From contig NZ_CP039451.1 in assembly GCF_004843725.1 (NCBI RefSeq), positions 2,858,001 to 2,922,000 of the forward strand: a stretch of 64,000 nt of DNA, in the 5' to 3' direction. Source of the stretch: Psychroserpens sp. NJDZ02. GTDB lineage: Bacteria; Bacteroidota; Bacteroidia; Flavobacteriales; Flavobacteriaceae. The position numbers were made by a program, and so were the translations under genes. Within the stretch, counting starts at the first letter, position 1; every line of letters starts with the position of its first letter. Under the pieces are notes generated by a model that saw only the letters and a program-made list of their open reading frames with translations, had not been told where the DNA came from and searched no databases. Of the stretch, positions 1-64,000 are shown one piece after another.

Positions 1-107
1 AATATCCTGATGGTGTTTATCATTATGTAGCAAGTACAACAGACGCGCCTAATGTACCAAAATGTTTAAAAGGTGTCGCCGCGATTAATAGTTTTTCATT
101 CCAATAA
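1..107 (+). CDS. YHYH-family protein, C-terminal fragment (cut by window edge)
   Basis: The frame is open from base 3 to the TAA at 105-107 and encodes the last 34 residues of a protein that starts outside the window. The tail contains YPDGVYHY followed by VPKCLKG. This matches the C-terminal signature of YHYH-domain proteins, and the complete neighbour at 1267-2397 has the comparable stretch SDYEYV...FPYVGRCVMG. It ends three bases before the next start, so it probably belongs to the same operon. The family has no established function. Assignment rests on a short tail, so it is moderately sure. Confidence 0.6.
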   Translation, partial: YPDGVYHYVASTTDAPNVPKCLKGVAAINSFSFQ

Positions 108-110
108 ATT

Positions 111-728
111 ATGAAAACAAAAATCATTATACTGCTAATGTTATTCACCGTGGTTACAGCGGTTAAGGCGCATAATCCATTGTCAGCAATGTATTATTTA
201 GAGCTGAACCAAGATATTAATATATTAAATATCAGTTTAAGTCAAAACGGTTTAAATGAAGCTCTAAAAAAACATTTTAGTGATTTGAATCTGGAAACAC
301 TATCAGCAACGGATTATAAACAAAAAGCAATTGGGTATATAAAAGATAATTTTAATTTAATTGTAAATGGGGTTAAAATTAAGCTTTTAGAAGGCGGGAT
401 AAAATTAGGAAACCATGAAACTGATTTGAAATTTATTATAGATATTTTTCCTAAACACATCAATACTTTGGATGTGCAGATTGACGCTTTTAAAGAAAAT
501 AATCAGCATCAATCCGTGTTTTCAATTGTTATAGATAATAAAACAAGCAGAGTTATTTTAAATAAAGAAAATAACTATAAAGTCGCACTAGAATTTAGTG
601 ATAATAAAGCGGTATTAAAAAAGGAAAAAATTAATAAAAGTTATCTGTTTGTTCTTTTTCTGATTCCGGTAGTAATCGTTACAAATAATTATATAAAAAA
701 ATCAAACCAAAATGAAACAGAATCTTAA
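111..728 (+). CDS. exported membrane-anchored protein of unknown function
   Basis: 205 residues. A signal peptide (about residues 1-20, ending VKA-HNPL) is followed by a soluble domain of about 150 residues and one C-terminal transmembrane helix (about 176-193), then a short lysine/asparagine-rich tail. The domain should therefore sit in the periplasm, tethered to the inner membrane. The layout (short secreted beta-rich domain starting with AH after the signal) recalls DUF6702-like flavobacterial proteins, but I cannot confirm membership. The last 17 bases overlap the start of the EF-hand gene, which suggests translational coupling within the YHYH operon. Confidence 0.6.
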   Translation: MKTKIIILLMLFTVVTAVKAHNPLSAMYYLELNQDINILNISLSQNGLNEALKKHFSDLNLETLSATDYKQKAIGYIKDNFNLIVNGVKIKLLEGGIKLGNHETDLKFIIDIFPKHINTLDVQIDAFKENNQHQSVFSIVIDNKTSRVILNKENNYKVALEFSDNKAVLKKEKINKSYLFVLFLIPVVIVTNNYIKKSNQNETES

Positions 729-1242
729 AACAACAGTAACTATTTTTTCAATGCTATTATGTTTTAGCGTATTTGCTCAAGGACATTCGGGCGGCGGTGG
801 TCGAGGCGGAAGAGGTGGCGGAAAAGGCCAAGATCGAGGTGGTAAACCGGATGCATCGGAGATCCTTTCAAAATTAGACACAAATAAGGATGAGGTTTTA
901 GACAAAGACGAAGCATCAAATGATAAAATGGGAAAAATAGCGGAGGATTTTGATGTTATTGATACTAATGAAGATGGCGTCATAGATTTAGATGAACTTA
1001 AAGCGTCATTGGACACTAGAAAACCTAAAAAGATTTCAGCTAAAAAAATACTTAAAGAAGTTGATGACAATGGAGATGGCACATTAAATGAATTAGAGAT
1101 CGCTGCTAAAAGTGAACTTATATTAATGGAGCATTTTAGTGAAATTGATACTAATAATGATGGTGAGCTTGACATAGAAGAATTGAAATCTTTTTTTAAT
1201 AAGGACGCTGGCGATAAGCCAGATCGTAAAAAAAGAGAATAA
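712..1242 (+). CDS. exported EF-hand protein with four calcium-binding loops
   Basis: 176 residues. A signal peptide (1-22, SVFA-Q) is followed by a Gly/Arg-rich stretch (about 24-45) and four canonical 12-residue EF-hand loops, at about 56-67, 84-95, 118-129 and 146-157, each with Asp at position 1 and Glu at position 12. The loops are arranged as two pairs, so calcium binding is likely. The start ATG lies inside the preceding gene, and no better internal start precedes the signal peptide. The acidic loops resemble those fused to the C-terminus of the YHYH lipoprotein at 1267-2397, which links the two functionally. The partner is unknown. Confidence 0.85.
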   Translation: MKQNLKTTVTIFSMLLCFSVFAQGHSGGGGRGGRGGGKGQDRGGKPDASEILSKLDTNKDEVLDKDEASNDKMGKIAEDFDVIDTNEDGVIDLDELKASLDTRKPKKISAKKILKEVDDNGDGTLNELEIAAKSELILMEHFSEIDTNNDGELDIEELKSFFNKDAGDKPDRKKRE

Positions 1243-1266
1243 TGTTTAACTATAGCGTAGTAAATT

Positions 1267-2397
1267 ATGAAAAATCAATTTAAAATAATAAGTTTTGTTT
1301 TAGTAGGACTTTTGTTTGGTTGTAATAGTCAAAAAAAGACAACAACGCATAGTCATGATGGTTCAGAAAATCATTCGCATGATACAGATCACGTGGTTGC
1401 ATCAACTAATAATTATTATGGGAACTATGATTTAGAAGATAGTGCCTTTGGGACTAAGACTAAAGTAACTATTGATGGAGATGTACGTATCATGGTGACT
1501 AATTCATTACCAAATCATAAAACAGGAACTTTTCCAAATCCAGGAAATCCTAACACTATAGCATCGCAAGACATCACTTATAAATTTCCGGTTACGCCAA
1601 AGTATACAGGAAAAGCACAATGGATGAGAGAACCAGGAGTTGCTTTAAACGGGATTAAATTTGAACCTCAAACTGCTGAGGTTGTTGTTTGTGACACAGG
1701 AGAAAATTATCGTGTCGAGGCTATTCAAGATGTTATAGATCTTGGTTTAGATTTTAACCATGCACACGTACAACCTACCGGAGCGTATCATTATCATGGA
1801 ACACCAACATCAATGATTTCTAAATTTGATAGTGGGCAAGATTTAGTTCATATTGGATTTGCACATGATGGTTTTCCTATGTACTATTCTAAAAGTGGAC
1901 AATACAAACCAAGTTTTAAATTATTAGATGGGACAAGAGCGGGAGAAGATTGTACTTATGACAATCCAAAACAACATATGAATATTTCTGTTGGTGGTCA
2001 TCATGACGGGACATATGGCTCAGATTACGAGTATGTCGCTGGTTATGGAGATTTAGATGAGTGTAATGGTATTACTGTAGCTGGCAAGTATATGTATTTA
2101 GTGACTAGCCAGTTTCCTTATGTTGGGCGTTGCGTTATGGGGGAAGTTGAAGCAGAACAACAAGGGCCACCAAATGGACAAGGTGATCGTCCTGATTCAG
2201 CTCAAATAATAGAACAAATGGATGCTAATAAGGATGGTAAACTTTCATTAAAGGAAGTTAAAGGCGCTTTAAAAGAAGACTTCTCTAAAATAGACGCCAA
2301 TTCAAATGGTTTTATTACTAAAGAAGAGTTGCAAAAATCGTCAAAAGGTGGAGATCAAGGACCGCGAAGAGGGCCTTCTCAAGGCGGAAGAAATTAA
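1267..2397 (+). CDS. YHYH-domain lipoprotein with His-rich N-terminus and C-terminal EF-hands
   Basis: 376 residues. The lipobox LFGC places the lipidated cysteine at 19. A histidine-rich linker follows (about 28-42, with HSHDG and HSHDTDH), of the kind that can bind transition metals. The YHYH domain spans about 45-300 and contains PTGAYHYHG (YHYH at 174-177), HIGFAHDGFP and GGHHDGTYGSDYEYV. Two EF-hand loops close the protein (319-330 and 343-354). The family is catalogued (YHYH, Pfam PF14240) but has no defined activity. The fusion of a YHYH domain to EF-hands suggests that calcium and a second metal are handled together; this is inference. Confidence 0.85.
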   Translation: MKNQFKIISFVLVGLLFGCNSQKKTTTHSHDGSENHSHDTDHVVASTNNYYGNYDLEDSAFGTKTKVTIDGDVRIMVTNSLPNHKTGTFPNPGNPNTIASQDITYKFPVTPKYTGKAQWMREPGVALNGIKFEPQTAEVVVCDTGENYRVEAIQDVIDLGLDFNHAHVQPTGAYHYHGTPTSMISKFDSGQDLVHIGFAHDGFPMYYSKSGQYKPSFKLLDGTRAGEDCTYDNPKQHMNISVGGHHDGTYGSDYEYVAGYGDLDECNGITVAGKYMYLVTSQFPYVGRCVMGEVEAEQQGPPNGQGDRPDSAQIIEQMDANKDGKLSLKEVKGALKEDFSKIDANSNGFITKEELQKSSKGGDQGPRRGPSQGGRN

Positions 2398-2469
2398 TTT
2401 ATAAAAAAAGCGCAAGTTATTTTTATAACACGCATCTAAAAGAACATAAATCACTAATAACTATATAAA

Positions 2470-3306
2470 ATGAAAAACGTATTTAAATTATCTTTTTTAA
2501 TATTAACCGCATGTACAGTCTTTGTATCATGTAGTGATGATGATGCCTCATCTAGTACAGATACAGATACAGACTCAGAAGGGACTACTGCAACATTACA
2601 TGCTGCTTTTAACGAGTTTAGTACAACTAACACGTCAATAGCATTAAGTGGTTCAAATGTAACCATACAAACTAATGGGTTACCTGATCATACATCTCCA
2701 TATTGGTCAAATACAGTGTCAAGAAGTTTAGTTGGTCCTGAAGGAGAAACAATGACTACTGTTTCTAGCTCAAATCACGCGTTGTGGGTAGAGCCGACAG
2801 TAACAAGTTACGATCAAATGGCACCTGGGAATATTGACGATTTTAACGGTTCATATTCATTAACAGTATCTGCAGATCCACAACTAGCAAGTAGCTCTAC
2901 AGCAACAGGATTAGGTGCCATTGGAATATCAATATCTGGAGCTGTAATTTATAATGATGAAGAAGGACCCAATGTGCCTTTAGATGACGCAGTTGGTTCT
3001 TTAGATTATACAGCAGCACATACAGGGCCGCAAAGTTACCATTACCATTTAGAGCCTAAAGCTTGGTCTAATGATGACGAAGAATTAATAGGTATTATAG
3101 CCGATGGTTTTTTTCTTTATGGACGTAAATGTAACGCAACAGGAACTTACCCTACAGATTTAGATGTATCAGGAGGGCATACAAGTACAACGCAACATAC
3201 AACAACTGCAGAGTACCATTACCATATTGAAAACGAATTATATTTAAACGCATACTATATATTATTCCCAGGTGACTATCAAGGAACTCCAAGCAATATT
3301 CAATAA
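2470..3306 (+). CDS. YHYH-family lipoprotein
   Basis: 278 residues. The lipobox VFVSC gives lipid attachment at Cys21, followed by SDDD and a Ser/Thr/Asp-rich linker. There are two YHYH motifs (190-193 and 249-252). The segment TNGLPDH matches TNSLPNH of the neighbouring YHYH lipoprotein, so the two are paralogues despite low overall identity. It lacks the His-rich linker and EF-hands of its neighbour. The 3' end overlaps the next gene by 35 bases. Function is unknown; the cell location is inferred as membrane-anchored, facing the periplasm or the surface. Confidence 0.8.
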   Translation: MKNVFKLSFLILTACTVFVSCSDDDASSSTDTDTDSEGTTATLHAAFNEFSTTNTSIALSGSNVTIQTNGLPDHTSPYWSNTVSRSLVGPEGETMTTVSSSNHALWVEPTVTSYDQMAPGNIDDFNGSYSLTVSADPQLASSSTATGLGAIGISISGAVIYNDEEGPNVPLDDAVGSLDYTAAHTGPQSYHYHLEPKAWSNDDEELIGIIADGFFLYGRKCNATGTYPTDLDVSGGHTSTTQHTTTAEYHYHIENELYLNAYYILFPGDYQGTPSNIQ

Positions 3307-3904
3307 AAGCTGTTTTTTATTCAGTTTTATAATCTTTTTTAGTTGTCAAGAAAAAGCAGTTAAAAAAGACGTGGTAAATAGTGCTCAAATTGAAATTTCT
3401 GAAATCGTAATCCCTAAGTCTAAATTAGTCTTTAAACAAAATATAGGGCTTGTGTATTATCAAGACAAGCCTTTTAATGGAATTTCGGTTTTATATTATC
3501 CAAACGGTATTAAAGCAGAAACAGTCGCTTATAAAAATGGAGAAAAAGAAGGGGCTTTTAAAAAGTGGTTTCAAGATGGGTTATTAAGCTTTGAAGCTTT
3601 TTATGTCAAAGGAAAATTAAACGGTATTTCTAAATCTTGGTGGTCTAATAGTAATTTAAGGTCAGAGTCTATTTTTGTAAACGGGATCGCAAATGGGGTT
3701 CAAAAACAATGGTATCTTTCTGGCGAAAAATTTAAACAGATGACCATTGTAAACGGTAGGGAAGAAGGTATGCAACAAGCATGGCGTCGTAATGGTAAAA
3801 TTTACAATAATTATGAAGCCAAAAACGGGCGTATTTTTGGATTAAAAAGAGCCAATTTATGTTTTCAATTAGAAGAAGAAATAGTACAAGATGAAAAAAT
3901 ATAA
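3272..3904 (+). CDS. MORN-repeat lipoprotein (YwqK-like)
   Basis: About 210 residues, starting at GTG 3272 inside the preceding gene. No ATG lies upstream of the hydrophobic signal, and the lipobox IIFFSC (Cys25) needs this start. The mature part carries four or five MORN_2-type repeats of the form YYPNG...KNGEKEG, WFQDGLL...VKGKLNG, WWSNSNL...VNGIANG and WYLSGEK...VNGREEG. Such repeats are found in proteins annotated as YwqK antitoxins, but in Bacteroidota they are usually exported proteins of unknown role. It overlaps its neighbours on both sides, so it belongs to the YHYH operon. Confidence 0.75.
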   Translation: MTIKELQAIFNKSCFLFSFIIFFSCQEKAVKKDVVNSAQIEISEIVIPKSKLVFKQNIGLVYYQDKPFNGISVLYYPNGIKAETVAYKNGEKEGAFKKWFQDGLLSFEAFYVKGKLNGISKSWWSNSNLRSESIFVNGIANGVQKQWYLSGEKFKQMTIVNGREEGMQQAWRRNGKIYNNYEAKNGRIFGLKRANLCFQLEEEIVQDEKI

Positions 3905-4556
3905 CCTAATAATTATAGCGCTAATTACTCTTATCGTGTTAAGTTGTAAAGAGCAAGTAGAAGAGAAAAGTAGTAGGGTAGATGGTCTTCCTTACTATAG
4001 TGATGCTAGTTTTACACCGCATTGGTTGGATAGTAAAAGTGAAGCTTTAAGTACATTCCATAAAATACCTGAGTTTAATTTAACGAACCAAGATGGTCAA
4101 AAAGTAACAGAGAAGACGTTTGAGAATAAAATTTATGTTACAGACTTCTTTTTTACATCATGTCCTGGGATTTGTCCAAAAATGACAGAAAACATGTCTG
4201 TTTTACAAGAGGCATTTAAGCATGATGCTGAGGTTTTATTATTGTCTCATTCAGTAACACCAGTAAAAGATTCTGTGTCAACATTAAAACATTACGCAGA
4301 AGGTAAAGGGGTAATTTCTAATAAATGGCATTTAGTAACTGGAGATCGAAAACAAATTTATGATCTAGGCCGTCAATCTTATTTTGTTGAAGAAGATTTG
4401 GGAGGAGAAAAGACAGATGATGATTTTTTACATACTGAAAACTTTGTGTTAATCGATAAGGATAAACACATCAGAGGAATATATAATGGTTTAAATAAAA
4501 CTGCTGTACAACAATTAATTGCAGATATTAAAACTTTAGAAATTGAAGATAAATAA
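3891..4556 (+). CDS. SCO1/SenC/PrrC family lipoprotein
   Basis: 221 residues. Lipoprotein signal with Cys19, then a thioredoxin-like fold. The copper/redox motif SCPGICP (Cys91 and Cys95) and the conserved His171 in FLHTENF are present, which are the three ligands that bind copper in SCO proteins. The family delivers copper to the CuA centre of cytochrome oxidase or acts as a thiol-disulfide reductase. It overlaps the MORN gene by 14 bases and is the last gene of the YHYH operon, being followed by a terminator. No oxidase genes are nearby, so its client may be one of the YHYH proteins (inference). Confidence 0.9.
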   Translation: MKKYNLIIIALITLIVLSCKEQVEEKSSRVDGLPYYSDASFTPHWLDSKSEALSTFHKIPEFNLTNQDGQKVTEKTFENKIYVTDFFFTSCPGICPKMTENMSVLQEAFKHDAEVLLLSHSVTPVKDSVSTLKHYAEGKGVISNKWHLVTGDRKQIYDLGRQSYFVEEDLGGEKTDDDFLHTENFVLIDKDKHIRGIYNGLNKTAVQQLIADIKTLEIEDK

Positions 4557-4577
4557 TTTTGGTTGATTATTTTTTTT

Positions 4578-4616
4578 GAAAAGCTTCGCTGTAATGGTGG
4601 AGCTTTTCTATTTTTA
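4578..4616 (+). terminator. intrinsic terminator of the YHYH/SCO operon
   Basis: The inverted repeat GAAAAGCT (4578-4585) and AGCTTTTC (4601-4608) is followed by a T-rich tract. It lies 22 bases after the SCO stop codon. Confidence 0.75.
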
Positions 4617-4633
4617 TAGAAATATTAAAACTT

Positions 4634-5731
4634 ATGAAAAAAGTAATATACCTTGTTTTTAGTCTTTCGCTAATAATAGGATTAGGAAGTTGTGGTGTTG
4701 GTAAGTATAAAACGGTACCAAAGTCAATAAAAACCACCTTTACTAATGTCGCTATTGCAACGTTAATAGAAGATGAAGCACTTAATGTTAGAGCTATTGA
4801 AATTATTGATACTATTGGCTTAGCTTATTTAACCTCAAAGGGTAAATTTGGTATGTATTTCCATAATGATGCGTCAGAGTTTAATGCCATTAAAAACACG
4901 TTTCCCATTCAAATAAAACATGATACAATTATTCCAAACTTTAGAGCATTAGCTGTTACGGATAATAAAGGTTTTGGATTAAGCATTGGGTCACCTGCAT
5001 TAGTCTTTAATTTGGATGTTGATTTGCATAAAAATACGGTGGTGTATCAAGAAAATCATGAGAAAGCATTTTATGATTCTATGGAGTTTTGGAATGACAG
5101 TGAAGGTATTGCGATCGGAGATCCTACAGACGATTGTTTAAGTGTTATTATTACTAGAGATAGAGGAAAAACTTGGACAAAACTATCGTGTGATGTTTTA
5201 CCAAAAGCAAAAGAGGGTGAAGCTGCATTTGCTGCAAGTGATACTAATATAGCTATTGTAGGCGATAAAACTTGGGTAGCCACAGGTGGTAAGGCTAGTC
5301 GTATTTTATATTCTCCTGATAAAGGAAGTAGTTGGGAGGTCTTTGATACACCAATGATACAAGGTCTTGAAACAACAGGGATCTATAGTCTAGATTTTTA
5401 TGATGAAAATAATGGCTTTGCTGTAGGGGGAGATTATACTAAAGCAGATGCTAATTTGGCTAATAAAATAAAGACTACTGATGGCGGAAAAACGTGGCAA
5501 ATTATGTCTGATGGCTCTGGACCTGGTTACAGAAGTTGTGTGCAATACGTGCCAAATAGTAATGCGCAGCAATTAGTGGCTATTGGTTTTAAGGGTATTG
5601 ATTACAGTAGTGATGCTGGTAATACTTGGACGCATTTAAGCGATGATGGGTATTATACGCTTAGGTTTATAAATGAGACTACAGCGTATGCAGCAGGTAA
5701 TAAGAAAATTAGTAAATTAACTTTTAAATAG
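4634..5731 (+). CDS. BNR/YCF48-like beta-propeller lipoprotein
   Basis: 365 residues with a lipobox at LGSC (Cys20). Repeated Asp-box/BNR-like blades are visible: ITRDRGKTWTKL, YSPDKGSSWEVF, KTTDGGKTWQIM and YSSDAGNTWTHL, with NGFAVGG and TTAYAAGN between them. Flavobacterial proteins of this kind are annotated as oxidoreductase or photosystem II stability/assembly-factor-like, but the fold only indicates a secreted beta-propeller and no substrate can be read. It stands alone, with a terminator on each side. Confidence 0.8.
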   Translation: MKKVIYLVFSLSLIIGLGSCGVGKYKTVPKSIKTTFTNVAIATLIEDEALNVRAIEIIDTIGLAYLTSKGKFGMYFHNDASEFNAIKNTFPIQIKHDTIIPNFRALAVTDNKGFGLSIGSPALVFNLDVDLHKNTVVYQENHEKAFYDSMEFWNDSEGIAIGDPTDDCLSVIITRDRGKTWTKLSCDVLPKAKEGEAAFAASDTNIAIVGDKTWVATGGKASRILYSPDKGSSWEVFDTPMIQGLETTGIYSLDFYDENNGFAVGGDYTKADANLANKIKTTDGGKTWQIMSDGSGPGYRSCVQYVPNSNAQQLVAIGFKGIDYSSDAGNTWTHLSDDGYYTLRFINETTAYAAGNKKISKLTFK

Positions 5732-5754
5732 ACTGTTTTTAATAGTATAAACAG

Positions 5755-5780
5755 CGTCATTCTGAATTTATTTCAGAATT
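5755..5780 (-). repeat. solitary copy of the TTCTGAA-type hairpin repeat
   Basis: Inverted repeat TTCTGAA ... TTCAGAA preceded by CGTCA, lying between convergent genes. It is related to the hairpins of the array at 30417-31063, which read GATACTGAA ... TTCAGTATGACG on the plus strand; this copy is in the opposite orientation. It shows the element is dispersed and not confined to that array. Confidence 0.55.
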
Positions 5781-5782
5781 AC

Positions 5783-5805
5783 ATTATTATTATTATTATT
5801 ATTAT
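5783..5805. repeat. ATT trinucleotide repeat
   Basis: More than seven uninterrupted ATT units directly after the hairpin repeat, in an intergenic region. It is a simple-sequence tract that could vary in length, but it is not placed near a start codon. Confidence 0.85.
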
Positions 5806-5841
5806 CAAATGATGTAAAACTAAAAGAAGTTAAATCAGAGC

Positions 5842-5873
5842 AAAAAAAAGAAGCCAATTGGCTTCTTTTTTTT
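5842..5873. terminator. bidirectional intrinsic terminator
   Basis: A perfect 32-base palindrome: eight A, GAAGCC, AATTGG-centred core, CTTC, eight T. It lies between the convergent genes at 4634-5731 and 5872-6318 and can serve both; its right end overlaps the minus-strand stop codon. Confidence 0.9.
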
Positions 5874-6318
5874 ATTTCTTATTGTCTTTATGCCTACCTC
5901 TAAACTCTTCAATCATTTTTCTTTTAAAGGAGCGTTCTGCATTAAATAATAAGACTATTTTTTTATAACTTATTATTTGGGAGAGTTTGTCTATATATAC
6001 TTTATAGCTCTTAACTTTGGCTTCTTCCAAGTCTTGCATGTCTTTTATTAAAGCTTTAGCTTCACTATCGGTTAATTTCTTAACATCAATATTGTTTCTT
6101 TTAGCTTGAGACACATCTCGTAAGATGTGTTTTTCTTCATCAAACTTATTGTAAATAGGCCAAAAGGCCTCAGCTTCCTTAGGTGTAAAGTCTAATTGCT
6201 CTGTGATATGTGCAACTTTTAATGCTTTTAATTTTTCATGCTGTTTTGCTTTGTCTTTTTGCGCGATAGCACTAAAAGATAGGAGTAAGACAAATAATGT
6301 TATAAGAGGTGTTTTCAT
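5872..6318 (-). CDS. exported Spy/CpxP-like protein (often called sensor of ECF-type sigma factor)
   Basis: 148 residues. A signal peptide (about 1-19, SAIA-Q) is followed by an all-helical, Lys/Glu-rich protein with ITEQLDFTPKEAEAFWPIYNKFDEEK. The pattern LxLTPxEAxxFWPxY is typical of the flavobacterial family encoded beside ECF sigma factors and resembles the Spy/CpxP LTxEQ helices. It is the third gene of a leftward sigma, membrane protein, Spy-like module. A role in sensing envelope stress is inferred from this context only. Confidence 0.7.
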   Translation of the reverse strand: MKTPLITLFVLLLSFSAIAQKDKAKQHEKLKALKVAHITEQLDFTPKEAEAFWPIYNKFDEEKHILRDVSQAKRNNIDVKKLTDSEAKALIKDMQDLEEAKVKSYKVYIDKLSQIISYKKIVLLFNAERSFKRKMIEEFRGRHKDNKK

Positions 6319-6330
6319 TGTCGTGTTTTT

Positions 6331-6813
6331 TTAGTCTTGATATAAGTCGTTTAAGTCTATATCGTCTATATAGTCATCGATTTCTATTAAATCATAAGTA
6401 ATAAAATCGGTTTGTGATAATTCAGAATCACCAATTAATAAGTTAAGATCATTAATCTCTATTTCATCTAAAATATAGTTTTCTACTGTTACCGTATCTA
6501 AGGCGTCTAAAGTTGGTGTTGTTTTAAATAAATTTAAATTAAATAATAAAACGATTGCTGCAGCAGCACTTGATATAGATAATATTGTTTTTTTGCTAAA
6601 TAGGTTAAATACTTTTGGTTCTGGTTTATCTATTTTAGATAAGATAGCAGAATCGAGCGTGTCAAAGTAATTTTCTGGAGTTTTAAAACCTGAAACTTTA
6701 GTGTGCGTCTCTAATAGTGTTTGTGTTAGAATAGCATCTTCTAATCCTTCAAAATAGTTTTTTGGGACTTTAAATCCAGAAGTATTAATTGTATTTAAGT
6801 TTTCTTTTTTCAT
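6331..6813 (-). CDS. membrane protein, candidate anti-sigma factor
   Basis: 160 residues. The N-terminal cytoplasmic part contains an internal duplication, FKVPKNYFEGLEDAIL (about 13-28) and FKTPENYFDTLDSAIL (about 43-58). One transmembrane helix follows (about 78-96), then a very acidic periplasmic tail rich in Asp, Glu and Ile. It lies between the ECF sigma gene and the Spy-like gene on the same strand, which is the usual place for an anti-sigma factor. No zinc-binding ASD motif (HxxxCxxC) is present, so if it is an anti-sigma factor it is of a different kind. Confidence 0.6.
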   Translation of the reverse strand: MKKENLNTINTSGFKVPKNYFEGLEDAILTQTLLETHTKVSGFKTPENYFDTLDSAILSKIDKPEPKVFNLFSKKTILSISSAAAAIVLLFNLNLFKTTPTLDALDTVTVENYILDEIEINDLNLLIGDSELSQTDFITYDLIEIDDYIDDIDLNDLYQD

Positions 6814-6846
6814 TGTACTAGTAAGACTATCAAAATCTTAAATGGT

Positions 6847-7392
6847 TTAATTTGCTTTTAAATATGTTTCAATTTTTTTAGAGGCTATATGATAAGATGC
6901 TTTAAGTGCACCTTCGCTGGTCTCTAATATTTCGGATAATTCGCTATATTTTAAATCCTGAAAATATTTCATATTAAACACTAATTGTTGTTTTTCTGGA
7001 AGCGTCGCTATTGCTTTTTGTAATTTTAACTGAATAGCCTCTCCTTCAAAATAAACGTCAGATTCTAAATTATTAATTAATAGATCCTGAACCTCTTCAT
7101 TATTAATGTTTTTTAGTTTTGAATTTCTTTTTAAGTGTGTTAAAGATTCATTAGTTGCGATTCTGTAAATCCAAGAATATAATTGACTGTCTCCGTTAAA
7201 TTTATTAATGTTCTTGAAGACTTTAATAAAAGTATTCTGTAATACATCGTCCGCATCGTCATGAGACTTTACAATATGTCTGATGTGCCAATATAACCGC
7301 TCTTTATAGCGTGTTATTAGAGTTTTAAAAGCAGCATTTTTATCTTTATCAGATTGTAGTTGCTTTATTAAAATGGTTTCGTTGTCCGACAT
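6847..7392 (-). CDS. ECF-type RNA polymerase sigma factor
   Basis: 181 residues. The sigma-70 region 2 is visible at about 25-90 (YKERLYWHIRHIV, DADDVLQNTFIKVF, SWIYRIATNESLTHLKR). Region 4 is at about 125-180 (LPEKQQLVFNMKYFQDLKY, LSEILETSEGALKASYHIA). It lacks regions 1 and 3, as expected of the ECF group. It should direct polymerase to a small regulon, probably including its own operon with the two downstream genes at 6331-6813 and 5872-6318. Confidence 0.93.
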   Translation of the reverse strand: MSDNETILIKQLQSDKDKNAAFKTLITRYKERLYWHIRHIVKSHDDADDVLQNTFIKVFKNINKFNGDSQLYSWIYRIATNESLTHLKRNSKLKNINNEEVQDLLINNLESDVYFEGEAIQLKLQKAIATLPEKQQLVFNMKYFQDLKYSELSEILETSEGALKASYHIASKKIETYLKAN

Positions 7393-7537
7393 ACATAAAC
7401 TTAGACTCTAAAATAGATTAATAGTTTAATTAAAAAACATAGTATTTAATAAATTGTGCAAACCCTTCTTTTTAATGCGTTTATTCTGTTAATTACCGAT
7501 AAAGAGTTTATTTTTATCGATTAAAAGCGTGATTTAC

Positions 7538-7568
7538 TTGTTTACGAATAATATATATATTAAATTTG
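7538..7568 (+). promoter_or_regulatory. Bacteroidota-type promoter facing right
   Basis: TTG (7538-7540), a 20-base spacer and a perfect TAAATTTG -7 element (7561-7568). It points away from the sigma gene and into a short stretch that has no credible plus-strand gene before the terminator at 7616-7647. Confidence 0.5.
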
Positions 7569-7574
7569 TGCCAT

Positions 7575-7648
7575 AAGAATATTTATGTTGTTAGCCCCAA
7601 ATCTAACTATGTATAAAAAAAGGATAAACTCATGTTTATCCTTTTTTG
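7575..7648 (+). ncRNA. candidate small RNA of about 70 nt
   Basis: Between the predicted start of transcription (about 7575) and the hairpin-T6 terminator (7616-7647) there is room for a transcript of about 70 nt with no credible protein. The evidence is only promoter plus terminator; no RNA family is recognised. The hairpin also serves the minus-strand ABC exporter gene, so the RNA may be illusory. Confidence 0.25.
7616..7647. terminator. bidirectional intrinsic terminator
   Basis: AAAAAAGGATAAAC (7616-7629) pairs with GTTTATCCTTTTTT (7634-7647) around a TCAT loop. On the minus strand it terminates the ABC exporter gene, whose stop is at 7667. Confidence 0.85.
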
Positions 7649-7666
7649 ATTTATTCTGTTTATATA

Positions 7667-9496
7667 TTATTCAAAGCTTTGCATTTCTACAAGCCTTTTA
7701 TACATGCCATCTTTATTTAAGAGTTCTGTATGTGTGCCTTGTTCTACAATTTCTCCTTTTTGCATAACTATTATTTCATCTGCATTTTGAATAGTCGAAA
7801 GCCTATGCGCGATTACAATAGAGGTTCTGTTTTTCATCATATTTTCTAAAGCAACTTGCACCAAACGTTCACTTTCTGTGTCTAAAGCTGAGGTAGCTTC
7901 ATCCAAAATCATAATTGGAGGATTTTTAAGAACTGCTCTGGCAATACTTAATCGTTGTTTTTGTCCACCAGAAAAGTTGTTACCTGCATCACCAACGTTC
8001 GTTTCTATTCCGTTTGGTAGTTCGCTAACAAATTCCCAAGCATTAGCTATTTTCAAGGCTTCCATTATTTCGTCGTCAGTAGCATCTTGTTTCCCTATTA
8101 AAATATTATTTTTAATAGTATCGTTAAATAAAATAGAATCTTGTGTTACTAAGCCCATCTGGCTTCGTAATGATTTTTTTGTAACCTCTTTTATGTTATT
8201 ACCATCAATAGTAATAGTACCTTCATTAACATCGTAGAAGCGTGTTACAAGGTTTGCGATAGTGCTTTTTCCGCTACCAGATTGTCCTACAAGTGCTATG
8301 GTTTTTCCTTTCGGGACATTAATACTAAAGTTTTTTAAGACATAATTATCATCATATTTAAATGATATATTATTAACGGTTAATTCGTTTTTAAAGCCAT
8401 TTAAAACAGTAGCGTTGGGGAGATCCGGTAAGGAGTCTTCTTCATGCAAAATTTCAAAGACACGATCAGCCGCAGCAATTCCATTTTTGACGCGATAAGA
8501 GGCTTTGCTAATAGCTTTAGCAGGTGTTAATATACCATACGCAAGTAGCATAAAACCTATAAAGGTAGTCCCTTCAATAGCTTTGTCTATTAACACTAAT
8601 TTACCTCCATACCATAATAATATTGCTATGGTTACTATTCCTAATACTTCACTAACAGGTCCGGCAAGGTTGTTTTTAAGACCAATACTATTAGATAATT
8701 TTAGTAATCGATTTGTTGAATCTTTAAAATTCTTTCGAAAAACCGGTTCAGCATTATAGCCTTTTACAATTTTTAATCCTGTTAGCGTTTCTTCAACAAT
8801 AGAAATTAATCTACCAGACTCCTGTTGTGCAGTTAAAGATTGGCTTTTTAGCTTTTTTCCTATTCTGGAAATTACAAATCCAGCAGTTGGAATAAAAATT
8901 AAAACGAAAATAGATAACTGCCAATTTATGTAGAACATTGTTCCTATTGCAAAAATAATATTCAGAGGTTCTCTAACAATCAATTCAAAAACAATAAATA
9001 GAGAGTTTTGCATTTCTCCAATGTCACCTAATATTCTTGCCATGACATCTCCTTTTCGTCTTTTAGAGTAAAAACTTAGCGGAAGTTTAATAATGTTATC
9101 AAACATATCATTTCTTACTGCTGTTAAAACGCCATTTTTTAAATACATAACGTGTTGATTCGCTAAATATCCAAATAGATTTTTAAGAAAGAATGTCGAA
9201 ATAACTATTGCAATTACAATAACTAATGCCATTTGTTCATTACCATTATCTAAATAAGAGCTTACTTTGTAATTAAGTAAATTATTTAAATAATCGAATA
9301 AACTACCTAAATCTTTAAAAACAGGTTCTTTAGTGACCCGGTTAGTTTTGTCAAATAACACATTAAGCATAGGTATTAATGCTACAAAAGAAAGTGTTGT
9401 AAATAGCGCATTTAAAATATTAAAAATCACATTTAAAACGACGTGCTTTTTAAATTTTTTTATAAATGGTAAAAGTTGATGTATTATTTTTTTCAT
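7667..9496 (-). CDS. ABC exporter, fused permease and ATPase (MsbA-like)
   Basis: 609 residues. The N-terminal ABC transmembrane domain (about 1-330, six helices) is followed by an ATPase with Walker A GQSGSGKST (404-412), the signature FSGGQKQR and Walker B/D-loop ILDEATSALD. It forms homodimers in the inner membrane. Members of this subfamily in Bacteroidota are related to the lipid A flippase MsbA and to general lipid or drug exporters; the substrate cannot be read from sequence. Its start immediately follows the stop of the phosphosugar mutase, so the two are co-transcribed. Confidence 0.9.
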   Translation of the reverse strand: MKKIIHQLLPFIKKFKKHVVLNVIFNILNALFTTLSFVALIPMLNVLFDKTNRVTKEPVFKDLGSLFDYLNNLLNYKVSSYLDNGNEQMALVIVIAIVISTFFLKNLFGYLANQHVMYLKNGVLTAVRNDMFDNIIKLPLSFYSKRRKGDVMARILGDIGEMQNSLFIVFELIVREPLNIIFAIGTMFYINWQLSIFVLIFIPTAGFVISRIGKKLKSQSLTAQQESGRLISIVEETLTGLKIVKGYNAEPVFRKNFKDSTNRLLKLSNSIGLKNNLAGPVSEVLGIVTIAILLWYGGKLVLIDKAIEGTTFIGFMLLAYGILTPAKAISKASYRVKNGIAAADRVFEILHEEDSLPDLPNATVLNGFKNELTVNNISFKYDDNYVLKNFSINVPKGKTIALVGQSGSGKSTIANLVTRFYDVNEGTITIDGNNIKEVTKKSLRSQMGLVTQDSILFNDTIKNNILIGKQDATDDEIMEALKIANAWEFVSELPNGIETNVGDAGNNFSGGQKQRLSIARAVLKNPPIMILDEATSALDTESERLVQVALENMMKNRTSIVIAHRLSTIQNADEIIVMQKGEIVEQGTHTELLNKDGMYKRLVEMQSFE

Positions 9497-11227
9497 TTAG
9501 TTTAGCTGCATATCTTTTAATATAGCATCAATCTTACTTTCCAATTTCTGTTCCGTAGCTTCAAATTCTGACACATTGTCTAAAGTGGTGTTAACGCTGA
9601 TATAGAATTTTATTTTTGGTTCTGTACCACTTGGTCTTAATGCAATTTTACTACCATCTTCTGTATAGTAAATTAAAACATTAGATTTAGGGACGTCTAT
9701 TACAGTTGTTGTATTGTCTAGTGTGTTTTTTGCTTCGGATAATTGGTAGTCTTCAATTTTTATGACTTTAGAGCCATTAACAGTTGTTAAAGGATTTTCT
9801 CTAGCATCAATCATCATTTGTTTGATTTCTTGCGCACCTTCAATACCTTTTTTAGTGGTTGATATCAATCGCTCCTTATAAAAACCATGTTTAGTGTAAA
9901 GTTGTATTAATTCTTTATAAAAAGAACTGCCTTTTGCTTTGGCTTGAGCTGCAATTTCACAAGCAAGTAAAGCAGAGGTTACAGCATCTTTGTCTCTTAC
10001 AAAGTCTCCCACCATAAAACCAAAACTTTCCTCTCCACCACCAATAAACTCTTGGTTAGGAAAGTCTTTAATCATTTTCGCAATCCATTTAAATCCGGTC
10101 AAACCAATTTTACATTCTACGTTAAAGGCATCTGCCAAAGCAGACATCATTGGAGTAGATACTATGGTGCTTCCTATAAATTGATTGTCATTTATCTTGT
10201 TATTACTTTTCCATTGTTGTAATAAAAACTCGGTCATCATGACCATAGTTTGATTTCCGTTTAATAAAATCATTTTATTATCAAGACCTCTTACAGCAAC
10301 ACCAACTCTGTCACTGTCAGGATCTGTTCCAATAACAATGTCTCCTTCAACTTTTTCAGCTAAATCTAAAGCCATTTTCAGTGCTTCAGGTTCTTCTGGG
10401 TTTGGAGATTTTACTGTTGGGAAATCGCCATTAGGCTCACGTTGCTCTTCTACAATATGGACATTTTTGTATCCAGCACGTTTAAAAGTTTCTGGAATAG
10501 TGGTAATTGACGTCCCGTGTAACGATGTAAATACAACATTTAATTTGTCTTTATCTTTTTGAGGCGTGTCAAAACTTCCGTTTTTTACTGCTGCGTCAAT
10601 AAATACGTTATCTACAGCTTCGCCTATATATTCAATTAATTCTGGTTTGGCTTCAAATTTAATTTCGGCATAATCAAGCGCATTAATTAGGTTAATAATT
10701 TCAGCATCTTGTGGTGGTACTAATTGTCCGCCATCTTGCCAATACACTTTATAACCATTATATTCTGGTGGGTTATGTGATGCTGTTAGTACAATACCAC
10801 AGTGGCATCCTAAATGTTTTAAAGCAAACGATAACTCTGGAGTAGGGCGTAGGTCTTCAAATAAATAAACTTTGATGTTATTGGCAGAAAAGACATCGGC
10901 TACAACTTTTGCTAAACTCTTACTATTATGTCTACAGTCAAAAGCAATGGCGACTTTAAGTGTTTCTCCAGGAAAAACTTGGTGCATATAATTGCTAATT
11001 CCTTGTGTGTTTTTACCTAAAGTATATTTGTTTATTCTGTTGGTCCCGATACCCATAACACCACGCATACCACCAGTACCAAACTCTAAGTTTTTATAAA
11101 AACTTTCTTTAAGCTCTGTAGGTTCTACCGCAATAAGGTTTTTTATATAATCTTGTGTGTCTTTATCAAAAGCTGGTGTTAGCCAAGTATTGACTCTTTC
11201 TAAAAGTTCTGGATCTATGTGTCTCAT
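9497..11227 (-). CDS. phosphoglucomutase/phosphomannomutase family protein
   Basis: 576 residues from the ATG at 11227. An upstream TTG at 11248 would add seven residues of no family resemblance. It has the four alpha-D-phosphohexomutase parts: the phosphoserine loop [11 protein letters not shown] (Ser about 150), the metal loop [10 protein letters not shown], the sugar-binding loop GGEESFGFM and the phosphate-binding RPSGTEPK near the C-terminus. It interconverts hexose (or pentose) 1- and 6-phosphates in the cytoplasm, feeding nucleotide-sugar synthesis. Length matches the longer phosphopentomutase/PGM2-like branch. Confidence 0.93.
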
Positions 11228-11287
11228 TGTTATAAGTATTGATTGCAAAAATACTGAATTGCAAAAAGGTTAATATTTAAGAAGCTG

Positions 11288-12253
11288 TTATTTAATAGCT
11301 TGGGCTTCTAAATTTAGGGATTCTTTTATTAAATATCGTTTTGTTTCAGTTCTTTGACGTAAAATTATTTCGCCTAAAAAACCAGCAATAAAAAACTGAG
11401 AGCCCAAAATCATGGTGACTAATGCTAGGTAAAATGGAGGTCTCTGTGTGATTAGTCTACCAGCTGTATTAAAAAATAATTTATCTATTCCTAAATACAT
11501 GGCAAACATTAAACCTATACCAAACATAATAACACCAAGTGCGCCAAATAAATGCATGGGACGTTTAGCAAATCTTGACAAAAACCAAATGGTAATTAGG
11601 TCTAGAAAACCATTAATAAAGCGGTCCATACCAAATTTGGTTTCGCCATACTTTCTAGCTTGATGTTGTACTACTTTTTCTCCAATTTTTAAGAAGCCAG
11701 CATTTTTTGCTAATACGGGAATGTATCTATGCATTTCCCCATTAACATCAATATTTTTTACAACATTAATATGGTAGGCTTTTAAGCCACAATTAAAATC
11801 GTTTAGTTGGACTCCAGAAGTTTTACGTGCTGCCCAATTAAATAATTTTGATGGTAAATTTTTGGTTATTTTGTTATCAAAACGTTTCTTTTTCCAACCA
11901 GATACCAAATCAAAGCCTTGTTTGGTAATCATGTTATATAGTTCTGGGATTTCTTCAGGATTATCTTGCAAGTCGGCATCCATTGTAATAATAACATCAC
12001 CTTTTGCTTCAGCAAAACCAGCATGTAACGCTTGAGATTTCCCAAAGTTTTTTAAGAATCGTATTCCTTTAACGTTTTTATCCTTTAGTTGAAGTCCTTC
12101 TATGGTTTGCCAAGATAGATCGGTACTACCGTCGTCTATAAAAAGTATTTCATAAGAAAAACCATTGGATTGCATGACATTTGCAATCCAATGGTGTAAT
12201 TCTGTTAAAGAGTCTTCTTCGTTAAGTAGTGGTATGACTACTGATATGTCCAT
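11288..12253 (-). CDS. GT2 family glycosyltransferase with C-terminal membrane helices
   Basis: 321 residues. An N-terminal GT-A domain carries DISVVIPLLNEE, the DD motif in FIDDGSTD and the metal motif DADLQDNPEE. Two transmembrane helices follow (about 230-255 and 272-295). This is the DPM1/GtrB/ArnC layout, which moves a sugar from a nucleotide donor to undecaprenyl phosphate at the cytoplasmic face. The mutase next door is on the same strand and could supply the sugar phosphate (inference). Confidence 0.88.
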   Translation of the reverse strand: MDISVVIPLLNEEDSLTELHHWIANVMQSNGFSYEILFIDDGSTDLSWQTIEGLQLKDKNVKGIRFLKNFGKSQALHAGFAEAKGDVIITMDADLQDNPEEIPELYNMITKQGFDLVSGWKKKRFDNKITKNLPSKLFNWAARKTSGVQLNDFNCGLKAYHINVVKNIDVNGEMHRYIPVLAKNAGFLKIGEKVVQHQARKYGETKFGMDRFINGFLDLITIWFLSRFAKRPMHLFGALGVIMFGIGLMFAMYLGIDKLFFNTAGRLITQRPPFYLALVTMILGSQFFIAGFLGEIILRQRTETKRYLIKESLNLEAQAIK

Positions 12254-12289
12254 AATTTAATTTGAAATATATTTTCAAAGATAAAATTA

Positions 12290-12799
12290 TTATTCGCTTT
12301 TAAGTACCAATCCTGCTATTAAAGAAACGATTAATCCAAAAATTAGTGATCCTATAAGACTTACTGTACTTATAAAACCAGGAGAGCTGAAAGTATCAAG
12401 CATACTCATTGCTAAGTCTGCATCTTCAGAAGTCATGTTATCAGCTTGTTTTTGTAATTGTACTATTTGTACTTCTCTCATAGCCTCAATAAATTCAGGT
12501 TGTAGATACGTGTAATGGATGTACGTATAAAGTGCTATTAGTATACCTCCAATAGCGGCAGTACCCAATCCTACTTTTATGGCTTGTCCCAATGTTAGAT
12601 AATTATTGTTTGTTTTTTTATACTCTATAATTGCTAAAACAAACACTGCTACCGTACCAAGTATGTTTACAGTACCAATTACAAGATTTTTTTGCATATT
12701 TGTAGCATATAATATTACAATTATAGCTATAGAAAAAAGTGCATAGTAAACACCATAATTAGTAGCAACAGGTTTAATCGGCATGTTTTCGTTTTCCAT
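12290..12799 (-). CDS. DUF4199 family membrane protein
   Basis: 169 residues with four hydrophobic segments (about 14-30, 36-55, 72-92 and 138-165). The pattern of a YKKTNNNYLTLGQAIKVGLG motif after helix 2 and a soluble insert (about 95-130) rich in Glu/Gln before the last helix matches the DUF4199 family, which is common in Bacteroidota and uncharacterised. It lies upstream of the glycosyltransferase, 37 bases away and on the same strand. Confidence 0.8.
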   Translation of the reverse strand: MENENMPIKPVATNYGVYYALFSIAIIVILYATNMQKNLVIGTVNILGTVAVFVLAIIEYKKTNNNYLTLGQAIKVGLGTAAIGGILIALYTYIHYTYLQPEFIEAMREVQIVQLQKQADNMTSEDADLAMSMLDTFSSPGFISTVSLIGSLIFGLIVSLIAGLVLKSE

Positions 12800-12894
12800 T
12801 TTTTTTTAATATTTAAATTAGTTAATTAATTGTTAGTATAAAAGTACAACAAAACGTTACAAAAAATAACTATAAAAGTTTTTTCGAAAATATG

Positions 12895-12924
12895 TTGTTA
12901 GTTTGTAAAAAACACTTAAATTTG
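12895..12924 (+). promoter_or_regulatory. Bacteroidota sigma-A promoter of rpmE2
   Basis: TTG (12895-12897), exactly 19 bases, then TAAATTTG (12917-12924), which is the consensus -33/-7 arrangement for Bacteroidota housekeeping promoters. The transcript should start about seven bases later, giving a leader of about 30 nt before the ATG at 12962. Confidence 0.8.
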
Positions 12925-12961
12925 CACCTCGAATTTAGTTAAGATAAAAAAGCATTTAGCG

Positions 12962-13213
12962 ATGAAAAAAGGTATACATCCAGAAAATTATAGAATGGTA
13001 GCATTTAAAGACATGTCAAACGATGACGTGTTTTTAACAAAGTCTACTGCAAACACAAGCGAAACTTTAGAAGTTGACGGTGTTGAATATCCAGTAATAA
13101 AAATGGAAATTTCTAGAACGTCTCACCCATTTTATACAGGTAAGTCTAAATTAATTGATACCGCTGGTCGTATTGATAAATTCAAAACAAAATACGCAAA
13201 GTTTAAAAAATAA
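12962..13213 (+). CDS. rpmE2: 50S ribosomal protein L31 type B
   Basis: 83 residues. It begins MKKGIHPENYRMVAFKD and contains MEISRTSHPFYTGK and DTAGRIDKFKTKY, all characteristic of bacterial L31. The CxxC zinc residues of type A L31 are absent, which defines the zinc-free type B paralogue. It has its own promoter and terminator. In many bacteria the type B form replaces the zinc form under zinc shortage; no second L31 gene is visible in this window. Confidence 0.97.
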   Translation: MKKGIHPENYRMVAFKDMSNDDVFLTKSTANTSETLEVDGVEYPVIKMEISRTSHPFYTGKSKLIDTAGRIDKFKTKYAKFKK

Positions 13214-13234
13214 ACGAAGCGAATATTATATTTT

Positions 13235-13268
13235 AAAAGCCTTTCATTTGATGAAAGGCTTTTTTATT
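13235..13268 (+). terminator. intrinsic terminator of rpmE2
   Basis: AAAAGCCTTTCAT (13235-13247) and ATGAAAGGCTTTT (13251-13263) form a stem with a three-base loop, followed by T residues. It lies 21 bases after the stop codon. Confidence 0.9.
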
Positions 13269-13364
13269 TTTACTAATTACTTTACTTTTGATATTATAAC
13301 CCTTACAGTTTTAGACGCAGAGCGAAATGCTTGACTCTATGGCTTTTAATTTTTAACTTGAAAG

Positions 13365-14540
13365 ATGAATTATATCCTTTTTGACGGAACAGTACGTAAT
13401 CAATTACTCCCTTTTACATATACTAGGCCAGTTGCAGATATTAGAGTTGGTATTTTAACAATCCGAGAAAAGTGGGAATTATATCTTGATACTACAACTA
13501 CTACGGTTACGGAAGATTATTTGTCGGATAAATATCCAATGGTAGAGTTGGAAGAAAACGTGATGCTTAACGCATCTTACTTACCTAATAGCGAGTTGGT
13601 AGAGTTAATTATAGGATTGAAGTCAAATCAAGCCATATTTAAAGGTGAAGATGTGATTGCTTTTTATACTACAGATACACAAGAAGAGGTTGATTTTGAG
13701 ACTTACGAAGCTATAGAGTTTGATAATGATATTACCAAAATAGAACATACTTGGGATATATTTTCTAAAAATGGAGAAGTTATTCAGCAAGATTTTGACT
13801 TACTAACGGACGGCCGAAAATCTCAACCTATTCCGGCAAGTAATAATGTAATTGCGCCAGAGAATATTTTTTTAGAAGAAGGTGCTAAACTTGAGTTTGC
13901 AACATTAAATGCAAGTGCGGGTCCAATTTATATTGGTAAAAAAGCCGAAATCATGGAAGGAAGTCTTGTTAGAGGTCCTTTAGCCTTGTGTGATAATGCT
14001 ACTTTAAAACTAGGAACAAAAATATACGGACCAACGACGGTTGGACCACATAGTAAAGTTGGAGGAGAAGTTAATAATTCGGTTTTATTTGGATATTCAA
14101 ATAAAGGACATGATGGATTTTTAGGGAATTCGGTTATTGGAGAATGGTGTAATTTAGGTGCTGATACTAATAATTCTAACCTTAAAAATAATTATGTGGA
14201 GGTTAAGCTTTGGGATTACGAAACAGAACGCTTTGCAAAAACGGGATTACAGTTTTGTGGTTTAATGATGGGTGATCACAGTAAGTGTGGTATAAACACG
14301 ATGTTTAATACTGGAACCGTTATAGGGGTTAATGCGAATGTGTTTGGTAGCGGATTTCCTAGAAATTTTGTACCGAGTTATAGTTGGGGTGGCGCTTCAG
14401 GTTTTACAACCTATTTAGCATCTAAAGCTTTTGAGGTTGCAAAAGTCGTGATGGCTAGAAGAGGAATAGAATTTTCAACTCAAGATGAAGCTATTTTAAC
14501 ACAGGTTTTTGAGGATACCAAAAAATACAGGAAATCGTAA
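13365..14540 (+). CDS. GlmU-family sugar nucleotidyltransferase/acyltransferase (alternate Bacteroidota type)
   Basis: 391 residues. The N-terminal half starts MNYILFDGTVRNQLLPFTYTRP and lacks the usual GxGTRM loop of GlmU pyrophosphorylases. From about residue 165 a left-handed beta-helix begins (hexapeptide repeats around IYIGKKAEIMEGSLVRGP and YGPTTVGPHSKVGGEV), typical of acyltransferases. This combination matches the alternate bacterial GlmU group of Bacteroidota, predicted to make UDP-GlcNAc from glucosamine 1-phosphate for peptidoglycan and lipid A. A TACTTTTG -7 element lies at 13283-13290. Confidence 0.85.
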   Translation: MNYILFDGTVRNQLLPFTYTRPVADIRVGILTIREKWELYLDTTTTTVTEDYLSDKYPMVELEENVMLNASYLPNSELVELIIGLKSNQAIFKGEDVIAFYTTDTQEEVDFETYEAIEFDNDITKIEHTWDIFSKNGEVIQQDFDLLTDGRKSQPIPASNNVIAPENIFLEEGAKLEFATLNASAGPIYIGKKAEIMEGSLVRGPLALCDNATLKLGTKIYGPTTVGPHSKVGGEVNNSVLFGYSNKGHDGFLGNSVIGEWCNLGADTNNSNLKNNYVEVKLWDYETERFAKTGLQFCGLMMGDHSKCGINTMFNTGTVIGVNANVFGSGFPRNFVPSYSWGGASGFTTYLASKAFEVAKVVMARRGIEFSTQDEAILTQVFEDTKKYRKS

Positions 14541-14630
14541 ATAGAGGTTGGTTGGTCGGTATTTTAAACTTAAGAGTAGGTTGTTTTTTGTTATTTTTAA
14601 CTTTTATATTAGATTCAATAAAAATCTGTA

Positions 14631-15347
14631 ATGAAATTAATTTTTAAAAATATCCTTAAATTCTCTATATTATATCTTATTCTATATTTAGTGGATTCTT
14701 TTTTAAAGAATAATCAGGAGCTGTCATCCTTCCGGTATATTTCTAAAACGTTGTTAAGTTTTAGTTTGTTAATTTTCTATTTATTAAATAACACTCAAGA
14801 GGATTCTGGTAAGAAAAAATTAATAGTAACCGCGTTATGTTGTTTTGCAGTTGGAGATTTGTTTTTTATTGCGGGTAATCGTGGTAATATGATACATTTT
14901 TTAGTTGCAGCATTCTTATTTATAATCGCTAAAGTTTGTTATTCTGTGCGATTTTTTAATAATAAAGACTTTAAAATAACTAAACTTATTCCTTTTTTAT
15001 TATTTTGCTTTTGTTATATGAGTATTATAATGACATTGGTTTATAATCAATTAGGTTTGTTTTTTATTCCTTTACTGCTTTATTTATTCGTGGTAATGAT
15101 GCTAATGCAATTTGCTTATTTAAGAAAGAATGAAGTAAATTCTGAAAGTTTTTGGTTTGTTATTTTTGGTGTCGTTGCTTCTATGATAGCAGATAGTTTA
15201 GATATCTTAAAGATGTTTTACGATCCAGAAATAGCCTATAATAAAATAACAATCATGTTTTTTTATTGCTTATCTCAATACTTAATAATACTAGGAGTCT
15301 TGAAAGAAACGAAATCAGTAACTAACATGGAAAATTCTGTTGTATAA
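14631..15347 (+). CDS. lysoplasmalogenase-like (YhhN/TMEM86) membrane protein, copy 1
   Basis: 238 residues, almost entirely hydrophobic, with about eight helices. It carries the family pattern of a helix ending in GD (FAVGDLFFI, about 83-90), then AKVCYSVRF, LRKNEVN and a final FYCLSQYLIILGVL. YhhN/TMEM86 proteins hydrolyse the vinyl ether of lysoplasmalogens in animals; the bacterial substrates are mostly unknown. It is the first of three tandem, divergent paralogues with gaps of 3 and 20 bases, clearly one transcription unit. Confidence 0.75.
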   Translation: MKLIFKNILKFSILYLILYLVDSFLKNNQELSSFRYISKTLLSFSLLIFYLLNNTQEDSGKKKLIVTALCCFAVGDLFFIAGNRGNMIHFLVAAFLFIIAKVCYSVRFFNNKDFKITKLIPFLLFCFCYMSIIMTLVYNQLGLFFIPLLLYLFVVMMLMQFAYLRKNEVNSESFWFVIFGVVASMIADSLDILKMFYDPEIAYNKITIMFFYCLSQYLIILGVLKETKSVTNMENSVV

Positions 15348-15350
15348 AAT

Positions 15351-16070
15351 ATGAGTATGCCTAAGGAAATTAAGTACTTTTCGATTTTATATTTTCTATT
15401 GTTGTTAGTAGATATTTATACAAAGATAAATATGTCTGATATTCCTTATAGATATATAACAAAGACTATAGTATTAGGAGGGCTTTTACTTTTTACAAGG
15501 TACTATTGTTATGATAAAAATAATAAGACCTCTAACTATTTGTATTATGGATTTATTCTCTTTTTTATTGGCGATATATTAATAATAGACCATACAAATA
15601 CGATTAGGTTTGTTGCAAGTATGATTTTATTTGTAGCAGGAAAGGTCTGTTACACTTTGAGATTTAAACATAAAGAGGATTTTAGTATTAAGCGTCTGAT
15701 TCCTTTTTTTATAGTTTGTTTTATGTTTTTAGCTGTTGTTTATGATTTTATTTATCATAATCTAAAACTATATTTTATACCAGTTACGCTTTATTTTTTC
15801 ATTTCATTAATAATGATCCTTTTTGCTTTTATAAGAAAAGGAGTGGTCAATAATAAAAGTTATTATATTGTTATGCTAGGCGTTGGTGTTTTTCTTTTTT
15901 CTGAGACAACTATGGTTATCAAAACGTTTTATGGTGATGTTTTGTATCAAGATTTTTTAATAATGTTTTGTTATGCTTTAGGACAGTATTTAATTATAAT
16001 TGGAGTATTATTTGAAAATAAGAAGCTTACAGAAAATAGTGTTATCTTGTACCCTAAGAACGATAAATAA
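15351..16070 (+). CDS. lysoplasmalogenase-like (YhhN/TMEM86) membrane protein, copy 2
   Basis: 239 residues and about eight helices. It shares with copy 1 the succession FFIGDILII, AGKVCYTLRF, LIPFFIVCF, IRKGVVNNKSYY and FCYALGQYLIIIGVL. The start follows the previous stop by three bases. Helix lengths match across the copies while identity has drifted, which points to an old tandem duplication with all copies kept intact. Which of the three retains the ancestral activity cannot be told from sequence. Confidence 0.75.
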   Translation: MSMPKEIKYFSILYFLLLLVDIYTKINMSDIPYRYITKTIVLGGLLLFTRYYCYDKNNKTSNYLYYGFILFFIGDILIIDHTNTIRFVASMILFVAGKVCYTLRFKHKEDFSIKRLIPFFIVCFMFLAVVYDFIYHNLKLYFIPVTLYFFISLIMILFAFIRKGVVNNKSYYIVMLGVGVFLFSETTMVIKTFYGDVLYQDFLIMFCYALGQYLIIIGVLFENKKLTENSVILYPKNDK

Positions 16071-16090
16071 CTAATTAGTGTCTCCTTCAA

Positions 16091-16807
16091 ATGCCTTTAT
16101 TCTTTAAAAAGAAACTATATCTTTCTCTCTCTTTTTTTTTAGTTCTAGGAATAGATCTATATTTTAAAACTAGCGACAATCCCATTTATTTTAGATATTT
16201 TTCTAAAAGCTTAATTATTATAATGGTTTTTTTATACTTTTCTTCTAATAATCATCAAAAGCAAACAAAGGATAAATTTTATATTTTGGGTTTGTTGTTT
16301 TTTTGGATTGGAGATATACTTTTGTTATTGTATGAAACGCCTATTTTATATATTTTAGGAATGCTATCATTTAGTATAGGAAAGCTATTGTATAGTAAAC
16401 GCTTTTCACATCAAAACGATTTTAAAATGTCGAGTTTGCTGCCCTTTTTTATTGTTGTATTTGCTTATACGGTTATCATTATATTATATATTTATGATAA
16501 TCTTGGTCGTTTCTTTATGCCCTCTATTATTTACTTATTTACTGCGATGCTACTGGGTTTGTTTGTTATTTTAAGAAAGGATGCAGTAAACAAGAAGAGT
16601 TTTTATCTGATAATGATCGCTTTTCTGTGTAGTATTATTTCTGATACGGCAGGAGGATTAGAATCATTTTATAATCCAGGACTTCCGTTTCATGAGATCA
16701 TCGTGATGTTATTTTATGGGCTATTTCAGTACTTTGTAGTTGTTGGTTTAACTAGTGAGAAAACAATTGTAAGAGAAGATTATCAAAACAATTTTGTGAA
16801 AATTTAA
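16091..16807 (+). CDS. lysoplasmalogenase-like (YhhN/TMEM86) membrane protein, copy 3
   Basis: 238 residues and about eight helices. Family pattern: FFWIGDILLLL, IGKLLYSKRF, LLPFFIVVF, LRKDAVNKKSFY and FYGLFQYFVVVGL. It differs from copies 1 and 2 in having Leu instead of Cys in the KxxY segment. The last four bases overlap the stop codon of the convergent peptide-binding lipoprotein gene, so the two genes end tail to tail with no terminator between them. Confidence 0.75.
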   Translation: MPLFFKKKLYLSLSFFLVLGIDLYFKTSDNPIYFRYFSKSLIIIMVFLYFSSNNHQKQTKDKFYILGLLFFWIGDILLLLYETPILYILGMLSFSIGKLLYSKRFSHQNDFKMSSLLPFFIVVFAYTVIIILYIYDNLGRFFMPSIIYLFTAMLLGLFVILRKDAVNKKSFYLIMIAFLCSIISDTAGGLESFYNPGLPFHEIIVMLFYGLFQYFVVVGLTSEKTIVREDYQNNFVKI

Positions 16808-18423
16808 TTTGTTTTACTCACACGTTTAAGTTCTAACAGATTTGTAGGATTGCTACCTAATCCAATCACGTTTTTTTGTTTAAACCGAATGACTTCATCG
16901 TAATATAAAGGAACTATTGGGGTGTTTTTTAATACCAAACTATCCATTTTAGTGTATAGCTTTAACCGTTCTAATTCATCTGTTTCTATAAATGCTTGCT
17001 TGTACCAGTCGTCAAATTTAGGATTTGAGAAGTGCGTATAATTTGGGCCATTAGGTGCAAAGTTATCCGAATAAAAAAGAGATAAATAATTTTGTGCATC
17101 TGGATAATCTGCAATCCAACTTGCTCTAAAGACATTCAATTTACCATTTGCTTTTCCTTCTTTTAAACTAGAAGGCGGTAATACATCGATTGCAACTGTT
17201 AAGCCGATTTTGGTTAATTCGCGTTGAATATATTCGCAAAAATTAAGATAATTACTTGTGGTTGTAATTGTGATTTTCGGACTTACATTACCGGATTGTT
17301 CTTTATATTCTGCAATTAGTTGTTTGGCTTTTTCAGGTTGATAGGTGTAACCAATGGAGGCGTTATAGCCTGGTAAACCTTTAGGGATAAATCCGCCTGT
17401 AGCAGGTATGCCTATACCATTTCGTAGATAGGTCATCATTTTTTGTTTATCAAATCCATAGTTTACAGCTTCTCTAATTTGTGCAGATTGGACTTCATTG
17501 ACATCGGAATCCATATAAAAAGCCAGGTATTCGGTGTTTAAATACGGACTTCTTATTAAGTCAATTGTTGCTGTGTATTTGTCTCTTAATACGCCTTGGG
17601 TTGTTAGTATTTCGTCTTGATAAGAGGCATCAAGGCTATTTAAAAAGTCCAGGTTACCTTGAATAAATTGCATGAATTCACTTTGTTTATCAGGTAAAAA
17701 GGTAATAGCAACAGCTTCTAGATACGGCAGTTTTTCGCCTTGAGCGTTAGTTTCAAAATACTGTTCATTTTTTCTAAAGACTAGTTTTACGTTTTCCTCC
17801 CACCTCTTAAACTTAAAAGGGCCTGTTCCGATTGGATGTGCTCTAAAATCAGTACCATAATGTTCTGTGATTTCCTTGGGTACAACACTACAGTATTTCA
17901 TGGTTAGTAACCCTAAAAATGCTGGGAAAGGTTGTTTTAAAGTGATATTAAAAACAGAATCGTTTAGGGCTTTAAAATCAGAGATTTTGTTAAATATCCA
18001 ACGCCCGGAGGACGCTATATTAGGATCTAAAATACGGTTAAAACTATATTCAAAATCATGTGCTGTTACTTGTCGTGTCGAGTCTTTTTTAAATAAGCTA
18101 TGTTTATGAAAATACACATCGTCTCTTAGTACAAAAGAATACTCTAAAGCATTCTCGGAAATGGTCCAACGTTTTGCTATACTTGGTTGGACTAGTAAGC
18201 TGTCATCCATTTGTACCAGACCATTAAATAATTGATTTACGGCCCAGATGTCAGCATTGTCTTTCGCGAAAGCGGGATCTAAAGAACCGATGTTTTTATG
18301 TTCGTTATATCTAAAAACAAGATGGTCTCTAGTGGTATCCGTTTTGTTAGAGCATGAAACAGCTATTAAAGATAAAACAAGTATGCTAAAATAGGGTAGA
18401 GGGTTGTTGTTAAAAAGAGTCAT
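16804..18423 (-). CDS. peptide/nickel-type ABC transporter substrate-binding lipoprotein (SBP_bac_5)
   Basis: 539 residues from the ATG at 18423; a TTG lies one codon upstream. The lipobox LIAVSC gives lipidation at Cys24. The mature protein follows the OppA/DppA pattern: GSLDPAFAKDNADIWAVNQLFNGLV, FVLRDDVYFHKH, VTAHDFEYSFNRIL, HPIGTGPFKFKRWE and REAVNYGFDKQKM. It should capture oligopeptides in the periplasm. No permease or ATPase gene is adjacent, so it relies on a transporter encoded elsewhere or has another role. Confidence 0.9.
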   Translation of the reverse strand: MTLFNNNPLPYFSILVLSLIAVSCSNKTDTTRDHLVFRYNEHKNIGSLDPAFAKDNADIWAVNQLFNGLVQMDDSLLVQPSIAKRWTISENALEYSFVLRDDVYFHKHSLFKKDSTRQVTAHDFEYSFNRILDPNIASSGRWIFNKISDFKALNDSVFNITLKQPFPAFLGLLTMKYCSVVPKEITEHYGTDFRAHPIGTGPFKFKRWEENVKLVFRKNEQYFETNAQGEKLPYLEAVAITFLPDKQSEFMQFIQGNLDFLNSLDASYQDEILTTQGVLRDKYTATIDLIRSPYLNTEYLAFYMDSDVNEVQSAQIREAVNYGFDKQKMMTYLRNGIGIPATGGFIPKGLPGYNASIGYTYQPEKAKQLIAEYKEQSGNVSPKITITTTSNYLNFCEYIQRELTKIGLTVAIDVLPPSSLKEGKANGKLNVFRASWIADYPDAQNYLSLFYSDNFAPNGPNYTHFSNPKFDDWYKQAFIETDELERLKLYTKMDSLVLKNTPIVPLYYDEVIRFKQKNVIGLGSNPTNLLELKRVSKTN

Positions 18424-18557
18424 CAATAGTTAATCGTTATTTAAGCTTTAAAACACCTTTTAGGGCTTAAAAAAAATACGTAATTTTGCAATCACGAATT
18501 TGTAATTACACTAGGTAAATATAAACATTCTAACTTAGCATTAAAGACTATTTTAAA

Positions 18558-19889
18558 TTGAATACTAAAAAGAAAGTTGGCTTTTATACTTTAGGTTGTA
18601 AACTTAATTTTTCTGAAACATCTACAATTGCACGATCGTTTAAAGACGAAGGTTTTGATCGTGTGGATTTTAACGATGCGGCGGATATTTATGTTATAAA
18701 CACTTGTTCTGTTACAGAAAATGCTGATAAGCGTTTTAAAACAGTAGTTAAACAAGCGCAAAAATCTAATGCAGAAGCTTTTGTTGTAGCAGTTGGTTGT
18801 TACGCACAATTAAAACCTCAAGAATTAGCGGATGTTAATGGCGTGGATTTAGTTTTAGGTGCTACCGAAAAATTTAAGATCACCGACTACCTAAATGATT
18901 TGTCTAAAAATGATTTAGGAGAGATTCATTCTTGCGAAATTGAAGACGCCGATTTTTACGTCGGAAGTTATTCTATTGGCGATCGTACAAGAGCCTTTTT
19001 AAAAGTGCAAGATGGTTGCGATTATAAATGTACCTATTGTACTATTCCTTTAGCGAGAGGGATTTCGCGAAGTGATGAGTTGCAAAATGTGCTTCATAAC
19101 GCTAAAGAAATTTCTTCAAAAGGGATCAAAGAGATTGTTTTAACTGGAGTTAATATCGGGGATTACGGTAAAGGTGAGTTTGGTAATAAAAAACACGAAC
19201 ATACTTTTTTAGAGCTGGTTGAAGCGCTAGATAAAGTGGAAGGTATTGAGCGTCTTCGTATTTCTTCTATCGAGCCTAATTTGCTTAAAAATGAAACGAT
19301 AGATGTGGTTAGTAAATCTAGAGCATTTGTACCTCATTTTCATATTCCATTACAAAGTGGGAGTAACGCTGTTTTAAAAGCAATGCGTCGTCGTTATATG
19401 CGTGAGTTATATGTTGATCGTGTTATTAAAATAAAAGAGGTCATGCCTCATGCCTGTATTGGTGTGGATGTTATTGTTGGTTTTCCAGGAGAAACAGAGG
19501 CGCAATTTTTAGAGACTTATAATTTTTTAAATGAATTAGATATCTCTTACCTGCATGTTTTTACATATTCTGAAAGAGCAAATACCGTCGCTGCATCATT
19601 GGAAAATGTAGTGCCAAAAAATATAAGAACAAAACGTAGTAAAATGTTACGCGGTTTAAGTGCCAAAAAACGTCGTGCTTTTTATGAAGGTCAAATAGGT
19701 ACAAATAGAACAGTATTATTTGAATCCGAAAATAAAGAAGGTTATATTCATGGTTTTACAGAAAACTATGTCAAGGTTAAGTCACCTTGGAATCCAGAGT
19801 TGGTAAATACGTTGCATGATGTAGCGCTTACCAAAATTGACGATGATGGTTTAGTTAGATTTGATTTTGTAAAAGAATATTCAGCATAA
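18558..19889 (+). CDS. mtaB: tRNA t6A37 methylthiotransferase MtaB
   Basis: 443 residues, with a TTG start at 18558 since no ATG precedes the conserved N-terminus KVGFYTLGCKLN. The UPF0004 domain carries Cys14, Cys50 and Cys81 for one 4Fe-4S cluster. The radical SAM domain carries C154DYKC158TYC161 for the second. A TRAM-like C-terminal region follows (about 375-443). The protein adds a methylthio group to t6A at position 37 of tRNAs decoding ANN codons. The ALARGISR-type loop after the CxxxCxxC motif and the TLGCKLNFSE start favour MtaB over MiaB or RimO. A TAATTTTG -7 element lies at 18481-18488. Confidence 0.92.
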   Translation: MNTKKKVGFYTLGCKLNFSETSTIARSFKDEGFDRVDFNDAADIYVINTCSVTENADKRFKTVVKQAQKSNAEAFVVAVGCYAQLKPQELADVNGVDLVLGATEKFKITDYLNDLSKNDLGEIHSCEIEDADFYVGSYSIGDRTRAFLKVQDGCDYKCTYCTIPLARGISRSDELQNVLHNAKEISSKGIKEIVLTGVNIGDYGKGEFGNKKHEHTFLELVEALDKVEGIERLRISSIEPNLLKNETIDVVSKSRAFVPHFHIPLQSGSNAVLKAMRRRYMRELYVDRVIKIKEVMPHACIGVDVIVGFPGETEAQFLETYNFLNELDISYLHVFTYSERANTVAASLENVVPKNIRTKRSKMLRGLSAKKRRAFYEGQIGTNRTVLFESENKEGYIHGFTENYVKVKSPWNPELVNTLHDVALTKIDDDGLVRFDFVKEYSA

Positions 19890-19890
19890 A

Positions 19891-19921
19891 AAAAAACCGA
19901 AGTTTATAGCTTCGGTTTTTT
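19891..19921. terminator. bidirectional intrinsic terminator
   Basis: AAAAAACCGAAG (19891-19902) and CTTCGGTTTTTT (19910-19921) form a perfect stem between the convergent mtaB and the small GNAT-like gene. Confidence 0.92.
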
Positions 19922-19942
19922 TTATTGATTTTTTTAAGAGGA

Positions 19943-20239
19943 TCAGATCCTTAAACCTACAGGCAATAGTTTTTTATAACGTCTATTACGTCTTATAAAC
20001 TTTGCGATTTCTGGACTTGTCGGTACAACACTTAGGTTGCGTTCTTCAATGTTATCAAAAACAACAGTTAAAAATTCTGCTATAAATTCCTCACTACTAA
20101 GTTCTTCTGGAAGTATTAGTTTTGTTAAAAAAATCTTTCGTTCTTGTAAAGAGTATTCGATTTTGGCAAAATGATCATCAATTTTAAGTTCAAATTGACG
20201 TAAAAAATCATTGTCAACTAACTCAGCTGCATCAATCAT
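19943..20239 (-). CDS. small GNAT-like protein (Acetyltransf_CG type), degenerate cofactor loop
   Basis: 98 residues. The order AKIEYSLQERKIFLTKL, then a helix, then EERNLSVVPTSPEIAKFIRRNRRYKKLL matches the mini-acetyltransferase family PF14542, where the last part reads rvvPxCpyvxxyixrhpxy. In active members the loop after the second strand contains a GxG acetyl-CoA motif. Here that position reads EELSSEEFIAEFL, with no glycine, so cofactor binding looks lost. It may be a repurposed fold. Single gene, convergent with mtaB. Confidence 0.6.
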   Translation of the reverse strand: MIDAAELVDNDFLRQFELKIDDHFAKIEYSLQERKIFLTKLILPEELSSEEFIAEFLTVVFDNIEERNLSVVPTSPEIAKFIRRNRRYKKLLPVGLRI

Positions 20240-20362
20240 ATCTATAAAGTTTTATTAATTATTAGGAGAGTTTCAAAAATAGTATCAAACTATTTTATAG
20301 CTTTACGCTACAAATATACGAAATTATCTAATAGCAATAGCCTTGCGTAGTGTTAAAACCTT

Positions 20363-21022
20363 ATGAGTCAGCAAGTAATACCAATCTATCTAATGCCAGG
20401 AATGGCAGCCAATCCAATAATTTTTGAGCACATAAAATTACCAGAAGAGCTATACCAAATTTTTTGGTTAGAATGGAAGTTGCCAAAAAAAAAGGAAACC
20501 ATTTCTGACTATGCAAAACGCATGTGTGAAGATATAAAACACGATAATCCTGTTTTAATTGGGGTTTCTTTTGGAGGGATTTTGGTTCAGGAAATGAGTA
20601 AGATTATAGCGGTCAGAAAGGTCATAATAGTATCTAGTGTAAAAACAAAACATGAGTTGCCAAAACGAATGAAGCTATTAAGAACAACTAAAGCGTATAA
20701 AATATTACCAACCCAATTGTTAAGTAATATCGATTTATTAGCTAAATATGCCTTTGGTAATACTATAACCAAGCGTATCGAGTTATATAAAAAATATTTA
20801 TCCGTTAGTGATAAAAACTATTTAGATTGGGCGATAGAACAAGTGGTATGTTGGGATCAAGACTTACCTTTGCAAGATATAATACACATTCATGGTGATA
20901 ATGATATGGTCTTTCCGTTTTCAAATCTGGGAGATTGTATTAGTGTCAAAGGCGGAACGCATATCATGATCATTAATAAGTTTAAATGGTTTAATGAAAA
21001 TCTGCCAAAACTAATCGCTTAA
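20363..21022 (+). CDS. alpha/beta hydrolase
   Basis: 219 residues. The core of an alpha/beta hydrolase is visible: YLMPGMAANPIIFE near the N-terminus (oxyanion region), the nucleophile elbow GVSFGG (about 67-72, Ser as nucleophile), DLPLQDIIHIHGDNDMVFP carrying the acid Asp, and GGTHIMI with the catalytic His. No signal peptide, so it is cytoplasmic. The substrate is unknown. It is 52 bases upstream of the transglycosylase gene on the same strand and may share its transcript. Confidence 0.75.
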   Translation: MSQQVIPIYLMPGMAANPIIFEHIKLPEELYQIFWLEWKLPKKKETISDYAKRMCEDIKHDNPVLIGVSFGGILVQEMSKIIAVRKVIIVSSVKTKHELPKRMKLLRTTKAYKILPTQLLSNIDLLAKYAFGNTITKRIELYKKYLSVSDKNYLDWAIEQVVCWDQDLPLQDIIHIHGDNDMVFPFSNLGDCISVKGGTHIMIINKFKWFNENLPKLIA

Positions 21023-21074
21023 AAAGTAAGCGATTTGAATAAAAATTTTTAAATTTAAAGAAAAAGACAAGACG

Positions 21075-22004
21075 ATGAAGATAGTACAAAAAAGTTTAGC
21101 TATTGTTGGTATAGCAGCCTTAGGGGTGTTATTTATTAATGCCTACCAAGACGCACCAACTGATGAGAATTTTGAAAAGAAAATTATAAACGATTATAAT
21201 GTATATGCCATACAAATGCCGAGTTCTTTAGACTTTGCAGGTGAAGTTGTTCCGTTATCAAATCCGGATATTTACGAACGTATGGATAAAGAGCTTTTGG
21301 TTAATACCTATTGGCAATCTAATGGGTTATTGATGTTTAAACGCGCTAAAAAATATTTTCCAATAATAGAACCTATTTTGGCTAAGCATGGTATTCCAGA
21401 CGACTTTAAATACTTAGCAGTAATAGAAAGTGGTTTGACAGATGCACGTTCTCCAGCAGGAGCAAGTGGGTTTTGGCAAATTATGAAAGCAACGGGACGT
21501 GAGCATGGATTGGAAGTTAATGATAATGTTGACGAGCGTTACAATCTTGTAAAAGCAACAGAAGTCGCCTGTGATTATTTAATTAGAGCCAAAAGAAGCT
21601 TAGGATCTTGGACATCTGCAGCTGCAGCTTATAATGCGGGTAATTACGGGATATCTAAACGTTTAAAAGCGCAAGATGTCACTAGTTATTACGATTTATT
21701 ATTAGGTGAAGAAACAGGGCGTTACGTGTTCCGTATTATTGCTTTAAAAGAGATCTTGTCTAATCCGGACAAGTATGGTTTTAACTTTAGAGATAAAGAT
21801 TTATATACCACAGTGCCAACTTATCAAGTCGCTGTAGATACTGCTGTAACCGATTTTGCTGGCTTTGCTAAGCAATTTGGTATCAATTATAAAATATTAA
21901 AATTACATAACCCTTGGTTAAGAGAGCCGCATTTAAATAATAGCTCTAGAAAACAATATTTAATAGATATTCCTAGAGAGGGGTATTATCAAACCAACCC
22001 GTAA
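21075..22004 (+). CDS. lytic transglycosylase (SLT domain, MltD-like)
   Basis: 309 residues. An N-terminal signal or anchor helix (5-23) is followed by a Slt domain (about 95-220) with YLAVIESGLTDARSPAGASGFWQIM (catalytic Glu118), NVDERYNLVKATEVACDYL and AAAYNAGNYGISKRL. It cleaves the glycan strand of peptidoglycan, giving 1,6-anhydro-MurNAc ends. The C-terminal region (about 255-305) is weakly LysM-like. The stop codon is immediately followed by the ATG of cardiolipin synthase, so the two are coupled. Confidence 0.9.
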   Translation: MKIVQKSLAIVGIAALGVLFINAYQDAPTDENFEKKIINDYNVYAIQMPSSLDFAGEVVPLSNPDIYERMDKELLVNTYWQSNGLLMFKRAKKYFPIIEPILAKHGIPDDFKYLAVIESGLTDARSPAGASGFWQIMKATGREHGLEVNDNVDERYNLVKATEVACDYLIRAKRSLGSWTSAAAAYNAGNYGISKRLKAQDVTSYYDLLLGEETGRYVFRIIALKEILSNPDKYGFNFRDKDLYTTVPTYQVAVDTAVTDFAGFAKQFGINYKILKLHNPWLREPHLNNSSRKQYLIDIPREGYYQTNP

Positions 22005-23462
22005 ATGCTAGATTTCTTTAGCGAATATTGGTGGTCTGCTGCAATTGTAATTAACTATATTTTAGTTATTATAGCAGTGACGACTATATTATTTAAATCT
22101 ATTAATCCAACAAAAACACTAACATACATTATTGTCATGTTAGTGTTTCCTTTTTTTGGACTAATAGTTTATTATTTTTTCGGTCAGGAGTATCGAAAAA
22201 ATAAAATTTTTAATCGAAAAGATGTTGTCAATAATAAACTGATACAATCTATTAATAAAGAGCTGAAGATAGATCCAGAAACGCTATCTAATTACGAAGC
22301 TAATATTGAAGAAGACCAAATTAGGTTAATACACTTGCTTCAAAAAAATGACAAATCACCACTAACAAAGTATAATAATATTGAGATTATTATTAATGGT
22401 GAAAATAAATTCGAGAAACTTTTTAAAGATATTGAGAAGGCAGAACACCATATTCATATTGAATATTATATCCTAAAAGATGATAGGATTGGGACTCAAT
22501 TTTTAGATCTTTTATGTAAAAAATCTAAAGAAGGTGTTAAAGTTAGACTCAGTTTTGATGATGTAGGAAGTAAAATTTCTTCTAAAATGAAACAAAAGCT
22601 AACCGAAGCCAAAGTTGAGTTTTATGCGTTTATGCCAGTGTTATTTCCAAGATTTACTGGTAAAATGAATTACAGAAATCACAGAAAAATTGTAATCATT
22701 GATGGCGAAATTGGTTACGTTGGTGGTGTTAATGTTTCTGATACGTACGTTAATTATCCTGAAAGTAAAACGTATTGGAGAGATACACATTTAAAGATTA
22801 TTGGCGAATCGGTATTTACGTTACAAACTCAGTTTTTAACGAATTGGAATTTTGTAGCAGACACAACCTTAGAGATAAACCGTTCTTTTTTTCCTCAAAA
22901 TAAAGTAAAAGACGTACAGCCTGTTCAGATTGCAGCAAGTGGTCCTGATACCGATTGGGCTAATATTATGGAGGCTATCTTTTTTGCAATTGTTACCGCA
23001 GAAAAATATGTGTATATCACAACACCTTATTTTATACCTAATGAGCAAATCATAACGGCTATGCAAGTAGCTTCAAAAAGTGGCGTAGATGTCCGTTTGT
23101 TAATACCAGATAAATCAGATTCTTGGACCGCTAAGCATGCTACAAACTCCTATTTAGAACAATTATTTAAGGCTGATATTAAAATTTACAGATATGAGAA
23201 AGGTTTTATACATGCTAAAACCATGGTCGTGGATGATGTCTTTACAACGATAGGGACTTGTAATATGGATTACAGAAGTTTTAATATTAATTTTGAAATC
23301 AATGCTTTAATATATAGTAGAGATAAAGCAAAGGAAGCGAAAGCTATTTTTATTAAAGATTTAGACGATGCTATTGAAGTTAATTTTAAAGCGTGGGAGG
23401 AAAGATCTAATTTTAATCGGATCCAAGAAGCCTATTGCAGACTTTGGGCACCATTGCTATAA
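22005..23462 (+). CDS. cls: cardiolipin synthase
   Basis: 485 residues. Two N-terminal membrane helices (about 10-30 and 38-60) precede two phospholipase D domains with HKD motifs: H226-K228-D233 in NHRKIVIIDG and H403-K405-D410 in HAKTMVVDD. The length and helices match bacterial ClsA. It joins two phosphatidylglycerols into cardiolipin in the inner membrane. It is coupled to the transglycosylase gene upstream and ends at a strong terminator. Confidence 0.95.
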   Translation: MLDFFSEYWWSAAIVINYILVIIAVTTILFKSINPTKTLTYIIVMLVFPFFGLIVYYFFGQEYRKNKIFNRKDVVNNKLIQSINKELKIDPETLSNYEANIEEDQIRLIHLLQKNDKSPLTKYNNIEIIINGENKFEKLFKDIEKAEHHIHIEYYILKDDRIGTQFLDLLCKKSKEGVKVRLSFDDVGSKISSKMKQKLTEAKVEFYAFMPVLFPRFTGKMNYRNHRKIVIIDGEIGYVGGVNVSDTYVNYPESKTYWRDTHLKIIGESVFTLQTQFLTNWNFVADTTLEINRSFFPQNKVKDVQPVQIAASGPDTDWANIMEAIFFAIVTAEKYVYITTPYFIPNEQIITAMQVASKSGVDVRLLIPDKSDSWTAKHATNSYLEQLFKADIKIYRYEKGFIHAKTMVVDDVFTTIGTCNMDYRSFNINFEINALIYSRDKAKEAKAIFIKDLDDAIEVNFKAWEERSNFNRIQEAYCRLWAPLL

Positions 23463-23492
23463 GATTTACAATACTTTAAAAGTATGTAAAAG

Positions 23493-23532
23493 AAAAATGT
23501 CCAACACTTTTTTAAGAGTGTTGGACATTTTT
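23493..23532. terminator. bidirectional intrinsic terminator
   Basis: AAAAATGTCCAACACT (23493-23508) pairs with AGTGTTGGACATTTTT (23517-23532), between the convergent cls and the DUF2892-type gene. Confidence 0.93.
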
Positions 23533-23550
23533 AGTTAGGATAGTTTGTAA

Positions 23551-24129
23551 TTATCTACTACGTCTTTTCTGTGCACGTGCAGAACCACCTTGACCATAAT
23601 GCTGTTTGGGTGCTTGTGCGCGTTTCATGTTTTCTTTCATAATTTTAATCTGATCAGTCAACATCCCTTGCTTATCTAGTTTTTGTGCTTCTGCTAATAG
23701 TGTTGTTGCTTCTTGCTTTCTTCTTTTAGATAAAGCAACACCAGCCAAGTTTAATTTAACCATAGCCATATCGTGATCCATAGATAAACCTAATTGTTCT
23801 GCTTTCTTAAAATAACGTTCCGCTTCAGTCATATTATCTTTAGAAACCATAATTCCGTTTAAGAAGTTGTAATACCCTTGTTGCTTTCTTACTAAAGCAG
23901 TGTCAGGATTTTTAATTTTATCTAACCAGCTTTTTGCTCCAGGAAAATCTTGTTTTCTTAGTTTTAAAAAGGCAAGTAAAATAAATTCATTTTTAAAATA
24001 GAAAAACACAAATATTAGCGATAAAAGGATGTACATTATACCGTTACCTATGTTACCTTCGACAAATTGATAGATTGCAAAACCAAAAATTCCGATTGCT
24101 AATATTAATTTTATTACTTTATTGTACAT
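23551..24129 (-). CDS. DUF2892-like membrane protein with TPR-like tail
   Basis: 192 residues. Two N-terminal transmembrane helices (about 4-22 and 28-46) resemble DUF2892. A helical tail follows (about 50-160), with GYYNFLNGIMVSKDNMTEAERYFKKAEQLG and NLAGVALSKRRKQEATTLLAEAQKLD forming at least two TPR-like hairpins. The end is basic and disordered (about 170-192, QGGSARAQKRRSR). This would place a protein-interaction domain in the cytoplasm at the membrane. Function unknown. It is divergent from rpmH. Confidence 0.7.
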   Translation of the reverse strand: MYNKVIKLILAIGIFGFAIYQFVEGNIGNGIMYILLSLIFVFFYFKNEFILLAFLKLRKQDFPGAKSWLDKIKNPDTALVRKQQGYYNFLNGIMVSKDNMTEAERYFKKAEQLGLSMDHDMAMVKLNLAGVALSKRRKQEATTLLAEAQKLDKQGMLTDQIKIMKENMKRAQAPKQHYGQGGSARAQKRRSR

Positions 24130-24241
24130 TATTTATAAGTTTAAAAGTCTTGAATTACTAGATTTATAACGTTTTTAGGCGCTTTTTTTAATGGAGTACA
24201 AAGAAACTAAAAAAATCTTTAAAAATATTTTTTAAATTAGG

Positions 24242-24272
24242 TTTGTGAAATAAAAAACTCGTTGTATATTTG
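24242..24272 (+). promoter_or_regulatory. Bacteroidota sigma-A promoter of rpmH
   Basis: TTTG (24242-24245), exactly 19 bases, then TATATTTG (24265-24272), a full match to the Bacteroidota consensus. Transcription should start near 24280, leaving a leader of about 60 nt before rpmH. Confidence 0.85.
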
Positions 24273-24340
24273 CGCTCAGTTTTAGGTGAAGCCTAATGCC
24301 AAATAAAACATTTACTATTCAGATTTAAAAAAATAAGACA

Positions 24341-24502
24341 ATGCCAAAAAGAACGTTTCAACCATCAAAGAGAAAAAGAAGAAATAAACATGGTTTTAGA
24401 GAGAGAATGGCTTCTGCTAATGGTAGAAAGGTATTAGCTCGTCGTCGTGCAAAAGGAAGAAAGAAAATATCTGTTTCTACAGAAACTAGACATAAAAGAT
24501 AA
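24341..24502 (+). CDS. rpmH: 50S ribosomal protein L34
   Basis: 53 residues: [18 protein letters not shown], then [24 protein letters not shown]. This is an unmistakable L34, with the conserved KRTxQPS start and RMxTxNGRxVLxxRRxKGRxxL core. It has a consensus promoter upstream and a terminator downstream. In many bacteria rpmH is followed by rnpA and lies near the replication origin. Here rnpA and dnaA are absent and carB follows, as in other flavobacteria. Confidence 0.98.
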
Positions 24503-24526
24503 TGATTAACAATTGTTAATATTATT

Positions 24527-24557
24527 AAGGCGTTACTTAGGTGTAACGCCTTTTTTT
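24527..24557 (+). terminator. intrinsic terminator of rpmH
   Basis: AAGGCGTTAC (24527-24536) and GTAACGCCTT (24543-24552) form a stem followed by a run of T. Confidence 0.88.
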
Positions 24558-24604
24558 GTGTCCTAGAATTACTATTTTTGTTAACTGAAATAAAACAACT
24601 TAAA

Positions 24605-27457
24605 ATGCCAAAAAATCCTAATTTAAAATCTATATTAATTATAGGTTCAGGTCCTATCGTTATTGGACAAGCTTGTGAGTTTGATTACTCCGGTACACAA
24701 GCTTTAAGATCTTTAAGAGAAGACGGAATTGAAACGGTTTTAATCAATTCTAACCCAGCAACTATCATGACAGACCCAAGTATGGCTGATCATGTATACT
24801 TGTTACCTCTTACAACTAAGTCTATTTTACAAATATTAAAAGAACACCCTCAAATTGATGCCGTGTTACCTACAATGGGTGGGCAGACCGCATTAAATTT
24901 ATGTATTGAAGCAGACGAAAAAGGGATTTGGAAAGATTTTGAGGTAGAAATTATTGGTGTAAATATTGATGCCATTAATATTACTGAGGATAGAGAAAAA
25001 TTTAGAGAGCTAATGCTTGATATAGATATTCCTATGGCGCCTCAAGCCACAGCAACATCTTATTTAAAAGGAAAAGAAATTGCTCAAGAATTTGGTTTTC
25101 CATTAATTATCAGAGCTTCTTTTACACTAGGAGGAGCAGGTGCTTCTTTTGTACATAAAGAAGAAGATTTTGACGAGTTATTAACACGTGGACTGGAAAT
25201 CTCTCCAATACACGAAGTCATGATCGATAAGGCTTTAATAGGCTGGAAGGAATATGAATTAGAGTTGTTGCGTGATTCAAATGATAATGTTGTTATTATT
25301 TGTGCAATAGAAAACATGGATCCTATTGGTATCCATACAGGAGATTCTATTACAGTGGCTCCAGCAATGACTTTAAGTGACAAAACTTACCAAAAAATGC
25401 GTGATATGGCAATCCATATGATGCGTAATATTGGTGATTTTGCAGGTGGATGTAACGTGCAATTTGCTGTAAGTCCGGATGAAAATGAAGATATTATTGC
25501 TATCGAGATTAATCCACGTGTATCAAGATCTTCTGCATTAGCAAGTAAAGCAACAGGGTATCCTATTGCAAAAATAGCAGCTAAATTAGCGTTAGGCTAT
25601 TACTTAGACGAACTAGAAAACCAAATAACAAAATCGACGTCTGCCTTATTCGAGCCGACTTTAGATTACGTTATCGTAAAAATACCACGTTGGAATTTTG
25701 ATAAATTTGAAGGAAGTGATCGTACTTTAGGACTTCAAATGAAATCAGTTGGTGAAGTTATGGGGATTGGACGCTCGTTTCAAGAAGCATTGCATAAAGC
25801 AACACAATCTTTAGAGATTAAGCGTAATGGATTGGGCGCTGATGGAAAAGGGTATAAAAATTACGAACAAATTATTGATAAATTAACACATGCCAGTTGG
25901 GATCGTGTATTTGTAATTTATGATGCCATTCAAATGGGAATACCATTAAGTCGTATTCATGAAATCACAAAAATTGATATGTGGTTTTTACGTCAATATG
26001 AAGAATTACATCAATTGCAGATTGAAATTTCTACATTTAATATTGATACTATTGAAAGAGATTTACTACTTGAAGCAAAACAAAAAGGCTATGGTGACCG
26101 TCAAATAGCACACATGTTAGGTTGTTTAGAAAGTCAAGTGTATAATAAACGTGACGAACTAAACATCAATCGTGTGTTTAAGTTGGTTGATACGTGTGCT
26201 GCAGAATTTGAAGCAAAAACACCATACTATTACTCTACATTTGAAAATGAAGTAGAAACTGCAGATGGTACGCGTTATACGCATAATGAAAGTATTGTTT
26301 CTGATAAGAAAAAAGTTATTGTTTTAGGTTCAGGTCCAAACAGAATTGGTCAAGGTATCGAGTTTGATTATTGTTGTGTACATGGGGTTTTAGCTGCTGC
26401 TGAATGTGGTTATGAAACCATCATGATTAACTGTAATCCAGAAACGGTATCTACAGATTTTGATACGGCGGATAAATTATATTTCGAGCCTGTATTCTGG
26501 GAACATATCTACGATATTATTAGACATGAAAAACCAGAAGGTGTTATCGTACAATTAGGTGGGCAAACGGCTTTAAAATTAGCAGAAAAACTATCTAAGT
26601 ATGGTATTAAAATTTTAGGAACAAGTTTTGAAGCTTTAGATTTAGCGGAAGACAGAGGATTGTTTTCTAATATGTTGAAAGAAAATAATATTCCTTATCC
26701 TGAATTTGATATTGCTACTACAGCAGATGAAGCAGCTGCCATTGCAGATGTTTTAGACTTTCCAATTTTAGTAAGACCATCTTACGTCCTTGGAGGGCAA
26801 GGGATGAAAATTGTAATTAATAAACAAGAACTAGAAGAGCATGTTGTTGATTTATTAAGACGTATGCCAGGCAATCAATTACTATTAGATCATTATTTAG
26901 ATGGTGCGATAGAAGCGGAAGCTGATGCTATTTGTGATGGAGAAAATGTGTACATTATTGGTATAATGGAACATATTGAACCTTGTGGAATCCACTCTGG
27001 AGATAGTAACTCGTTATTACCACCTTTTAATTTGGGACCTCTAGTAATGCAACAAATTATTGATCATACTAATAAGATTGCATTAGCACTTAATACTGTT
27101 GGTCTAATAAACATACAGTTTGCTATAAAAGATGATATGGTTTATATTATTGAAGCTAATCCTAGAGCCTCTAGAACGGTTCCGTTTATAGCTAAAGCTT
27201 ATGGAGAACCTTATGTGAATTATGCAACTAAAGTCATGTTAGGAGAGAAAAAAGTCACTGATTTTGATTTTAAACCTAAATTAGAAGGGTATGCTATTAA
27301 ACAACCGGTGTTTTCTTTTGATAAATTCCATAATGTTAATAAAAAATTAGGACCAGAAATGAAGAGTACAGGAGAGAGTATCTTGTTTATAGACAGTCTT
27401 AAAGACGATCAGTTTTATGATTTATATGCTAGACGTAAAATGTATTTAAGTAAGTAA
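24605..27457 (+). CDS. carB: carbamoyl-phosphate synthase large subunit, without the C-terminal regulatory domain
   Basis: 950 residues from the ATG at 24605 (MPKNPNLKSILIIGSGP). A TTG at 24578 would extend it, but a TATTTTTG -7 element at 24573-24580 overlaps that TTG and favours the ATG. Both ATP-grasp halves are complete: IGSGPIVIGQACEFDYSGTQ and its repeat GSGPNRIGQGIEFDYCCVHG near residue 570. The protein stops shortly after GPEMKSTGES, where other CarB proteins continue for about 120 residues into the MGS-like allosteric domain. It makes carbamoyl phosphate for pyrimidines and arginine with CarA, which is not in the window. Confidence 0.96.
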   Translation: MPKNPNLKSILIIGSGPIVIGQACEFDYSGTQALRSLREDGIETVLINSNPATIMTDPSMADHVYLLPLTTKSILQILKEHPQIDAVLPTMGGQTALNLCIEADEKGIWKDFEVEIIGVNIDAINITEDREKFRELMLDIDIPMAPQATATSYLKGKEIAQEFGFPLIIRASFTLGGAGASFVHKEEDFDELLTRGLEISPIHEVMIDKALIGWKEYELELLRDSNDNVVIICAIENMDPIGIHTGDSITVAPAMTLSDKTYQKMRDMAIHMMRNIGDFAGGCNVQFAVSPDENEDIIAIEINPRVSRSSALASKATGYPIAKIAAKLALGYYLDELENQITKSTSALFEPTLDYVIVKIPRWNFDKFEGSDRTLGLQMKSVGEVMGIGRSFQEALHKATQSLEIKRNGLGADGKGYKNYEQIIDKLTHASWDRVFVIYDAIQMGIPLSRIHEITKIDMWFLRQYEELHQLQIEISTFNIDTIERDLLLEAKQKGYGDRQIAHMLGCLESQVYNKRDELNINRVFKLVDTCAAEFEAKTPYYYSTFENEVETADGTRYTHNESIVSDKKKVIVLGSGPNRIGQGIEFDYCCVHGVLAAAECGYETIMINCNPETVSTDFDTADKLYFEPVFWEHIYDIIRHEKPEGVIVQLGGQTALKLAEKLSKYGIKILGTSFEALDLAEDRGLFSNMLKENNIPYPEFDIATTADEAAAIADVLDFPILVRPSYVLGGQGMKIVINKQELEEHVVDLLRRMPGNQLLLDHYLDGAIEAEADAICDGENVYIIGIMEHIEPCGIHSGDSNSLLPPFNLGPLVMQQIIDHTNKIALALNTVGLINIQFAIKDDMVYIIEANPRASRTVPFIAKAYGEPYVNYATKVMLGEKKVTDFDFKPKLEGYAIKQPVFSFDKFHNVNKKLGPEMKSTGESILFIDSLKDDQFYDLYARRKMYLSK

Positions 27458-27531
27458 TTTTCTAATTCACAGTATTTTAACAGTGTTTTTGGATTCCTTT
27501 TATTAAATTTGTTACTATTAAGGTTTAATAT

Positions 27532-27885
27532 ATGATGAAAAAACTACTTTTTACTTTACTATTATTGGTTACATTAAGCATGTCTGTGCAGAGTCAATCT
27601 GTTGCAAATAATTTAAATGGAACGACAATTGAAGACGAATTAACAGCAATGAAGGTGTATCCTAACCCGGCATCTACGACGTTAAACATAGAGTTCTCTG
27701 CTGCTGTAAAAGGCGGAGTAATTTTAGAAGTTTATAATGTGCTAGGAAAAAGAGTGTTGTTAAAAACAATGACTCAATTAAGAACGCGTTTGTCTATTGC
27801 AGAATGGAATGACGGTGTTTATTTATTAAAAATGTCACCTGTTAATGGCGGTAAATCCGTAACCAAACGTCTTGTGAAAATATAA
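27532..27885 (+). CDS. very small T9SS type A sorting-domain protein
   Basis: 117 residues. Signal peptide (1-21, VQSQS), a linker of only about 18 residues, then a complete type A C-terminal sorting domain from about 40: KVYPNPASTTLNIEFS, GKRVLLKTMTQLRT, WNDGVYLLKM and a basic end KRLVKI. Almost nothing is left as cargo. It should cross the inner membrane by Sec and the outer membrane by type IX secretion. The start may be 27532 or the next ATG at 27535. It ends at a strong terminator. Confidence 0.88.
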   Translation: MMKKLLFTLLLLVTLSMSVQSQSVANNLNGTTIEDELTAMKVYPNPASTTLNIEFSAAVKGGVILEVYNVLGKRVLLKTMTQLRTRLSIAEWNDGVYLLKMSPVNGGKSVTKRLVKI

Positions 27886-27903
27886 TATAATATTTTATAA
27901 CTA

Positions 27904-27937
27904 AAAAAAAGCCTTCATGAAAATGAAGGCTTTTTTT
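27904..27937. terminator. bidirectional intrinsic terminator
   Basis: AAAAAAAGCCTTCAT pairs with ATGAAGGCTTTTTTT around a GAAA loop, between the convergent T9SS gene and the thioesterase. Confidence 0.92.
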
Positions 27938-27970
27938 GTATATAATAGTGTTGTTTTTATAAAGCGATGG

Positions 27971-28525
27971 TTAAAAATTCTCAGGCAAATCAATCCTAAC
28001 TTTATGGTCTTGTAAAATAGGTAGATAGTCTACGTGAGAGAAATCTTGGTGATCAAACTCATACTGACGTTGTTTTTTAGTTTCCATACGCTTCAGTGCT
28101 TTTAAAAAGCGTTTGACTTCGACTTTATCATTTAAAATAAGTCCAGGAACGGCTTTAGATTTACCATGTTCATCTTTAGAAACCATGGTAAAGTAAGACG
28201 AGTTACAGTGCTTTATAATTCCCGTTTGAATATTTTCTGCAATCACTCTAATACCAACAACCATTGAGGTATTACCTACAAAATTTACAGAGGCTTTCAT
28301 AGTTACTAATTCGCCAACTTCAATGGGGTTTAAAAAGTCGACTGTATCGACACTTGCGGTAACGCAGTAGCTTTTTGAGTGTTTTGAAGCACAAGCAAAT
28401 GCGATTTGATCCATTAAATTTAAGATGTAACCTCCATGTATTTTTCCACTAAAATTGGAATGAGAAGGTAGCATTAACTCGGATATACTGATGCGCGAGG
28501 CATCTGCTGTTTTATAATCTTTCAT
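27971..28525 (-). CDS. acyl-CoA thioesterase, hotdog fold
   Basis: 184 residues. The hotdog core is visible: ISELMLPSHSNFSGKIHGGYILNLMDQIAFACASKHS (active-site region with HGG and Asp), then VDTVDFLNPIEVGELVTMKASVNFVGNTSMVVGIRV. This fits the YciA/BFIT-type acyl-CoA hydrolases that release free acid from medium- and long-chain acyl-CoA in the cytoplasm. The C-terminal 40 residues are charged and extend past the usual fold. It ends three bases before... the next gene on its upstream side starts at 28528, so the pair is tightly linked. Confidence 0.88.
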   Translation of the reverse strand: MKDYKTADASRISISELMLPSHSNFSGKIHGGYILNLMDQIAFACASKHSKSYCVTASVDTVDFLNPIEVGELVTMKASVNFVGNTSMVVGIRVIAENIQTGIIKHCNSSYFTMVSKDEHGKSKAVPGLILNDKVEVKRFLKALKRMETKKQRQYEFDHQDFSHVDYLPILQDHKVRIDLPENF

Positions 28526-28527
28526 AA

Positions 28528-28893
28528 TTAGTAATTAGATCGGCGTTCTTTATCTTCTTCTACTTTAGTAATAAAATACTTGGTGTCACCTAACCAAAAG
28601 AAGGTTTTGTAACGTTCAAAATACGTCAATTTTACAAACTTACCTTGCAAACGGTTTAAGTCTTTGATAACTTGTTTCTCTTTGTCTTCAACAGAGAATT
28701 CAAAACGTTGCGCTTCGGATACCCCTTGACTAATTTCGCCTTCCCATGTTTTAAATATAACCCCTTTGTTAGTAAACTTGACTAGCTCTCCAGCTCTCAC
28801 GCCTTCGCTGTAAGTCGCAAAATAGATAAAGCAAAAATAGCCGGCTATAATAAGGACTACAATAATTAATGTTTTTACTAAAAATTTTATCAT
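28528..28893 (-). CDS. single-pass membrane protein of unknown function
   Basis: 121 residues. One N-terminal transmembrane helix (about 5-26) is followed by a small soluble domain with SEGVRAGELVKFTNKGVIFKTWEGEI and GKFVKLTYFERYKTFFWLGDTKYFI, a beta-rich layout reminiscent of an OB or SH3-like barrel. Homologues in flavobacteria are sometimes labelled 6-phosphogluconate dehydrogenase, which nothing here supports. It lies between rmuC and the thioesterase, with gaps of 12 and 2 bases, so the three form an operon. Confidence 0.7.
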   Translation of the reverse strand: MIKFLVKTLIIVVLIIAGYFCFIYFATYSEGVRAGELVKFTNKGVIFKTWEGEISQGVSEAQRFEFSVEDKEKQVIKDLNRLQGKFVKLTYFERYKTFFWLGDTKYFITKVEEDKERRSNY

Positions 28894-28905
28894 GATATCT
28901 ATGTA

Positions 28906-30291
28906 TTAATCGTCAGATTTTGCTCGTTTTATGATGGCTTCAGGCAATGCTTTTTTAGCTTTTGCACCTAATTTTTTTATTTTTTCAACACTGGTAACCA
29001 AGTTTCCTTTACCTTCTACTAACTTATTCATCGCAGAAGAATAATCTTTTTTGGCATCGTCAATCTTTTTTCCAACCCCTGTTAAATCGACTACTAAACC
29101 ATGAAATTTATCGTAGAGCGCGCCTGCTTGACGTGCAATTTCAATAGCATTTTGTTGTTGCTTTTCATTGTTCCACATGCTATCCACCGTTCTCAAAGTC
29201 GCTAATAGGGTAGAAGGGGTTACAATAACTATATTTTTCTCGAATGCTTTATTGTATATCGAGTTGTCTGCATTTATAGCGACTGCAAACGCAGGTTCGA
29301 TTGGAATAAATAGTAGGACAAAGTCAGGACTTTCGATGTCATATAAATCCTCGTATTTTTTCTCAGATAATTGGTCGACGTGCCTTTTAATAGAATTGAT
29401 ATGTGCTTTTAAAAATAACGCGCGTTCGTCCTCTTCAGCATTAACATAACGTTCGTAATCGGTTAAAGACACCTTACTATCAATAATCATTTTTTTATTG
29501 TCAGGTAAGTGTAGTACAATATCCGGTAGTACTCTAGAGCCATCCGCTCTGGTAAAATTTTGTTGTACAAAATATTCTCTGTCTTTTTCTAAGCCAGATT
29601 TTTCAAGAACACGTTCCAAGACCAATTCGCCCCAATTTCCTTGCATTTTACTATCTCCTTTTAAGGCTTTAGTTAAATTAGTGGCTTCTTTTGTCATTTG
29701 TTGATTTAAGTCTTTTAAACCAAGTAATTGCTCTTTTAAAGCAGAATGCATGCTAATACTTTCCTTTTGTGTATCGTCTACTTTTTTCTCGAATGTTTGA
29801 ATCTTTTCTTGAAGTGGACTTAAAATGTTTTTAATATTTTCTTTATTCTGAAGGGTGAATTTCTCGCTCTTTTCATCTAAAATTTTAGTGGCTAATAGCT
29901 CAAAATCCTTACGTAATTGTTCTTGACGCAATTCGACTTCTTCGTCACGTTTTAAATTTAGTTGCTGTAAGTTTTCGAAATCGGCGTTTTTTCTAGCCAA
30001 ATCTTCATTTAAAAAATCCTTTTCACGACGGATGTCTTCACGTTCTATTTCTATTTTAGAAATAGTTTGTTTCAACTCTTGTAATTGGGTAGTAAAGGTG
30101 GTGTTTTGTCTTTCGCTTTCAGCGGAATAAAATTGTTTTAAGTCAGACAATTGCTGCTGTAAGTTAGCATTGCGCTCTTCCAAAGTGCTTTTCTCACTTT
30201 TACTTTTAAGTGTAGTGAATAGCATACCTAAATACCCACCAATAGCGGCAGCGATTAAAATAGCGATAATAAGGATGATGTTGTCGTTCAT
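28906..30291 (-). CDS. rmuC: DNA recombination protein RmuC
   Basis: 461 residues. An N-terminal membrane helix (about 4-24) is followed by a long coiled coil (about 30-210) and the RmuC domain (about 215-415) with QGNWGELVLERVLEKSGL, DIVLHLPDNKKMIIDSKVSL and ESPDFVLLFIPIEPAFAVA. The core resembles PD-(D/E)XK nucleases, with the DSK motif in place. RmuC limits recombination at inverted repeats in E. coli. This is notable because the array of hairpins lies immediately upstream of the start codon. Confidence 0.94.
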   Translation of the reverse strand: MNDNIILIIAILIAAAIGGYLGMLFTTLKSKSEKSTLEERNANLQQQLSDLKQFYSAESERQNTTFTTQLQELKQTISKIEIEREDIRREKDFLNEDLARKNADFENLQQLNLKRDEEVELRQEQLRKDFELLATKILDEKSEKFTLQNKENIKNILSPLQEKIQTFEKKVDDTQKESISMHSALKEQLLGLKDLNQQMTKEATNLTKALKGDSKMQGNWGELVLERVLEKSGLEKDREYFVQQNFTRADGSRVLPDIVLHLPDNKKMIIDSKVSLTDYERYVNAEEDERALFLKAHINSIKRHVDQLSEKKYEDLYDIESPDFVLLFIPIEPAFAVAINADNSIYNKAFEKNIVIVTPSTLLATLRTVDSMWNNEKQQQNAIEIARQAGALYDKFHGLVVDLTGVGKKIDDAKKDYSSAMNKLVEGKGNLVTSVEKIKKLGAKAKKALPEAIIKRAKSDD

Positions 30292-30416
30292 TTAATGGAA
30301 AAGTAGTTTGGTCAAAGATAGTTAATTTGTGACTCAGTGAGAAGTCAAGATATTTTATATAGTAAATGCTTGATTTTGTTATAACTGAAAGTAATTAACG
30401 GTATTATCATAGATTC

Positions 30417-31063
30417 TTTAAAACCTTAATTAGGATGTGATACTGAAACGAGTTCAGTATGACGTTGTTTATTGCTTTAAAATTGTAATTCAGATGAAGT
30501 CTGTTCTATTTAAGATGTTTTAAAACCTTAATTAGGATGTGATACTGAAACGAGTTCAGTATGACGTTGTTTATTGCTTTGAAATCGTAATTCAGATGAA
30601 GTTTGTTCTATTTAAGATGTTTTAAAAGCTTAATTAGTATGTGATACTGAAACGAGTTCAGTATGACGTAGGTTTAGTGCTTTGTAATGCTGATTTAGGT
30701 GTAGATAATTGATTGGTAGATTTTTCGAAACTTTAATTATTATGAGATACTGAAACGAGTTCAGTATGACGTAGGTTATTGCTTTGAAATCGTAATTCAG
30801 ATGAAGTTAGTTCCATTGAAGATGTTTCAAAAGCTTAATTATTATGAGATACTGAAACGAGTTCAGTATGACGTTGTTTATTGCTTTGTAATTGTAAAGC
30901 AGATGAAGTTAGTTCTCTTGAGGATGTTTTAAAAGCTTAATTAATATGAGATACTGAAACGAGTTCAGTATGATGTGGGTTATTGCTAATTCATTTTAAT
31001 TAAATTAAATATGACTCAAAAACTGGAATTATTATGAGATTCTGAAACTAGTTTAGTAAGACG
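30417..31063. repeat. array of seven 102-bp units built on a conserved hairpin
   Basis: The gap between rmuC and the BtuD-like gene (30292-31069, 778 bases) holds no gene. It contains hairpin copies at 30439, 30541, 30643, 30746, 30848, 30950 and 31038, so the period is 102, 102, 103, 102, 102 and 88 bases. Each 26-base core has an ATACTGAA arm, a five-base loop and a TTCAGTAT arm, then GACG. Copies 1-5 are identical over the core, copy 6 differs by one base and copy 7 is degenerate. The roughly 76-base parts between cores are related but clearly more diverged. Units 1 and 2 are nearly identical. Confidence 0.93.
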
Positions 31064-31069
31064 TGAAAA

Positions 31070-31867
31070 TTACTTTTTCACCCTAAAACTACCTGTTTTT
31101 TCATCGAAAACAATCATATCTTCAGGAAATAGCTTAGAAAAGGCTCCTTTTTCGATTAAATTACAAGGGGTGTCGCTTATAATATTGTCTTTTGACATGA
31201 CAATCATACTATCACAGAGTTGGATGGCTAAATCTATTTCATGAGAAGAAAATAGAATGGTTTTACCCGTTTCTTTGGTTAGTTTACGGAGTAGTTTTAA
31301 GATGTATACTTTATGATACATGTCCAGATGTGAGGTCGGTTCGTCTAGAATAATCAGGTCGGTGTCTTGCGCTAACGCACGTGCAATCATCACTTTTTGT
31401 AACTGACCATCACTAAGTTCAAAACATTTTTTATGTTGTAACTCTTCAATATTAGTTTGAATAATAGCGTTGCTAATTATAGTCTGATCAGCATCAGAAA
31501 TGGTGCCTACCCAATTAGTATACGGTTGACGTCCTAAAGCGACTAGCTCAAAAACGGTTAGGTTTTTAGCAGTTATGGGCTCGGTTAAGACCAAACTTAG
31601 GGCTTTTGCTAGTTCTAAATTAGAATAGTCTTGTAATGGTTTTTCGTTTATTATAATTGCGCCATGTAAAGGCTCGTGAACCTTAGTTAACGTTTTTAAT
31701 AATGTTGATTTTCCAATACCGTTACCACCAACTAAACCTATTAATTCTCCTTTTTTTAAAGCAATAGTAATGTTTGCCGCTATAATAGTTTGCGTTTTTT
31801 TAGTCTGATAGCCTATGGTTAGGTTATCTGTTTTAAGGATGGTATGTTGGTTTTTAGTTTCTAACAC
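31070..31867 (-). CDS. btuD: ABC transporter ATPase, cobalamin/siderophore type (BtuD-like)
   Basis: 265 residues. Walker A GGNGIGKST (47-55), signature LSDGQLQKV (151-159, LSDGQ replacing the usual LSGGQ) and Walker B LIILDEPTSHLD (about 171-182). The sequence is of the FecE/BtuD/FhuC group. It powers import through the permease encoded next to it. B12 as substrate is inferred from the riboswitch-controlled receptor divergent to this cluster; haem or siderophore cannot be excluded from the sequence. Confidence 0.82.
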   Translation of the reverse strand: MLETKNQHTILKTDNLTIGYQTKKTQTIIAANITIALKKGELIGLVGGNGIGKSTLLKTLTKVHEPLHGAIIINEKPLQDYSNLELAKALSLVLTEPITAKNLTVFELVALGRQPYTNWVGTISDADQTIISNAIIQTNIEELQHKKCFELSDGQLQKVMIARALAQDTDLIILDEPTSHLDMYHKVYILKLLRKLTKETGKTILFSSHEIDLAIQLCDSMIVMSKDNIISDTPCNLIEKGAFSKLFPEDMIVFDEKTGSFRVKK

Positions 31868-31909
31868 TATTTTATTTCTGCTTAAATTTTGCTTTGTTTT
31901 GTAGTTGTT

Positions 31910-32935
31910 TTAAAATGCCATTTTACGCTGTCTAACTAGTAACCAAATGACAACAGGCGCACCAATTAAAGAGGTAATAGCATTTATGGGTAATAAATAA
32001 TCGCTATTTGGTAATTGTGCTATACTGTCGCAAATTAGCATAATAATAGCACCAAATAAAAAGACTGCTGGTAATAGTGTTTTATGGTTTGAAGTATTAA
32101 ATACTTGTCGTGTAACATGTGGTATTGCTAAACCTATAAAAGCTATTGGTCCGGCAAATGCTGTAATTGTACCGGCTAACAAACTCGTGGCGATTATAAT
32201 TAATAAACGACTTTGTTTAATGTTTAAACCTAAACTTTTGGCATAATTTTCACCTAGTAATAAGGTGTTTAATCCTTTAATGGATAAGATGCTGAAACCG
32301 ATACCTAAACTATATAGTAATGCAAAAATCTGAAGTTCGCTCCAATCTAAATCCCCTAAACTACCAAAGCCCCAAAAAATGTATTGTTGTAATTGCTCGG
32401 CAGAACTAAAGTAGGAGAGGACACTAACAATTGCTGATGTGATACTTCCAAACATTAAACCTATAATTAAAATAGCCATGGTATCTCTAACTTTAGAAGA
32501 GACAATAAGTACTAGTAACAAGACTAAAAAACTACCTAGGCTGGCAGCAATGACTAAGCTCCATTTTGTAAGTAGGAAAGTGGCTAAAAATCCACCAAAA
32601 ATACTACTTCCCAAAATAACTAAAGCTACACCCAAACTGGCGCCAGACGTAATCCCTAATACAAAAGGGCCTGCTAATGGATTTCTGAATAAGGTTTGCA
32701 TTAATAATCCCGAAATCCCTAAACCAGAACCGACCAAAACAGCGGTTATAGCTTTGGGTAAACGATAATTTTGTATAATATATTCTTGATTAGACAGGCT
32801 ATCTGTTGCTGTAAAAAAACTACTGACTATAGTTTTTAAAGGTATAGAAATAGACCCTAAACTAATATTAACGCAGAACAGTACCAACAGTATAATTGTT
32901 AGTATTAAGAAGCTATATGAATATTTGTTTTTCAA
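31910..32935 (-). CDS. btuC: ABC transporter permease, FecCD/BtuC family
   Basis: 341 residues and about ten transmembrane helices. Family hallmarks: YRLPKAITAVLVGSGLGISGLLMQTLFRNPLAGPFVLGITSGASLGVA near the N-terminus, and AFAGPIAFIGLAIPHVTRQ (the coupling region) near 265-285. Two copies would form the inner-membrane channel with two BtuD-like ATPases. It lies between the binding protein and ATPase genes, all on the minus strand, with gaps of 89 and 42 bases. Confidence 0.88.
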   Translation of the reverse strand: MKNKYSYSFLILTIILLVLFCVNISLGSISIPLKTIVSSFFTATDSLSNQEYIIQNYRLPKAITAVLVGSGLGISGLLMQTLFRNPLAGPFVLGITSGASLGVALVILGSSIFGGFLATFLLTKWSLVIAASLGSFLVLLLVLIVSSKVRDTMAILIIGLMFGSITSAIVSVLSYFSSAEQLQQYIFWGFGSLGDLDWSELQIFALLYSLGIGFSILSIKGLNTLLLGENYAKSLGLNIKQSRLLIIIATSLLAGTITAFAGPIAFIGLAIPHVTRQVFNTSNHKTLLPAVFLFGAIIMLICDSIAQLPNSDYLLPINAITSLIGAPVVIWLLVRQRKMAF

Positions 32936-33024
32936 TTAGATCGTTTTTCATTCCGTTAACTTCGGAATCACATCCAAATATAAGCTAAGATTTAAATTGG
33001 CTGTACTTTAAATGGTCCGTGTTA

Positions 33025-34197
33025 TTACTTTAATGGTTTAAAAAAGTAAGGTGTATATTCTGGTAATAGTTCTGGATGGCAAATTTTAATAATATCTTTT
33101 AAGACTAAGTCTGGTCTAGCTAAACCGATCTCATAATATAATACACCACCTGTTTTTCCTGTCGTGTTAGAAAACGTGTAAATGGCGTTGTTTTTAAACG
33201 CATCAAATTGTGTGTAATGGGTGTTAGCTTGTTTTAAAGCGTCCATTGTTGGGTAATACGATGGGCTTAACCAAAGGTCTGCGCTTTTAGCTTTTTCAAA
33301 AACAGTTTCAAAACTTAAGGCTAAACTTCCTGTGCCTTCAGTATCTGCATATAAATAGTCCACATTAGCGTCTTTTAAAAACTGAGCTTCTGTACTTGTT
33401 CCATTGGGTAAGTACCAGACGTCTTTATGCATAGCACCACTAATTACGGTTGGTCGTTTACTAACGGTTTGTGCTAGTTTTTGCGCTGCTTTATAATCTG
33501 TTTCGATAGTTTTAAATATAGAATCGGCTTGTGTTGTTTTATTATATAATGCACCAAAAAACTTAATCCATTCGGCTTTAGCTAGTGGTGATTTTTCAAC
33601 CCAATCGCCATTATAAATTACTGGGATTCTTGCTTTATTGATTGTATTTAATGATTTACTGGTACCATCAACACCAAAACCAATGACAACATCAGGATTT
33701 AGACTAAGTAACACTTCTGTGTTTAGGCCTTCGTTTTTACCTAATTCTCTAACGCTTCCATTATCTATACGTTGTCTTGTCTTTTCTGAGGAGACATAAT
33801 CTGTTCCAGGAAATCCGATTAAGGTTTCTTCTTCATTTAATAATTCTAAAGCAGGAATATGAGTGGTCGAGGTCACAACAATACGTTTAACCGGCGTTAT
33901 GATAATACCATCATATTCGCCTTTCATAAAAGATCTTTTGGCCGCTTCTTCTTTAGAAATTAAAACATAACGGTATGTTTTTTCAGCATTAGGCCAAGGA
34001 TTATTAATTTTTAAAACCTTAAAATCACTTACAGTGGAAATGCTAAATCCTTCCGCGTAAGCAATAGTATTACTTACTTTTTGAGTTGTTGGATTTTGTG
34101 TCGGTGGGAGTTTAACAGGAATACCTTTGTCTTCTTTACAATTTAGAAAGAATAAAGCCGAGAATAGAAGTAGTAAAAAAGTTTTGTTTTGTAACAT
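33025..34197 (-). CDS. btuF: ABC transporter substrate-binding lipoprotein (BtuF-like)
   Basis: 390 residues from the ATG at 34197; a GTG at 34206 is three codons upstream. Lipobox LFFLNC (Cys20). Type III periplasmic-binding fold with ETLIGFPGTDYVSS, NTEVLLSLNPDVVIGFG, IPVIYNGDWVEKSPLAKAEWIKFFGALY and LWLSPSYYPT. This is the BtuF/FecB group, which hands a metal-chelate ligand to a BtuC-type permease. It is first in its operon and divergent from the riboswitch-controlled receptor. Cobalamin specificity is inferred from context. Confidence 0.83.
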   Translation of the reverse strand: MLQNKTFLLLLFSALFFLNCKEDKGIPVKLPPTQNPTTQKVSNTIAYAEGFSISTVSDFKVLKINNPWPNAEKTYRYVLISKEEAAKRSFMKGEYDGIIITPVKRIVVTSTTHIPALELLNEEETLIGFPGTDYVSSEKTRQRIDNGSVRELGKNEGLNTEVLLSLNPDVVIGFGVDGTSKSLNTINKARIPVIYNGDWVEKSPLAKAEWIKFFGALYNKTTQADSIFKTIETDYKAAQKLAQTVSKRPTVISGAMHKDVWYLPNGTSTEAQFLKDANVDYLYADTEGTGSLALSFETVFEKAKSADLWLSPSYYPTMDALKQANTHYTQFDAFKNNAIYTFSNTTGKTGGVLYYEIGLARPDLVLKDIIKICHPELLPEYTPYFFKPLK

Positions 34198-34249
34198 TGG
34201 TAACACGTTATCGGAATAAATTCCTTTAGATTTATATAAAATTCTAGTT

Positions 34250-34357
34250 ATGAGGGACGGTTCAAATTTAACAATATATATAGTAGGAGGAATTATATTA
34301 TTACATTTTTTAGTGGGCTTTGTTTATTTGATTTATAAAATGAACAAGAAAAAATAG
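34250..34357 (+). CDS. 35-residue single-pass membrane peptide upstream of the B12 riboswitch
   Basis: ATG at 34250 to TAG at 34355-34357. The 35 residues start MRDGSNLTIYIVGG, continue with one strong transmembrane helix (about 8-29) and end YKMNKKK. The basic C-terminus suggests an N-out, C-in topology. It lies between the divergent BtuF-like gene and the cobalamin riboswitch. No similar family is recognised. A chance frame of this length is possible, but the clean charge pattern (hydrophobic helix then KMNKKK) argues for a real small protein. Confidence 0.5.
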   Translation: MRDGSNLTIYIVGGIILLHFLVGFVYLIYKMNKKK

Positions 34358-34378
34358 GAAAAACATCATTTTAAATAG

Positions 34379-34386
34379 TACTTTTG
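34379..34386 (+). promoter_or_regulatory. -7 promoter element of the B12 receptor operon
   Basis: TACTTTTG matches TAnnTTTG. No good TTTG lies 19 bases upstream, so it is a weak or differently recognised promoter. It is placed just before the riboswitch, as needed for a leader transcript. Confidence 0.55.
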
Positions 34387-34396
34387 CGTCGAATTT

Positions 34397-34560
34397 TGGT
34401 TTCATTTATTTTTTTTTGAATGAATTAAAAGGGAATCTGGTTTAACTCCAGAACTGTTCCCGCAACTGTAAGCTACAACGCTTGTTATTATACTTCATGT
34501 CACTGTCTGTTTTTAGATGGGAAGACCAATAACAAGACGCAAGTCAGGAGACCTGCCAAA
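34397..34560 (+). promoter_or_regulatory. cobalamin riboswitch
   Basis: The conserved parts are present in order: GGGAATCTGGTTTAACTCC, then GAACTGTTCCCGCAACTGTAA, a variable arm, GGGAAGACCAATAACAAG, and the B12 box AGTCAGGAGACCTGCC (34542-34557). About 45 bases separate it from the ATG of the BtuB-like receptor. Adenosylcobalamin binding represses btuB-type genes, usually by hiding the ribosome binding region. The expression platform here (34561-34604) has a weak hairpin around GACTTTCGGGAGAAGGGTC and no terminator T-run, which favours translational control. Confidence 0.95.
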
Positions 34561-34604
34561 TTCATCATCTAATTAGACTTTCGGGAGAAGGGTCTTTAAG
34601 ATTT

Positions 34605-36455
34605 ATGAAAAAAACAATTGTATTATTACTTTCGATATGTTATAGTGTTGTGTCTTTTGCACAAACACAAATAGACTCTATCCAATATTTAGACGAAATT
34701 GAATTGAGTGATATTAAGCTGAAACATAATGCTGCTGGATTTAAAGTTACTGTTTTAAATGATTCTGTTTTAAGTAAGAATCAATCAAGCTTTACTGATT
34801 TATTGCGCTTTAATTCTAACCTCTACTTTAAAGAAAACGGTTATGGGATGGTGTCGTCCCCTTCGTTTAGAGGGACAAATGCCTCGCAGACTGCTGTAAT
34901 TTGGAATGGTATAAATATTAATTCGCAATTAAATGGTCAGACAGATTTTAGCACTATAAATACTAATAACATTAATCAAGTTGTTATTAGAAATGGAGGC
35001 GGTAGTGTGCAATATGGAAGCGGTGCAATTGGTGGAAGTGTGCATTTGAATAACAATTTAAATTTCAGTAAACATTTAAAAAATGATGTAAAAATAAACT
35101 ATGGTAGTTTTGAAACTAAGAATATCAGTCTTGTTACAGATTATGGACAAGATAAATTTGCTTTTAATTTAGGATTGAATTATATCGATTCTGAGAATGA
35201 CTATAAATATTTAAACTCAGATCAAGTGAATGAAAATGGGGCGTTTAATAATTTAAGTCTTAATGTTAATTTGGGTTATTTTATTTCTGAAAAAGATGTA
35301 ATTAAATTATATCATCAGTCTTTTATTGGTGACCGTGATTTTTCTGGAACAACTACAACACCATCTAAAAGTAAATTTGAAGATATAAATTCTAGGTCTA
35401 TGTTAGAATGGGTTAGAACGGACCATTACTATAAATCTAATTTTAAAGTAGCATATTTAAAGGAGTATTTTGAATATTACCAAAATCAAGATTCTGACTT
35501 TTTTACATTCGGACAGGTAAATACTTTTTTAGTTAAGCATAATTTTAATTATAAAATATCTAAGCGGTTAAGTGTTACTAGTATTTTAGATTATAACACC
35601 TTTAAAGGTGAAGGAAGTAGTTTTGGTAACCCTGATAGGTCTATATTTTCTGCAACAGGATTGCTACAATATAATCTTAACTCTAATTTAAACATAGGCT
35701 TTAATGTAAGACAGGATGTAAATTCGGATTTTAAAAGTCCATTATTGTTTTCAGTGGATGCATTAATTGGTGTTACAGAGTATTACAAAATTAAAATTAA
35801 CGGATCTAAAAACTATAGAATCCCAACATTCAATGATTTGTTTTGGCAGCCAGGTGGAAATTTAGATTTGGTACCAGAATCGTCCTATCAAATAGATTTA
35901 GGACATGTTTTAGATTTTGATTGGTTGCATTTACAATTAAATACATATTACATAAAATCAAAAAATTTGATACAATGGAAACCATCTAATTCTGGTTTTT
36001 GGTCACCACAAAATATTGCTGAAGCTCATAGTTATGGGTTAGAGTTAGGTATAGGTGTTACCAAGAAAATTAATAATCATCAATTAAAACTTAGTTCTAA
36101 TTATTCTTATACAGTATCAGAAAACTTAGAGACAAAAAAACAATTAATTTATGTGCCATTCCATAAAGCCAATGCAACAATTGCTTATTGTTTTAAAAGG
36201 TTGAGTACGTATTATCAACACCTTTTTAATGGATCAGTTTTTACAACATCAGACAATTTAGAAGGTCCTTTTTATAGTTTAGAGTCTTTTAATGTATCCA
36301 ATTTTGGCGTCAATTATAAAGTATTGCAACATTCTGATCATCAAATTGATTTAGGATTAAAAGTGAATAACGTATTTAATAAACTATATCAAAATGTGGC
36401 ATTTAGACCAATGCCAAATCGAAATTTTAATATTCAATTACACTATAAATTTTAA
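34605..36455 (+). CDS. btuB: TonB-dependent outer-membrane receptor, BtuB-like
   Basis: 616 residues, short for a TonB receptor and close to BtuB. Signal peptide (1-19, SFA-Q), a short TonB-box region (about 27-36), a plug (about 45-150) with PSFRGTNASQTAVIWNGININ and QVVIRNGGGSVQYGSGAIGGSVHL, and a 22-strand barrel ending in FNIQLHYKF with a terminal Phe. The cobalamin riboswitch 45 bases upstream makes B12 the likely ligand. It is followed nine bases later by a BtuG-like lipoprotein gene, as in gut Bacteroides B12 loci. Confidence 0.92.
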   Translation: MKKTIVLLLSICYSVVSFAQTQIDSIQYLDEIELSDIKLKHNAAGFKVTVLNDSVLSKNQSSFTDLLRFNSNLYFKENGYGMVSSPSFRGTNASQTAVIWNGININSQLNGQTDFSTINTNNINQVVIRNGGGSVQYGSGAIGGSVHLNNNLNFSKHLKNDVKINYGSFETKNISLVTDYGQDKFAFNLGLNYIDSENDYKYLNSDQVNENGAFNNLSLNVNLGYFISEKDVIKLYHQSFIGDRDFSGTTTTPSKSKFEDINSRSMLEWVRTDHYYKSNFKVAYLKEYFEYYQNQDSDFFTFGQVNTFLVKHNFNYKISKRLSVTSILDYNTFKGEGSSFGNPDRSIFSATGLLQYNLNSNLNIGFNVRQDVNSDFKSPLLFSVDALIGVTEYYKIKINGSKNYRIPTFNDLFWQPGGNLDLVPESSYQIDLGHVLDFDWLHLQLNTYYIKSKNLIQWKPSNSGFWSPQNIAEAHSYGLELGIGVTKKINNHQLKLSSNYSYTVSENLETKKQLIYVPFHKANATIAYCFKRLSTYYQHLFNGSVFTTSDNLEGPFYSLESFNVSNFGVNYKVLQHSDHQIDLGLKVNNVFNKLYQNVAFRPMPNRNFNIQLHYKF

Positions 36456-36463
36456 AACAAATT

Positions 36464-37516
36464 ATGAAAAAAGTCATTTACTCAATTGTAACCTTGTCAT
36501 TATTAGTCTTTTCTTGTTCTAATGATGATGATGCATTTATGCCATCAGAACCTTTAGGAGCTTATGAAAACGGAATTTTAGTTAGTGGAGAAGGCGGACC
36601 ATCTTCAATTTCTTATATATCAAATGATTTTTCTGTAACAGAAAATCAAGTGTATTTTAATGTCAACGATGAAAACTTAGGGGTGTATTTGCAATCTGTT
36701 GGATTTAATGATGATAAGGCATATGTAGTGGTTGATGCAGGAACAATTACTATTATTAATCGTTATACATTTGAAAAATTAGGAACGATAGATACAGGAT
36801 TAACTTTACCAAGATATATTGCTTTTGATGGAACAACTGCTTACGTGTCTGATTGGGCTGATCCAAATAATGCAACAGATGATTACGTAGCTGTTGTCGA
36901 TTTAAACTCAAACACAGTAACTTCTACTATAGCTGTATCAGAAGGGCCAGAACAAGTTTTAGTAAATGCAAACAAATTATATGTATCTCATAAAGGAGGT
37001 TATAATGTTAATAATGTTGTATCCGTAATCAATACAATAGATAGCTCTCTAGAAACTATAACAGTTAACGATGTGCCTGATGAAATGTTTATTGATAATC
37101 AGGGACATTTAATAGTGTTGAGTTCTGGAGCAAATCAATCTTGGTTAACACCTCCAGTTGAAACAGTAGCATCAATTACAAGAATTGATTTAAATGATAA
37201 TTCTATAATTTCTAATATGGAGTTTTCTGAAGGACAACATCCTGGTTTAATGACTTATAGTGACGGTAATGCTTATTATGTCTTAAATAATGGAGTATAT
37301 AGTTTATCTGATAGCGATACTAGTTTACCAGCTGCTTCATTGTTTAATATTACTGCTGGTTATGCTTATGGTTTGTCTGTTAAAAACAACCTTTTATATG
37401 TAACAGATGCTAGTTTTACAGAGAATAGTACTTTAAAAGTATATGATATCCCTGCAGGAACAGAAACAAATAGTTTTGATGTTGGATTAGGAGCTTCTAA
37501 AATTTACTTCAACTAA
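36464..37516 (+). CDS. beta-propeller surface lipoprotein, candidate BtuG
   Basis: 350 residues. Lipobox LLVFSC (Cys18) followed by SNDDD, the acidic signal that sends lipoproteins to the surface in Bacteroidota. The mature part has repeated blades of the YncE/DUF5074 kind (VVVDAGTITIINRYTFEKLGTIDTG, YVAVVDLNSNTVTSTIAVSEGPEQVLV, ITRIDLNDNSIISNMEF). BtuG of gut Bacteroides is a surface lipoprotein with a seven-bladed propeller that binds B12 and caps BtuB. Same size, same fold and same place next to btuB support that role here. Sequence-level homology has not been tested. Confidence 0.75.
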   Translation: MKKVIYSIVTLSLLVFSCSNDDDAFMPSEPLGAYENGILVSGEGGPSSISYISNDFSVTENQVYFNVNDENLGVYLQSVGFNDDKAYVVVDAGTITIINRYTFEKLGTIDTGLTLPRYIAFDGTTAYVSDWADPNNATDDYVAVVDLNSNTVTSTIAVSEGPEQVLVNANKLYVSHKGGYNVNNVVSVINTIDSSLETITVNDVPDEMFIDNQGHLIVLSSGANQSWLTPPVETVASITRIDLNDNSIISNMEFSEGQHPGLMTYSDGNAYYVLNNGVYSLSDSDTSLPAASLFNITAGYAYGLSVKNNLLYVTDASFTENSTLKVYDIPAGTETNSFDVGLGASKIYFN

Positions 37517-37550
37517 TAATTAATCAATAACAAACCACCAATCAACCACA

Positions 37551-37584
37551 AAAAATGCCTCTAAGTTATTTAGGGGCTTTTTTA
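37551..37584 (+). terminator. intrinsic terminator after the BtuG-like gene
   Basis: GCCTCTAA and TTAGGGGC arms (one G-U pair) flanked by A and T runs. It separates the btuB/btuG-like unit from the T9SS propeller gene, which must have its own promoter in the 160 bases that follow. Confidence 0.8.
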
Positions 37585-37742
37585 TATGCATTAAATAATT
37601 TTTCGAGTCTAAATAACAAAATTAAGTGCTGAAATCTTCATTTTTACTTGTGGAGTGAAACAAAATGTATAATTCGATTACTATCTCGCATTAAAATTAT
37701 TGAATGGGAAAATAAAAATAAACAAACTAAAATTTTAAATAC

Positions 37743-39710
37743 ATGAAAAAAAAATATCTATTCGTATTAACATTTATCATTAGCGTATTAGGCTTTTCTG
37801 GCTATGCTCAGAATTATGATAATGGTGTTTTTATATTAAATGAAGGTATGTTTGGTACTAATACAGCTTCAGTTTCATTTTTAAATGATTCTGGAACACT
37901 AGATAACGATGTTTTTACAACAGGAAATCCGGGACAAGATATTGGACAATTAGGGCAAGGTATGGGATTTGATGGCGATAATGCGTACATCATTGGAAGT
38001 GGAAGTAGTGAGGTTAATGTTGTAAATAGTGAAACATTCGCACACATTGCAACGGTAACAACAGGTTTTAATAATCCAAGATATATTGCGTTTGATAATG
38101 GGTTTGGCTACATAACTGATTGGGGTGATCCAGGAGTTACCACAGACGATTATGTTGCAGTAATGGATTTGTCAACAAATACAGTGGTAAGCACAATAGC
38201 GGTAGTAGAAGGACCAGAAAGAATTGTAAAAAAGAATAATCAATTATTTATAGCACATCAAGGGGGGTATGGTTTTGGTACTGCAGTGTCTATAATAGAT
38301 TTAACAGATAATAGTGTATCTCAAATAACAGTTGGGGATATTCCTAATTCTATTTCAGTAGACGACGATTACGTGTATGTGCTTTGTGGCGGGAAACCTG
38401 CTTGGTCTGGAGATGAGACTTTAGGGCAATTATATAGAATCGACTTAACAGATTACTCTGTAATGACTATTTCAGATTTTGCTGCAACTGAGCGCCCAAA
38501 TTATTTGCAAGTTGATAATGGAGAAGCTTTTTATGTCTTAAATAATAATATTTATAATTTCGATTTTACAGGAAGTTTACCAACGACTGCTTTTATTGAT
38601 ACATCTGCTCAAAACGTAACTTTAGCTTATGGTTTGTCTTTAATTGATGAGACATTATATTTAGCGGATGCTGAGGATTATGTAAGTAATGGTAAAATAA
38701 GAACCTATACTACATTGGGGGTTTACCAAAACGAGTATATAGTAGGTCTTATTCCAAACGGCGTTTATAAAAATGAAATGGCACTAGGTATATATGCGCC
38801 ACCTGCAGATCAGACTGGATCGACTGCGATTGCACAGGATAGTCCATTATTTTTAGAATGGGCAACTGGAGCGACTATAACAAGAGGATTAATTAATATT
38901 TCTAATCCTTCTGCAACGGATGGTGGTAGCAATTATGCTACCTTCGGGACATCAGATTCTGCTTTAGGTATGGCAGATGGAGCTGTAGTAAGTCTAGGAG
39001 ATGGAGGTCAAGCAATTTTAACATTTGATACGCCAATTATAGATGGTACAGGTTTTGATTTTGCTGTTTTTGAGAATAGTTTTAGTGATACTTTTTTAGA
39101 ATTAGCTTTTGTTGAGGTAAGTTCAGACGGGGTTAATTATTTTAGATTCCCATCTCATAGCCAAACACAAACAGACACACAAGTAGGTGGTTTTGGAAGT
39201 GTTGATGCGAGATATGTTAATAATTTGGCTGGAAAATACCGTTCTGGATTTGGTACTCCTTTTGATATTAGTGATATCGATGATTCAGCCTTATTGGATA
39301 AAAATAATATTACACATATTAGAGTTATAGATGCTGTTGGATCTATAGATCCTGCATATGCGACTTATGATTCTTATGGGAATATAGTTAACGAACTTTT
39401 TTCTACACCTTATACTTCTAGCGGGTTTGATTTAAATGCTATTGGTGTTATAAACAAGAATACATTGGGTGTGAATTCTTTTTCAAAAGAAATAAAAATA
39501 ACACTATATCCTAACCCGACAACGTCTCAATTTTATGTTTCAGAGACAGGTTTAGTATCTGTTTATTCTTCTGAAGGACGTTTGGTTTTAAAGAAAAATG
39601 TGGAGTCTACTAATGTTCCGGTAAATATCGAAAATTTAACTTCAGGAATTTATATCGTAAATATTACTTCTGACAAAGGAAGTGCTACGCTTAAAGTTGT
39701 TAAAAAGTAA
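37743..39710 (+). CDS. beta-propeller protein with an extra beta-sandwich domain and T9SS sorting domain
   Basis: 655 residues. Signal peptide (1-22, GYAQ), then a propeller (about 24-345) clearly paralogous to the preceding lipoprotein (NPRYIAFDNGFGYITDWGDPGVTTDDYVAVMDLSTNTVVSTIAVVEGPER is the counterpart of its PRYIAFDGTTAYVSDWADPNN block). A second domain follows (about 350-570, with FDFAVFENSFSDTFLELAFVEVSSDGVNYFRF), and a type A T9SS domain from about 585 (YPNP at 589-592). It is therefore secreted or anchored by type IX secretion instead of lipidation. A B12-capturing role is inferred from paralogy and position. Confidence 0.82.
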   Translation: MKKKYLFVLTFIISVLGFSGYAQNYDNGVFILNEGMFGTNTASVSFLNDSGTLDNDVFTTGNPGQDIGQLGQGMGFDGDNAYIIGSGSSEVNVVNSETFAHIATVTTGFNNPRYIAFDNGFGYITDWGDPGVTTDDYVAVMDLSTNTVVSTIAVVEGPERIVKKNNQLFIAHQGGYGFGTAVSIIDLTDNSVSQITVGDIPNSISVDDDYVYVLCGGKPAWSGDETLGQLYRIDLTDYSVMTISDFAATERPNYLQVDNGEAFYVLNNNIYNFDFTGSLPTTAFIDTSAQNVTLAYGLSLIDETLYLADAEDYVSNGKIRTYTTLGVYQNEYIVGLIPNGVYKNEMALGIYAPPADQTGSTAIAQDSPLFLEWATGATITRGLINISNPSATDGGSNYATFGTSDSALGMADGAVVSLGDGGQAILTFDTPIIDGTGFDFAVFENSFSDTFLELAFVEVSSDGVNYFRFPSHSQTQTDTQVGGFGSVDARYVNNLAGKYRSGFGTPFDISDIDDSALLDKNNITHIRVIDAVGSIDPAYATYDSYGNIVNELFSTPYTSSGFDLNAIGVINKNTLGVNSFSKEIKITLYPNPTTSQFYVSETGLVSVYSSEGRLVLKKNVESTNVPVNIENLTSGIYIVNITSDKGSATLKVVKK

Positions 39711-39728
39711 GTCAGATTAAAAACAAAT

Positions 39729-39761
39729 AAAAAGCCTCTAAAATAATTTAGAGGCTTTTTT
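39729..39761. terminator. bidirectional intrinsic terminator
   Basis: AAAAAGCCTCTAAA and TTTAGAGGCTTTTTT arms around a short AT loop, between the convergent T9SS propeller gene and the DUF71 gene. Nearly identical to the hairpin at 40537-40569. Confidence 0.9.
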
Positions 39762-39784
39762 GTGTTTTAGACCATAGTTAATGG

Positions 39785-40504
39785 TTACGGAATTAAGTCA
39801 CAATACCAAACACCATAGGTTTCGGCATCACTTTTACAAACAGAATTACCAGCGGTTTTAGGCGCATTATACTCACGATAAACTTTTTCTCCGATGGTAA
39901 ACGGGATCGGATTTTTAAAGATTGGACCATCAAAACAAAAGGTATGGAACTCGCCATTTTCTCCACATGGATCAACACCTTCAGGTAAATTATCTACAAA
40001 ATGCTCGTCTATAATCGTTCCTACAAAATTTTGGTCAAAGTATTTAGAATTGGCACAAACGACTATTGTTTTAAAGCCCAGCTCCAAAAACTCTGTAATA
40101 AGTTGTTTTGTGTCCCGTTTCCATAACGGAAAGACCGTTTTTATATTTTGTGTGGCTAATTGTGTTTCTCTGTAGATTTTTAAATCCTCTAAATAAATAT
40201 CACCAAAGGCACTATGGGTAAATTGCTCTTCTTTTAATGCCGTTATTGTTTGTAACATAATGTCTTCATAGGTTTCCATACTAGGCATTTCTGGAAGTTC
40301 TATAAGGATTGCTTTTATATTTAAAGCATTAGTTTGTGCTGTTAATAGTTCTTGTCTTAAACCATGCATTGTGACACGGTTATAATGGGTGTTGACGGTT
40401 GTAATTAGTTGTTCAACAGCATAAGAATCGTCTTGTAATAAGTGGTAAAGGGCTAAAGCCGAATCTTTGCCAGAGCTCCAATTAAAGTATGTTTTATGAC
40501 GCAA
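39785..40504 (-). CDS. DUF71/COG2102 PP-loop ATP pyrophosphatase, predicted B12 salvage subfamily
   Basis: 239 residues. N-terminal PP-loop SSGKDSALALY (10-20), which binds ATP and adenylates a substrate. The C-terminal half has DPCGENGEFHTFCFDGPIF, the EN/GE-FHT signature of the diphthine-ammonia ligase family. Bacteria have no diphthamide, and comparative genomics has proposed that bacterial DUF71 proteins next to B12 genes act in cobamide salvage, probably by an amidation. Here it lies in the same locus as the cobalamin riboswitch, BtuB-like receptor and propeller proteins, which fits. The exact reaction is unproven. Confidence 0.85.
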   Translation of the reverse strand: MRHKTYFNWSSGKDSALALYHLLQDDSYAVEQLITTVNTHYNRVTMHGLRQELLTAQTNALNIKAILIELPEMPSMETYEDIMLQTITALKEEQFTHSAFGDIYLEDLKIYRETQLATQNIKTVFPLWKRDTKQLITEFLELGFKTIVVCANSKYFDQNFVGTIIDEHFVDNLPEGVDPCGENGEFHTFCFDGPIFKNPIPFTIGEKVYREYNAPKTAGNSVCKSDAETYGVWYCDLIP

Positions 40505-40536
40505 TAGGTATAGGTTTTAATTTCATGTCTAAACTT

Positions 40537-40569
40537 AAAAAGCCTCTAAAGTTATTTAGAGGCTTTTTT
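40537..40569. terminator. intrinsic terminator of the S41 protease gene
   Basis: AAAAAGCCTCTAAA and TTTAGAGGCTTTTTT arms. On the minus strand it follows the stop of the S41 protease gene at 40574. It is almost the same sequence as the terminator at 39729-39761. Confidence 0.88.
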
Positions 40570-40573
40570 GTTG

Positions 40574-42019
40574 TTATTTAAAGATATTAGGGAGGTCCTT
40601 ATCATTGAGATACATATTATCTCTAGTTAGCGTTTGTGTATTAGAGTTTTCAAAGATAGTAAATTGACTATTAGTTTCAGTCGTACCAAATCGTCCATTA
40701 CCAGTTAAGTGTTGTATCGCTCTTGCTAAAAGAGGCTCGTCTTGTTGTCCTAAAACGCCATAATTAGAAACCGTTTCTCCTAATTCAATAGTTGGAATTA
40801 ACCCAGCTTCAAATTGATAAAAACCAGCCGCATTTTCATTGCGACCAACTAAAGGTTGCATCGCCCAGATATGATTTGGATTGATACCTGTTGTACATGA
40901 GTATGCGCAATCTGGACTATCATAAAGGGTTATAGAAAATTCGTTTTTTCCTCTAGTAGCACTTCCAATATGGACAACTTCAATATGAGGGTTTAGGCCA
41001 TTAATAACTAACTCGCTTGCAGAAGCAGAACTATATTGTGCCAATATATATACTTTATTAAGGTTAAGTGTGTTAATTGCTGTTCCGTCGGTTAATTTAT
41101 CTACAAAATTTCTTGACACCTCTTCATCCGTTAATGCCGCCTGTATTTTGTTATTCCACTGTTGTTTTAAAAATAAATCAGAGGTAGGTTTGCCGGCAAT
41201 CATACTGGATAAATTAATTGCAGAGCCTACGCTTCCTCCTGGGTTATAGCGTAAATCTAAAACTAACTCTTGTACGCCTTCCGCTAAAAATTGTCCAAAA
41301 GCATCATTAAGCTGCTGGTCAAAATTACTTGTAAAACGATTATACATTAAATACCCCACTTTTATACCGTCTACGGTAAACGTATTGGTTATAAATATTG
41401 GGTTTTCTTCGTACACTTGTTTTGTTAATGTTACTGTTTCGCCAGTTAATACTAAATTATCACTACTATCTATTTCGGCTAGACCGATAGTATAAGTATC
41501 ATTACTAGAAAATAACAAGTTAGTGTAGTTGGTTTGCGTTAGTGTCGTACCATCAACAGTTAAAAATAGATCACCACGTTGTAAGTCTGATGCCGATGCG
41601 TCCGTGTTTGGTAGTATGTATTGTATAGCTCCAAAAACTTGTGGTCCCCCGTCTATTAAACCTAATCCAAATTCCATTCCGTTACTTTTAGATATCCCAT
41701 TAAGAGCATTGTTTAAAGTAAAATAGTCGTCAACAATCCAACTAAAGCGGTCATCACTATGTTGTAAATCGTCAAAAAGAGCATTTGGCGAACTGTAACC
41801 ATCCAAATAAGACGTGTAATCGTCAGTATTAGAAAATCTGTTGTCCGCTAAGTCAGGGACTTCATTTTGCCATAGATACCAAAGATTTAAACCTTTCCAA
41901 ACAAAATCTTTTATATCATTATCAGGAATTAAGTTATCATCTTGATCCTCAAAACAAGCCGTGATACTAAAGCATGCTAATAATAGTATGGTATAAATCC
42001 AAGTCTTTTTAATAGTCAT
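40574..42019 (-). CDS. S41 family C-terminal-processing protease-like lipoprotein
   Basis: 481 residues. Lipobox SITAC (Cys22) with an acidic FEDQDD after it. A PDZ-like region (about 110-200, DASASDLQRGDLFLTVDGTTL) is followed by the S41 domain with VQELVLDLRYNPGGSVGSAINL (about 249-270), YSSASASE (329-336, catalytic Ser probably 333) and GSATRGKNEFS with the catalytic Lys. It should cleave proteins in the periplasm or at the cell surface. It is divergent from the sigma module at 42123 and not obviously part of the B12 locus. Confidence 0.9.
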   Translation of the reverse strand: MTIKKTWIYTILLLACFSITACFEDQDDNLIPDNDIKDFVWKGLNLWYLWQNEVPDLADNRFSNTDDYTSYLDGYSSPNALFDDLQHSDDRFSWIVDDYFTLNNALNGISKSNGMEFGLGLIDGGPQVFGAIQYILPNTDASASDLQRGDLFLTVDGTTLTQTNYTNLLFSSNDTYTIGLAEIDSSDNLVLTGETVTLTKQVYEENPIFITNTFTVDGIKVGYLMYNRFTSNFDQQLNDAFGQFLAEGVQELVLDLRYNPGGSVGSAINLSSMIAGKPTSDLFLKQQWNNKIQAALTDEEVSRNFVDKLTDGTAINTLNLNKVYILAQYSSASASELVINGLNPHIEVVHIGSATRGKNEFSITLYDSPDCAYSCTTGINPNHIWAMQPLVGRNENAAGFYQFEAGLIPTIELGETVSNYGVLGQQDEPLLARAIQHLTGNGRFGTTETNSQFTIFENSNTQTLTRDNMYLNDKDLPNIFK

Positions 42020-42122
42020 ATTTTTCTTTTTTCTTTATAAATGTACTTACTTTATTTAATATTTGAAATAAATTGTAACAAATTTAATTATCGGTCGTCG
42101 TAATAGAAACCAACCAACCAGA

Positions 42123-42632
42123 ATGACACAGTTAGAGTTTTTAAAAATAGTAATGCCTTTTAAGGATAAGGTTTTTCGTTTAGCAAAACGATTACTAGTG
42201 TCTCGGGAGGAAGCTGAAGATGCCACGCAGGAAGTGATATTAAAACTATGGAAGAATAAAAGTAAAATAGAAAATTATAAAAATGTGGAAGCATTTTCCA
42301 TGACGATGACTAAAAACTTTTGTTTAGATAAATTAAAATCTAAACAAGCGCAAAATTTAAAAATAGTACATAGTAACTATCAAGATCATAGTGTTGCATT
42401 ACAAAAGCAGATAGAAGTAAATGATAGCTTACAATGGGTTGCTAAGATTATTGAAGAATTGCCAGAACAACAAAAAATGGTCGTGCAGTTAAGAGATATA
42501 GAGCAATACGATTTTGACGAAATTGCAAAAATGCTAGATATGAATCCTACAGCAGTACGTGTAGCCTTATCAAGAGCAAGAAAAATAATAAGAGAAAAAT
42601 TAACTAGTACACATAATTATGGTGTTAAATAA
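42123..42632 (+). CDS. ECF-type RNA polymerase sigma factor
   Basis: 169 residues. Region 2 at about 10-75 (FKDKVFRLAKRLLVSREEAEDATQEVILKLW, FSMTMTKNFCLDKLKSK) and region 4 at about 108-165 (LPEQQKMVVQLRDIEQYDFDEIAKMLDMNPTAVRVALSRARK). It overlaps the next gene by 14 bases, so sigma factor and putative anti-sigma factor are translated together. It should control a regulon that includes the two DUF4252 genes downstream (inference). Confidence 0.93.
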   Translation: MTQLEFLKIVMPFKDKVFRLAKRLLVSREEAEDATQEVILKLWKNKSKIENYKNVEAFSMTMTKNFCLDKLKSKQAQNLKIVHSNYQDHSVALQKQIEVNDSLQWVAKIIEELPEQQKMVVQLRDIEQYDFDEIAKMLDMNPTAVRVALSRARKIIREKLTSTHNYGVK

Positions 42633-43092
42633 TATAGACGACTTACTAGAAAAGTACGAGAATGGTGAAACCACTCTAAAAGAAGAAGCACAGTTAAAAA
42701 ACTATTTTAAGCAAGAAACTGTCGCTCCACATTTAGAGCATTATAAAGCCATTTTTGGATACTATACGGTAAACCAACAAGAGACTTTTACTAAAAACGT
42801 GCCACTAAACCCTAAAAATAAATATAATATTAAGTGGTTAAGCGTTGCAGCAGTAGCAGTATTAATGGTTGGTATTTATTTTAATAGACCCAAAGAGGAT
42901 GTTATCACAGCTGCTGATAGGTTGGCTTATAGTCAAGTAAAATCATATCTAGAGTTAGTGTCTAAAACTTTTAATAAAGGGACCTCGCAAGTTAATTACT
43001 TAGGTGTTATTAATAAAGCTGGCACACAAGTTGACTATTTAAAAGAGATGGAGAACCCAATTGGAAGAATCCTTAAAATTAATGAAAAATAA
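42619..43092 (+). CDS. single-pass membrane protein, putative anti-sigma factor
   Basis: 157 residues. The N-terminal cytoplasmic part (1-70, NIDDLLEKYENGETTLKEEAQLKNYF) contains the helical ENGETTLxEExxLxxYF motif seen in many flavobacterial anti-sigma-like proteins. One transmembrane helix follows (about 74-91) and then a periplasmic tail. It is coupled to the ECF sigma gene by overlap, which supports an anti-sigma role. The zinc-binding HxxxCxxC motif is missing. Confidence 0.75.
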   Translation: MVLNNIDDLLEKYENGETTLKEEAQLKNYFKQETVAPHLEHYKAIFGYYTVNQQETFTKNVPLNPKNKYNIKWLSVAAVAVLMVGIYFNRPKEDVITAADRLAYSQVKSYLELVSKTFNKGTSQVNYLGVINKAGTQVDYLKEMENPIGRILKINEK

Positions 43093-43118
43093 ACTTAATA
43101 ACTAAAAATACAAATACG

Positions 43119-43685
43119 ATGAAAAAATATATAACAATAACACTAATGGCAATAGTAATGATGCCATTAACAGGAATGGCTCAAGATGTCTTTGAGAAAT
43201 ATAGCGATAGCGATAAAGTAAGTTACGTGTCTATAAAACCTAAGATGTTTCAAATGCTAGCTAAAATAGATATTGATACAGACGATGCAGAAGCTAAAGC
43301 TTATATGGAGATGGTAAACAGTATTACCAGTTTTAAAACGATGGCTACAGGAGATTTGACTATTGCTAAAAGTATCACTAAATGGGTCACAACAAGAAGT
43401 ACAACTTTAGAAGAGTTAATGGAAGTTAAGGATAATGGTGTTGTTATGAAGTTTTACGTGAAGCAAGGTAAAGATGAAGATCACGTTAGCGAATTACTGA
43501 TGTTTATTAATGGATTAGATGCCGTAACTAAAGGATCTGATATCGAAATTAACGGCGAAAAGCGTACACTCGAAACTGTTGTAATCTCATTGACAGGGAA
43601 TATTGATTTAAATCAAATTTCTAAATTAACTCAAAAAATGAACCTTCCAGGAGGTGAGGAGTTAGAAAAGAAAAGTAAAAAATAA
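43119..43685 (+). CDS. DUF4252 exported protein
   Basis: 188 residues. Signal peptide (1-21, GMAQ). The mature protein has the DUF4252 pattern: FEKYSDSDKVSYVSIKPKMFQML near the start, then EELMEVKDNGVVMKFYVKQG and DHVSELLMFING. It ends with Lys-rich KKSKK. Function unknown, probably periplasmic. It follows the anti-sigma gene by 26 bases and is paralogous to the next gene (both contain EELMExKDNGV), so the pair is likely the output of the sigma module. Confidence 0.82.
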   Translation: MKKYITITLMAIVMMPLTGMAQDVFEKYSDSDKVSYVSIKPKMFQMLAKIDIDTDDAEAKAYMEMVNSITSFKTMATGDLTIAKSITKWVTTRSTTLEELMEVKDNGVVMKFYVKQGKDEDHVSELLMFINGLDAVTKGSDIEINGEKRTLETVVISLTGNIDLNQISKLTQKMNLPGGEELEKKSKK

Positions 43686-43689
43686 CACT

Positions 43690-44232
43690 ATGAAAAAAGC
43701 AATCAAATCAATTGTAACTCTTTTTATTTTAACAGTAGTATTGGTCAGTTGTAAAGACGAAAACTCTATACAAACCTACTTTGTAGATCATCAAGAATTA
43801 CCAGGCTTTATGTCTCTTGACGTCTCTACAGATATCATTGATTTTACGAAGGCTAATTTAACAGAAGAAGAACAAGAGACGTATCAATCGGTAAGTAAAT
43901 TAGACATATTAGCTTATAAGTCAACTTCAGGAAACGTAGCGGCTTATACAGAAGAATTAGCGAAAGCTAAAGTTGTTTTTGGAAACAAAAAATATGAAGA
44001 GTTGATGGAGTTTAAAGATAATGGCGTTAATGTTAATATTAATGTTATTCAAAACGGAGCGGCTATAGATGAGTTTTTAGTGTTAGCAAGTTCTAAAGAG
44101 ATGGGGTTTACTATTTTAAGAATAATTGGAGACGATATGAAACCGGAACAATTAATTAAGTTAAGCTCTAAACTACAAAACGCGGATATTGATAAAGGTG
44201 AAATTGAAGGTCTGATGTCCTTTTTTAAATAA
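43690..44232 (+). CDS. DUF4252 lipoprotein
   Basis: 180 residues. Lipobox VLVSC (Cys21) followed by KDENS. Mature part: FMSLDVSTDIIDFTKANLTEEEQETYQSVSKLDILAYK, then KYEELMEFKDNGVNVNINVI and EFLVLASSKEMGFTILRIIG, the DUF4252 pattern. It is the lipidated paralogue of the preceding soluble protein. Starts four bases after it; the transcript then ends at a terminator. Confidence 0.82.
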   Translation: MKKAIKSIVTLFILTVVLVSCKDENSIQTYFVDHQELPGFMSLDVSTDIIDFTKANLTEEEQETYQSVSKLDILAYKSTSGNVAAYTEELAKAKVVFGNKKYEELMEFKDNGVNVNINVIQNGAAIDEFLVLASSKEMGFTILRIIGDDMKPEQLIKLSSKLQNADIDKGEIEGLMSFFK

Positions 44233-44262
44233 ACAAAGCACCTTTTAGGTTAGACTACAAGT

Positions 44263-44293
44263 AAAAAGGCTTATCCAATGGATAAGCCTTTTT
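44263..44293. terminator. bidirectional intrinsic terminator
   Basis: AAAAAGGCTTATCC (44263-44276) and GGATAAGCCTTTTT (44280-44293) with a three-base loop, between the convergent DUF4252 and small membrane protein genes. Confidence 0.92.
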
Positions 44294-44312
44294 AAATTAA
44301 GTGATATTAGGA

Positions 44313-44513
44313 TTATTTTTTCTTTTTCGGTTCAAAAAAAGCATCATCAGTTTCTGGCTTTTTTACCACGACCAAATTAATAATCACTACTAAATATGCA
44401 ATAATAACAATAGCTATGTAAACCGGATGATTTAGAACACCCGTGATTCCTCCTATAAAAAAGAGTAGTAAAGTTATAGTACAAAGTACCATAGAAGCAT
44501 TATCATTTAGCAT
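44313..44513 (-). CDS. small two-helix membrane protein
   Basis: 66 residues. Two transmembrane helices (about 6-24 and 29-49) and a charged cytoplasmic tail, KKPETDDAFFEPKKKK. No recognised family. Transcribed in the same direction as purB and five bases after it, so probably translated from the same mRNA. A role linked to purine synthesis is not implied. Confidence 0.65.
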   Translation of the reverse strand: MLNDNASMVLCTITLLLFFIGGITGVLNHPVYIAIVIIAYLVVIINLVVVKKPETDDAFFEPKKKK

Positions 44514-44518
44514 ACGTA

Positions 44519-45862
44519 TTATATTCCGGTATAGTTACTTGGTGATATTGCTTTTAATTCTGTTTTGATAGCATCACTAACGTCTAATGTATCTATAAAA
44601 TTAGAAATAGAGGCTTTATTAATAGCGTCGTTAGTTCTAGTTAATCCTTTTAAAGCCTCGTAAGGATTAGGGTAACCTTCACGTCTTAAAATGGTCTGAA
44701 TAGCTTCTGCTACAACTGCCCAATTGTTTTCAAGGTCTTGTGCAAATTTAGGCGCATTAAGTAATAATTTACTTAATCCTTTTAAAGTTGATCCAAAACC
44801 AATTAAAGTATGTCCAAAAGGAACTCCAACATTACGTAATACAGTACTATCTGTTAAATCACGTTGTAATCTTGAAATCGGTAATTTAGCCGATAAATGC
44901 TCAAAAATGGCATTAGCCATACCTAAGTTACCTTCACTGTTTTCAAAATCAATAGGATTTACTTTATGTGGCATGGCGCTACTCCCAACTTCTCCCGCTT
45001 TAATTTTTTGCTTAAAGTACTCCATAGATACATAAGTCCAAATGTCTCTATCTAGATCTATAACAATAGTATTGATACGTTTTAAACAATCAAACAAGGC
45101 GGCCATATGGTCGTAATGCTCGATTTGGGTGGTAGGGAAGGAGTGGTGTAAGCCTAGTTTTTCTTGTACAAACGTTCCTCCAAAAGCTTTCCAATCTATC
45201 GCTGGGTAAGCCACTTTGTGTGCGTTAAAGTTTCCTGTTGCACCACCAAACTTAGCAGCACTTGGGATGTCATTTAATAAGTTAAATTGCTCTTCCATAC
45301 GGACAGCAAAAACTTCTATTTCTTTTCCTAAACGTGTTGGAGACGCCGGTTGACCATGCGTTCTAGCCAACATAGGGATGTCTTTCCACTCTTCTGCAAG
45401 ACGCTTTAATTCGTTTAAAACATTAAAATATTCTGGGACGTAAGCCTCATTCATTGCATCCTTAATACTTAGCGGGATAGCAGTGTTGTTAATATCTTGA
45501 GACGTTAATCCAAAATGGATAAACTCTTTAAATTCACTTAAACCTAAAGCATCAAATTTATCTTTAATAAAATACTCAACCGCTTTAACATCGTGGTTGG
45601 TTACTTTTTCAATGTCTTTAATAGCTTGAGCATTCTCAGTTGTAAAAGACTTGTAGATGTCACGCAGTGCTTCAAATTTACTGCTATCTACGCCTTGTAG
45701 CTGAGGTAATGGGATTTCGCATAATGCAATAAAATATTCGATTTCGACTAAAACACGATATTTTATTAAAGCTTCTTCAGAGAAAAAATCTTGTAGTTTT
45801 TCAATTTTATTTCGGTAACGACCATCAATTGGAGAGATCGCATTTAGTTGATTTAAAGACAT
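44519..45862 (-). CDS. purB: adenylosuccinate lyase
   Basis: 447 residues, the expected length. Fumarase/aspartase superfamily with NAISPIDGRYRNKIEKLQDFFSE at the N-terminus, LARTHGQPASPTRLGKEI (about 165-182) and the signature loop GSSAMPHKVNPIDFENSEGN (about 292-311), where the first or second Ser acts as base. It splits fumarate from SAICAR and from adenylosuccinate in purine synthesis. Its start ATG at 45862 is preceded by 93 non-coding bases. Confidence 0.97.
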   Translation of the reverse strand: MSLNQLNAISPIDGRYRNKIEKLQDFFSEEALIKYRVLVEIEYFIALCEIPLPQLQGVDSSKFEALRDIYKSFTTENAQAIKDIEKVTNHDVKAVEYFIKDKFDALGLSEFKEFIHFGLTSQDINNTAIPLSIKDAMNEAYVPEYFNVLNELKRLAEEWKDIPMLARTHGQPASPTRLGKEIEVFAVRMEEQFNLLNDIPSAAKFGGATGNFNAHKVAYPAIDWKAFGGTFVQEKLGLHHSFPTTQIEHYDHMAALFDCLKRINTIVIDLDRDIWTYVSMEYFKQKIKAGEVGSSAMPHKVNPIDFENSEGNLGMANAIFEHLSAKLPISRLQRDLTDSTVLRNVGVPFGHTLIGFGSTLKGLSKLLLNAPKFAQDLENNWAVVAEAIQTILRREGYPNPYEALKGLTRTNDAINKASISNFIDTLDVSDAIKTELKAISPSNYTGI

Positions 45863-45955
45863 ATAAATAGTTGTTTTTTAACAAGCTATAAATATAGTTT
45901 TTTTAATGGGAAGACTAAAGGATTACGCTTTAAGAATTTAATAAATATTATAGAT

Positions 45956-46519
45956 TTACTGTTTTATTTTTTTTAAAATAAGCCTAGCTCTAGCTTTAAA
46001 AGCCGCACTTTGGTTGGCAAAATCGCGTTCTAAAATGGTTGTTAATTCAGGATACACCCAATCATAGTCTTTACCAAATAAAAATAAGGTGGTCATACTG
46101 TAAGCTTTTGTAGCGACTTTAATATCATTAATTAAATAGTCAAAACAGACTTCAATAATTTTTTCCCGATGTGTCGGAAGTAAGGCCGCTTTTATTTTAG
46201 AAGGCGTTTTTCCATAGTAGGCTATGGCAAGGTATTGACATATTTTAGCGACAGGTCGTTCTGCCGAATCTAAATGGACTTTACCCATGTTTTGGGTAAA
46301 CCGATCTAAGTAGGGGATTAGGGCTTCTAGATTTTTGGCACACATAAACTCTAATATCCATCCCGCACGAGGCGATATTTTGTTGTCTACCATAAACAAG
46401 ATATCTAGTGTTTTAGAGATCAAAGTCGTGTCTGAAAGCAGTAGCTGCGCATAATGTAAACGCTTTTCGCGTGAATGATCCACGTAATTTAATTCTTGAT
46501 ATAAAGCGTCGGTAGTCAA
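45956..46519 (-). CDS. alpha-helical HEAT-like protein of unknown function
   Basis: 187 residues, no signal peptide. All helix by composition, with repeated hairpins (RAGWILEFMCAKNLEALIPYLDRF, HREKIIEVCFDYLINDIKVATKAYSMTTLFLF) that suggest a short HEAT or ARM-like solenoid. In flavobacterial annotations this gene is often mislabelled adenylosuccinate lyase because it sits beside purB; no lyase motif is present. A protein-binding role is inferred. Confidence 0.65.
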   Translation of the reverse strand: MTTDALYQELNYVDHSREKRLHYAQLLLSDTTLISKTLDILFMVDNKISPRAGWILEFMCAKNLEALIPYLDRFTQNMGKVHLDSAERPVAKICQYLAIAYYGKTPSKIKAALLPTHREKIIEVCFDYLINDIKVATKAYSMTTLFLFGKDYDWVYPELTTILERDFANQSAAFKARARLILKKIKQ

Positions 46520-46554
46520 AGATTTCTTATTTTTAGAGCTTAAAAATAAGGAAA

Positions 46555-47028
46555 ATGAAAATACTTAAAAAGATAGGTCTAGTTTTATTACTAGCTTTTG
46601 TCATTGCTCAATTTTTTTCACCAGAAAAAAATGAAGGGAATACAGAAGACTTAACTGCTTTTTTAGCAGAGACAAAGCCATCTGCTGAGGTTAAAACTAT
46701 TTTAGAAAACACGTGTTTTGATTGTCACACTAGCAATACAAACTATCCTTGGTATAACGCAATAACACCAGTTAATTTTTGGTTAGCAGAGCATATTGAG
46801 GATGGACGTAAACACTTAGATTTTTCTAAATGGTCAGATTATTCTATTAAAAAGAAAGATCATAAATTTGACGAATTAGCAGAAGAAGTTGAAGAAAAGA
46901 AAATGCCTTTACCAAGTTACACGTATACACACGGTGACGCTAATCTAACAGATGCACAAATTAAAGCAGTTGTGGATTGGGTAAAGGAAGTAAGACTAGG
47001 TTATGCTTTAGCACCACAACCTCAGTAA
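46555..47028 (+). CDS. haem-binding domain protein (Haem_bd, cytochrome c-like)
   Basis: 157 residues. N-terminal membrane helix or signal (about 5-22). The cytochrome c motif CFDCH (Cys54, Cys57, His58) lies in the context NTCFDCHTSNTNYPWYNAITPVNFWLAEHIEDGRKHLDFSKWS, which is the PF14376 haem-binding family signature. The second half has EEKKMPLPSYTYTHGDANLTD with a candidate Met ligand. Located in the periplasm; an electron carrier or sensor. Divergent from the HEAT-like gene. Confidence 0.88.
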   Translation: MKILKKIGLVLLLAFVIAQFFSPEKNEGNTEDLTAFLAETKPSAEVKTILENTCFDCHTSNTNYPWYNAITPVNFWLAEHIEDGRKHLDFSKWSDYSIKKKDHKFDELAEEVEEKKMPLPSYTYTHGDANLTDAQIKAVVDWVKEVRLGYALAPQPQ

Positions 47029-47070
47029 TATTTTCTTCAAGAATTAATTAATTTATAAATCTCCCTTTAA

Positions 47071-48315
47071 TTGAATCCAACATTATTAATAGTGGGCTTT
47101 GTTTGGCCTGAACCAAAAAGTTCTGCAGCAGGTAGCAGAATGATGCAGCTTATTGAAGTTTTTCAATCGGCTAATTATGATATTACTTTTGCGTCTGCTT
47201 GTAGTAAAACAGACCATGCCTTTGACTTATTAAGTATTGGTGTAAAAACAGAAAACATTATACTTAATGATAGTAGTTTTGATGCTTTTGTGAAAAATTT
47301 AAACCCAACTATTGTGTTATTTGACCGTTTTATGGTGGAAGAACAATTTGGTTGGCGTGTGGCAGAACACTGTCCAGATGCATTAAGATTACTTGATACC
47401 GAAGATTTACATAGTTTACGTAAAGGACGCCAGCAGGCTTTAAAAGATAATAAATCTTTTAATAAAAGCTATTTGCAAAATGATACTGCAAAACGAGAAA
47501 TTGCAAGTATTTTGCGTTGTGATCTATCATTTATTATTTCTCAAGTAGAAATTGAAATATTAGTTAATCAATTTAATATTGACGAACGTTTATTATACTA
47601 TCTACCATTTTTGTTAGATCCGATTTCTTCGGACACACAAAAAAAATGTTCTAGTTTTAAGGATAGAAATCATTTTGTGACCATCGGTAATTTTATGCAT
47701 CCTCCTAATTTTGATGCTGTATTGTTTTTGAAAACAGATATCTGGCCACTTATAAGAGCCAAATTGCCTAAAGCAGAAATGCATATCTATGGGTCTTATG
47801 TTTCTGAAAAAGCAAAACAACTACATAACGACAAGGACGGTTTTTTAATAAAAGGCTTTACGGAAGACGTTAATCAGGTTATGCAGGATGCCAAAGTCTG
47901 TTTAGCACCTTTGCGTTTTGGAGCTGGGTTAAAAGGGAAGTTAATAGATGCCATGATAAATGGGACACCATGCGTGACAACGACTATTGGAGCAGAAGGG
48001 ATGTATGGCACATTAAAAGATACTAATGCGTTTATTGAAGATGACGCAAAAGCATTTGCTATACAAGCAGCCGAGTTGTATTCCAACAAAATATATTGGA
48101 ACGGTAAACAGAAAAATGGATTTATGATTGTAAATACATTGTATGATAAAGCTATCTACACTAAAGATGTATTACATAAAATAGATGCTCTGCTGTCAGA
48201 TTTACAAACGCATAGACAACAGCACTTTTTAGGGCAAATATTAATGCACCATATGATGCAGAGTACTAAGTATATGAGTAAGTGGATAGAAGAGAAAAAT
48301 ACAGAAAAAGTATAA
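47071..48315 (+). CDS. glycosyltransferase family 1/4 protein (GT-B fold)
   Basis: 414 residues with a TTG start at 47071 (MNPTLLIVGFVWPEPKSSAAGSRM). N-terminal Rossmann-like half to about 190, then NHFVTIGNFMHPPNFDAVLFLK, PKAEMHIYGSYVSEKAKQL, FLIKGFTEDVNQVMQDAKVCLAPLRFGAGLKGKLIDAMINGTPCVTTTIGAEGM, which is the Glyco_trans_1_4 donor-binding half. It moves a sugar from a nucleotide donor to an unknown acceptor in the cytoplasm. It stands alone with its own terminator. Confidence 0.87.
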   Translation: MNPTLLIVGFVWPEPKSSAAGSRMMQLIEVFQSANYDITFASACSKTDHAFDLLSIGVKTENIILNDSSFDAFVKNLNPTIVLFDRFMVEEQFGWRVAEHCPDALRLLDTEDLHSLRKGRQQALKDNKSFNKSYLQNDTAKREIASILRCDLSFIISQVEIEILVNQFNIDERLLYYLPFLLDPISSDTQKKCSSFKDRNHFVTIGNFMHPPNFDAVLFLKTDIWPLIRAKLPKAEMHIYGSYVSEKAKQLHNDKDGFLIKGFTEDVNQVMQDAKVCLAPLRFGAGLKGKLIDAMINGTPCVTTTIGAEGMYGTLKDTNAFIEDDAKAFAIQAAELYSNKIYWNGKQKNGFMIVNTLYDKAIYTKDVLHKIDALLSDLQTHRQQHFLGQILMHHMMQSTKYMSKWIEEKNTEKV

Positions 48316-48358
48316 TACAAATAAGATAATGTCATACGTTATCTAGATTTTATAATAT

Positions 48359-48397
48359 AAAAAAGAGCTAAGATTTAAAACCTTAGCTCTTTTTTTA
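48359..48397. terminator. bidirectional intrinsic terminator
   Basis: AAAAAGAGCTAAG and CTTAGCTCTTTTTTT arms with a loop of about ten bases, between the convergent glycosyltransferase and DnaJ-KTSC genes. Confidence 0.9.
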
Positions 48398-48439
48398 TGT
48401 TTTTACTAGTTGTAATTAATACAGGGTATTTGTTTACTA

Positions 48440-48886
48440 CTAAGCCGTAACTTCACTTTTTTTAATTTTTCTAAAAGGGAAAGAGTTGAAAATACTACGC
48501 TTAGCAAAACGCGTTTGCTTATCACTTTGAGAAAATTTGATGTATAAACCTTTATTTACACCAAAATACTCGTAAGTATCACCATTTAAAAAAGTAATCT
48601 CTAATAATAACCCTTTATGTTTCCAATCCATAATTGGACTAGTTACAGTGACAGCATACTCTTCTTTGTTAGCCTCAATCGTTTCAGGAGAGATACTTAC
48701 TAAAAAGTGGTAACCATCAATAACTTTTCTACTCATTAATTCAGCTTCTTGAGCTTTTTCGTCACCCGATTGAAATTTATCAGGATGCCATTCTTTAACT
48801 AAATTACGGTAAGATTTTTTTAAAGTTTTTAAAGATAAATCTTGATCTACGTCAAATAGTTTTTTGTACTCATTAATACGCTTCAT
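48440..48886 (-). CDS. J domain-KTSC domain fusion protein
   Basis: 148 residues. N-terminal J domain (about 5-65) with the HPD motif at 34-36 (KEWHPDKFQ), which stimulates the ATPase of DnaK-type chaperones. The C-terminal KTSC domain (about 90-140) has GDTYEYFGVNKGLYIKFSQSDKQTRFAKRSIFNSFPFRKI. KTSC domains are found next to lysyl-tRNA synthetases and in phage proteins and their role is unknown. Cytoplasmic. No DnaK or GrpE gene in the window. Confidence 0.83.
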   Translation of the reverse strand: MKRINEYKKLFDVDQDLSLKTLKKSYRNLVKEWHPDKFQSGDEKAQEAELMSRKVIDGYHFLVSISPETIEANKEEYAVTVTSPIMDWKHKGLLLEITFLNGDTYEYFGVNKGLYIKFSQSDKQTRFAKRSIFNSFPFRKIKKSEVTA

Positions 48887-49143
48887 AACAGGTGCTTTTT
48901 TTAATAAGGCGCGAAAGTACTCTTTTGTTTTGAATTGACTGTTAGAAAGTTGTGAAAAACTTCACTTTATTTTGATTTTTTATTTATAACTAACACTAGA
49001 TTAGATTATTTGAGATAATTTAAACAGTCATTGCCTAAATGTAATAGCATTTAAAAACCGAGTGTTCGTTTTTTTAGAAGGCTATAATTTAATGACTAAT
49101 TGTCGGATTGGATTTTTTTTTAATGAAGTATTAGAGTTTTATA

Positions 49144-49908
49144 TTAGTCTTGTTCAAATTCTATATCGACATCAAAATAGTTTGGGTTGTTGTTTATTTC
49201 AAATAGATTTCCAGAAATTTCAACACCTTTAAAGTCTGGTAAAATTCTAACATTTTCGTTAGTCACTTTTTTAATCTTATATGGGAAGTGATATCTTGAT
49301 TTAAATCTAATCATATCCGCCATAGGATTTTCTTTAGTCATAGTCGTGTCTTTATTTTTTTCTGCTTCAATCAGTCCTTCAGGGCTTATTTTTAGAGAAA
49401 ATAGTTTTCTATTAAAGATGGTATTGTAAGATTTATTAAAGTCGGGTATTTCATTCCCTTCTCCTTTTTTTAGATCACCAGTTTTACTAGATAATAGCTC
49501 TAATTCTTTAATGTTTTGACCTTTTAATTTTTCTGCAAACAATTTTAATTCTGAGACGTTTGCAAAATCATAATTAATTTTCATTTCAAATTTTTTAGCT
49601 ATAGAATCTACTTTTATATACACGCTAAAATTTTCTAATTGTTTTATTTTTTCTTGTTTTTCTTTACTTAATTTTGAGATGCTATCTTTTTTAGTTTCTA
49701 AAAAATCAGAGAAGACAATTAAAGTATCTAACTGTTGATTATTTTCTCCTTGTTCCGTGCTTTCTCCCATTTTCATCATTTCAGATAGATCAAATCCTAG
49801 GCTGTATTTTCCACTTCCGTTAGCTTCAAATCTTGTTTCTTGTACAATTTCACAGCTTGTTAGCATAAATAGTGATAGGGTAAATAGGATCGTTTTAATA
49901 GTTTTCAT
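49144..49908 (-). CDS. lipoprotein of unknown function
   Basis: 254 residues. Lipobox FMLTSC (Cys19), followed by EIVQETRFEANGSGKYSLGFDLSEMM. The acidic and lysine-rich centre (about 85-150) is probably helical; the last part (DIEFEQD end) is beta-rich. The start with a T(R)FEANGSGxYxxxxDLSxM pattern is seen in other flavobacterial lipoproteins of unknown role. Not linked to any neighbour; gaps of about 257 and 136 bases flank it, in which nothing else is visible. Confidence 0.7.
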   Translation of the reverse strand: MKTIKTILFTLSLFMLTSCEIVQETRFEANGSGKYSLGFDLSEMMKMGESTEQGENNQQLDTLIVFSDFLETKKDSISKLSKEKQEKIKQLENFSVYIKVDSIAKKFEMKINYDFANVSELKLFAEKLKGQNIKELELLSSKTGDLKKGEGNEIPDFNKSYNTIFNRKLFSLKISPEGLIEAEKNKDTTMTKENPMADMIRFKSRYHFPYKIKKVTNENVRILPDFKGVEISGNLFEINNNPNYFDVDIEFEQD

Positions 49909-50044
49909 TTATCTGTAATTTTACAAGGGTTTAATTGGTTATTTACTTAAATCAGGAACTAAAGTAATATATTTAAATCAGACAATAATAAAGTATGAAT
50001 AAATTTGAAAAGAGGTCAGAAGTAATACTTAATTTGAGAAGGTG

Positions 50045-50659
50045 TTAGTTGTCCTTTTTTATGTTTTCCTTAATATCAATTAAATACCCTCTAAACATTT
50101 CTGCACGGGTTGTTAAGTGTATCATTTTATTTTTGTGTATTATGATATAATTAGGTTCTTTCCCATTACAATAACCATTTGCGGATTCAAAAGCTTTTAG
50201 TAGTTTGTTTTTGGCATTAGTGGCGGTGGTATTATTTTCAAATTGATAAACCCGCATTGTAAAGTCAGGATAATAATTTTCAGGTTTAGTTTCTGTTCTT
50301 TTTACATAATACTGTTTTATTCCGTTGCCTGCAATCGTTATTATGATGTTGTCTTTACAATTTTTATAAGATTTACTTTTGAGTAATTTTATGTCTTCAA
50401 TTTTAAATTTTTGTTTGTCCAAATAAGGTTGTAGTATGGATATTAACCCAGTATCATTGATTGATTTATTAGATTTTAAAATTTCAGTTGTAGTCTTTTC
50501 ATTCGGAATATCCCACTGTCGTAAGTCGGCAATAGGTTTAGTTTTAATAGGTTTTTCAATTGAATCATTAATTATAATAGGTTTTAATGTAATTTTTTTA
50601 TTCGGATCTCTACAAGACATTAAAATAAAAAGTATTATTATGTTTAGAATATATTTCAT
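50045..50659 (-). CDS. lipoprotein of unknown function
   Basis: 204 residues. Lipobox FILMSC (Cys16) followed by RDPNKK. The mature part is mixed alpha/beta without a recognisable family: LISILQPYLDKQKFKIEDIKLLKSKSYKNCKDNIIITIAGNGIKQYYVKRT. Two Cys (about 97 and 159) could form a disulfide. It has the same orientation as the gene at 49144-49908 but is separated by 136 bases. Confidence 0.65.
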   Translation of the reverse strand: MKYILNIIILFILMSCRDPNKKITLKPIIINDSIEKPIKTKPIADLRQWDIPNEKTTTEILKSNKSINDTGLISILQPYLDKQKFKIEDIKLLKSKSYKNCKDNIIITIAGNGIKQYYVKRTETKPENYYPDFTMRVYQFENNTTATNAKNKLLKAFESANGYCNGKEPNYIIIHKNKMIHLTTRAEMFRGYLIDIKENIKKDN

Positions 50660-50796
50660 ATCAAGTGTAGCTATAGTTGGCTTTTAGACCCATTAGGTTT
50701 TATAAACAAATAATTCTGAATATAGTTGAGATGTAAGACGTCTACAACGCTTTATTGATTATTCGGAGAATAAGTTTTTTTTGTATACCGTTTATT

Positions 50797-50973
50797 TCAA
50801 ATAACACCATTTTTTATTTCTCCAAAAGCATTAGTTTCTATTTCCGAAATGAGAACTGGCGGAAATTTGTCGGCGTATTTCCCTATATAGATTCTCAAAA
50901 GTGCATCTTTTTTTGAGACAGAGTCAGCAATTGAATTAAAAATTAAATCAATGGTTTTAAAATAGTCTAATAG
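50797..50973 (-). pseudogene. remnant of a protein-coding gene, C-terminal part only
   Basis: The 428-base gap 50660-51087 has no intact gene. On the minus strand a frame of 58 codons is open from 50973 to the TGA at 50797-50799, immediately preceded by an in-frame TGA and with no usable early start. The translation looks protein-like (LLDYFKTIDLIFNSIADS..., RIYIGKYADKFPPVLISEIE...), ending EIKNGVI. It is probably the tail of a decayed gene, though a chance open frame cannot be excluded. No family recognised. Confidence 0.35.
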
Positions 50974-51087
50974 TCATTTTAACTTCTATTCACTTGTAAA
51001 TATGGTAATTAGCGCTTATCTGCTGTTTCGTAATGATAGGGTAAACTATATTTATTGTCCAAACGTCATGGTAACAAAATTACTTTT

Positions 51088-52134
51088 TTAAGCTGTAGTT
51101 GGACCATAATATTTTTTACGCAACCAAAAGGACACGCGTACCAATAAAATTAAGGCTGGTACTTCAACCAAAGGACCAATAACTCCCGTAAAGGCTTGCC
51201 CTGAATTTAAACCAAAAACCGCAATAGCAACTGCAATGGCTAATTCAAAATTATTACCTGCTGCGGTAAAGGCAACAGCTGCTGTTTTATCGTATGTTGC
51301 TCCAGTCGCTTTGGTTACAAAAAATCCAATAATAAACATTAGTGTAAAATAGATAAGTAACGGTACAGCAATAATTAATACATCCATTGGAATTTCTACA
51401 ATCAATTCTCCTTTTAAAGAAAACATAACGACAATAGTAAATAGAAGAGCAATTAATGTTATTGGTGAAATGGTGGGGATAAATTTAGTCGTATACCAAT
51501 CGTCTCCTTTTAGTTTGACTAATATCAATCGGCTTAGTATACCCATTACAAATGGAATACCTAAGTATATAGCAACACTCTCTGCAATTGTGGCAATTGA
51601 AATATCAATAATAGCGCCTTCAAAGCCAAAATAGGGTGGAAGTACGGTTATAAACAACCACGCGTAAAAACTATAAGCAAAGACTTGGAAAATACTGTTT
51701 AAAGCGACTAAACCAGCACCATATTCGCTACTGCCTTCTGCTAGATCATTCCAAACTAAAACCATAGCGATACAACGTGCTAATCCAATTAAGATTAATC
51801 CAACCATATACTCTGGGTAATCACGTAAAAATGTAATGGCTAAAACAAACATTAAAACGGGGCCAATAATCCAGTTTAAGATAAGAGAAATAGACAGGAT
51901 TTTGGTGTTTCTAAATACTTTTGGTAATAAGGCATAGTTTACTTTTGCTAACGGTGGATACATCATTAATATCAAACCAATAGCAATAGGTATGTTTGTT
52001 GTTCCGCTGCTAAACGCGTTTATAATGTTGGGAAATGTTGGTATAAAATAACCTAATCCAACACCAATAGCCATGGCTACAAAGATCCATAAGGTTAGAT
52101 TTCGGTCAAGGAAACTTAATTTTTTATTAGCCAT
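51088..52134 (-). CDS. arsB: ACR3 family arsenite efflux transporter
   Basis: 348 residues and ten transmembrane helices. ACR3/BASS hallmarks: [43 protein letters not shown] (about 118-143, with the conserved Cys120-type residue in [11 protein letters not shown]) and [35 protein letters not shown]. It exports arsenite across the inner membrane using the proton gradient. It is the last gene of the leftward operon arsR, phosphatase-like reductase, ACR3, with gaps of two bases before it. Confidence 0.95.
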
Positions 52135-52136
52135 TT

Positions 52137-52769
52137 TTAAGAATTTATTTGTGAGAAAACATAAAATAGTTCGGTTGCAATTTGCAAGCTTCTTTCGTTG
52201 TATTTTTCGGCCTGTTGGGGCGTGTGGTCAAAAGCTTTTGGATCGTCATAGGTTATCGGAATACGCTGTTCTGCGCCAGCAATAAAAGGACAGCCGCCAT
52301 CTGCTTGAGAACACGTCATGATAGCTGCAAATTTTGATTTTGGATTAAAATCATCGTCTAGCTTTTTTGAAAAGCCTATTATTGGGTGTTCGTTATCCGA
52401 ATATTTAATACTATAAATTGGATTCTCGTTTTTTGAAATAGCTTTGACATCAAAACCAGAGTGTTGTAACGTTTGCACAACCATAGGAAACAGGGCAGTA
52501 GCTTCTGTACCTCCAGAATAGCAAAAGACATTTTTTACATCAAAATAATTAGCTAGGGTTTGTGCCCAAACTTGTGATAAATGGCTTCTTCTAGAATTGT
52601 GAGTACAGATAAAATTAAGTCTTATTTCTTGATTTTTTGAATATTTGGACTGTATAAAATCAGCTAGTGGTTGTAAAACTGTTTTACGTTCTGCTGTGAT
52701 ATTGTCAGGAGTTAATCCCTTAATTATGGTTGCTATTTCAGGAAATAGAGCGGAAGATTTTGTGGTCAT
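52137..52769 (-). CDS. low-molecular-weight phosphatase-type arsenate reductase-like protein
   Basis: 210 residues. LMW-PTP P-loop C55THNSRRS (Cys55, Arg61) and [29 protein letters not shown] near the C-terminus. The length is above the usual 130-150 residues of ArsC, since about 45 N-terminal residues precede the P-loop. The position between arsR and ACR3 makes it the arsenate reductase or an arsenic-related phosphatase; reduction of arsenate to arsenite would feed the exporter. The CxxxxxRS loop, the second motif CSQ...C and the operon all agree. Confidence 0.85.
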
Positions 52770-52794
52770 TTTTGTTATTTTAATAGTATTGTTT

Positions 52795-53127
52795 TTAACA
52801 GCAATCTTGATTTTGCGTAAGATCTTGATTAAGAAAATCGGACATCACAGTTTTCATTGCGGTCCAATTGTCATTATCGATACAGTAACAAACACTTGTA
52901 CCTTCCACATTACCTTTGATTAACCCCAGGTGTTTTAATTCTTTCAAATGTTGAGAAATTGTTGGTTGCGCGAGTCCAATCTCATTCACTAAATCACCAC
53001 AGATACACGAGTTTATCTTGAATAAGTGTTGTAAAATGGCTACTCTTGCTGGATGTCCAAAGACTTTAGCAAAAAGGGCAATTTTATTTTGTTGATCGGT
53101 AAACATTTCGGTTTTAACTAATCCCAT
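52795..53127 (-). CDS. arsR: ArsR family transcriptional repressor
   Basis: 110 residues from the ATG at 53127 (MGLVKTEMFTDQQNK); an ATG at 53148 would add seven residues. Winged-helix HTH: LFAKVFGHPARVAILQHLF, then CICGDLVNEIGLAQPTISQHLKELKHLGLIKG. The CxC in the DNA-recognition helix region (Cys48 and Cys50 in the longer form) and a terminal DCC are candidate arsenite ligands. It should repress its own operon until arsenite binds. The upstream region 53150-53270 may contain its operator, but no clear palindrome was found. Confidence 0.9.
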   Translation of the reverse strand: MGLVKTEMFTDQQNKIALFAKVFGHPARVAILQHLFKINSCICGDLVNEIGLAQPTISQHLKELKHLGLIKGNVEGTSVCYCIDNDNWTAMKTVMSDFLNQDLTQNQDCC

Positions 53128-53271
53128 TATTTTGATGTATTTATTCATTGCGATATTACGATTAATAGTTTGATATTCAAAACTATTTTATAAAATTCAT
53201 CAAAAAAAAGAAATAGTTAAGCTATGTTATAAATGCATAATTTGGATCTATGGCCTATAAAACTGATGGTT

Positions 53272-53769
53272 TTATAGTTGTTGCGCTTCTTTATTATCCA
53301 TTGCATGTAGCATCCTTAAAGCAGCCTTGGCCATTCCATTATTAGGAAAATCTTGTAGTGTTTTTTCATAATAAGCTTTAGATTTTTCTCCATTTCCAAT
53401 TTGTGCATAGCAAAATCCAATATTGATTAATGCCATTTCTTGGTATGACATTTTTGAAGCACTTAATAAAGTTACAAAACGATATTTGTCAAGCCATTCA
53501 TGCTTTTTAAAATAGGTGTAGCTTTTTTGGAAATCAAGAATGGCTTCTTCAAATTTTCCTGCATGGTTTTTCTTTATTCCATTTCTGTGGTCTTTAGGAA
53601 TTAAGTATCTTAATATCATCGAAAGCAGTAGATACGTTAACGGACCATATAAAAATGCTTGTTCGGGATTTATTTGATGCCAAATAAGGATAATAATGCC
53701 CATGATTATTAAATGTGGGATTATGGAAATCCAATTGGTTTGTCTTACAGTTGGTGTTTTTGAGCTCAT
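53272..53769 (-). CDS. membrane protein with a TPR-like C-terminus
   Basis: 165 residues. Two transmembrane helices at the N-terminus (about 14-30 and 36-52). A helical region follows with KKNHAGKFEEAILDFQKSYTYFKKHEWLDKYRF and NIGFCYAQIGNGEKSKAYYEKTLQDFPNNGMA, forming two TPR hairpins. Function unknown. The stop of the DUF2306 gene upstream is three bases away, so they are co-transcribed. Confidence 0.75.
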   Translation of the reverse strand: MSSKTPTVRQTNWISIIPHLIIMGIIILIWHQINPEQAFLYGPLTYLLLSMILRYLIPKDHRNGIKKNHAGKFEEAILDFQKSYTYFKKHEWLDKYRFVTLLSASKMSYQEMALINIGFCYAQIGNGEKSKAYYEKTLQDFPNNGMAKAALRMLHAMDNKEAQQL

Positions 53770-53771
53770 TT

Positions 53772-54440
53772 TTAGTTTAAGTCAGTCTTTAATAAACGTT
53801 GTTTTTTTATATACGATTTTCTTATAATTAGCTCTGCAATGATTAAGTTAATACCCCATCCTAATACAGAGACGATTTTGTAAGTGTCCATTGGAGGTAA
53901 TTCTAAAACAGTGACAATGCCAAATTTAAATAATCTAAGACTTATGGCAGACAACGTTAAAGCATAACTCCTAATCATAAAATTTTTATGCTTTTGATAA
54001 TTTCCTTTTTTTATATATCGAAAGCCTTGTAATGTAAATACAAACCAAAGCATTGAAAGTACTATAAAAGAAACTTGTCCGATAAAACCTCCATTAGCGT
54101 GGTAAGCCATAATTAATCCTGAAGGACTTGCTATTACTAGTATTAGAAGGACATATAGTTTTCCGCTTAATTTATGGACACTTTTAAACTGTTGTCTTAT
54201 GGTTTTGGAAAACTGCGTCAATCCTAATATAATAATTAGGATACTAGAATACACATGACTAAAAAAAGCTATTTTGTAATAGGAAAGTTGAATTTCTTCT
54301 TGTTTTAAATTTAGGAAGGCAACGTTATAATTTACAGGAATGTATTGCATAGTAATTAACGCTAATAGATAAATGAAATACATCAAAATACCATAAAGCA
54401 TCACTTTTAACACTAGAAAACGATTGAAGTCAATCTTCAT
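53772..54440 (-). CDS. DUF2306 membrane protein
   Basis: 222 residues and six or seven transmembrane helices. The family pattern is visible: FSKTIRQQFKSVHKLSGKLYVLLILVIASPSGLIMAYHANGG, then KGNYQKHKNFMIRSYALTLSAISLRLF, with several His residues in the membrane that resemble the haem-binding cytochrome b561-like arrangement. The role is unknown. The start overlaps the stop of the YARHG gene by one base. Confidence 0.85.
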   Translation of the reverse strand: MKIDFNRFLVLKVMLYGILMYFIYLLALITMQYIPVNYNVAFLNLKQEEIQLSYYKIAFFSHVYSSILIIILGLTQFSKTIRQQFKSVHKLSGKLYVLLILVIASPSGLIMAYHANGGFIGQVSFIVLSMLWFVFTLQGFRYIKKGNYQKHKNFMIRSYALTLSAISLRLFKFGIVTVLELPPMDTYKIVSVLGWGINLIIAELIIRKSYIKKQRLLKTDLN

Positions 54441-55384
54441 TAGCCTCTTCCAAAATAGTCATAATACTCTAACGCATTTTTTTCGTAGATAAGCAATAGT
54501 TTTATGTTTTGCTTTTCAATAGCTGTAAAATCAGATTTGATATCAGTATGTACTGGAATATACCAAGGTTGTGCATCAAAAAAGATTCGTAAAGGTCTAT
54601 TTTTAAAAGAGTAGCCATGTCTAGCGTAAATGGTGTTTCTAATAATGGTAAGATCTCCTTTTTTTAAATTTTCTATAGTTCCTTTTTTAAGTAGAGTGTT
54701 AGAAGCGTTAATAGAATAGATTAATGGTGTTGCTGAGGCAAATTCTTGTGTGACCCACTCATCAAATTCACCTTCCTCATATTCTTCCATTGTTTTTTGT
54801 TCTATAAATTTATTCCAATCGATATATGCTCTAACCTGTTCCAACATGATATTTGGATTATAAGTGAACTCCATTTTTTCAAGCTCATATTTTCGGTATT
54901 TAATATTGATGTTTTTATAGGCTGACCATGTTCCCACTAATTTCTCACCTATTTGTCCAAATTTAAAAGTACCATCATATTTATCATCACCTGGTTCTTT
55001 GACCTCAAATTGACCGTGGTGCACATAACCTTTAAAAGGTCTGTTGTTTCCTGCTACAACACTATGACCAATAACAATACTATCTGAAATATGATCAATA
55101 GAGATGTTTATTTTGTTTTCTCGATTCCAATTAAAACCTTCATCGACATACATGGGTTGTCCTTCGTTATTTTCGGAATCATCTTCTTTAAAATAACCGA
55201 CCCAAAAGCCTAAAAGCTTATTTTCTGTTTTAACCGAAGTCTTGTTTTGTCTTTTAGAAGGTGTTATTTGGCTAGCAACCTCGGTTCCTTCTTCAATATT
55301 TATCGTTTTCTCCGACTCTTTGATTTTAGAATTACAACTCGTAATTAATAATGAAAACAAAATTAAATAAGCTAGTTTTTTCAT
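54440..55384 (-). CDS. YARHG domain lipoprotein
   Basis: 314 residues. Lipobox LLITSC (Cys17). The central part has a beta-rich domain (about 50-180). The C-terminal YARHG domain (about 235-310) reads LKKGDLTIIRNTIYARHGYSFKNRPLRIFFDAQPWYIP. YARHG domains are extracellular and of unknown function. It heads a three-gene operon with DUF2306 and the TPR membrane protein, and is preceded by the inverted repeat at 55416-55471. Confidence 0.88.
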   Translation of the reverse strand: MKKLAYLILFSLLITSCNSKIKESEKTINIEEGTEVASQITPSKRQNKTSVKTENKLLGFWVGYFKEDDSENNEGQPMYVDEGFNWNRENKINISIDHISDSIVIGHSVVAGNNRPFKGYVHHGQFEVKEPGDDKYDGTFKFGQIGEKLVGTWSAYKNINIKYRKYELEKMEFTYNPNIMLEQVRAYIDWNKFIEQKTMEEYEEGEFDEWVTQEFASATPLIYSINASNTLLKKGTIENLKKGDLTIIRNTIYARHGYSFKNRPLRIFFDAQPWYIPVHTDIKSDFTAIEKQNIKLLLIYEKNALEYYDYFGRG

Positions 55385-55415
55385 TTGATAAATTTCTTGT
55401 TGAATTAGAAATAGC

Positions 55416-55471
55416 GTTGGATAAATTAACGATATTCTCCATAATTTAGAACGCTAATTAATTTATCCAAC
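55416..55471. promoter_or_regulatory. 14-bp perfect inverted repeat, possible operator or long-loop terminator
   Basis: GTTGGATAAATTAA (55416-55429) and TTAATTTATCCAAC (55458-55471) are separated by 28 bases. The element lies between the symporter gene (end at 55504) and the YARHG gene (start at 55384), both on the minus strand. There is no T-run after it on the minus strand, so an operator or RNA structure for the YARHG operon is as likely as a terminator. Confidence 0.5.
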
Positions 55472-55503
55472 AATGTAACTTAAAAAAATGAAACCTTAAA
55501 ATA

Positions 55504-57207
55504 CTATGCTGTTTCTATTGACGTATTTTTAAATGTTGCTTGTAATATAAATGCAATAGTCATGACTATGGCACACCCCACGATGTTTAGCCATAAAAAA
55601 GGTAAGTTGATAAAGTCATATTTATCTAAAAAGAATAAACCAATAACCAAAACTTGCGTGATTAGAGCTGCTACAAATACGGCGTTGGCTTTGATTTGCT
55701 TAAAGAAAAACGCTAATAAGAATATACCAAGCACGTTACCATAAAATATAGATCCAATAATATTGACCAGTTGTATGAGGTTTTCGGCTAGATTGGCGAC
55801 GCAAGCGACTCCAATTGCCATGATTCCCCAAAGTAAAGTAAAACCTCTTGAGGCTTTGACCATTTGGGCATCCGTTTTTGGACCGACTCTATGTTTGTAT
55901 AAATCTATAGTGGTTGTACTGGCTAATGCATTAAGCTCTGAAGCTGTACTGGACATAGCTGCACTTAAAATGACTGCCAATAGCAGGCCGATTAATCCCT
56001 TTGGTAAATTGTTTAGTATAAAATGTATAAATACATAATCCTTGTCGTTGCTTTCGACCTTCAAACTTCTAGCATCTCCAGCTTTTTCGATTAAATCTCT
56101 AGCGTGTGCACGAATAGTATCACTTTGCGCATTATAAATTGCAATTTGGTCTTGGTTTACGGTTCCGTTTGCGCTTGAAAATTTTGTTATGGCGGTCTTT
56201 TTTGCATCAAATATTTGCTTTTGCTCTATTTGTAACGATTTATATTCGTCAGCGTATTCTGAGTTTAAAACTACTTCAGTCGCAGTAGGATTAAAGTTTA
56301 TTGGAGCCTCATTAAATTGATAAAAGACAAATACCATAACACCTACCAGAAGAATAAAAAACTGCATGGGTATTTTAAGCAATCCGTTAAATATTAGCCC
56401 TAAACGCATTTCTTTTACAGACTTTCCAGACAAATACCGTTGTACTTGACTTTGATCAGTTCCAAAATACGATAGCATTAAAAATGTACCACCAATTAAA
56501 CCACTCCAAACGGTATATCTATTATTGAAATCGAAAGAAAAATCAAGGACCTCCATTTTACCACTTGCACCAGCTATGTCTAGTGCTTTTCTGAAAGTGA
56601 TATCGTCTGGCAATTGATTTAATATTAAAATGAAAGCAATAACCATTCCTGTAAAAATCACAACCATCTGGTGCTTTTGAGTGACATTAACTGCTTTTGT
56701 CCCCCCAGAAACGGTGTAAATAATAACTAAAACTCCGATAATAACATTTAATAATAATAAATTCCAACCCAAAATAGCAGATAGGATAATGGCAGGTGCA
56801 AATATGGTTATTCCTGCTGCTAATCCACGTTGGATCAAAAATAAAATAGCCGTCAGTGTTCGTGTTTTACGGTCAAAACGGTTTTCTAAAAACTCGTAAG
56901 CCGTGTATACTTTTAGTCTGTGATATAGCGGGATAAATACCATGCAAATCACAATCATAGCAATAGGTAGTCCAAAATAAAATTGAACAAAGCCCATTCC
57001 AGAGTGAAACGCTTGTCCTGGTGTACTTAAAAAGGTAATAGCACTGGCTTGAGTCGCCATAACCGATAAACCAATAGTCCACCATTTACTAGTGCTACCG
57101 CCTTTTAAAAAATCTTGTACATTCTTACTTCCTCTGGTTTGATACGTACCATAAATAACAATGGTTAACAGTGTCCCAATTAAGACAATCCAATCTAGTG
57201 TTTGCAT
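55504..57207 (-). CDS. sodium:solute symporter (SSS family)
   Basis: 567 residues and about 13-14 transmembrane helices. SSS marks: the start GTYQTRGSKNVQDFLKGGSTSKWWTIGLSVMATQASAITFLSTPGQAF and the helix SGLIGGTFLMLSYFGTDQSQVQRYLSGKS. Between about 300 and 395 there is a long hydrophilic insert rich in Gln, Lys and Asp (KSLQIEQKQIFDAKKTAITKF), which is unusual for the family. The substrate is unknown; sialic acid- or sugar-type solutes are common. Downstream of the PIG-L deacetylase and a 34-residue peptide in one operon. Confidence 0.9.
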   Translation of the reverse strand: MQTLDWIVLIGTLLTIVIYGTYQTRGSKNVQDFLKGGSTSKWWTIGLSVMATQASAITFLSTPGQAFHSGMGFVQFYFGLPIAMIVICMVFIPLYHRLKVYTAYEFLENRFDRKTRTLTAILFLIQRGLAAGITIFAPAIILSAILGWNLLLLNVIIGVLVIIYTVSGGTKAVNVTQKHQMVVIFTGMVIAFILILNQLPDDITFRKALDIAGASGKMEVLDFSFDFNNRYTVWSGLIGGTFLMLSYFGTDQSQVQRYLSGKSVKEMRLGLIFNGLLKIPMQFFILLVGVMVFVFYQFNEAPINFNPTATEVVLNSEYADEYKSLQIEQKQIFDAKKTAITKFSSANGTVNQDQIAIYNAQSDTIRAHARDLIEKAGDARSLKVESNDKDYVFIHFILNNLPKGLIGLLLAVILSAAMSSTASELNALASTTTIDLYKHRVGPKTDAQMVKASRGFTLLWGIMAIGVACVANLAENLIQLVNIIGSIFYGNVLGIFLLAFFFKQIKANAVFVAALITQVLVIGLFFLDKYDFINLPFLWLNIVGCAIVMTIAFILQATFKNTSIETA

Positions 57208-57210
57208 AAT

Positions 57211-57315
57211 TTAAAACAGTTTAGTGATGAAGTAAAATAGTATTATGTAAAGCGCGTTGGCGACTAAAAGTACTGTATACAAAGGTTTCCATTGGTATTT
57301 TGGCTGGTCTTTCAT
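57211..57315 (-). CDS. 34-residue single-pass membrane peptide of the symporter operon
   Basis: ATG at 57313-57315 to TAA at 57211-57213. It begins MKDQPKYQWKPLYT and then has one transmembrane helix (about 13-30, TVLLVANALYIILFYFI) ending TKLF. It fills exactly the space between the PIG-L gene (two bases away) and the symporter gene (three bases away). Such tight packing argues that it is translated. It could be an accessory subunit of the symporter (inference). No family recognised. Confidence 0.75.
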   Translation of the reverse strand: MKDQPKYQWKPLYTVLLVANALYIILFYFITKLF

Positions 57316-57317
57316 GT

Positions 57318-59840
57318 TTAGTTTTTTAATCCATTATCAGTTTTTAAATCAGATTTTCCAATACTTAACATATTAGCAAATAATCTGTAAGCGCCAGAAA
57401 CACCTGCTGGGAATTCTCTAAAAAAGCTTAATCCTGTATAGATATAATGTCCTTTTCCATGTTTTGCAACTAGTAAACTTCCCGTTTTAGCGGTTTCGTC
57501 TTTATCGTGCATTGATAAGATAGGTGTAAATTCTGAAGCCCATTCGTCTGGAAAATATAAACCACGTTCTTGTGTCCAACCTTCAAAATCATTTGAAGTT
57601 ATTTTATTTGGAAAATTTAAAACCTCATGGTCTGGTGCTAATAATATAACTTCAGCATTTTCATCTGTTACACGGTCTCTAGATAATTTTAAATCGTAAG
57701 GTGCAATTTGATCTGTTTTTAAACGACGATTGGTATTGTATTGCACAATCATATTTCCTCCTTTTTCAACAAAATCAAATAAAATATCTTGCTTAAATTT
57801 TAAATGGTCTACTATGTTGTATGCTCTAATACCGACAACAACTGCGTCAAAAGCGCTCAAACGTTCGGCTGTTATCTCTTCCGGTTTTAAAACCATCACG
57901 TTATACCCAATTTGTTGTAAACTAGCAGGGACAACATCTCCAGCGCCTTCAATGTAAGCAATATTTTCGCCACGTTTTTTAATATCCAAACGAACTATTT
58001 TGCTTTCGCTTGGTAATAATACTGTTTGAAACGGAATGTGTTCGTAATCAATCTCAACTAACTCTTTAGTATACACGTTATCTCCAACATGTATCATAGG
58101 TGTCATTAAGCCTTCATTTTGATTTTTTGGAGGGATTACTGTAAACAATAGCGTTTGCTCTTGGTCTTTGTTTGCAATTATAAATTTTTGTTTTTCTGGG
58201 AACACAGACCATCCTTTTGGATGTGCAATAGTAACATAACCTTCTAGGTTGTCTTTTCCTGCTTTAACTGTTACGGGAATGTCTTTTTGTTGGTCGTTTT
58301 CAAAAATGATTACTTTTTGTGAAATTTTAGCAGAGGCTTCTGGAATAATTTCAAACGGTCTGTACAATTCGCCTTTATCAGGTTTAGAATAACGATAAAT
58401 TAAGTCTTTGGTTATAGTGAATGGTACGCCGTTTATATTAAGATTAAAAGCAACAGTAATAGCACGAGGGGTTTCAGGTTTACCAATTAAGTTGGTGTCG
58501 TCTACACGGTACATTCCTAAACTTCCTTTTTTATTTAACCAATACGGTGCTGTTGGTTGTAAAGTACTTGGAATATCTAGTTGTGCTTTCAATTCTTGCT
58601 TATCATTTGTATTTAAAGGTTTTCCATAATTAGTTTCAGTATTAGATATAGAATAACTGTCTAATTTTATAATCGCATTGCTACGGTTTAAAGCTTCAAT
58701 AGTAATGTCGACAGATTGACCAGTTGCAGCTGTTGGAGTACTAGCAGAGGCTTCTAAGTATAATCCGGCACAGGCTTCAATTATTCTATTTATTTCTTTA
58801 ATTTTTTGATCTTTCCATTGTGGATTATCAATCTTTTCAATTAATTGTTTGGCCTTTAAAAGCTGATCTAAATGTGATGCAGGATTTTCAAAATTGAAAT
58901 TAGTTTCAACCTTTTTTAAAATAGATTCAATTTTAGCGCCTCCTTTTACACGGGTCCAAGTCGTGTTAATGCCATCAAATAAATTGGATTTGTCTTCTGG
59001 TAAGTCTCCTTTGATTAGCTCGATATATTCTGTTTGACTGCCGCGTTGTGTTAATCGTCCAAAACCTTGGCATAAATGTTTGCTACTTGCTAATGCTGCG
59101 ATTTCGTTATTAGATAAACCTAATGCTGGATAATATACACCGATATCAAAATTTAAAAGATTGGTTTTATCGGCTTCGTCAAATTTTTCTTGACTTCCGT
59201 AAAACCACCATGAGGTATTAAAAAACTCACGTTGTGGTTGCCAAGTACCATATTGTTTTACTTGTTCTGGAAAGGCATTTTTATCGTTAGCTAAATCGAA
59301 AGCTTCGACACTTAACATGGCAGAACTAGTATGGTGTCCGTGTGTTGTTCCTGGGCTTCTGTGGTCAAAACGGTTAATTATAATGTCTGGTTTAAATTGT
59401 CTGATGGCTAAAACAACATCGCTTAATACTTCATTTTTATTCCAAATGGCTAACGTTTCGTCAGGATGCTTAGAATAACCAAAGTCATTAGCTCTAGTAA
59501 AGCGTTGTTCTCCACCATCGGTGCGTCTTGCAGCTAATAACTCTTGGGTACGGATGACTCCTAATAATTCTCTTATTTCTGGACCAATTAAATTTTGTCC
59601 ACCATCACCTCTTGTTAAAGATAAGTAAGCGGTACGGGCTTTTACATGATTAGACATGTAAGAGATTAGTCTTGTGTTTTCGTCGTCAGGGTGTGCGGCT
59701 AGATATAAAACCGAACCTAAAAAGTTGAGTTTTTTTACTGCTAGGTGTATCTCTGAGGCGTTTAGTTTTTCTGGTTGTTGTGCTTGTGTAGTTAATGAAA
59801 AGCACAATAGAAATAGGAGTGAAGCCAATAATTTTTGCAT
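57318..59840 (-). CDS. large PIG-L family deacetylase
   Basis: 840 residues. Signal peptide (1-20, TQAQ). The LmbE/PIG-L domain (about 40-250) has AHPDDE (49-54, zinc ligands His50, Asp53 and Glu54), SLTRGDGGQN and TTHGHHTSSAM with the third ligand. A long beta-rich middle part (about 360-590) and a C-terminal Rossmann/glutamine amidotransferase-like domain (about 610-830) follow (FDAVVVGIRAYNIVDHLKF, GGNMIVQYNTNRRL). PIG-L enzymes remove N-acetyl groups from glucosamine-type sugars. Being secreted and next to a symporter, it probably processes an imported or extracellular acetylated compound. Confidence 0.9.
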   Translation of the reverse strand: MQKLLASLLFLLCFSLTTQAQQPEKLNASEIHLAVKKLNFLGSVLYLAAHPDDENTRLISYMSNHVKARTAYLSLTRGDGGQNLIGPEIRELLGVIRTQELLAARRTDGGEQRFTRANDFGYSKHPDETLAIWNKNEVLSDVVLAIRQFKPDIIINRFDHRSPGTTHGHHTSSAMLSVEAFDLANDKNAFPEQVKQYGTWQPQREFFNTSWWFYGSQEKFDEADKTNLLNFDIGVYYPALGLSNNEIAALASSKHLCQGFGRLTQRGSQTEYIELIKGDLPEDKSNLFDGINTTWTRVKGGAKIESILKKVETNFNFENPASHLDQLLKAKQLIEKIDNPQWKDQKIKEINRIIEACAGLYLEASASTPTAATGQSVDITIEALNRSNAIIKLDSYSISNTETNYGKPLNTNDKQELKAQLDIPSTLQPTAPYWLNKKGSLGMYRVDDTNLIGKPETPRAITVAFNLNINGVPFTITKDLIYRYSKPDKGELYRPFEIIPEASAKISQKVIIFENDQQKDIPVTVKAGKDNLEGYVTIAHPKGWSVFPEKQKFIIANKDQEQTLLFTVIPPKNQNEGLMTPMIHVGDNVYTKELVEIDYEHIPFQTVLLPSESKIVRLDIKKRGENIAYIEGAGDVVPASLQQIGYNVMVLKPEEITAERLSAFDAVVVGIRAYNIVDHLKFKQDILFDFVEKGGNMIVQYNTNRRLKTDQIAPYDLKLSRDRVTDENAEVILLAPDHEVLNFPNKITSNDFEGWTQERGLYFPDEWASEFTPILSMHDKDETAKTGSLLVAKHGKGHYIYTGLSFFREFPAGVSGAYRLFANMLSIGKSDLKTDNGLKN

Positions 59841-60069
59841 GGTTGTTTTTTCGAGTTTGAAACTGTTTCAAATATAAAGAAGTCATGCAGGGATTATTGG
59901 GTTTTTGGTTTTCTTTAACTATAATTAACAGTTGCAGAGAGTGAAAAGGTGTCTGTTTTTCTTTCTGTTCATTTTGTCTTGATACAAAACGAACCAAAAA
60001 ATCAACTCCAAATTAGGGAATTGCTAAAGCAGCATTTTTTACTTTTATTTTTCGATTGTGATGTCTAAT

Positions 60070-60744
60070 TTAATTAACATTTATCATTTCTTGAATTCTA
60101 TGATTTTCTTCAATTTGATAGCTAAAGGATTGAAAATAAATGTGAATTTGATTGTCTTCTTTAAGTACTTTTATCTCTTCTTTAGTTAACTCGCAAATCG
60201 ATTTTTTGAAAATTGTGTTAGATTGCTGTTCTACTGCTTTTAAATAGCCTTCTGATATGTCGTAAACGATATCATTAATTATAGGTTTGCTTAAACCATA
60301 AGGGAAATCAACGTTTATTACCTTTACTTTGCTAATTTTTGATTGATAATTTTTTTTAACTAAAGGGATGACACTATCTGTTCTTTTTAATTCACTATCA
60401 AAAAGCATTTGGTTGTTTGTATTAAGCATTAAAGTCAATTCATGACGGCTAATTCCACATAACATTAAATGGATTGGTATAATATGAATTGTTATTAGTC
60501 TATCTTTATACTCCCAATTAAACAGGTTAGGATAATCGTATAAATTGTTTTTTAAAGAATCCTTTAAAATCTCAATGTGTTCTTTTGTGTTAATATTTAA
60601 ATCAAAATTAAAGGATGGCAAGTCAATGTTTTGAGTTAACAGGTATTGTTGATTGTCACAAAGTATGTTTGTAATTTGTTGCTTTTCGGTTGTGCAACTA
60701 AATAGTAAAAGAATTGTAACAATGCTGCAGAAAGTGTTTCTCAT
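60070..60744 (-). CDS. lipoprotein of unknown function
   Basis: 224 residues. Lipobox LLLFSC (Cys17). The mature part is mixed alpha/beta with no recognised family: TNILCDNQQYLLTQNIDLPSFNFDLNINTKEHIEILKDSLKNNLYDYPNLF and KSICELTKEEIKVLKEDNQIHIYFQSF. It is 66 bases from corA on the same strand, so it may share the transcript or have its own. The 225 bases between it and the PIG-L gene hold nothing recognisable. Confidence 0.65.
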   Translation of the reverse strand: MRNTFCSIVTILLLFSCTTEKQQITNILCDNQQYLLTQNIDLPSFNFDLNINTKEHIEILKDSLKNNLYDYPNLFNWEYKDRLITIHIIPIHLMLCGISRHELTLMLNTNNQMLFDSELKRTDSVIPLVKKNYQSKISKVKVINVDFPYGLSKPIINDIVYDISEGYLKAVEQQSNTIFKKSICELTKEEIKVLKEDNQIHIYFQSFSYQIEENHRIQEMINVN

Positions 60745-60810
60745 GTTAAATGCTATTCACAAAAATCAAACCAATTATTGACACTAAAAAAAAGAATTTC
60801 ACTTATTTTT

Positions 60811-61890
60811 TTAAAGCCATTTTTTCTTTTTAAAATAAATAAGCATTCCTATTAAAACGACCAACATTACAATCCAAACAATATAGTAACCATACTTATA
60901 ATGAAGCTCTGGCATGTTGGTAAAATTCATACCGTAAATTCCAGCAATAAAAGTTAGCGGAATAAATATGGTGGCAATAATGGTTAATACCTTCATGACT
61001 TCGTTCATTTTATTACTAATGGTAGTCATGTACATGTCCATTAAACTCCAAATCATTTCTCGGTAAATGTCGATATTTTCAGTAACTTGAATGATATGGT
61101 CGTAGACGTCTCTAAAAAAATGAGTTGTTTTTTCTTCGATTAAAGGATTGTCACTTTTTATTAAACGATTTATAATTTCGCGAAGTGGAAAAATAGCACG
61201 ACGTAGTTTTAGAATTTCTCTTTTCAAATCTTGAATTTGTTGGGAGATTTCCTCTTGTGTTAAACCTGTAAATAAATCGTCTTCTAGGTCTTCTATTTTA
61301 TTACCCATAGTTTCGATGATGGCATAGTAATGATCTACAATGGCATCAATTAAAGCGTATAATAAATAGTCTGATCCTTCTTCTCTAACACGTCCTTTTT
61401 TATGACGGATACGTTCTCTAAGACTGTCAAAAACATCGCCTTCTGCTTCTTGAAAAGTTAGGACATAGTTTTTACCCATAACCAAACTTACTTGTTCGGA
61501 AACCATGTTTTCATACTCGTCATAATACATCATTTTTAGTACTATAAAAAAGTAATCTTTATACTCGTCTATTTTAGGACGTTGCGAGGCATTTACAATA
61601 TCCTCTAAAATTAAAGGATGTAGATCATAATGGATACCAATTTTCTCAATTTCGTTAACAAAATTAAGTCCATTTAGGTTAAACCATGTTACGGTTTCAG
61701 AATCTTTAAAACGAAAGGCGTCTTCTACAGAACCTAATTCTGCTTCTTTAACGTGTTCTGCGTTATAATCAAAAGCATGAAGGTGTAATTTATTATCTTC
61801 TTTAGTTCCCGTGTATACCAATGCACCGGGTATTTGGCCTAATTGCTTTTTATAGTTTTGGGTGCGTTTTTTTTGTTTTCTTTTAGCCAT
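60811..61890 (-). CDS. corA: magnesium/cobalt transporter CorA
   Basis: 359 residues. A large N-terminal cytoplasmic domain (about 1-290, TWFNLNGLNFVNEIEKIGIHYDLHPLILEDIVNASQRPKIDEY) is followed by two transmembrane helices (about 298-318 and 333-353). The signature loop YGMNF (GMN about 320-322) lies between them. The protein forms a pentameric channel for Mg2+ (and Co2+) entry. It is the last gene in the leftward operon maf, lipoprotein, MscS, corA, starting nine bases after the MscS stop. Confidence 0.95.
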   Translation of the reverse strand: MAKRKQKKRTQNYKKQLGQIPGALVYTGTKEDNKLHLHAFDYNAEHVKEAELGSVEDAFRFKDSETVTWFNLNGLNFVNEIEKIGIHYDLHPLILEDIVNASQRPKIDEYKDYFFIVLKMMYYDEYENMVSEQVSLVMGKNYVLTFQEAEGDVFDSLRERIRHKKGRVREEGSDYLLYALIDAIVDHYYAIIETMGNKIEDLEDDLFTGLTQEEISQQIQDLKREILKLRRAIFPLREIINRLIKSDNPLIEEKTTHFFRDVYDHIIQVTENIDIYREMIWSLMDMYMTTISNKMNEVMKVLTIIATIFIPLTFIAGIYGMNFTNMPELHYKYGYYIVWIVMLVVLIGMLIYFKKKKWL

Positions 61891-61899
61891 AAGTCGCGT

Positions 61900-62430
61900 T
61901 TAATGCATGTCTCCAAAATCTTCGATAGCATCCTTTTGAACTAAAGTTACAGCTTTTTGCAGAATTAGGTTGTTTGGATAGGTTACTAAGTCGCCATTAT
62001 CTTGTCTTAAATGCAGTTGAAAGGCTCTAATATCTTCAATAATGGCTTCTATTGGCGCATCTTTATCATGGATTTTTATTTTATCTCCGACTTTATAAGG
62101 AAATGAAAAAAACATGATTATTCCTGATGTAATATTACTTAAAATGGACCAAATAGCAAATAGAGCAATTCCTATTACCGTAAATACAGAAGAGAAAATG
62201 ACGGCTAAATCTTTAAACTCTGCTCCAAAAACATAAGCAATAAATAAAAGGAAGATTAAAAATAACGCTACTGTTGCGTATCGAGAAATTAAGTTTATTC
62301 TAGCATCATTAATTCCGCTGGTATGGCCTATTTTTTTTATGACAAGCTTTAACGCAAAACGTATAATAATAAATACGACTAATAGAATAGCCGAATTTAT
62401 TAATTCGGTTTCAAAGTTTTTTAAAAACAT
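61900..62430 (-). CDS. MscS-like mechanosensitive channel, short form
   Basis: 176 residues, about 110 fewer than E. coli MscS because the C-terminal cytoplasmic cage is missing. Three transmembrane helices (about 12-31, 50-68 and 75-110), the last with the MscS pore pattern VIGIALFAIWSILSNITSGIIMFF, then KVGDKIKIHDKDAPIEAIIEDI of the beta domain. It ends shortly after the beta domain. It probably passes ions on membrane stretch, or works as a subunit with another protein. Linked to corA. Confidence 0.82.
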   Translation of the reverse strand: MFLKNFETELINSAILLVVFIIIRFALKLVIKKIGHTSGINDARINLISRYATVALFLIFLLFIAYVFGAEFKDLAVIFSSVFTVIGIALFAIWSILSNITSGIIMFFSFPYKVGDKIKIHDKDAPIEAIIEDIRAFQLHLRQDNGDLVTYPNNLILQKAVTLVQKDAIEDFGDMH

Positions 62431-62462
62431 ATGGTGTTTTAATTAATGCGCAAAGATAGTTT

Positions 62463-63371
62463 TTATTCTAATTTCAGCGTTTTTCTTAACTCAGAATCTG
62501 CATTACTTTTTTTGCCCCAATACGCCGATTTTAATGATGCTAATTTGGTTGCTTTTGAAGTGGCTCCGTTTTGCGTGTCCTCCCAACTTTCGATAGTATA
62601 TGGGAATTCTGCACTGTAGTTGATCACTAACTGACGGTCTAGCTCTTTAATGACTAGTTTGTATTGACCTGGCGTACTTTCCGCGAAAGCGTTATACTGT
62701 TTTAAAGGCGTGTGATTTAATCTAGTAAACTCCAAACTTGGGATAATAGTAAAGTTACCTGTGGGTAGGCTTGTTGGGTCGATACGTAGTTGTGTCCAAA
62801 TTTCGTTTTCTAAAATGGCTTTCTCGATATTGAAATTTTGATCAGCTTCGCCTTCAAAATAGGAGTGTGTGGTAATTTCAAATTGGTCACGGTTATTTAG
62901 TTGCGTGTAGACATGACCACACCATTCTTGCACAGATGCACTTGCTTTTATAGCATGTTGGTTGTTTGCTACAGGGTAAAACGTGCTTTGCATAATGCTA
63001 TATGGATAAATACCTGTATTGAATTTTTTGGTCGCATTAAGCTTTAATACATTAACGTTTGTTGGATTATTTTTGTCGGCTTTAACTTGTGCTTTCGCTA
63101 AAAAAGGTTCGGTTACATAAACTAAAACAGCTGTACCTTGTCTGATTTCGCCATATCTTGACTGTTCTAATTGGTAGGAACTAATCTCGGCTTCTCCTGC
63201 GTACCAGTAGTCATTAAACTGTTTATTTGGTTTAAAAGATGGAGTCTTAGGAGGTGTTTTTGTTTCAATATTGGCGACTGCTATATCTTTTGTGTTTTTT
63301 TCTGATTGGTCTTTACAACTAAATATTACCAGCCCAGTAAATAGAAATAGTGACAGTTTTAAAAGTTTCAT
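62463..63371 (-). CDS. septum-gene-cluster lipoprotein of unknown function
   Basis: 302 residues from the ATG at 63371 (MKLLKLSLFLFTGLVIFSC). An ATG at 63398 would add nine residues in front of the signal peptide, so the shorter form is preferred. Lipobox VIFSC (Cys19). The mature protein has DYWYAGEAEISSYQLEQSRYGEIRQGTAVLVYVTEPFLAKAQVKAD and QHAIKASASVQEWCGHVYTQL, a beta-rich fold of unknown function. It is often labelled septum formation inhibitor Maf only because it sits next to maf. It begins 30 bases after the maf stop. Confidence 0.8.
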   Translation of the reverse strand: MKLLKLSLFLFTGLVIFSCKDQSEKNTKDIAVANIETKTPPKTPSFKPNKQFNDYWYAGEAEISSYQLEQSRYGEIRQGTAVLVYVTEPFLAKAQVKADKNNPTNVNVLKLNATKKFNTGIYPYSIMQSTFYPVANNQHAIKASASVQEWCGHVYTQLNNRDQFEITTHSYFEGEADQNFNIEKAILENEIWTQLRIDPTSLPTGNFTIIPSLEFTRLNHTPLKQYNAFAESTPGQYKLVIKELDRQLVINYSAEFPYTIESWEDTQNGATSKATKLASLKSAYWGKKSNADSELRKTLKLE

Positions 63372-63400
63372 AGGTGTTTGATTTATTTTAAAGTACAATA

Positions 63401-63994
63401 TTAAAAGTCTTCGGCAATACTATTTAACGTTTCATATACAAGGTGTGTTGGCATCCCGACCACATTAAAAAAGGAACCTTCTATACTTGTCACCCCAATT
63501 TGTCCAATCCATTCTTGAATACCGTAGGCACCAGCTTTATCTAATGGAGCGTAGGTTAGAATGTAGTGCCACAACTCGTCATCAGTAAATTTTTTAAAGG
63601 TTACTTTAGTAACTGCGTTTACTGTTTTTTGAAAGTTTTTGGTACGGATACAAACCGAAGTAATTACCTCGTGTGTAGTGTTGCTTAATGAGTTTAACAT
63701 TTCAAATGCTTCGTCGTTATTTTTTGGCTTTCCTAACGCTTTACTTTTATGCCAAACGATAGTGTCACTAGTTACAAGTATTTCATGCGGTTTTAGCGCT
63801 TCAATAAAAGGGAGTGATTTTAACTCGGCTAGGTAGTCTGTAATTTGATAATGTAATAGGGTTTTTGGATACTCTTCTTTGATGCTTTTTATGCGGACTT
63901 CAAAATCTAGATCTAAATCCCTAAAAAATTGTTGTCTTCTAGGAGAGCCTGAGGCTAATATGATATGACGGTCTTTAAGTTTTTCTTTAAGCAT
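63401..63994 (-). CDS. maf: Maf family nucleotide pyrophosphatase
   Basis: 197 residues. N-terminal ILASGSPRRQQFF (SGSPRR at 15-20), the phosphate-binding part of the Maf fold, then ILVTSDTIVWH with the catalytic Asp, and DKAGAYGIQEWIG near 150. It hydrolyses non-canonical nucleotides such as dTTP/UTP analogues in the cytoplasm. The start lies five bases inside the right window edge and looks complete. First gene of the operon maf, lipoprotein, MscS, corA. Confidence 0.95.
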   Translation of the reverse strand: MLKEKLKDRHIILASGSPRRQQFFRDLDLDFEVRIKSIKEEYPKTLLHYQITDYLAELKSLPFIEALKPHEILVTSDTIVWHKSKALGKPKNNDEAFEMLNSLSNTTHEVITSVCIRTKNFQKTVNAVTKVTFKKFTDDELWHYILTYAPLDKAGAYGIQEWIGQIGVTSIEGSFFNVVGMPTHLVYETLNSIAEDF

Positions 63995-64000
63995 TATTAT

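Follow-up and report, generated by a model that had tools for sequence, protein, structure and literature searches.

A YHYH lipoprotein (YHYH4), a MORN-repeat lipoprotein and a SCO1/SenC lipoprotein are encoded by a conserved trio of genes that is exchanged as a block, whose SCO proteins form a separate branch and whose products retain conserved ligand-type residues. These observations support the conclusion that in many Bacteroidota a dedicated SCO is tied to the YHYH4 subfamily, with the MORN gene in between, and a dedicated chaperone beside YHYH4 suggests that metal is loaded into the YHYH4 family. In the literature searched we found no experimentally tested function of a YHYH protein, only the prediction of a zinc hydrolase. 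The cassette-specific SCO and the DUF6702-like neighbours described below are a testable clue to the cargo and maturation of YHYH proteins, and YHYH4 could join the few SCO clients known beyond cytochrome oxidase.

The trio lies near the start of the window, a stretch of 64,000 nucleotides from Psychroserpens sp. NJDZ02. The features are listed below; lipoprotein, signal-peptide and transmembrane assignments come from motif patterns or inspection.

1..107, plus strand: 3′ end of the third YHYH gene (YHYH2, 326 aa, start at L002:9127), PF14240 E 6e-24
111..728, plus strand: DUFb, exported DUF6702-like protein, paralogue of DUFa by phmmer
712..1242, plus strand: exported protein EF176, four EF-hand-like loops, Pfam EF-hand matches
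1267..2397, plus strand: YHYHEF, lipoprotein with a His-rich linker, a canonical YHYH domain and, at the C-terminus, two EF-hand loops, PF14240 E 4e-53
2420..4550, no strand: block diverged from the sister genome G005, edges approximate, near-identical flanks on either side
2470..3306, plus strand: YHYH4 lipoprotein, cassette gene 1, predicted at the surface (C-SDDD), PF14240 E 1e-11
3272..3904, plus strand: MORN-repeat lipoprotein, cassette gene 2, MORN_2 E 7e-8
3891..4556, plus strand: SCO1/SenC lipoprotein, cassette gene 3, SCO1-SenC E 4e-26
4578..4608, plus strand: terminator-like hairpin 3′ of the SCO gene, from a hairpin scan

The genes lie where an earlier note on this DNA had placed them, and the overlaps it reported at 712/728, 3272/3306 and 3891/3904 were found again, the start codon at 3272 being GTG. 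A gap of 72 nt and an exchange boundary lie between 2397 and 2470, so that the single transcription unit it claimed is putative. The extent of the cluster had to be corrected: the window cuts through a longer cluster, whose start lies about 6.8 kb ahead of position 1 and which contains genes for an ECF sigma factor, a small protein, an LTXXQ protein, an EF-hand protein, CotH and YHYH proteins with DUF6702-like partners, and the DUF6702-like gene at 111–728 had been omitted. The three YHYH paralogues are real, the window holding only the final 107 bases of the third. The hairpin at 4578–4608 (14 pairs followed by TATTTTTATA) is a plausible terminator at the cluster end; a scan of positions 1–6000 gave 5 such sites compared with 2.5 ± 2.0 in shuffled sequences.

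Of 80 named Bacteroidota loci, 71 have the order YHYH4–MORN–SCO (2470–4556). These loci are the best 80 of 560; they were retrieved using YHYH4 itself, include four repeats of first-round genomes and contain one locus (L084) scored as a miss because it was not called YHYH4. Genes were called with a simple script and labelled with profiles built on the first-round loci; a length filter applied before the conservation counts removed 7 of 87 YHYH4-labelled rows and 1 of 76 MORN rows. Two phylum-wide samples, with our own genome excluded and YHYH4-type defined by a profile E value of 1e-65 or better, placed a SCO gene at most two genes from YHYH4 in 18 of 19 YHYH4-type loci (G010 is shared with the first-round loci and G164 comes from one search only). 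Both MORN and SCO accompany YHYH4 in 16 of these, SCO only in two (L190, L204) and MORN only in one (L209). Across all fetched loci, deduplicated, the next gene is MORN or SCO for 104 of the 131 YHYH4-labelled proteins; among the others are divergent proteins of greater length, tandem copies and genes at contig ends. In G005 the trio (about 2420–4550) is diverged whereas its flanks are near-identical. Chance is a poor explanation of the linkage, since SCO follows YHYH4 in nearly every YHYH4-type locus covered, although the whole genome has just four PF02630 matches, including a weak one.

The cassette SCO scores 92.1 bits against PF02630 (cut-off 22.8). The copper ligands noted before, CxxxC (CPGICP) and a distal histidine (LHTE), are indeed present both in the window protein and in its relatives, the distal histidine being kept in 77 of 78 cassette SCOs (from the best 80 of 560 loci) and in 17/17 of a second set. 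In a tree of 44 cassette rows (20 from the first round and every third later one) and 28 others, the cassette SCOs make up one side of a branch with 99/94 support, separate from the SCOs of cytochrome oxidase, in a tree whose bootstrap was incompletely settled and which contains five long rows.

We lean slightly towards the view that the three proteins of the trio act together as a metal-maturation unit in which SCO hands copper or another metal to YHYH4 and MORN provides a scaffold. The SCO lipoprotein would face the periplasm and carry copper at its CxxxC and histidine site, the metal, copper or another, would be passed from SCO to the histidine-rich YHYH4 before YHYH4 is flipped onto the cell surface, and the MORN lipoprotein may act as scaffold or docking partner. 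Comparable is Streptomyces lividans, where, according to PMC4736821, Sco is required for GlxA maturation at low copper. There a SCO matures an exported copper protein other than the oxidase, as we propose for YHYH4; unlike there, the proposed client is a YHYH lipoprotein, MORN belongs to a three-gene cassette and the tie is known from linkage and block exchange.

Against PF14240, YHYHEF scores 180.6 bits and YHYH4 45.4 bits (cut-off 25), and 18 of 18 members of A1 match at E 0.01. The YHYH family is large: when the 7996 candidates with the most shared words were scored, YHYH4 had at least 3809 relatives at E 1e-5. YHYH4 contains two D..H..YHYH units. Seven histidines are invariant in 80/80 rows from the best 80 of 560 loci; the unit histidines as well as D179 and D232 are kept in the same 80/80 rows, and Cys221 is near-invariant. 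A surface-export-like acidic tail was found in 71 of 77 YHYH4 proteins compared with 13 of 70 SCO proteins (best 80 of 560 loci), counted in genes with a called lipid cysteine (YHYH4 77/87, SCO 70/78, MORN 48/76); a cruder caller gave 51/62, 10/64 and 5/46 for YHYH4, SCO and MORN. The Fisher values for these counts take no account of relatedness. The search of YHYH4 against solved folds gave no match, and its histidines could therefore not be placed around a site.

A competing explanation, which we consider rather unlikely, is that YHYH4 is a zinc-dependent surface hydrolase and that the cassette SCO, carrying no copper, maintains the proper state of thiols, for instance of the C-terminal cysteine of MORN. 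YHYH domains of jumbo-phage tail proteins are predicted to be Zn-dependent hydrolases, and the three histidines and one aspartate of the predicted Zn site, as given in PMC7824862, are present in each YHYH4 unit, as read from the sequence alone. The YHYH4 model also hits YHYH models from phages, such as Cyanophage S-RIM14 at E 6e-8. The phage proteins share the Pfam domain and the conserved His and Asp with YHYH4, which, in contrast, is no tail module but a chromosomally encoded lipoprotein that has two YHYH units and a SCO partner. The MORN lipoprotein ends in a conserved NYEAKNGRIFG..RANLC whose cysteine (Cys197) is invariant in 75/75 rows from the best 80 of 560 loci, and because of this cysteine and Cys221 of YHYH4 the SCO is possibly a thiol-disulfide enzyme. 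A pure thiol enzyme, however, could dispense with the distal histidine, which the cassette SCOs retain almost without exception.

The earlier note had proposed to check whether YHYH, SCO, EF-hand and MORN genes co-occur across genomes. They do in the case of SCO and MORN with the YHYH4 subfamily, but not for EF-hands or for the other YHYH groups: neither MORN nor SCO directly follows any of 72 genes of the other labelled groups, so that the SCO partnership is no rule for YHYH proteins in general. Applied to all YHYH genes, the idea of the note would fall under the refuting condition that it set itself. A YHYH4 gene directly follows 17 of these 72. The free protein at 712–1242 does contain four EF-hand-like loops, E replacing the usual G in the first of them, and YHYHEF (1267–2397) has two such loops and the His-rich linker HSHDGSENHSHDTDH. 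The EF-hands are accessory: of 79 gene runs upstream, 30 contain an EF-hand gene or the EF-fused YHYH gene.

Some other YHYH genes immediately precede a DUF6702-like gene whose mature product starts with histidine. DUFb has a histidine straight after its apparent signal peptide (VKA/HNP), a GNHET motif and a hydrophobic C-terminal stretch; it has no Pfam match of its own and is related to DUFa (phmmer 9e-16 and 3e-15). DUFa reaches 15.9 bits against PF20420 (cut-off 24), and many of its listed homologues have a PF20420 match or are named DUF6702 by NCBI. With the cleavage site set by eye, the mature N-terminal histidine is present in 121/121 aligned rows (DUFa and 120 listed of 227 homologues), and an Ig-like fold of the anglerase kind was found. 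The characterised DUF6702 protein prefers Ni over Cu and was modelled with His1, His28 and His32, as described in PMC12537917, the main text of which makes no mention of YHYH. In contrast to the published DUF6702 and anglerase (Ang-1/HupE) metalloproteins, the DUF6702-like proteins here are encoded behind YHYH genes and share a conserved GH.T histidine. In Olleya the same island contains YHYH proteins with DUF6702-like putative metal carriers as partners. With less than even confidence we extend this to YHYH proteins at large: they may be exported cuproproteins or other metalloproteins whose delivery partner differs by branch, namely SCO and MORN for YHYH4 and carriers with N-terminal histidine for the others (DUF6702-like; HupE/UreJ on a Deinococcus plasmid, coverage of YHYH neighbours in Pseudomonadota and Deinococcota being that of plasmid records), island expression being set by the metal level where the sigma/LTXXQ triad is present.

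Sigma and LTXXQ genes share an upstream run in 26 of 79 loci. One histidine of the LTXXQ protein is invariant (35/35, best 80 of 560 loci), 10 of 21 LTXXQ proteins match Metal_resist at E 0.01, and no Pfam family exceeds its cut-off in the small protein. The triad resembles CnrYXH as described in PMC7689651: one run of genes encodes an ECF sigma factor, a small protein and an LTXXQ-type helical protein whose N-terminal part includes a hydrophobic stretch. The triad could switch the island on in response to metal in a similar way. It differs in that the best PDB sequence match of the LTXXQ protein is Spy, not CnrX, in having one invariant histidine and in that no efflux genes were seen in the run. 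The conserved histidine and the Metal_resist matches, the richness of the proteins in ligands and the term metal sequesterase used for DUF6702 in PMC12537917 would also suit a resistance island in which surplus metal is taken up by the YHYH, EF-hand and DUF6702-like proteins as a sequestering system, SCO and MORN being merely co-regulated. A passive sponge, however, leaves the block exchange of YHYH4–MORN–SCO and the separate SCO branch unexplained, and we regard this as improbable.

The classical role of SCO proteins lies at the CuA site of the oxidase, but that the trio matures cytochrome oxidase with YHYH4 as a passenger is very improbable indeed, as the cassette SCOs do not mix with the oxidase SCOs in the tree and the oxidase genes of this genome have a separate SCO among them. 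As stated previously, no cytochrome oxidase lies near the cluster; its gene set is found at about 2.15 Mb and comprises UbiA-type, COX3 (twice), COX4, SCO and DUF420 genes.

The reading frames, overlaps and Pfam families reported for this cluster in the earlier note were all borne out when open reading frames and Pfam matches were checked. The genome is a single contig of 4.32 Mb, of which the window covers bases 2,858,001-2,922,000, and a fetched stretch reaching further upstream (L002, whose position 10001 is window base 1) showed that the cluster extends beyond the window start.

L002:3197-3784, ECF sigma factor
L002:3796-4140, small protein, after the sigma gene
L002:4143-4604, LTXXQ protein, hydrophobic stretch at the N-terminus
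L002:4741-5025, EF-hand protein, two loops
L002:5058-6488, CotH
L002:6603-7352, DUF6090-like protein, Pfam score below cut-off
L002:7446-8489, YHYH1
L002:8520-9137, DUFa (DUF6702-like)
L002:9127-10107, YHYH2, final 107 bases being window 1-107
Window 1267-2397, YHYHEF lipoprotein
Window 2470-3306 (+), YHYH4
Window 3272-3904 (+), MORN-repeat lipoprotein
Window 3891-4556 (+), SCO1/SenC lipoprotein
Window 4578-4608, terminator-like hairpin 3′ of SCO

Past the terminator-like hairpin lies a BNR-repeat/Ycf48-like lipoprotein gene (4634-5731). All seven genus relatives that were read have it beside the cassette, as do some other Flavobacteriaceae, but few of the distant loci do. A second ECF-type sigma gene (6847-7392, minus strand) and the genes for 160 and 148 amino acids after it (span 5872-7392) stand tail to tail with the cluster, and the genus relatives read carry a similar sigma gene at the same place.

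The core of the cluster is the three genes YHYH4, MORN and SCO. PF14240 was found in 22 of 60 genomes, the present one counted, and the 29 stretches around its matches, read together with L002, gave twenty cassettes over 19 loci; in these stretches YHYH4 was the best hit for 22 proteins, two of which, both 440-aa forms, were without MORN and SCO. Named-species genomes were scanned with a YHYH4 alignment and the best 80 of 560 relatives kept, which include Flavobacteriaceae, Saprospiraceae and Chitinophagales, with Algoriphagus, Echinicola, Dyadobacter, Roseivirga and others among the genera. The trio is present in 71 of these 80 loci (70 strictly consecutive); five have SCO without a called MORN, three MORN without SCO, and one was not called. 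Because this selection is biased, two evenly drawn phylum samples of 148 and 395 genomes were added. YHYH occurred in 14 and 38 of them, respectively, at the thresholds used, and SCO lay at most two genes from YHYH4 in 18 of 19 YHYH4-type loci. Across all fetched loci, duplicates removed, 104 of the 131 proteins labelled YHYH4 have MORN or SCO as the next gene; among 72 YHYH proteins from the other groups there is no such case. The earlier proposal that SCO matures YHYH proteins was a good one for the YHYH4 subfamily. It went too far in taking in the whole YHYH family, and the place it gave to EF-hands in the system was not upheld by the locus comparison.

The three genes are exchanged together, as one block. 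Compared with the sister genome G005, identity is 82-99% for the cluster genes outside the trio, except that the small protein encoded next to sigma shares 69%, whereas YHYH4, MORN and SCO reach 51, 44 and 65%; against another comparison genome, G003, they are 97, 90 and 97% identical. The DNA divergence from G005 sets in near 2420 and ends near 4550, flanked by 96-100% identity over about 1667-2366 and 95-100% from 4567 onward, with lower identity (75-91%) over 1267-1666. Among nine same-genus genomes searched, PF14240 was without a match in G006 (75% complete) and G008, and the extra SCO is absent from both.

The cassette has a dedicated SCO. The genome encodes one SCO among oxidase genes (COX3, COX4, DUF420), one directly preceding FeoA and FeoB (L066:6749-9966, a stretch at about 1.443 Mb), the cassette one and a weak fourth match. 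A 72-row tree places all 44 cassette SCOs to the same side of a branch with 99/94 support, the FeoA-linked type being nearest and the oxidase type more distant. Both cysteines are kept in 78/78 SCOs and the distal histidine in 77/78 at the named loci of the best 80 of 560 relatives, and all three residues in 17/17 from the phylum samples.

Seven histidines of YHYH4 are invariant in 80/80 length-filtered rows, mostly within two similar D..H..YHYH units; two or more YHYH occur in 85 of 87 YHYH4-labelled proteins, and YHYHEF has one intact unit. The MORN protein ends in a conserved C-terminal stretch with a cysteine in 75/75. At least two acidic residues at +2 to +6 after the lipid cysteine are found in 71/77 YHYH4 proteins, rarely in SCO (13/70) or MORN (6/48) and in 0/10 YHYHEF, and they resemble the surface-export signals SDDFE and SDDDD described for Flavobacterium and Bacteroides in PMC5080379. 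From this difference YHYH4 is predicted to lie on the cell surface, and a periplasm-facing position is predicted for SCO and MORN. The YHYH4 structure model (pLDDT 78.8) had no match of weight in the PDB and matches models of phage YHYH.

The best reading, towards which we lean, is that SCO would load YHYH4 with a metal; Sco and GlxA provide a precedent (PMC4736821). Copper would be the likeliest metal because the cassette SCO retains the copper ligands. Less probably, YHYH4 may instead be a zinc hydrolase (PMC7824862).

In 26 of 79 loci a sigma and an LTXXQ gene occur together in one run of genes upstream, and one histidine of the LTXXQ protein is invariant (35/35). Their layout resembles CnrYXH as outlined in PMC7689651, although by sequence the LTXXQ protein is closer to Spy (E 0.0022); at E 0.01 Metal_resist was matched in 10 of 21 LTXXQ proteins and LTXXQ in 9 of 21. 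That these genes sense metal is a guess.

Elsewhere, YHYH genes of Rhodobacterales adjoin YbhB/PEBP-family genes (Loktanella plasmids L196 and L200; Rhodobacteraceae SC52 plasmid L198). On a Deinococcus plasmid (L165:6785-7879) YHYH is followed by a gene for a HupE/UreJ protein with a histidine after the signal peptide and an exported part carrying an EF-hand-like loop.
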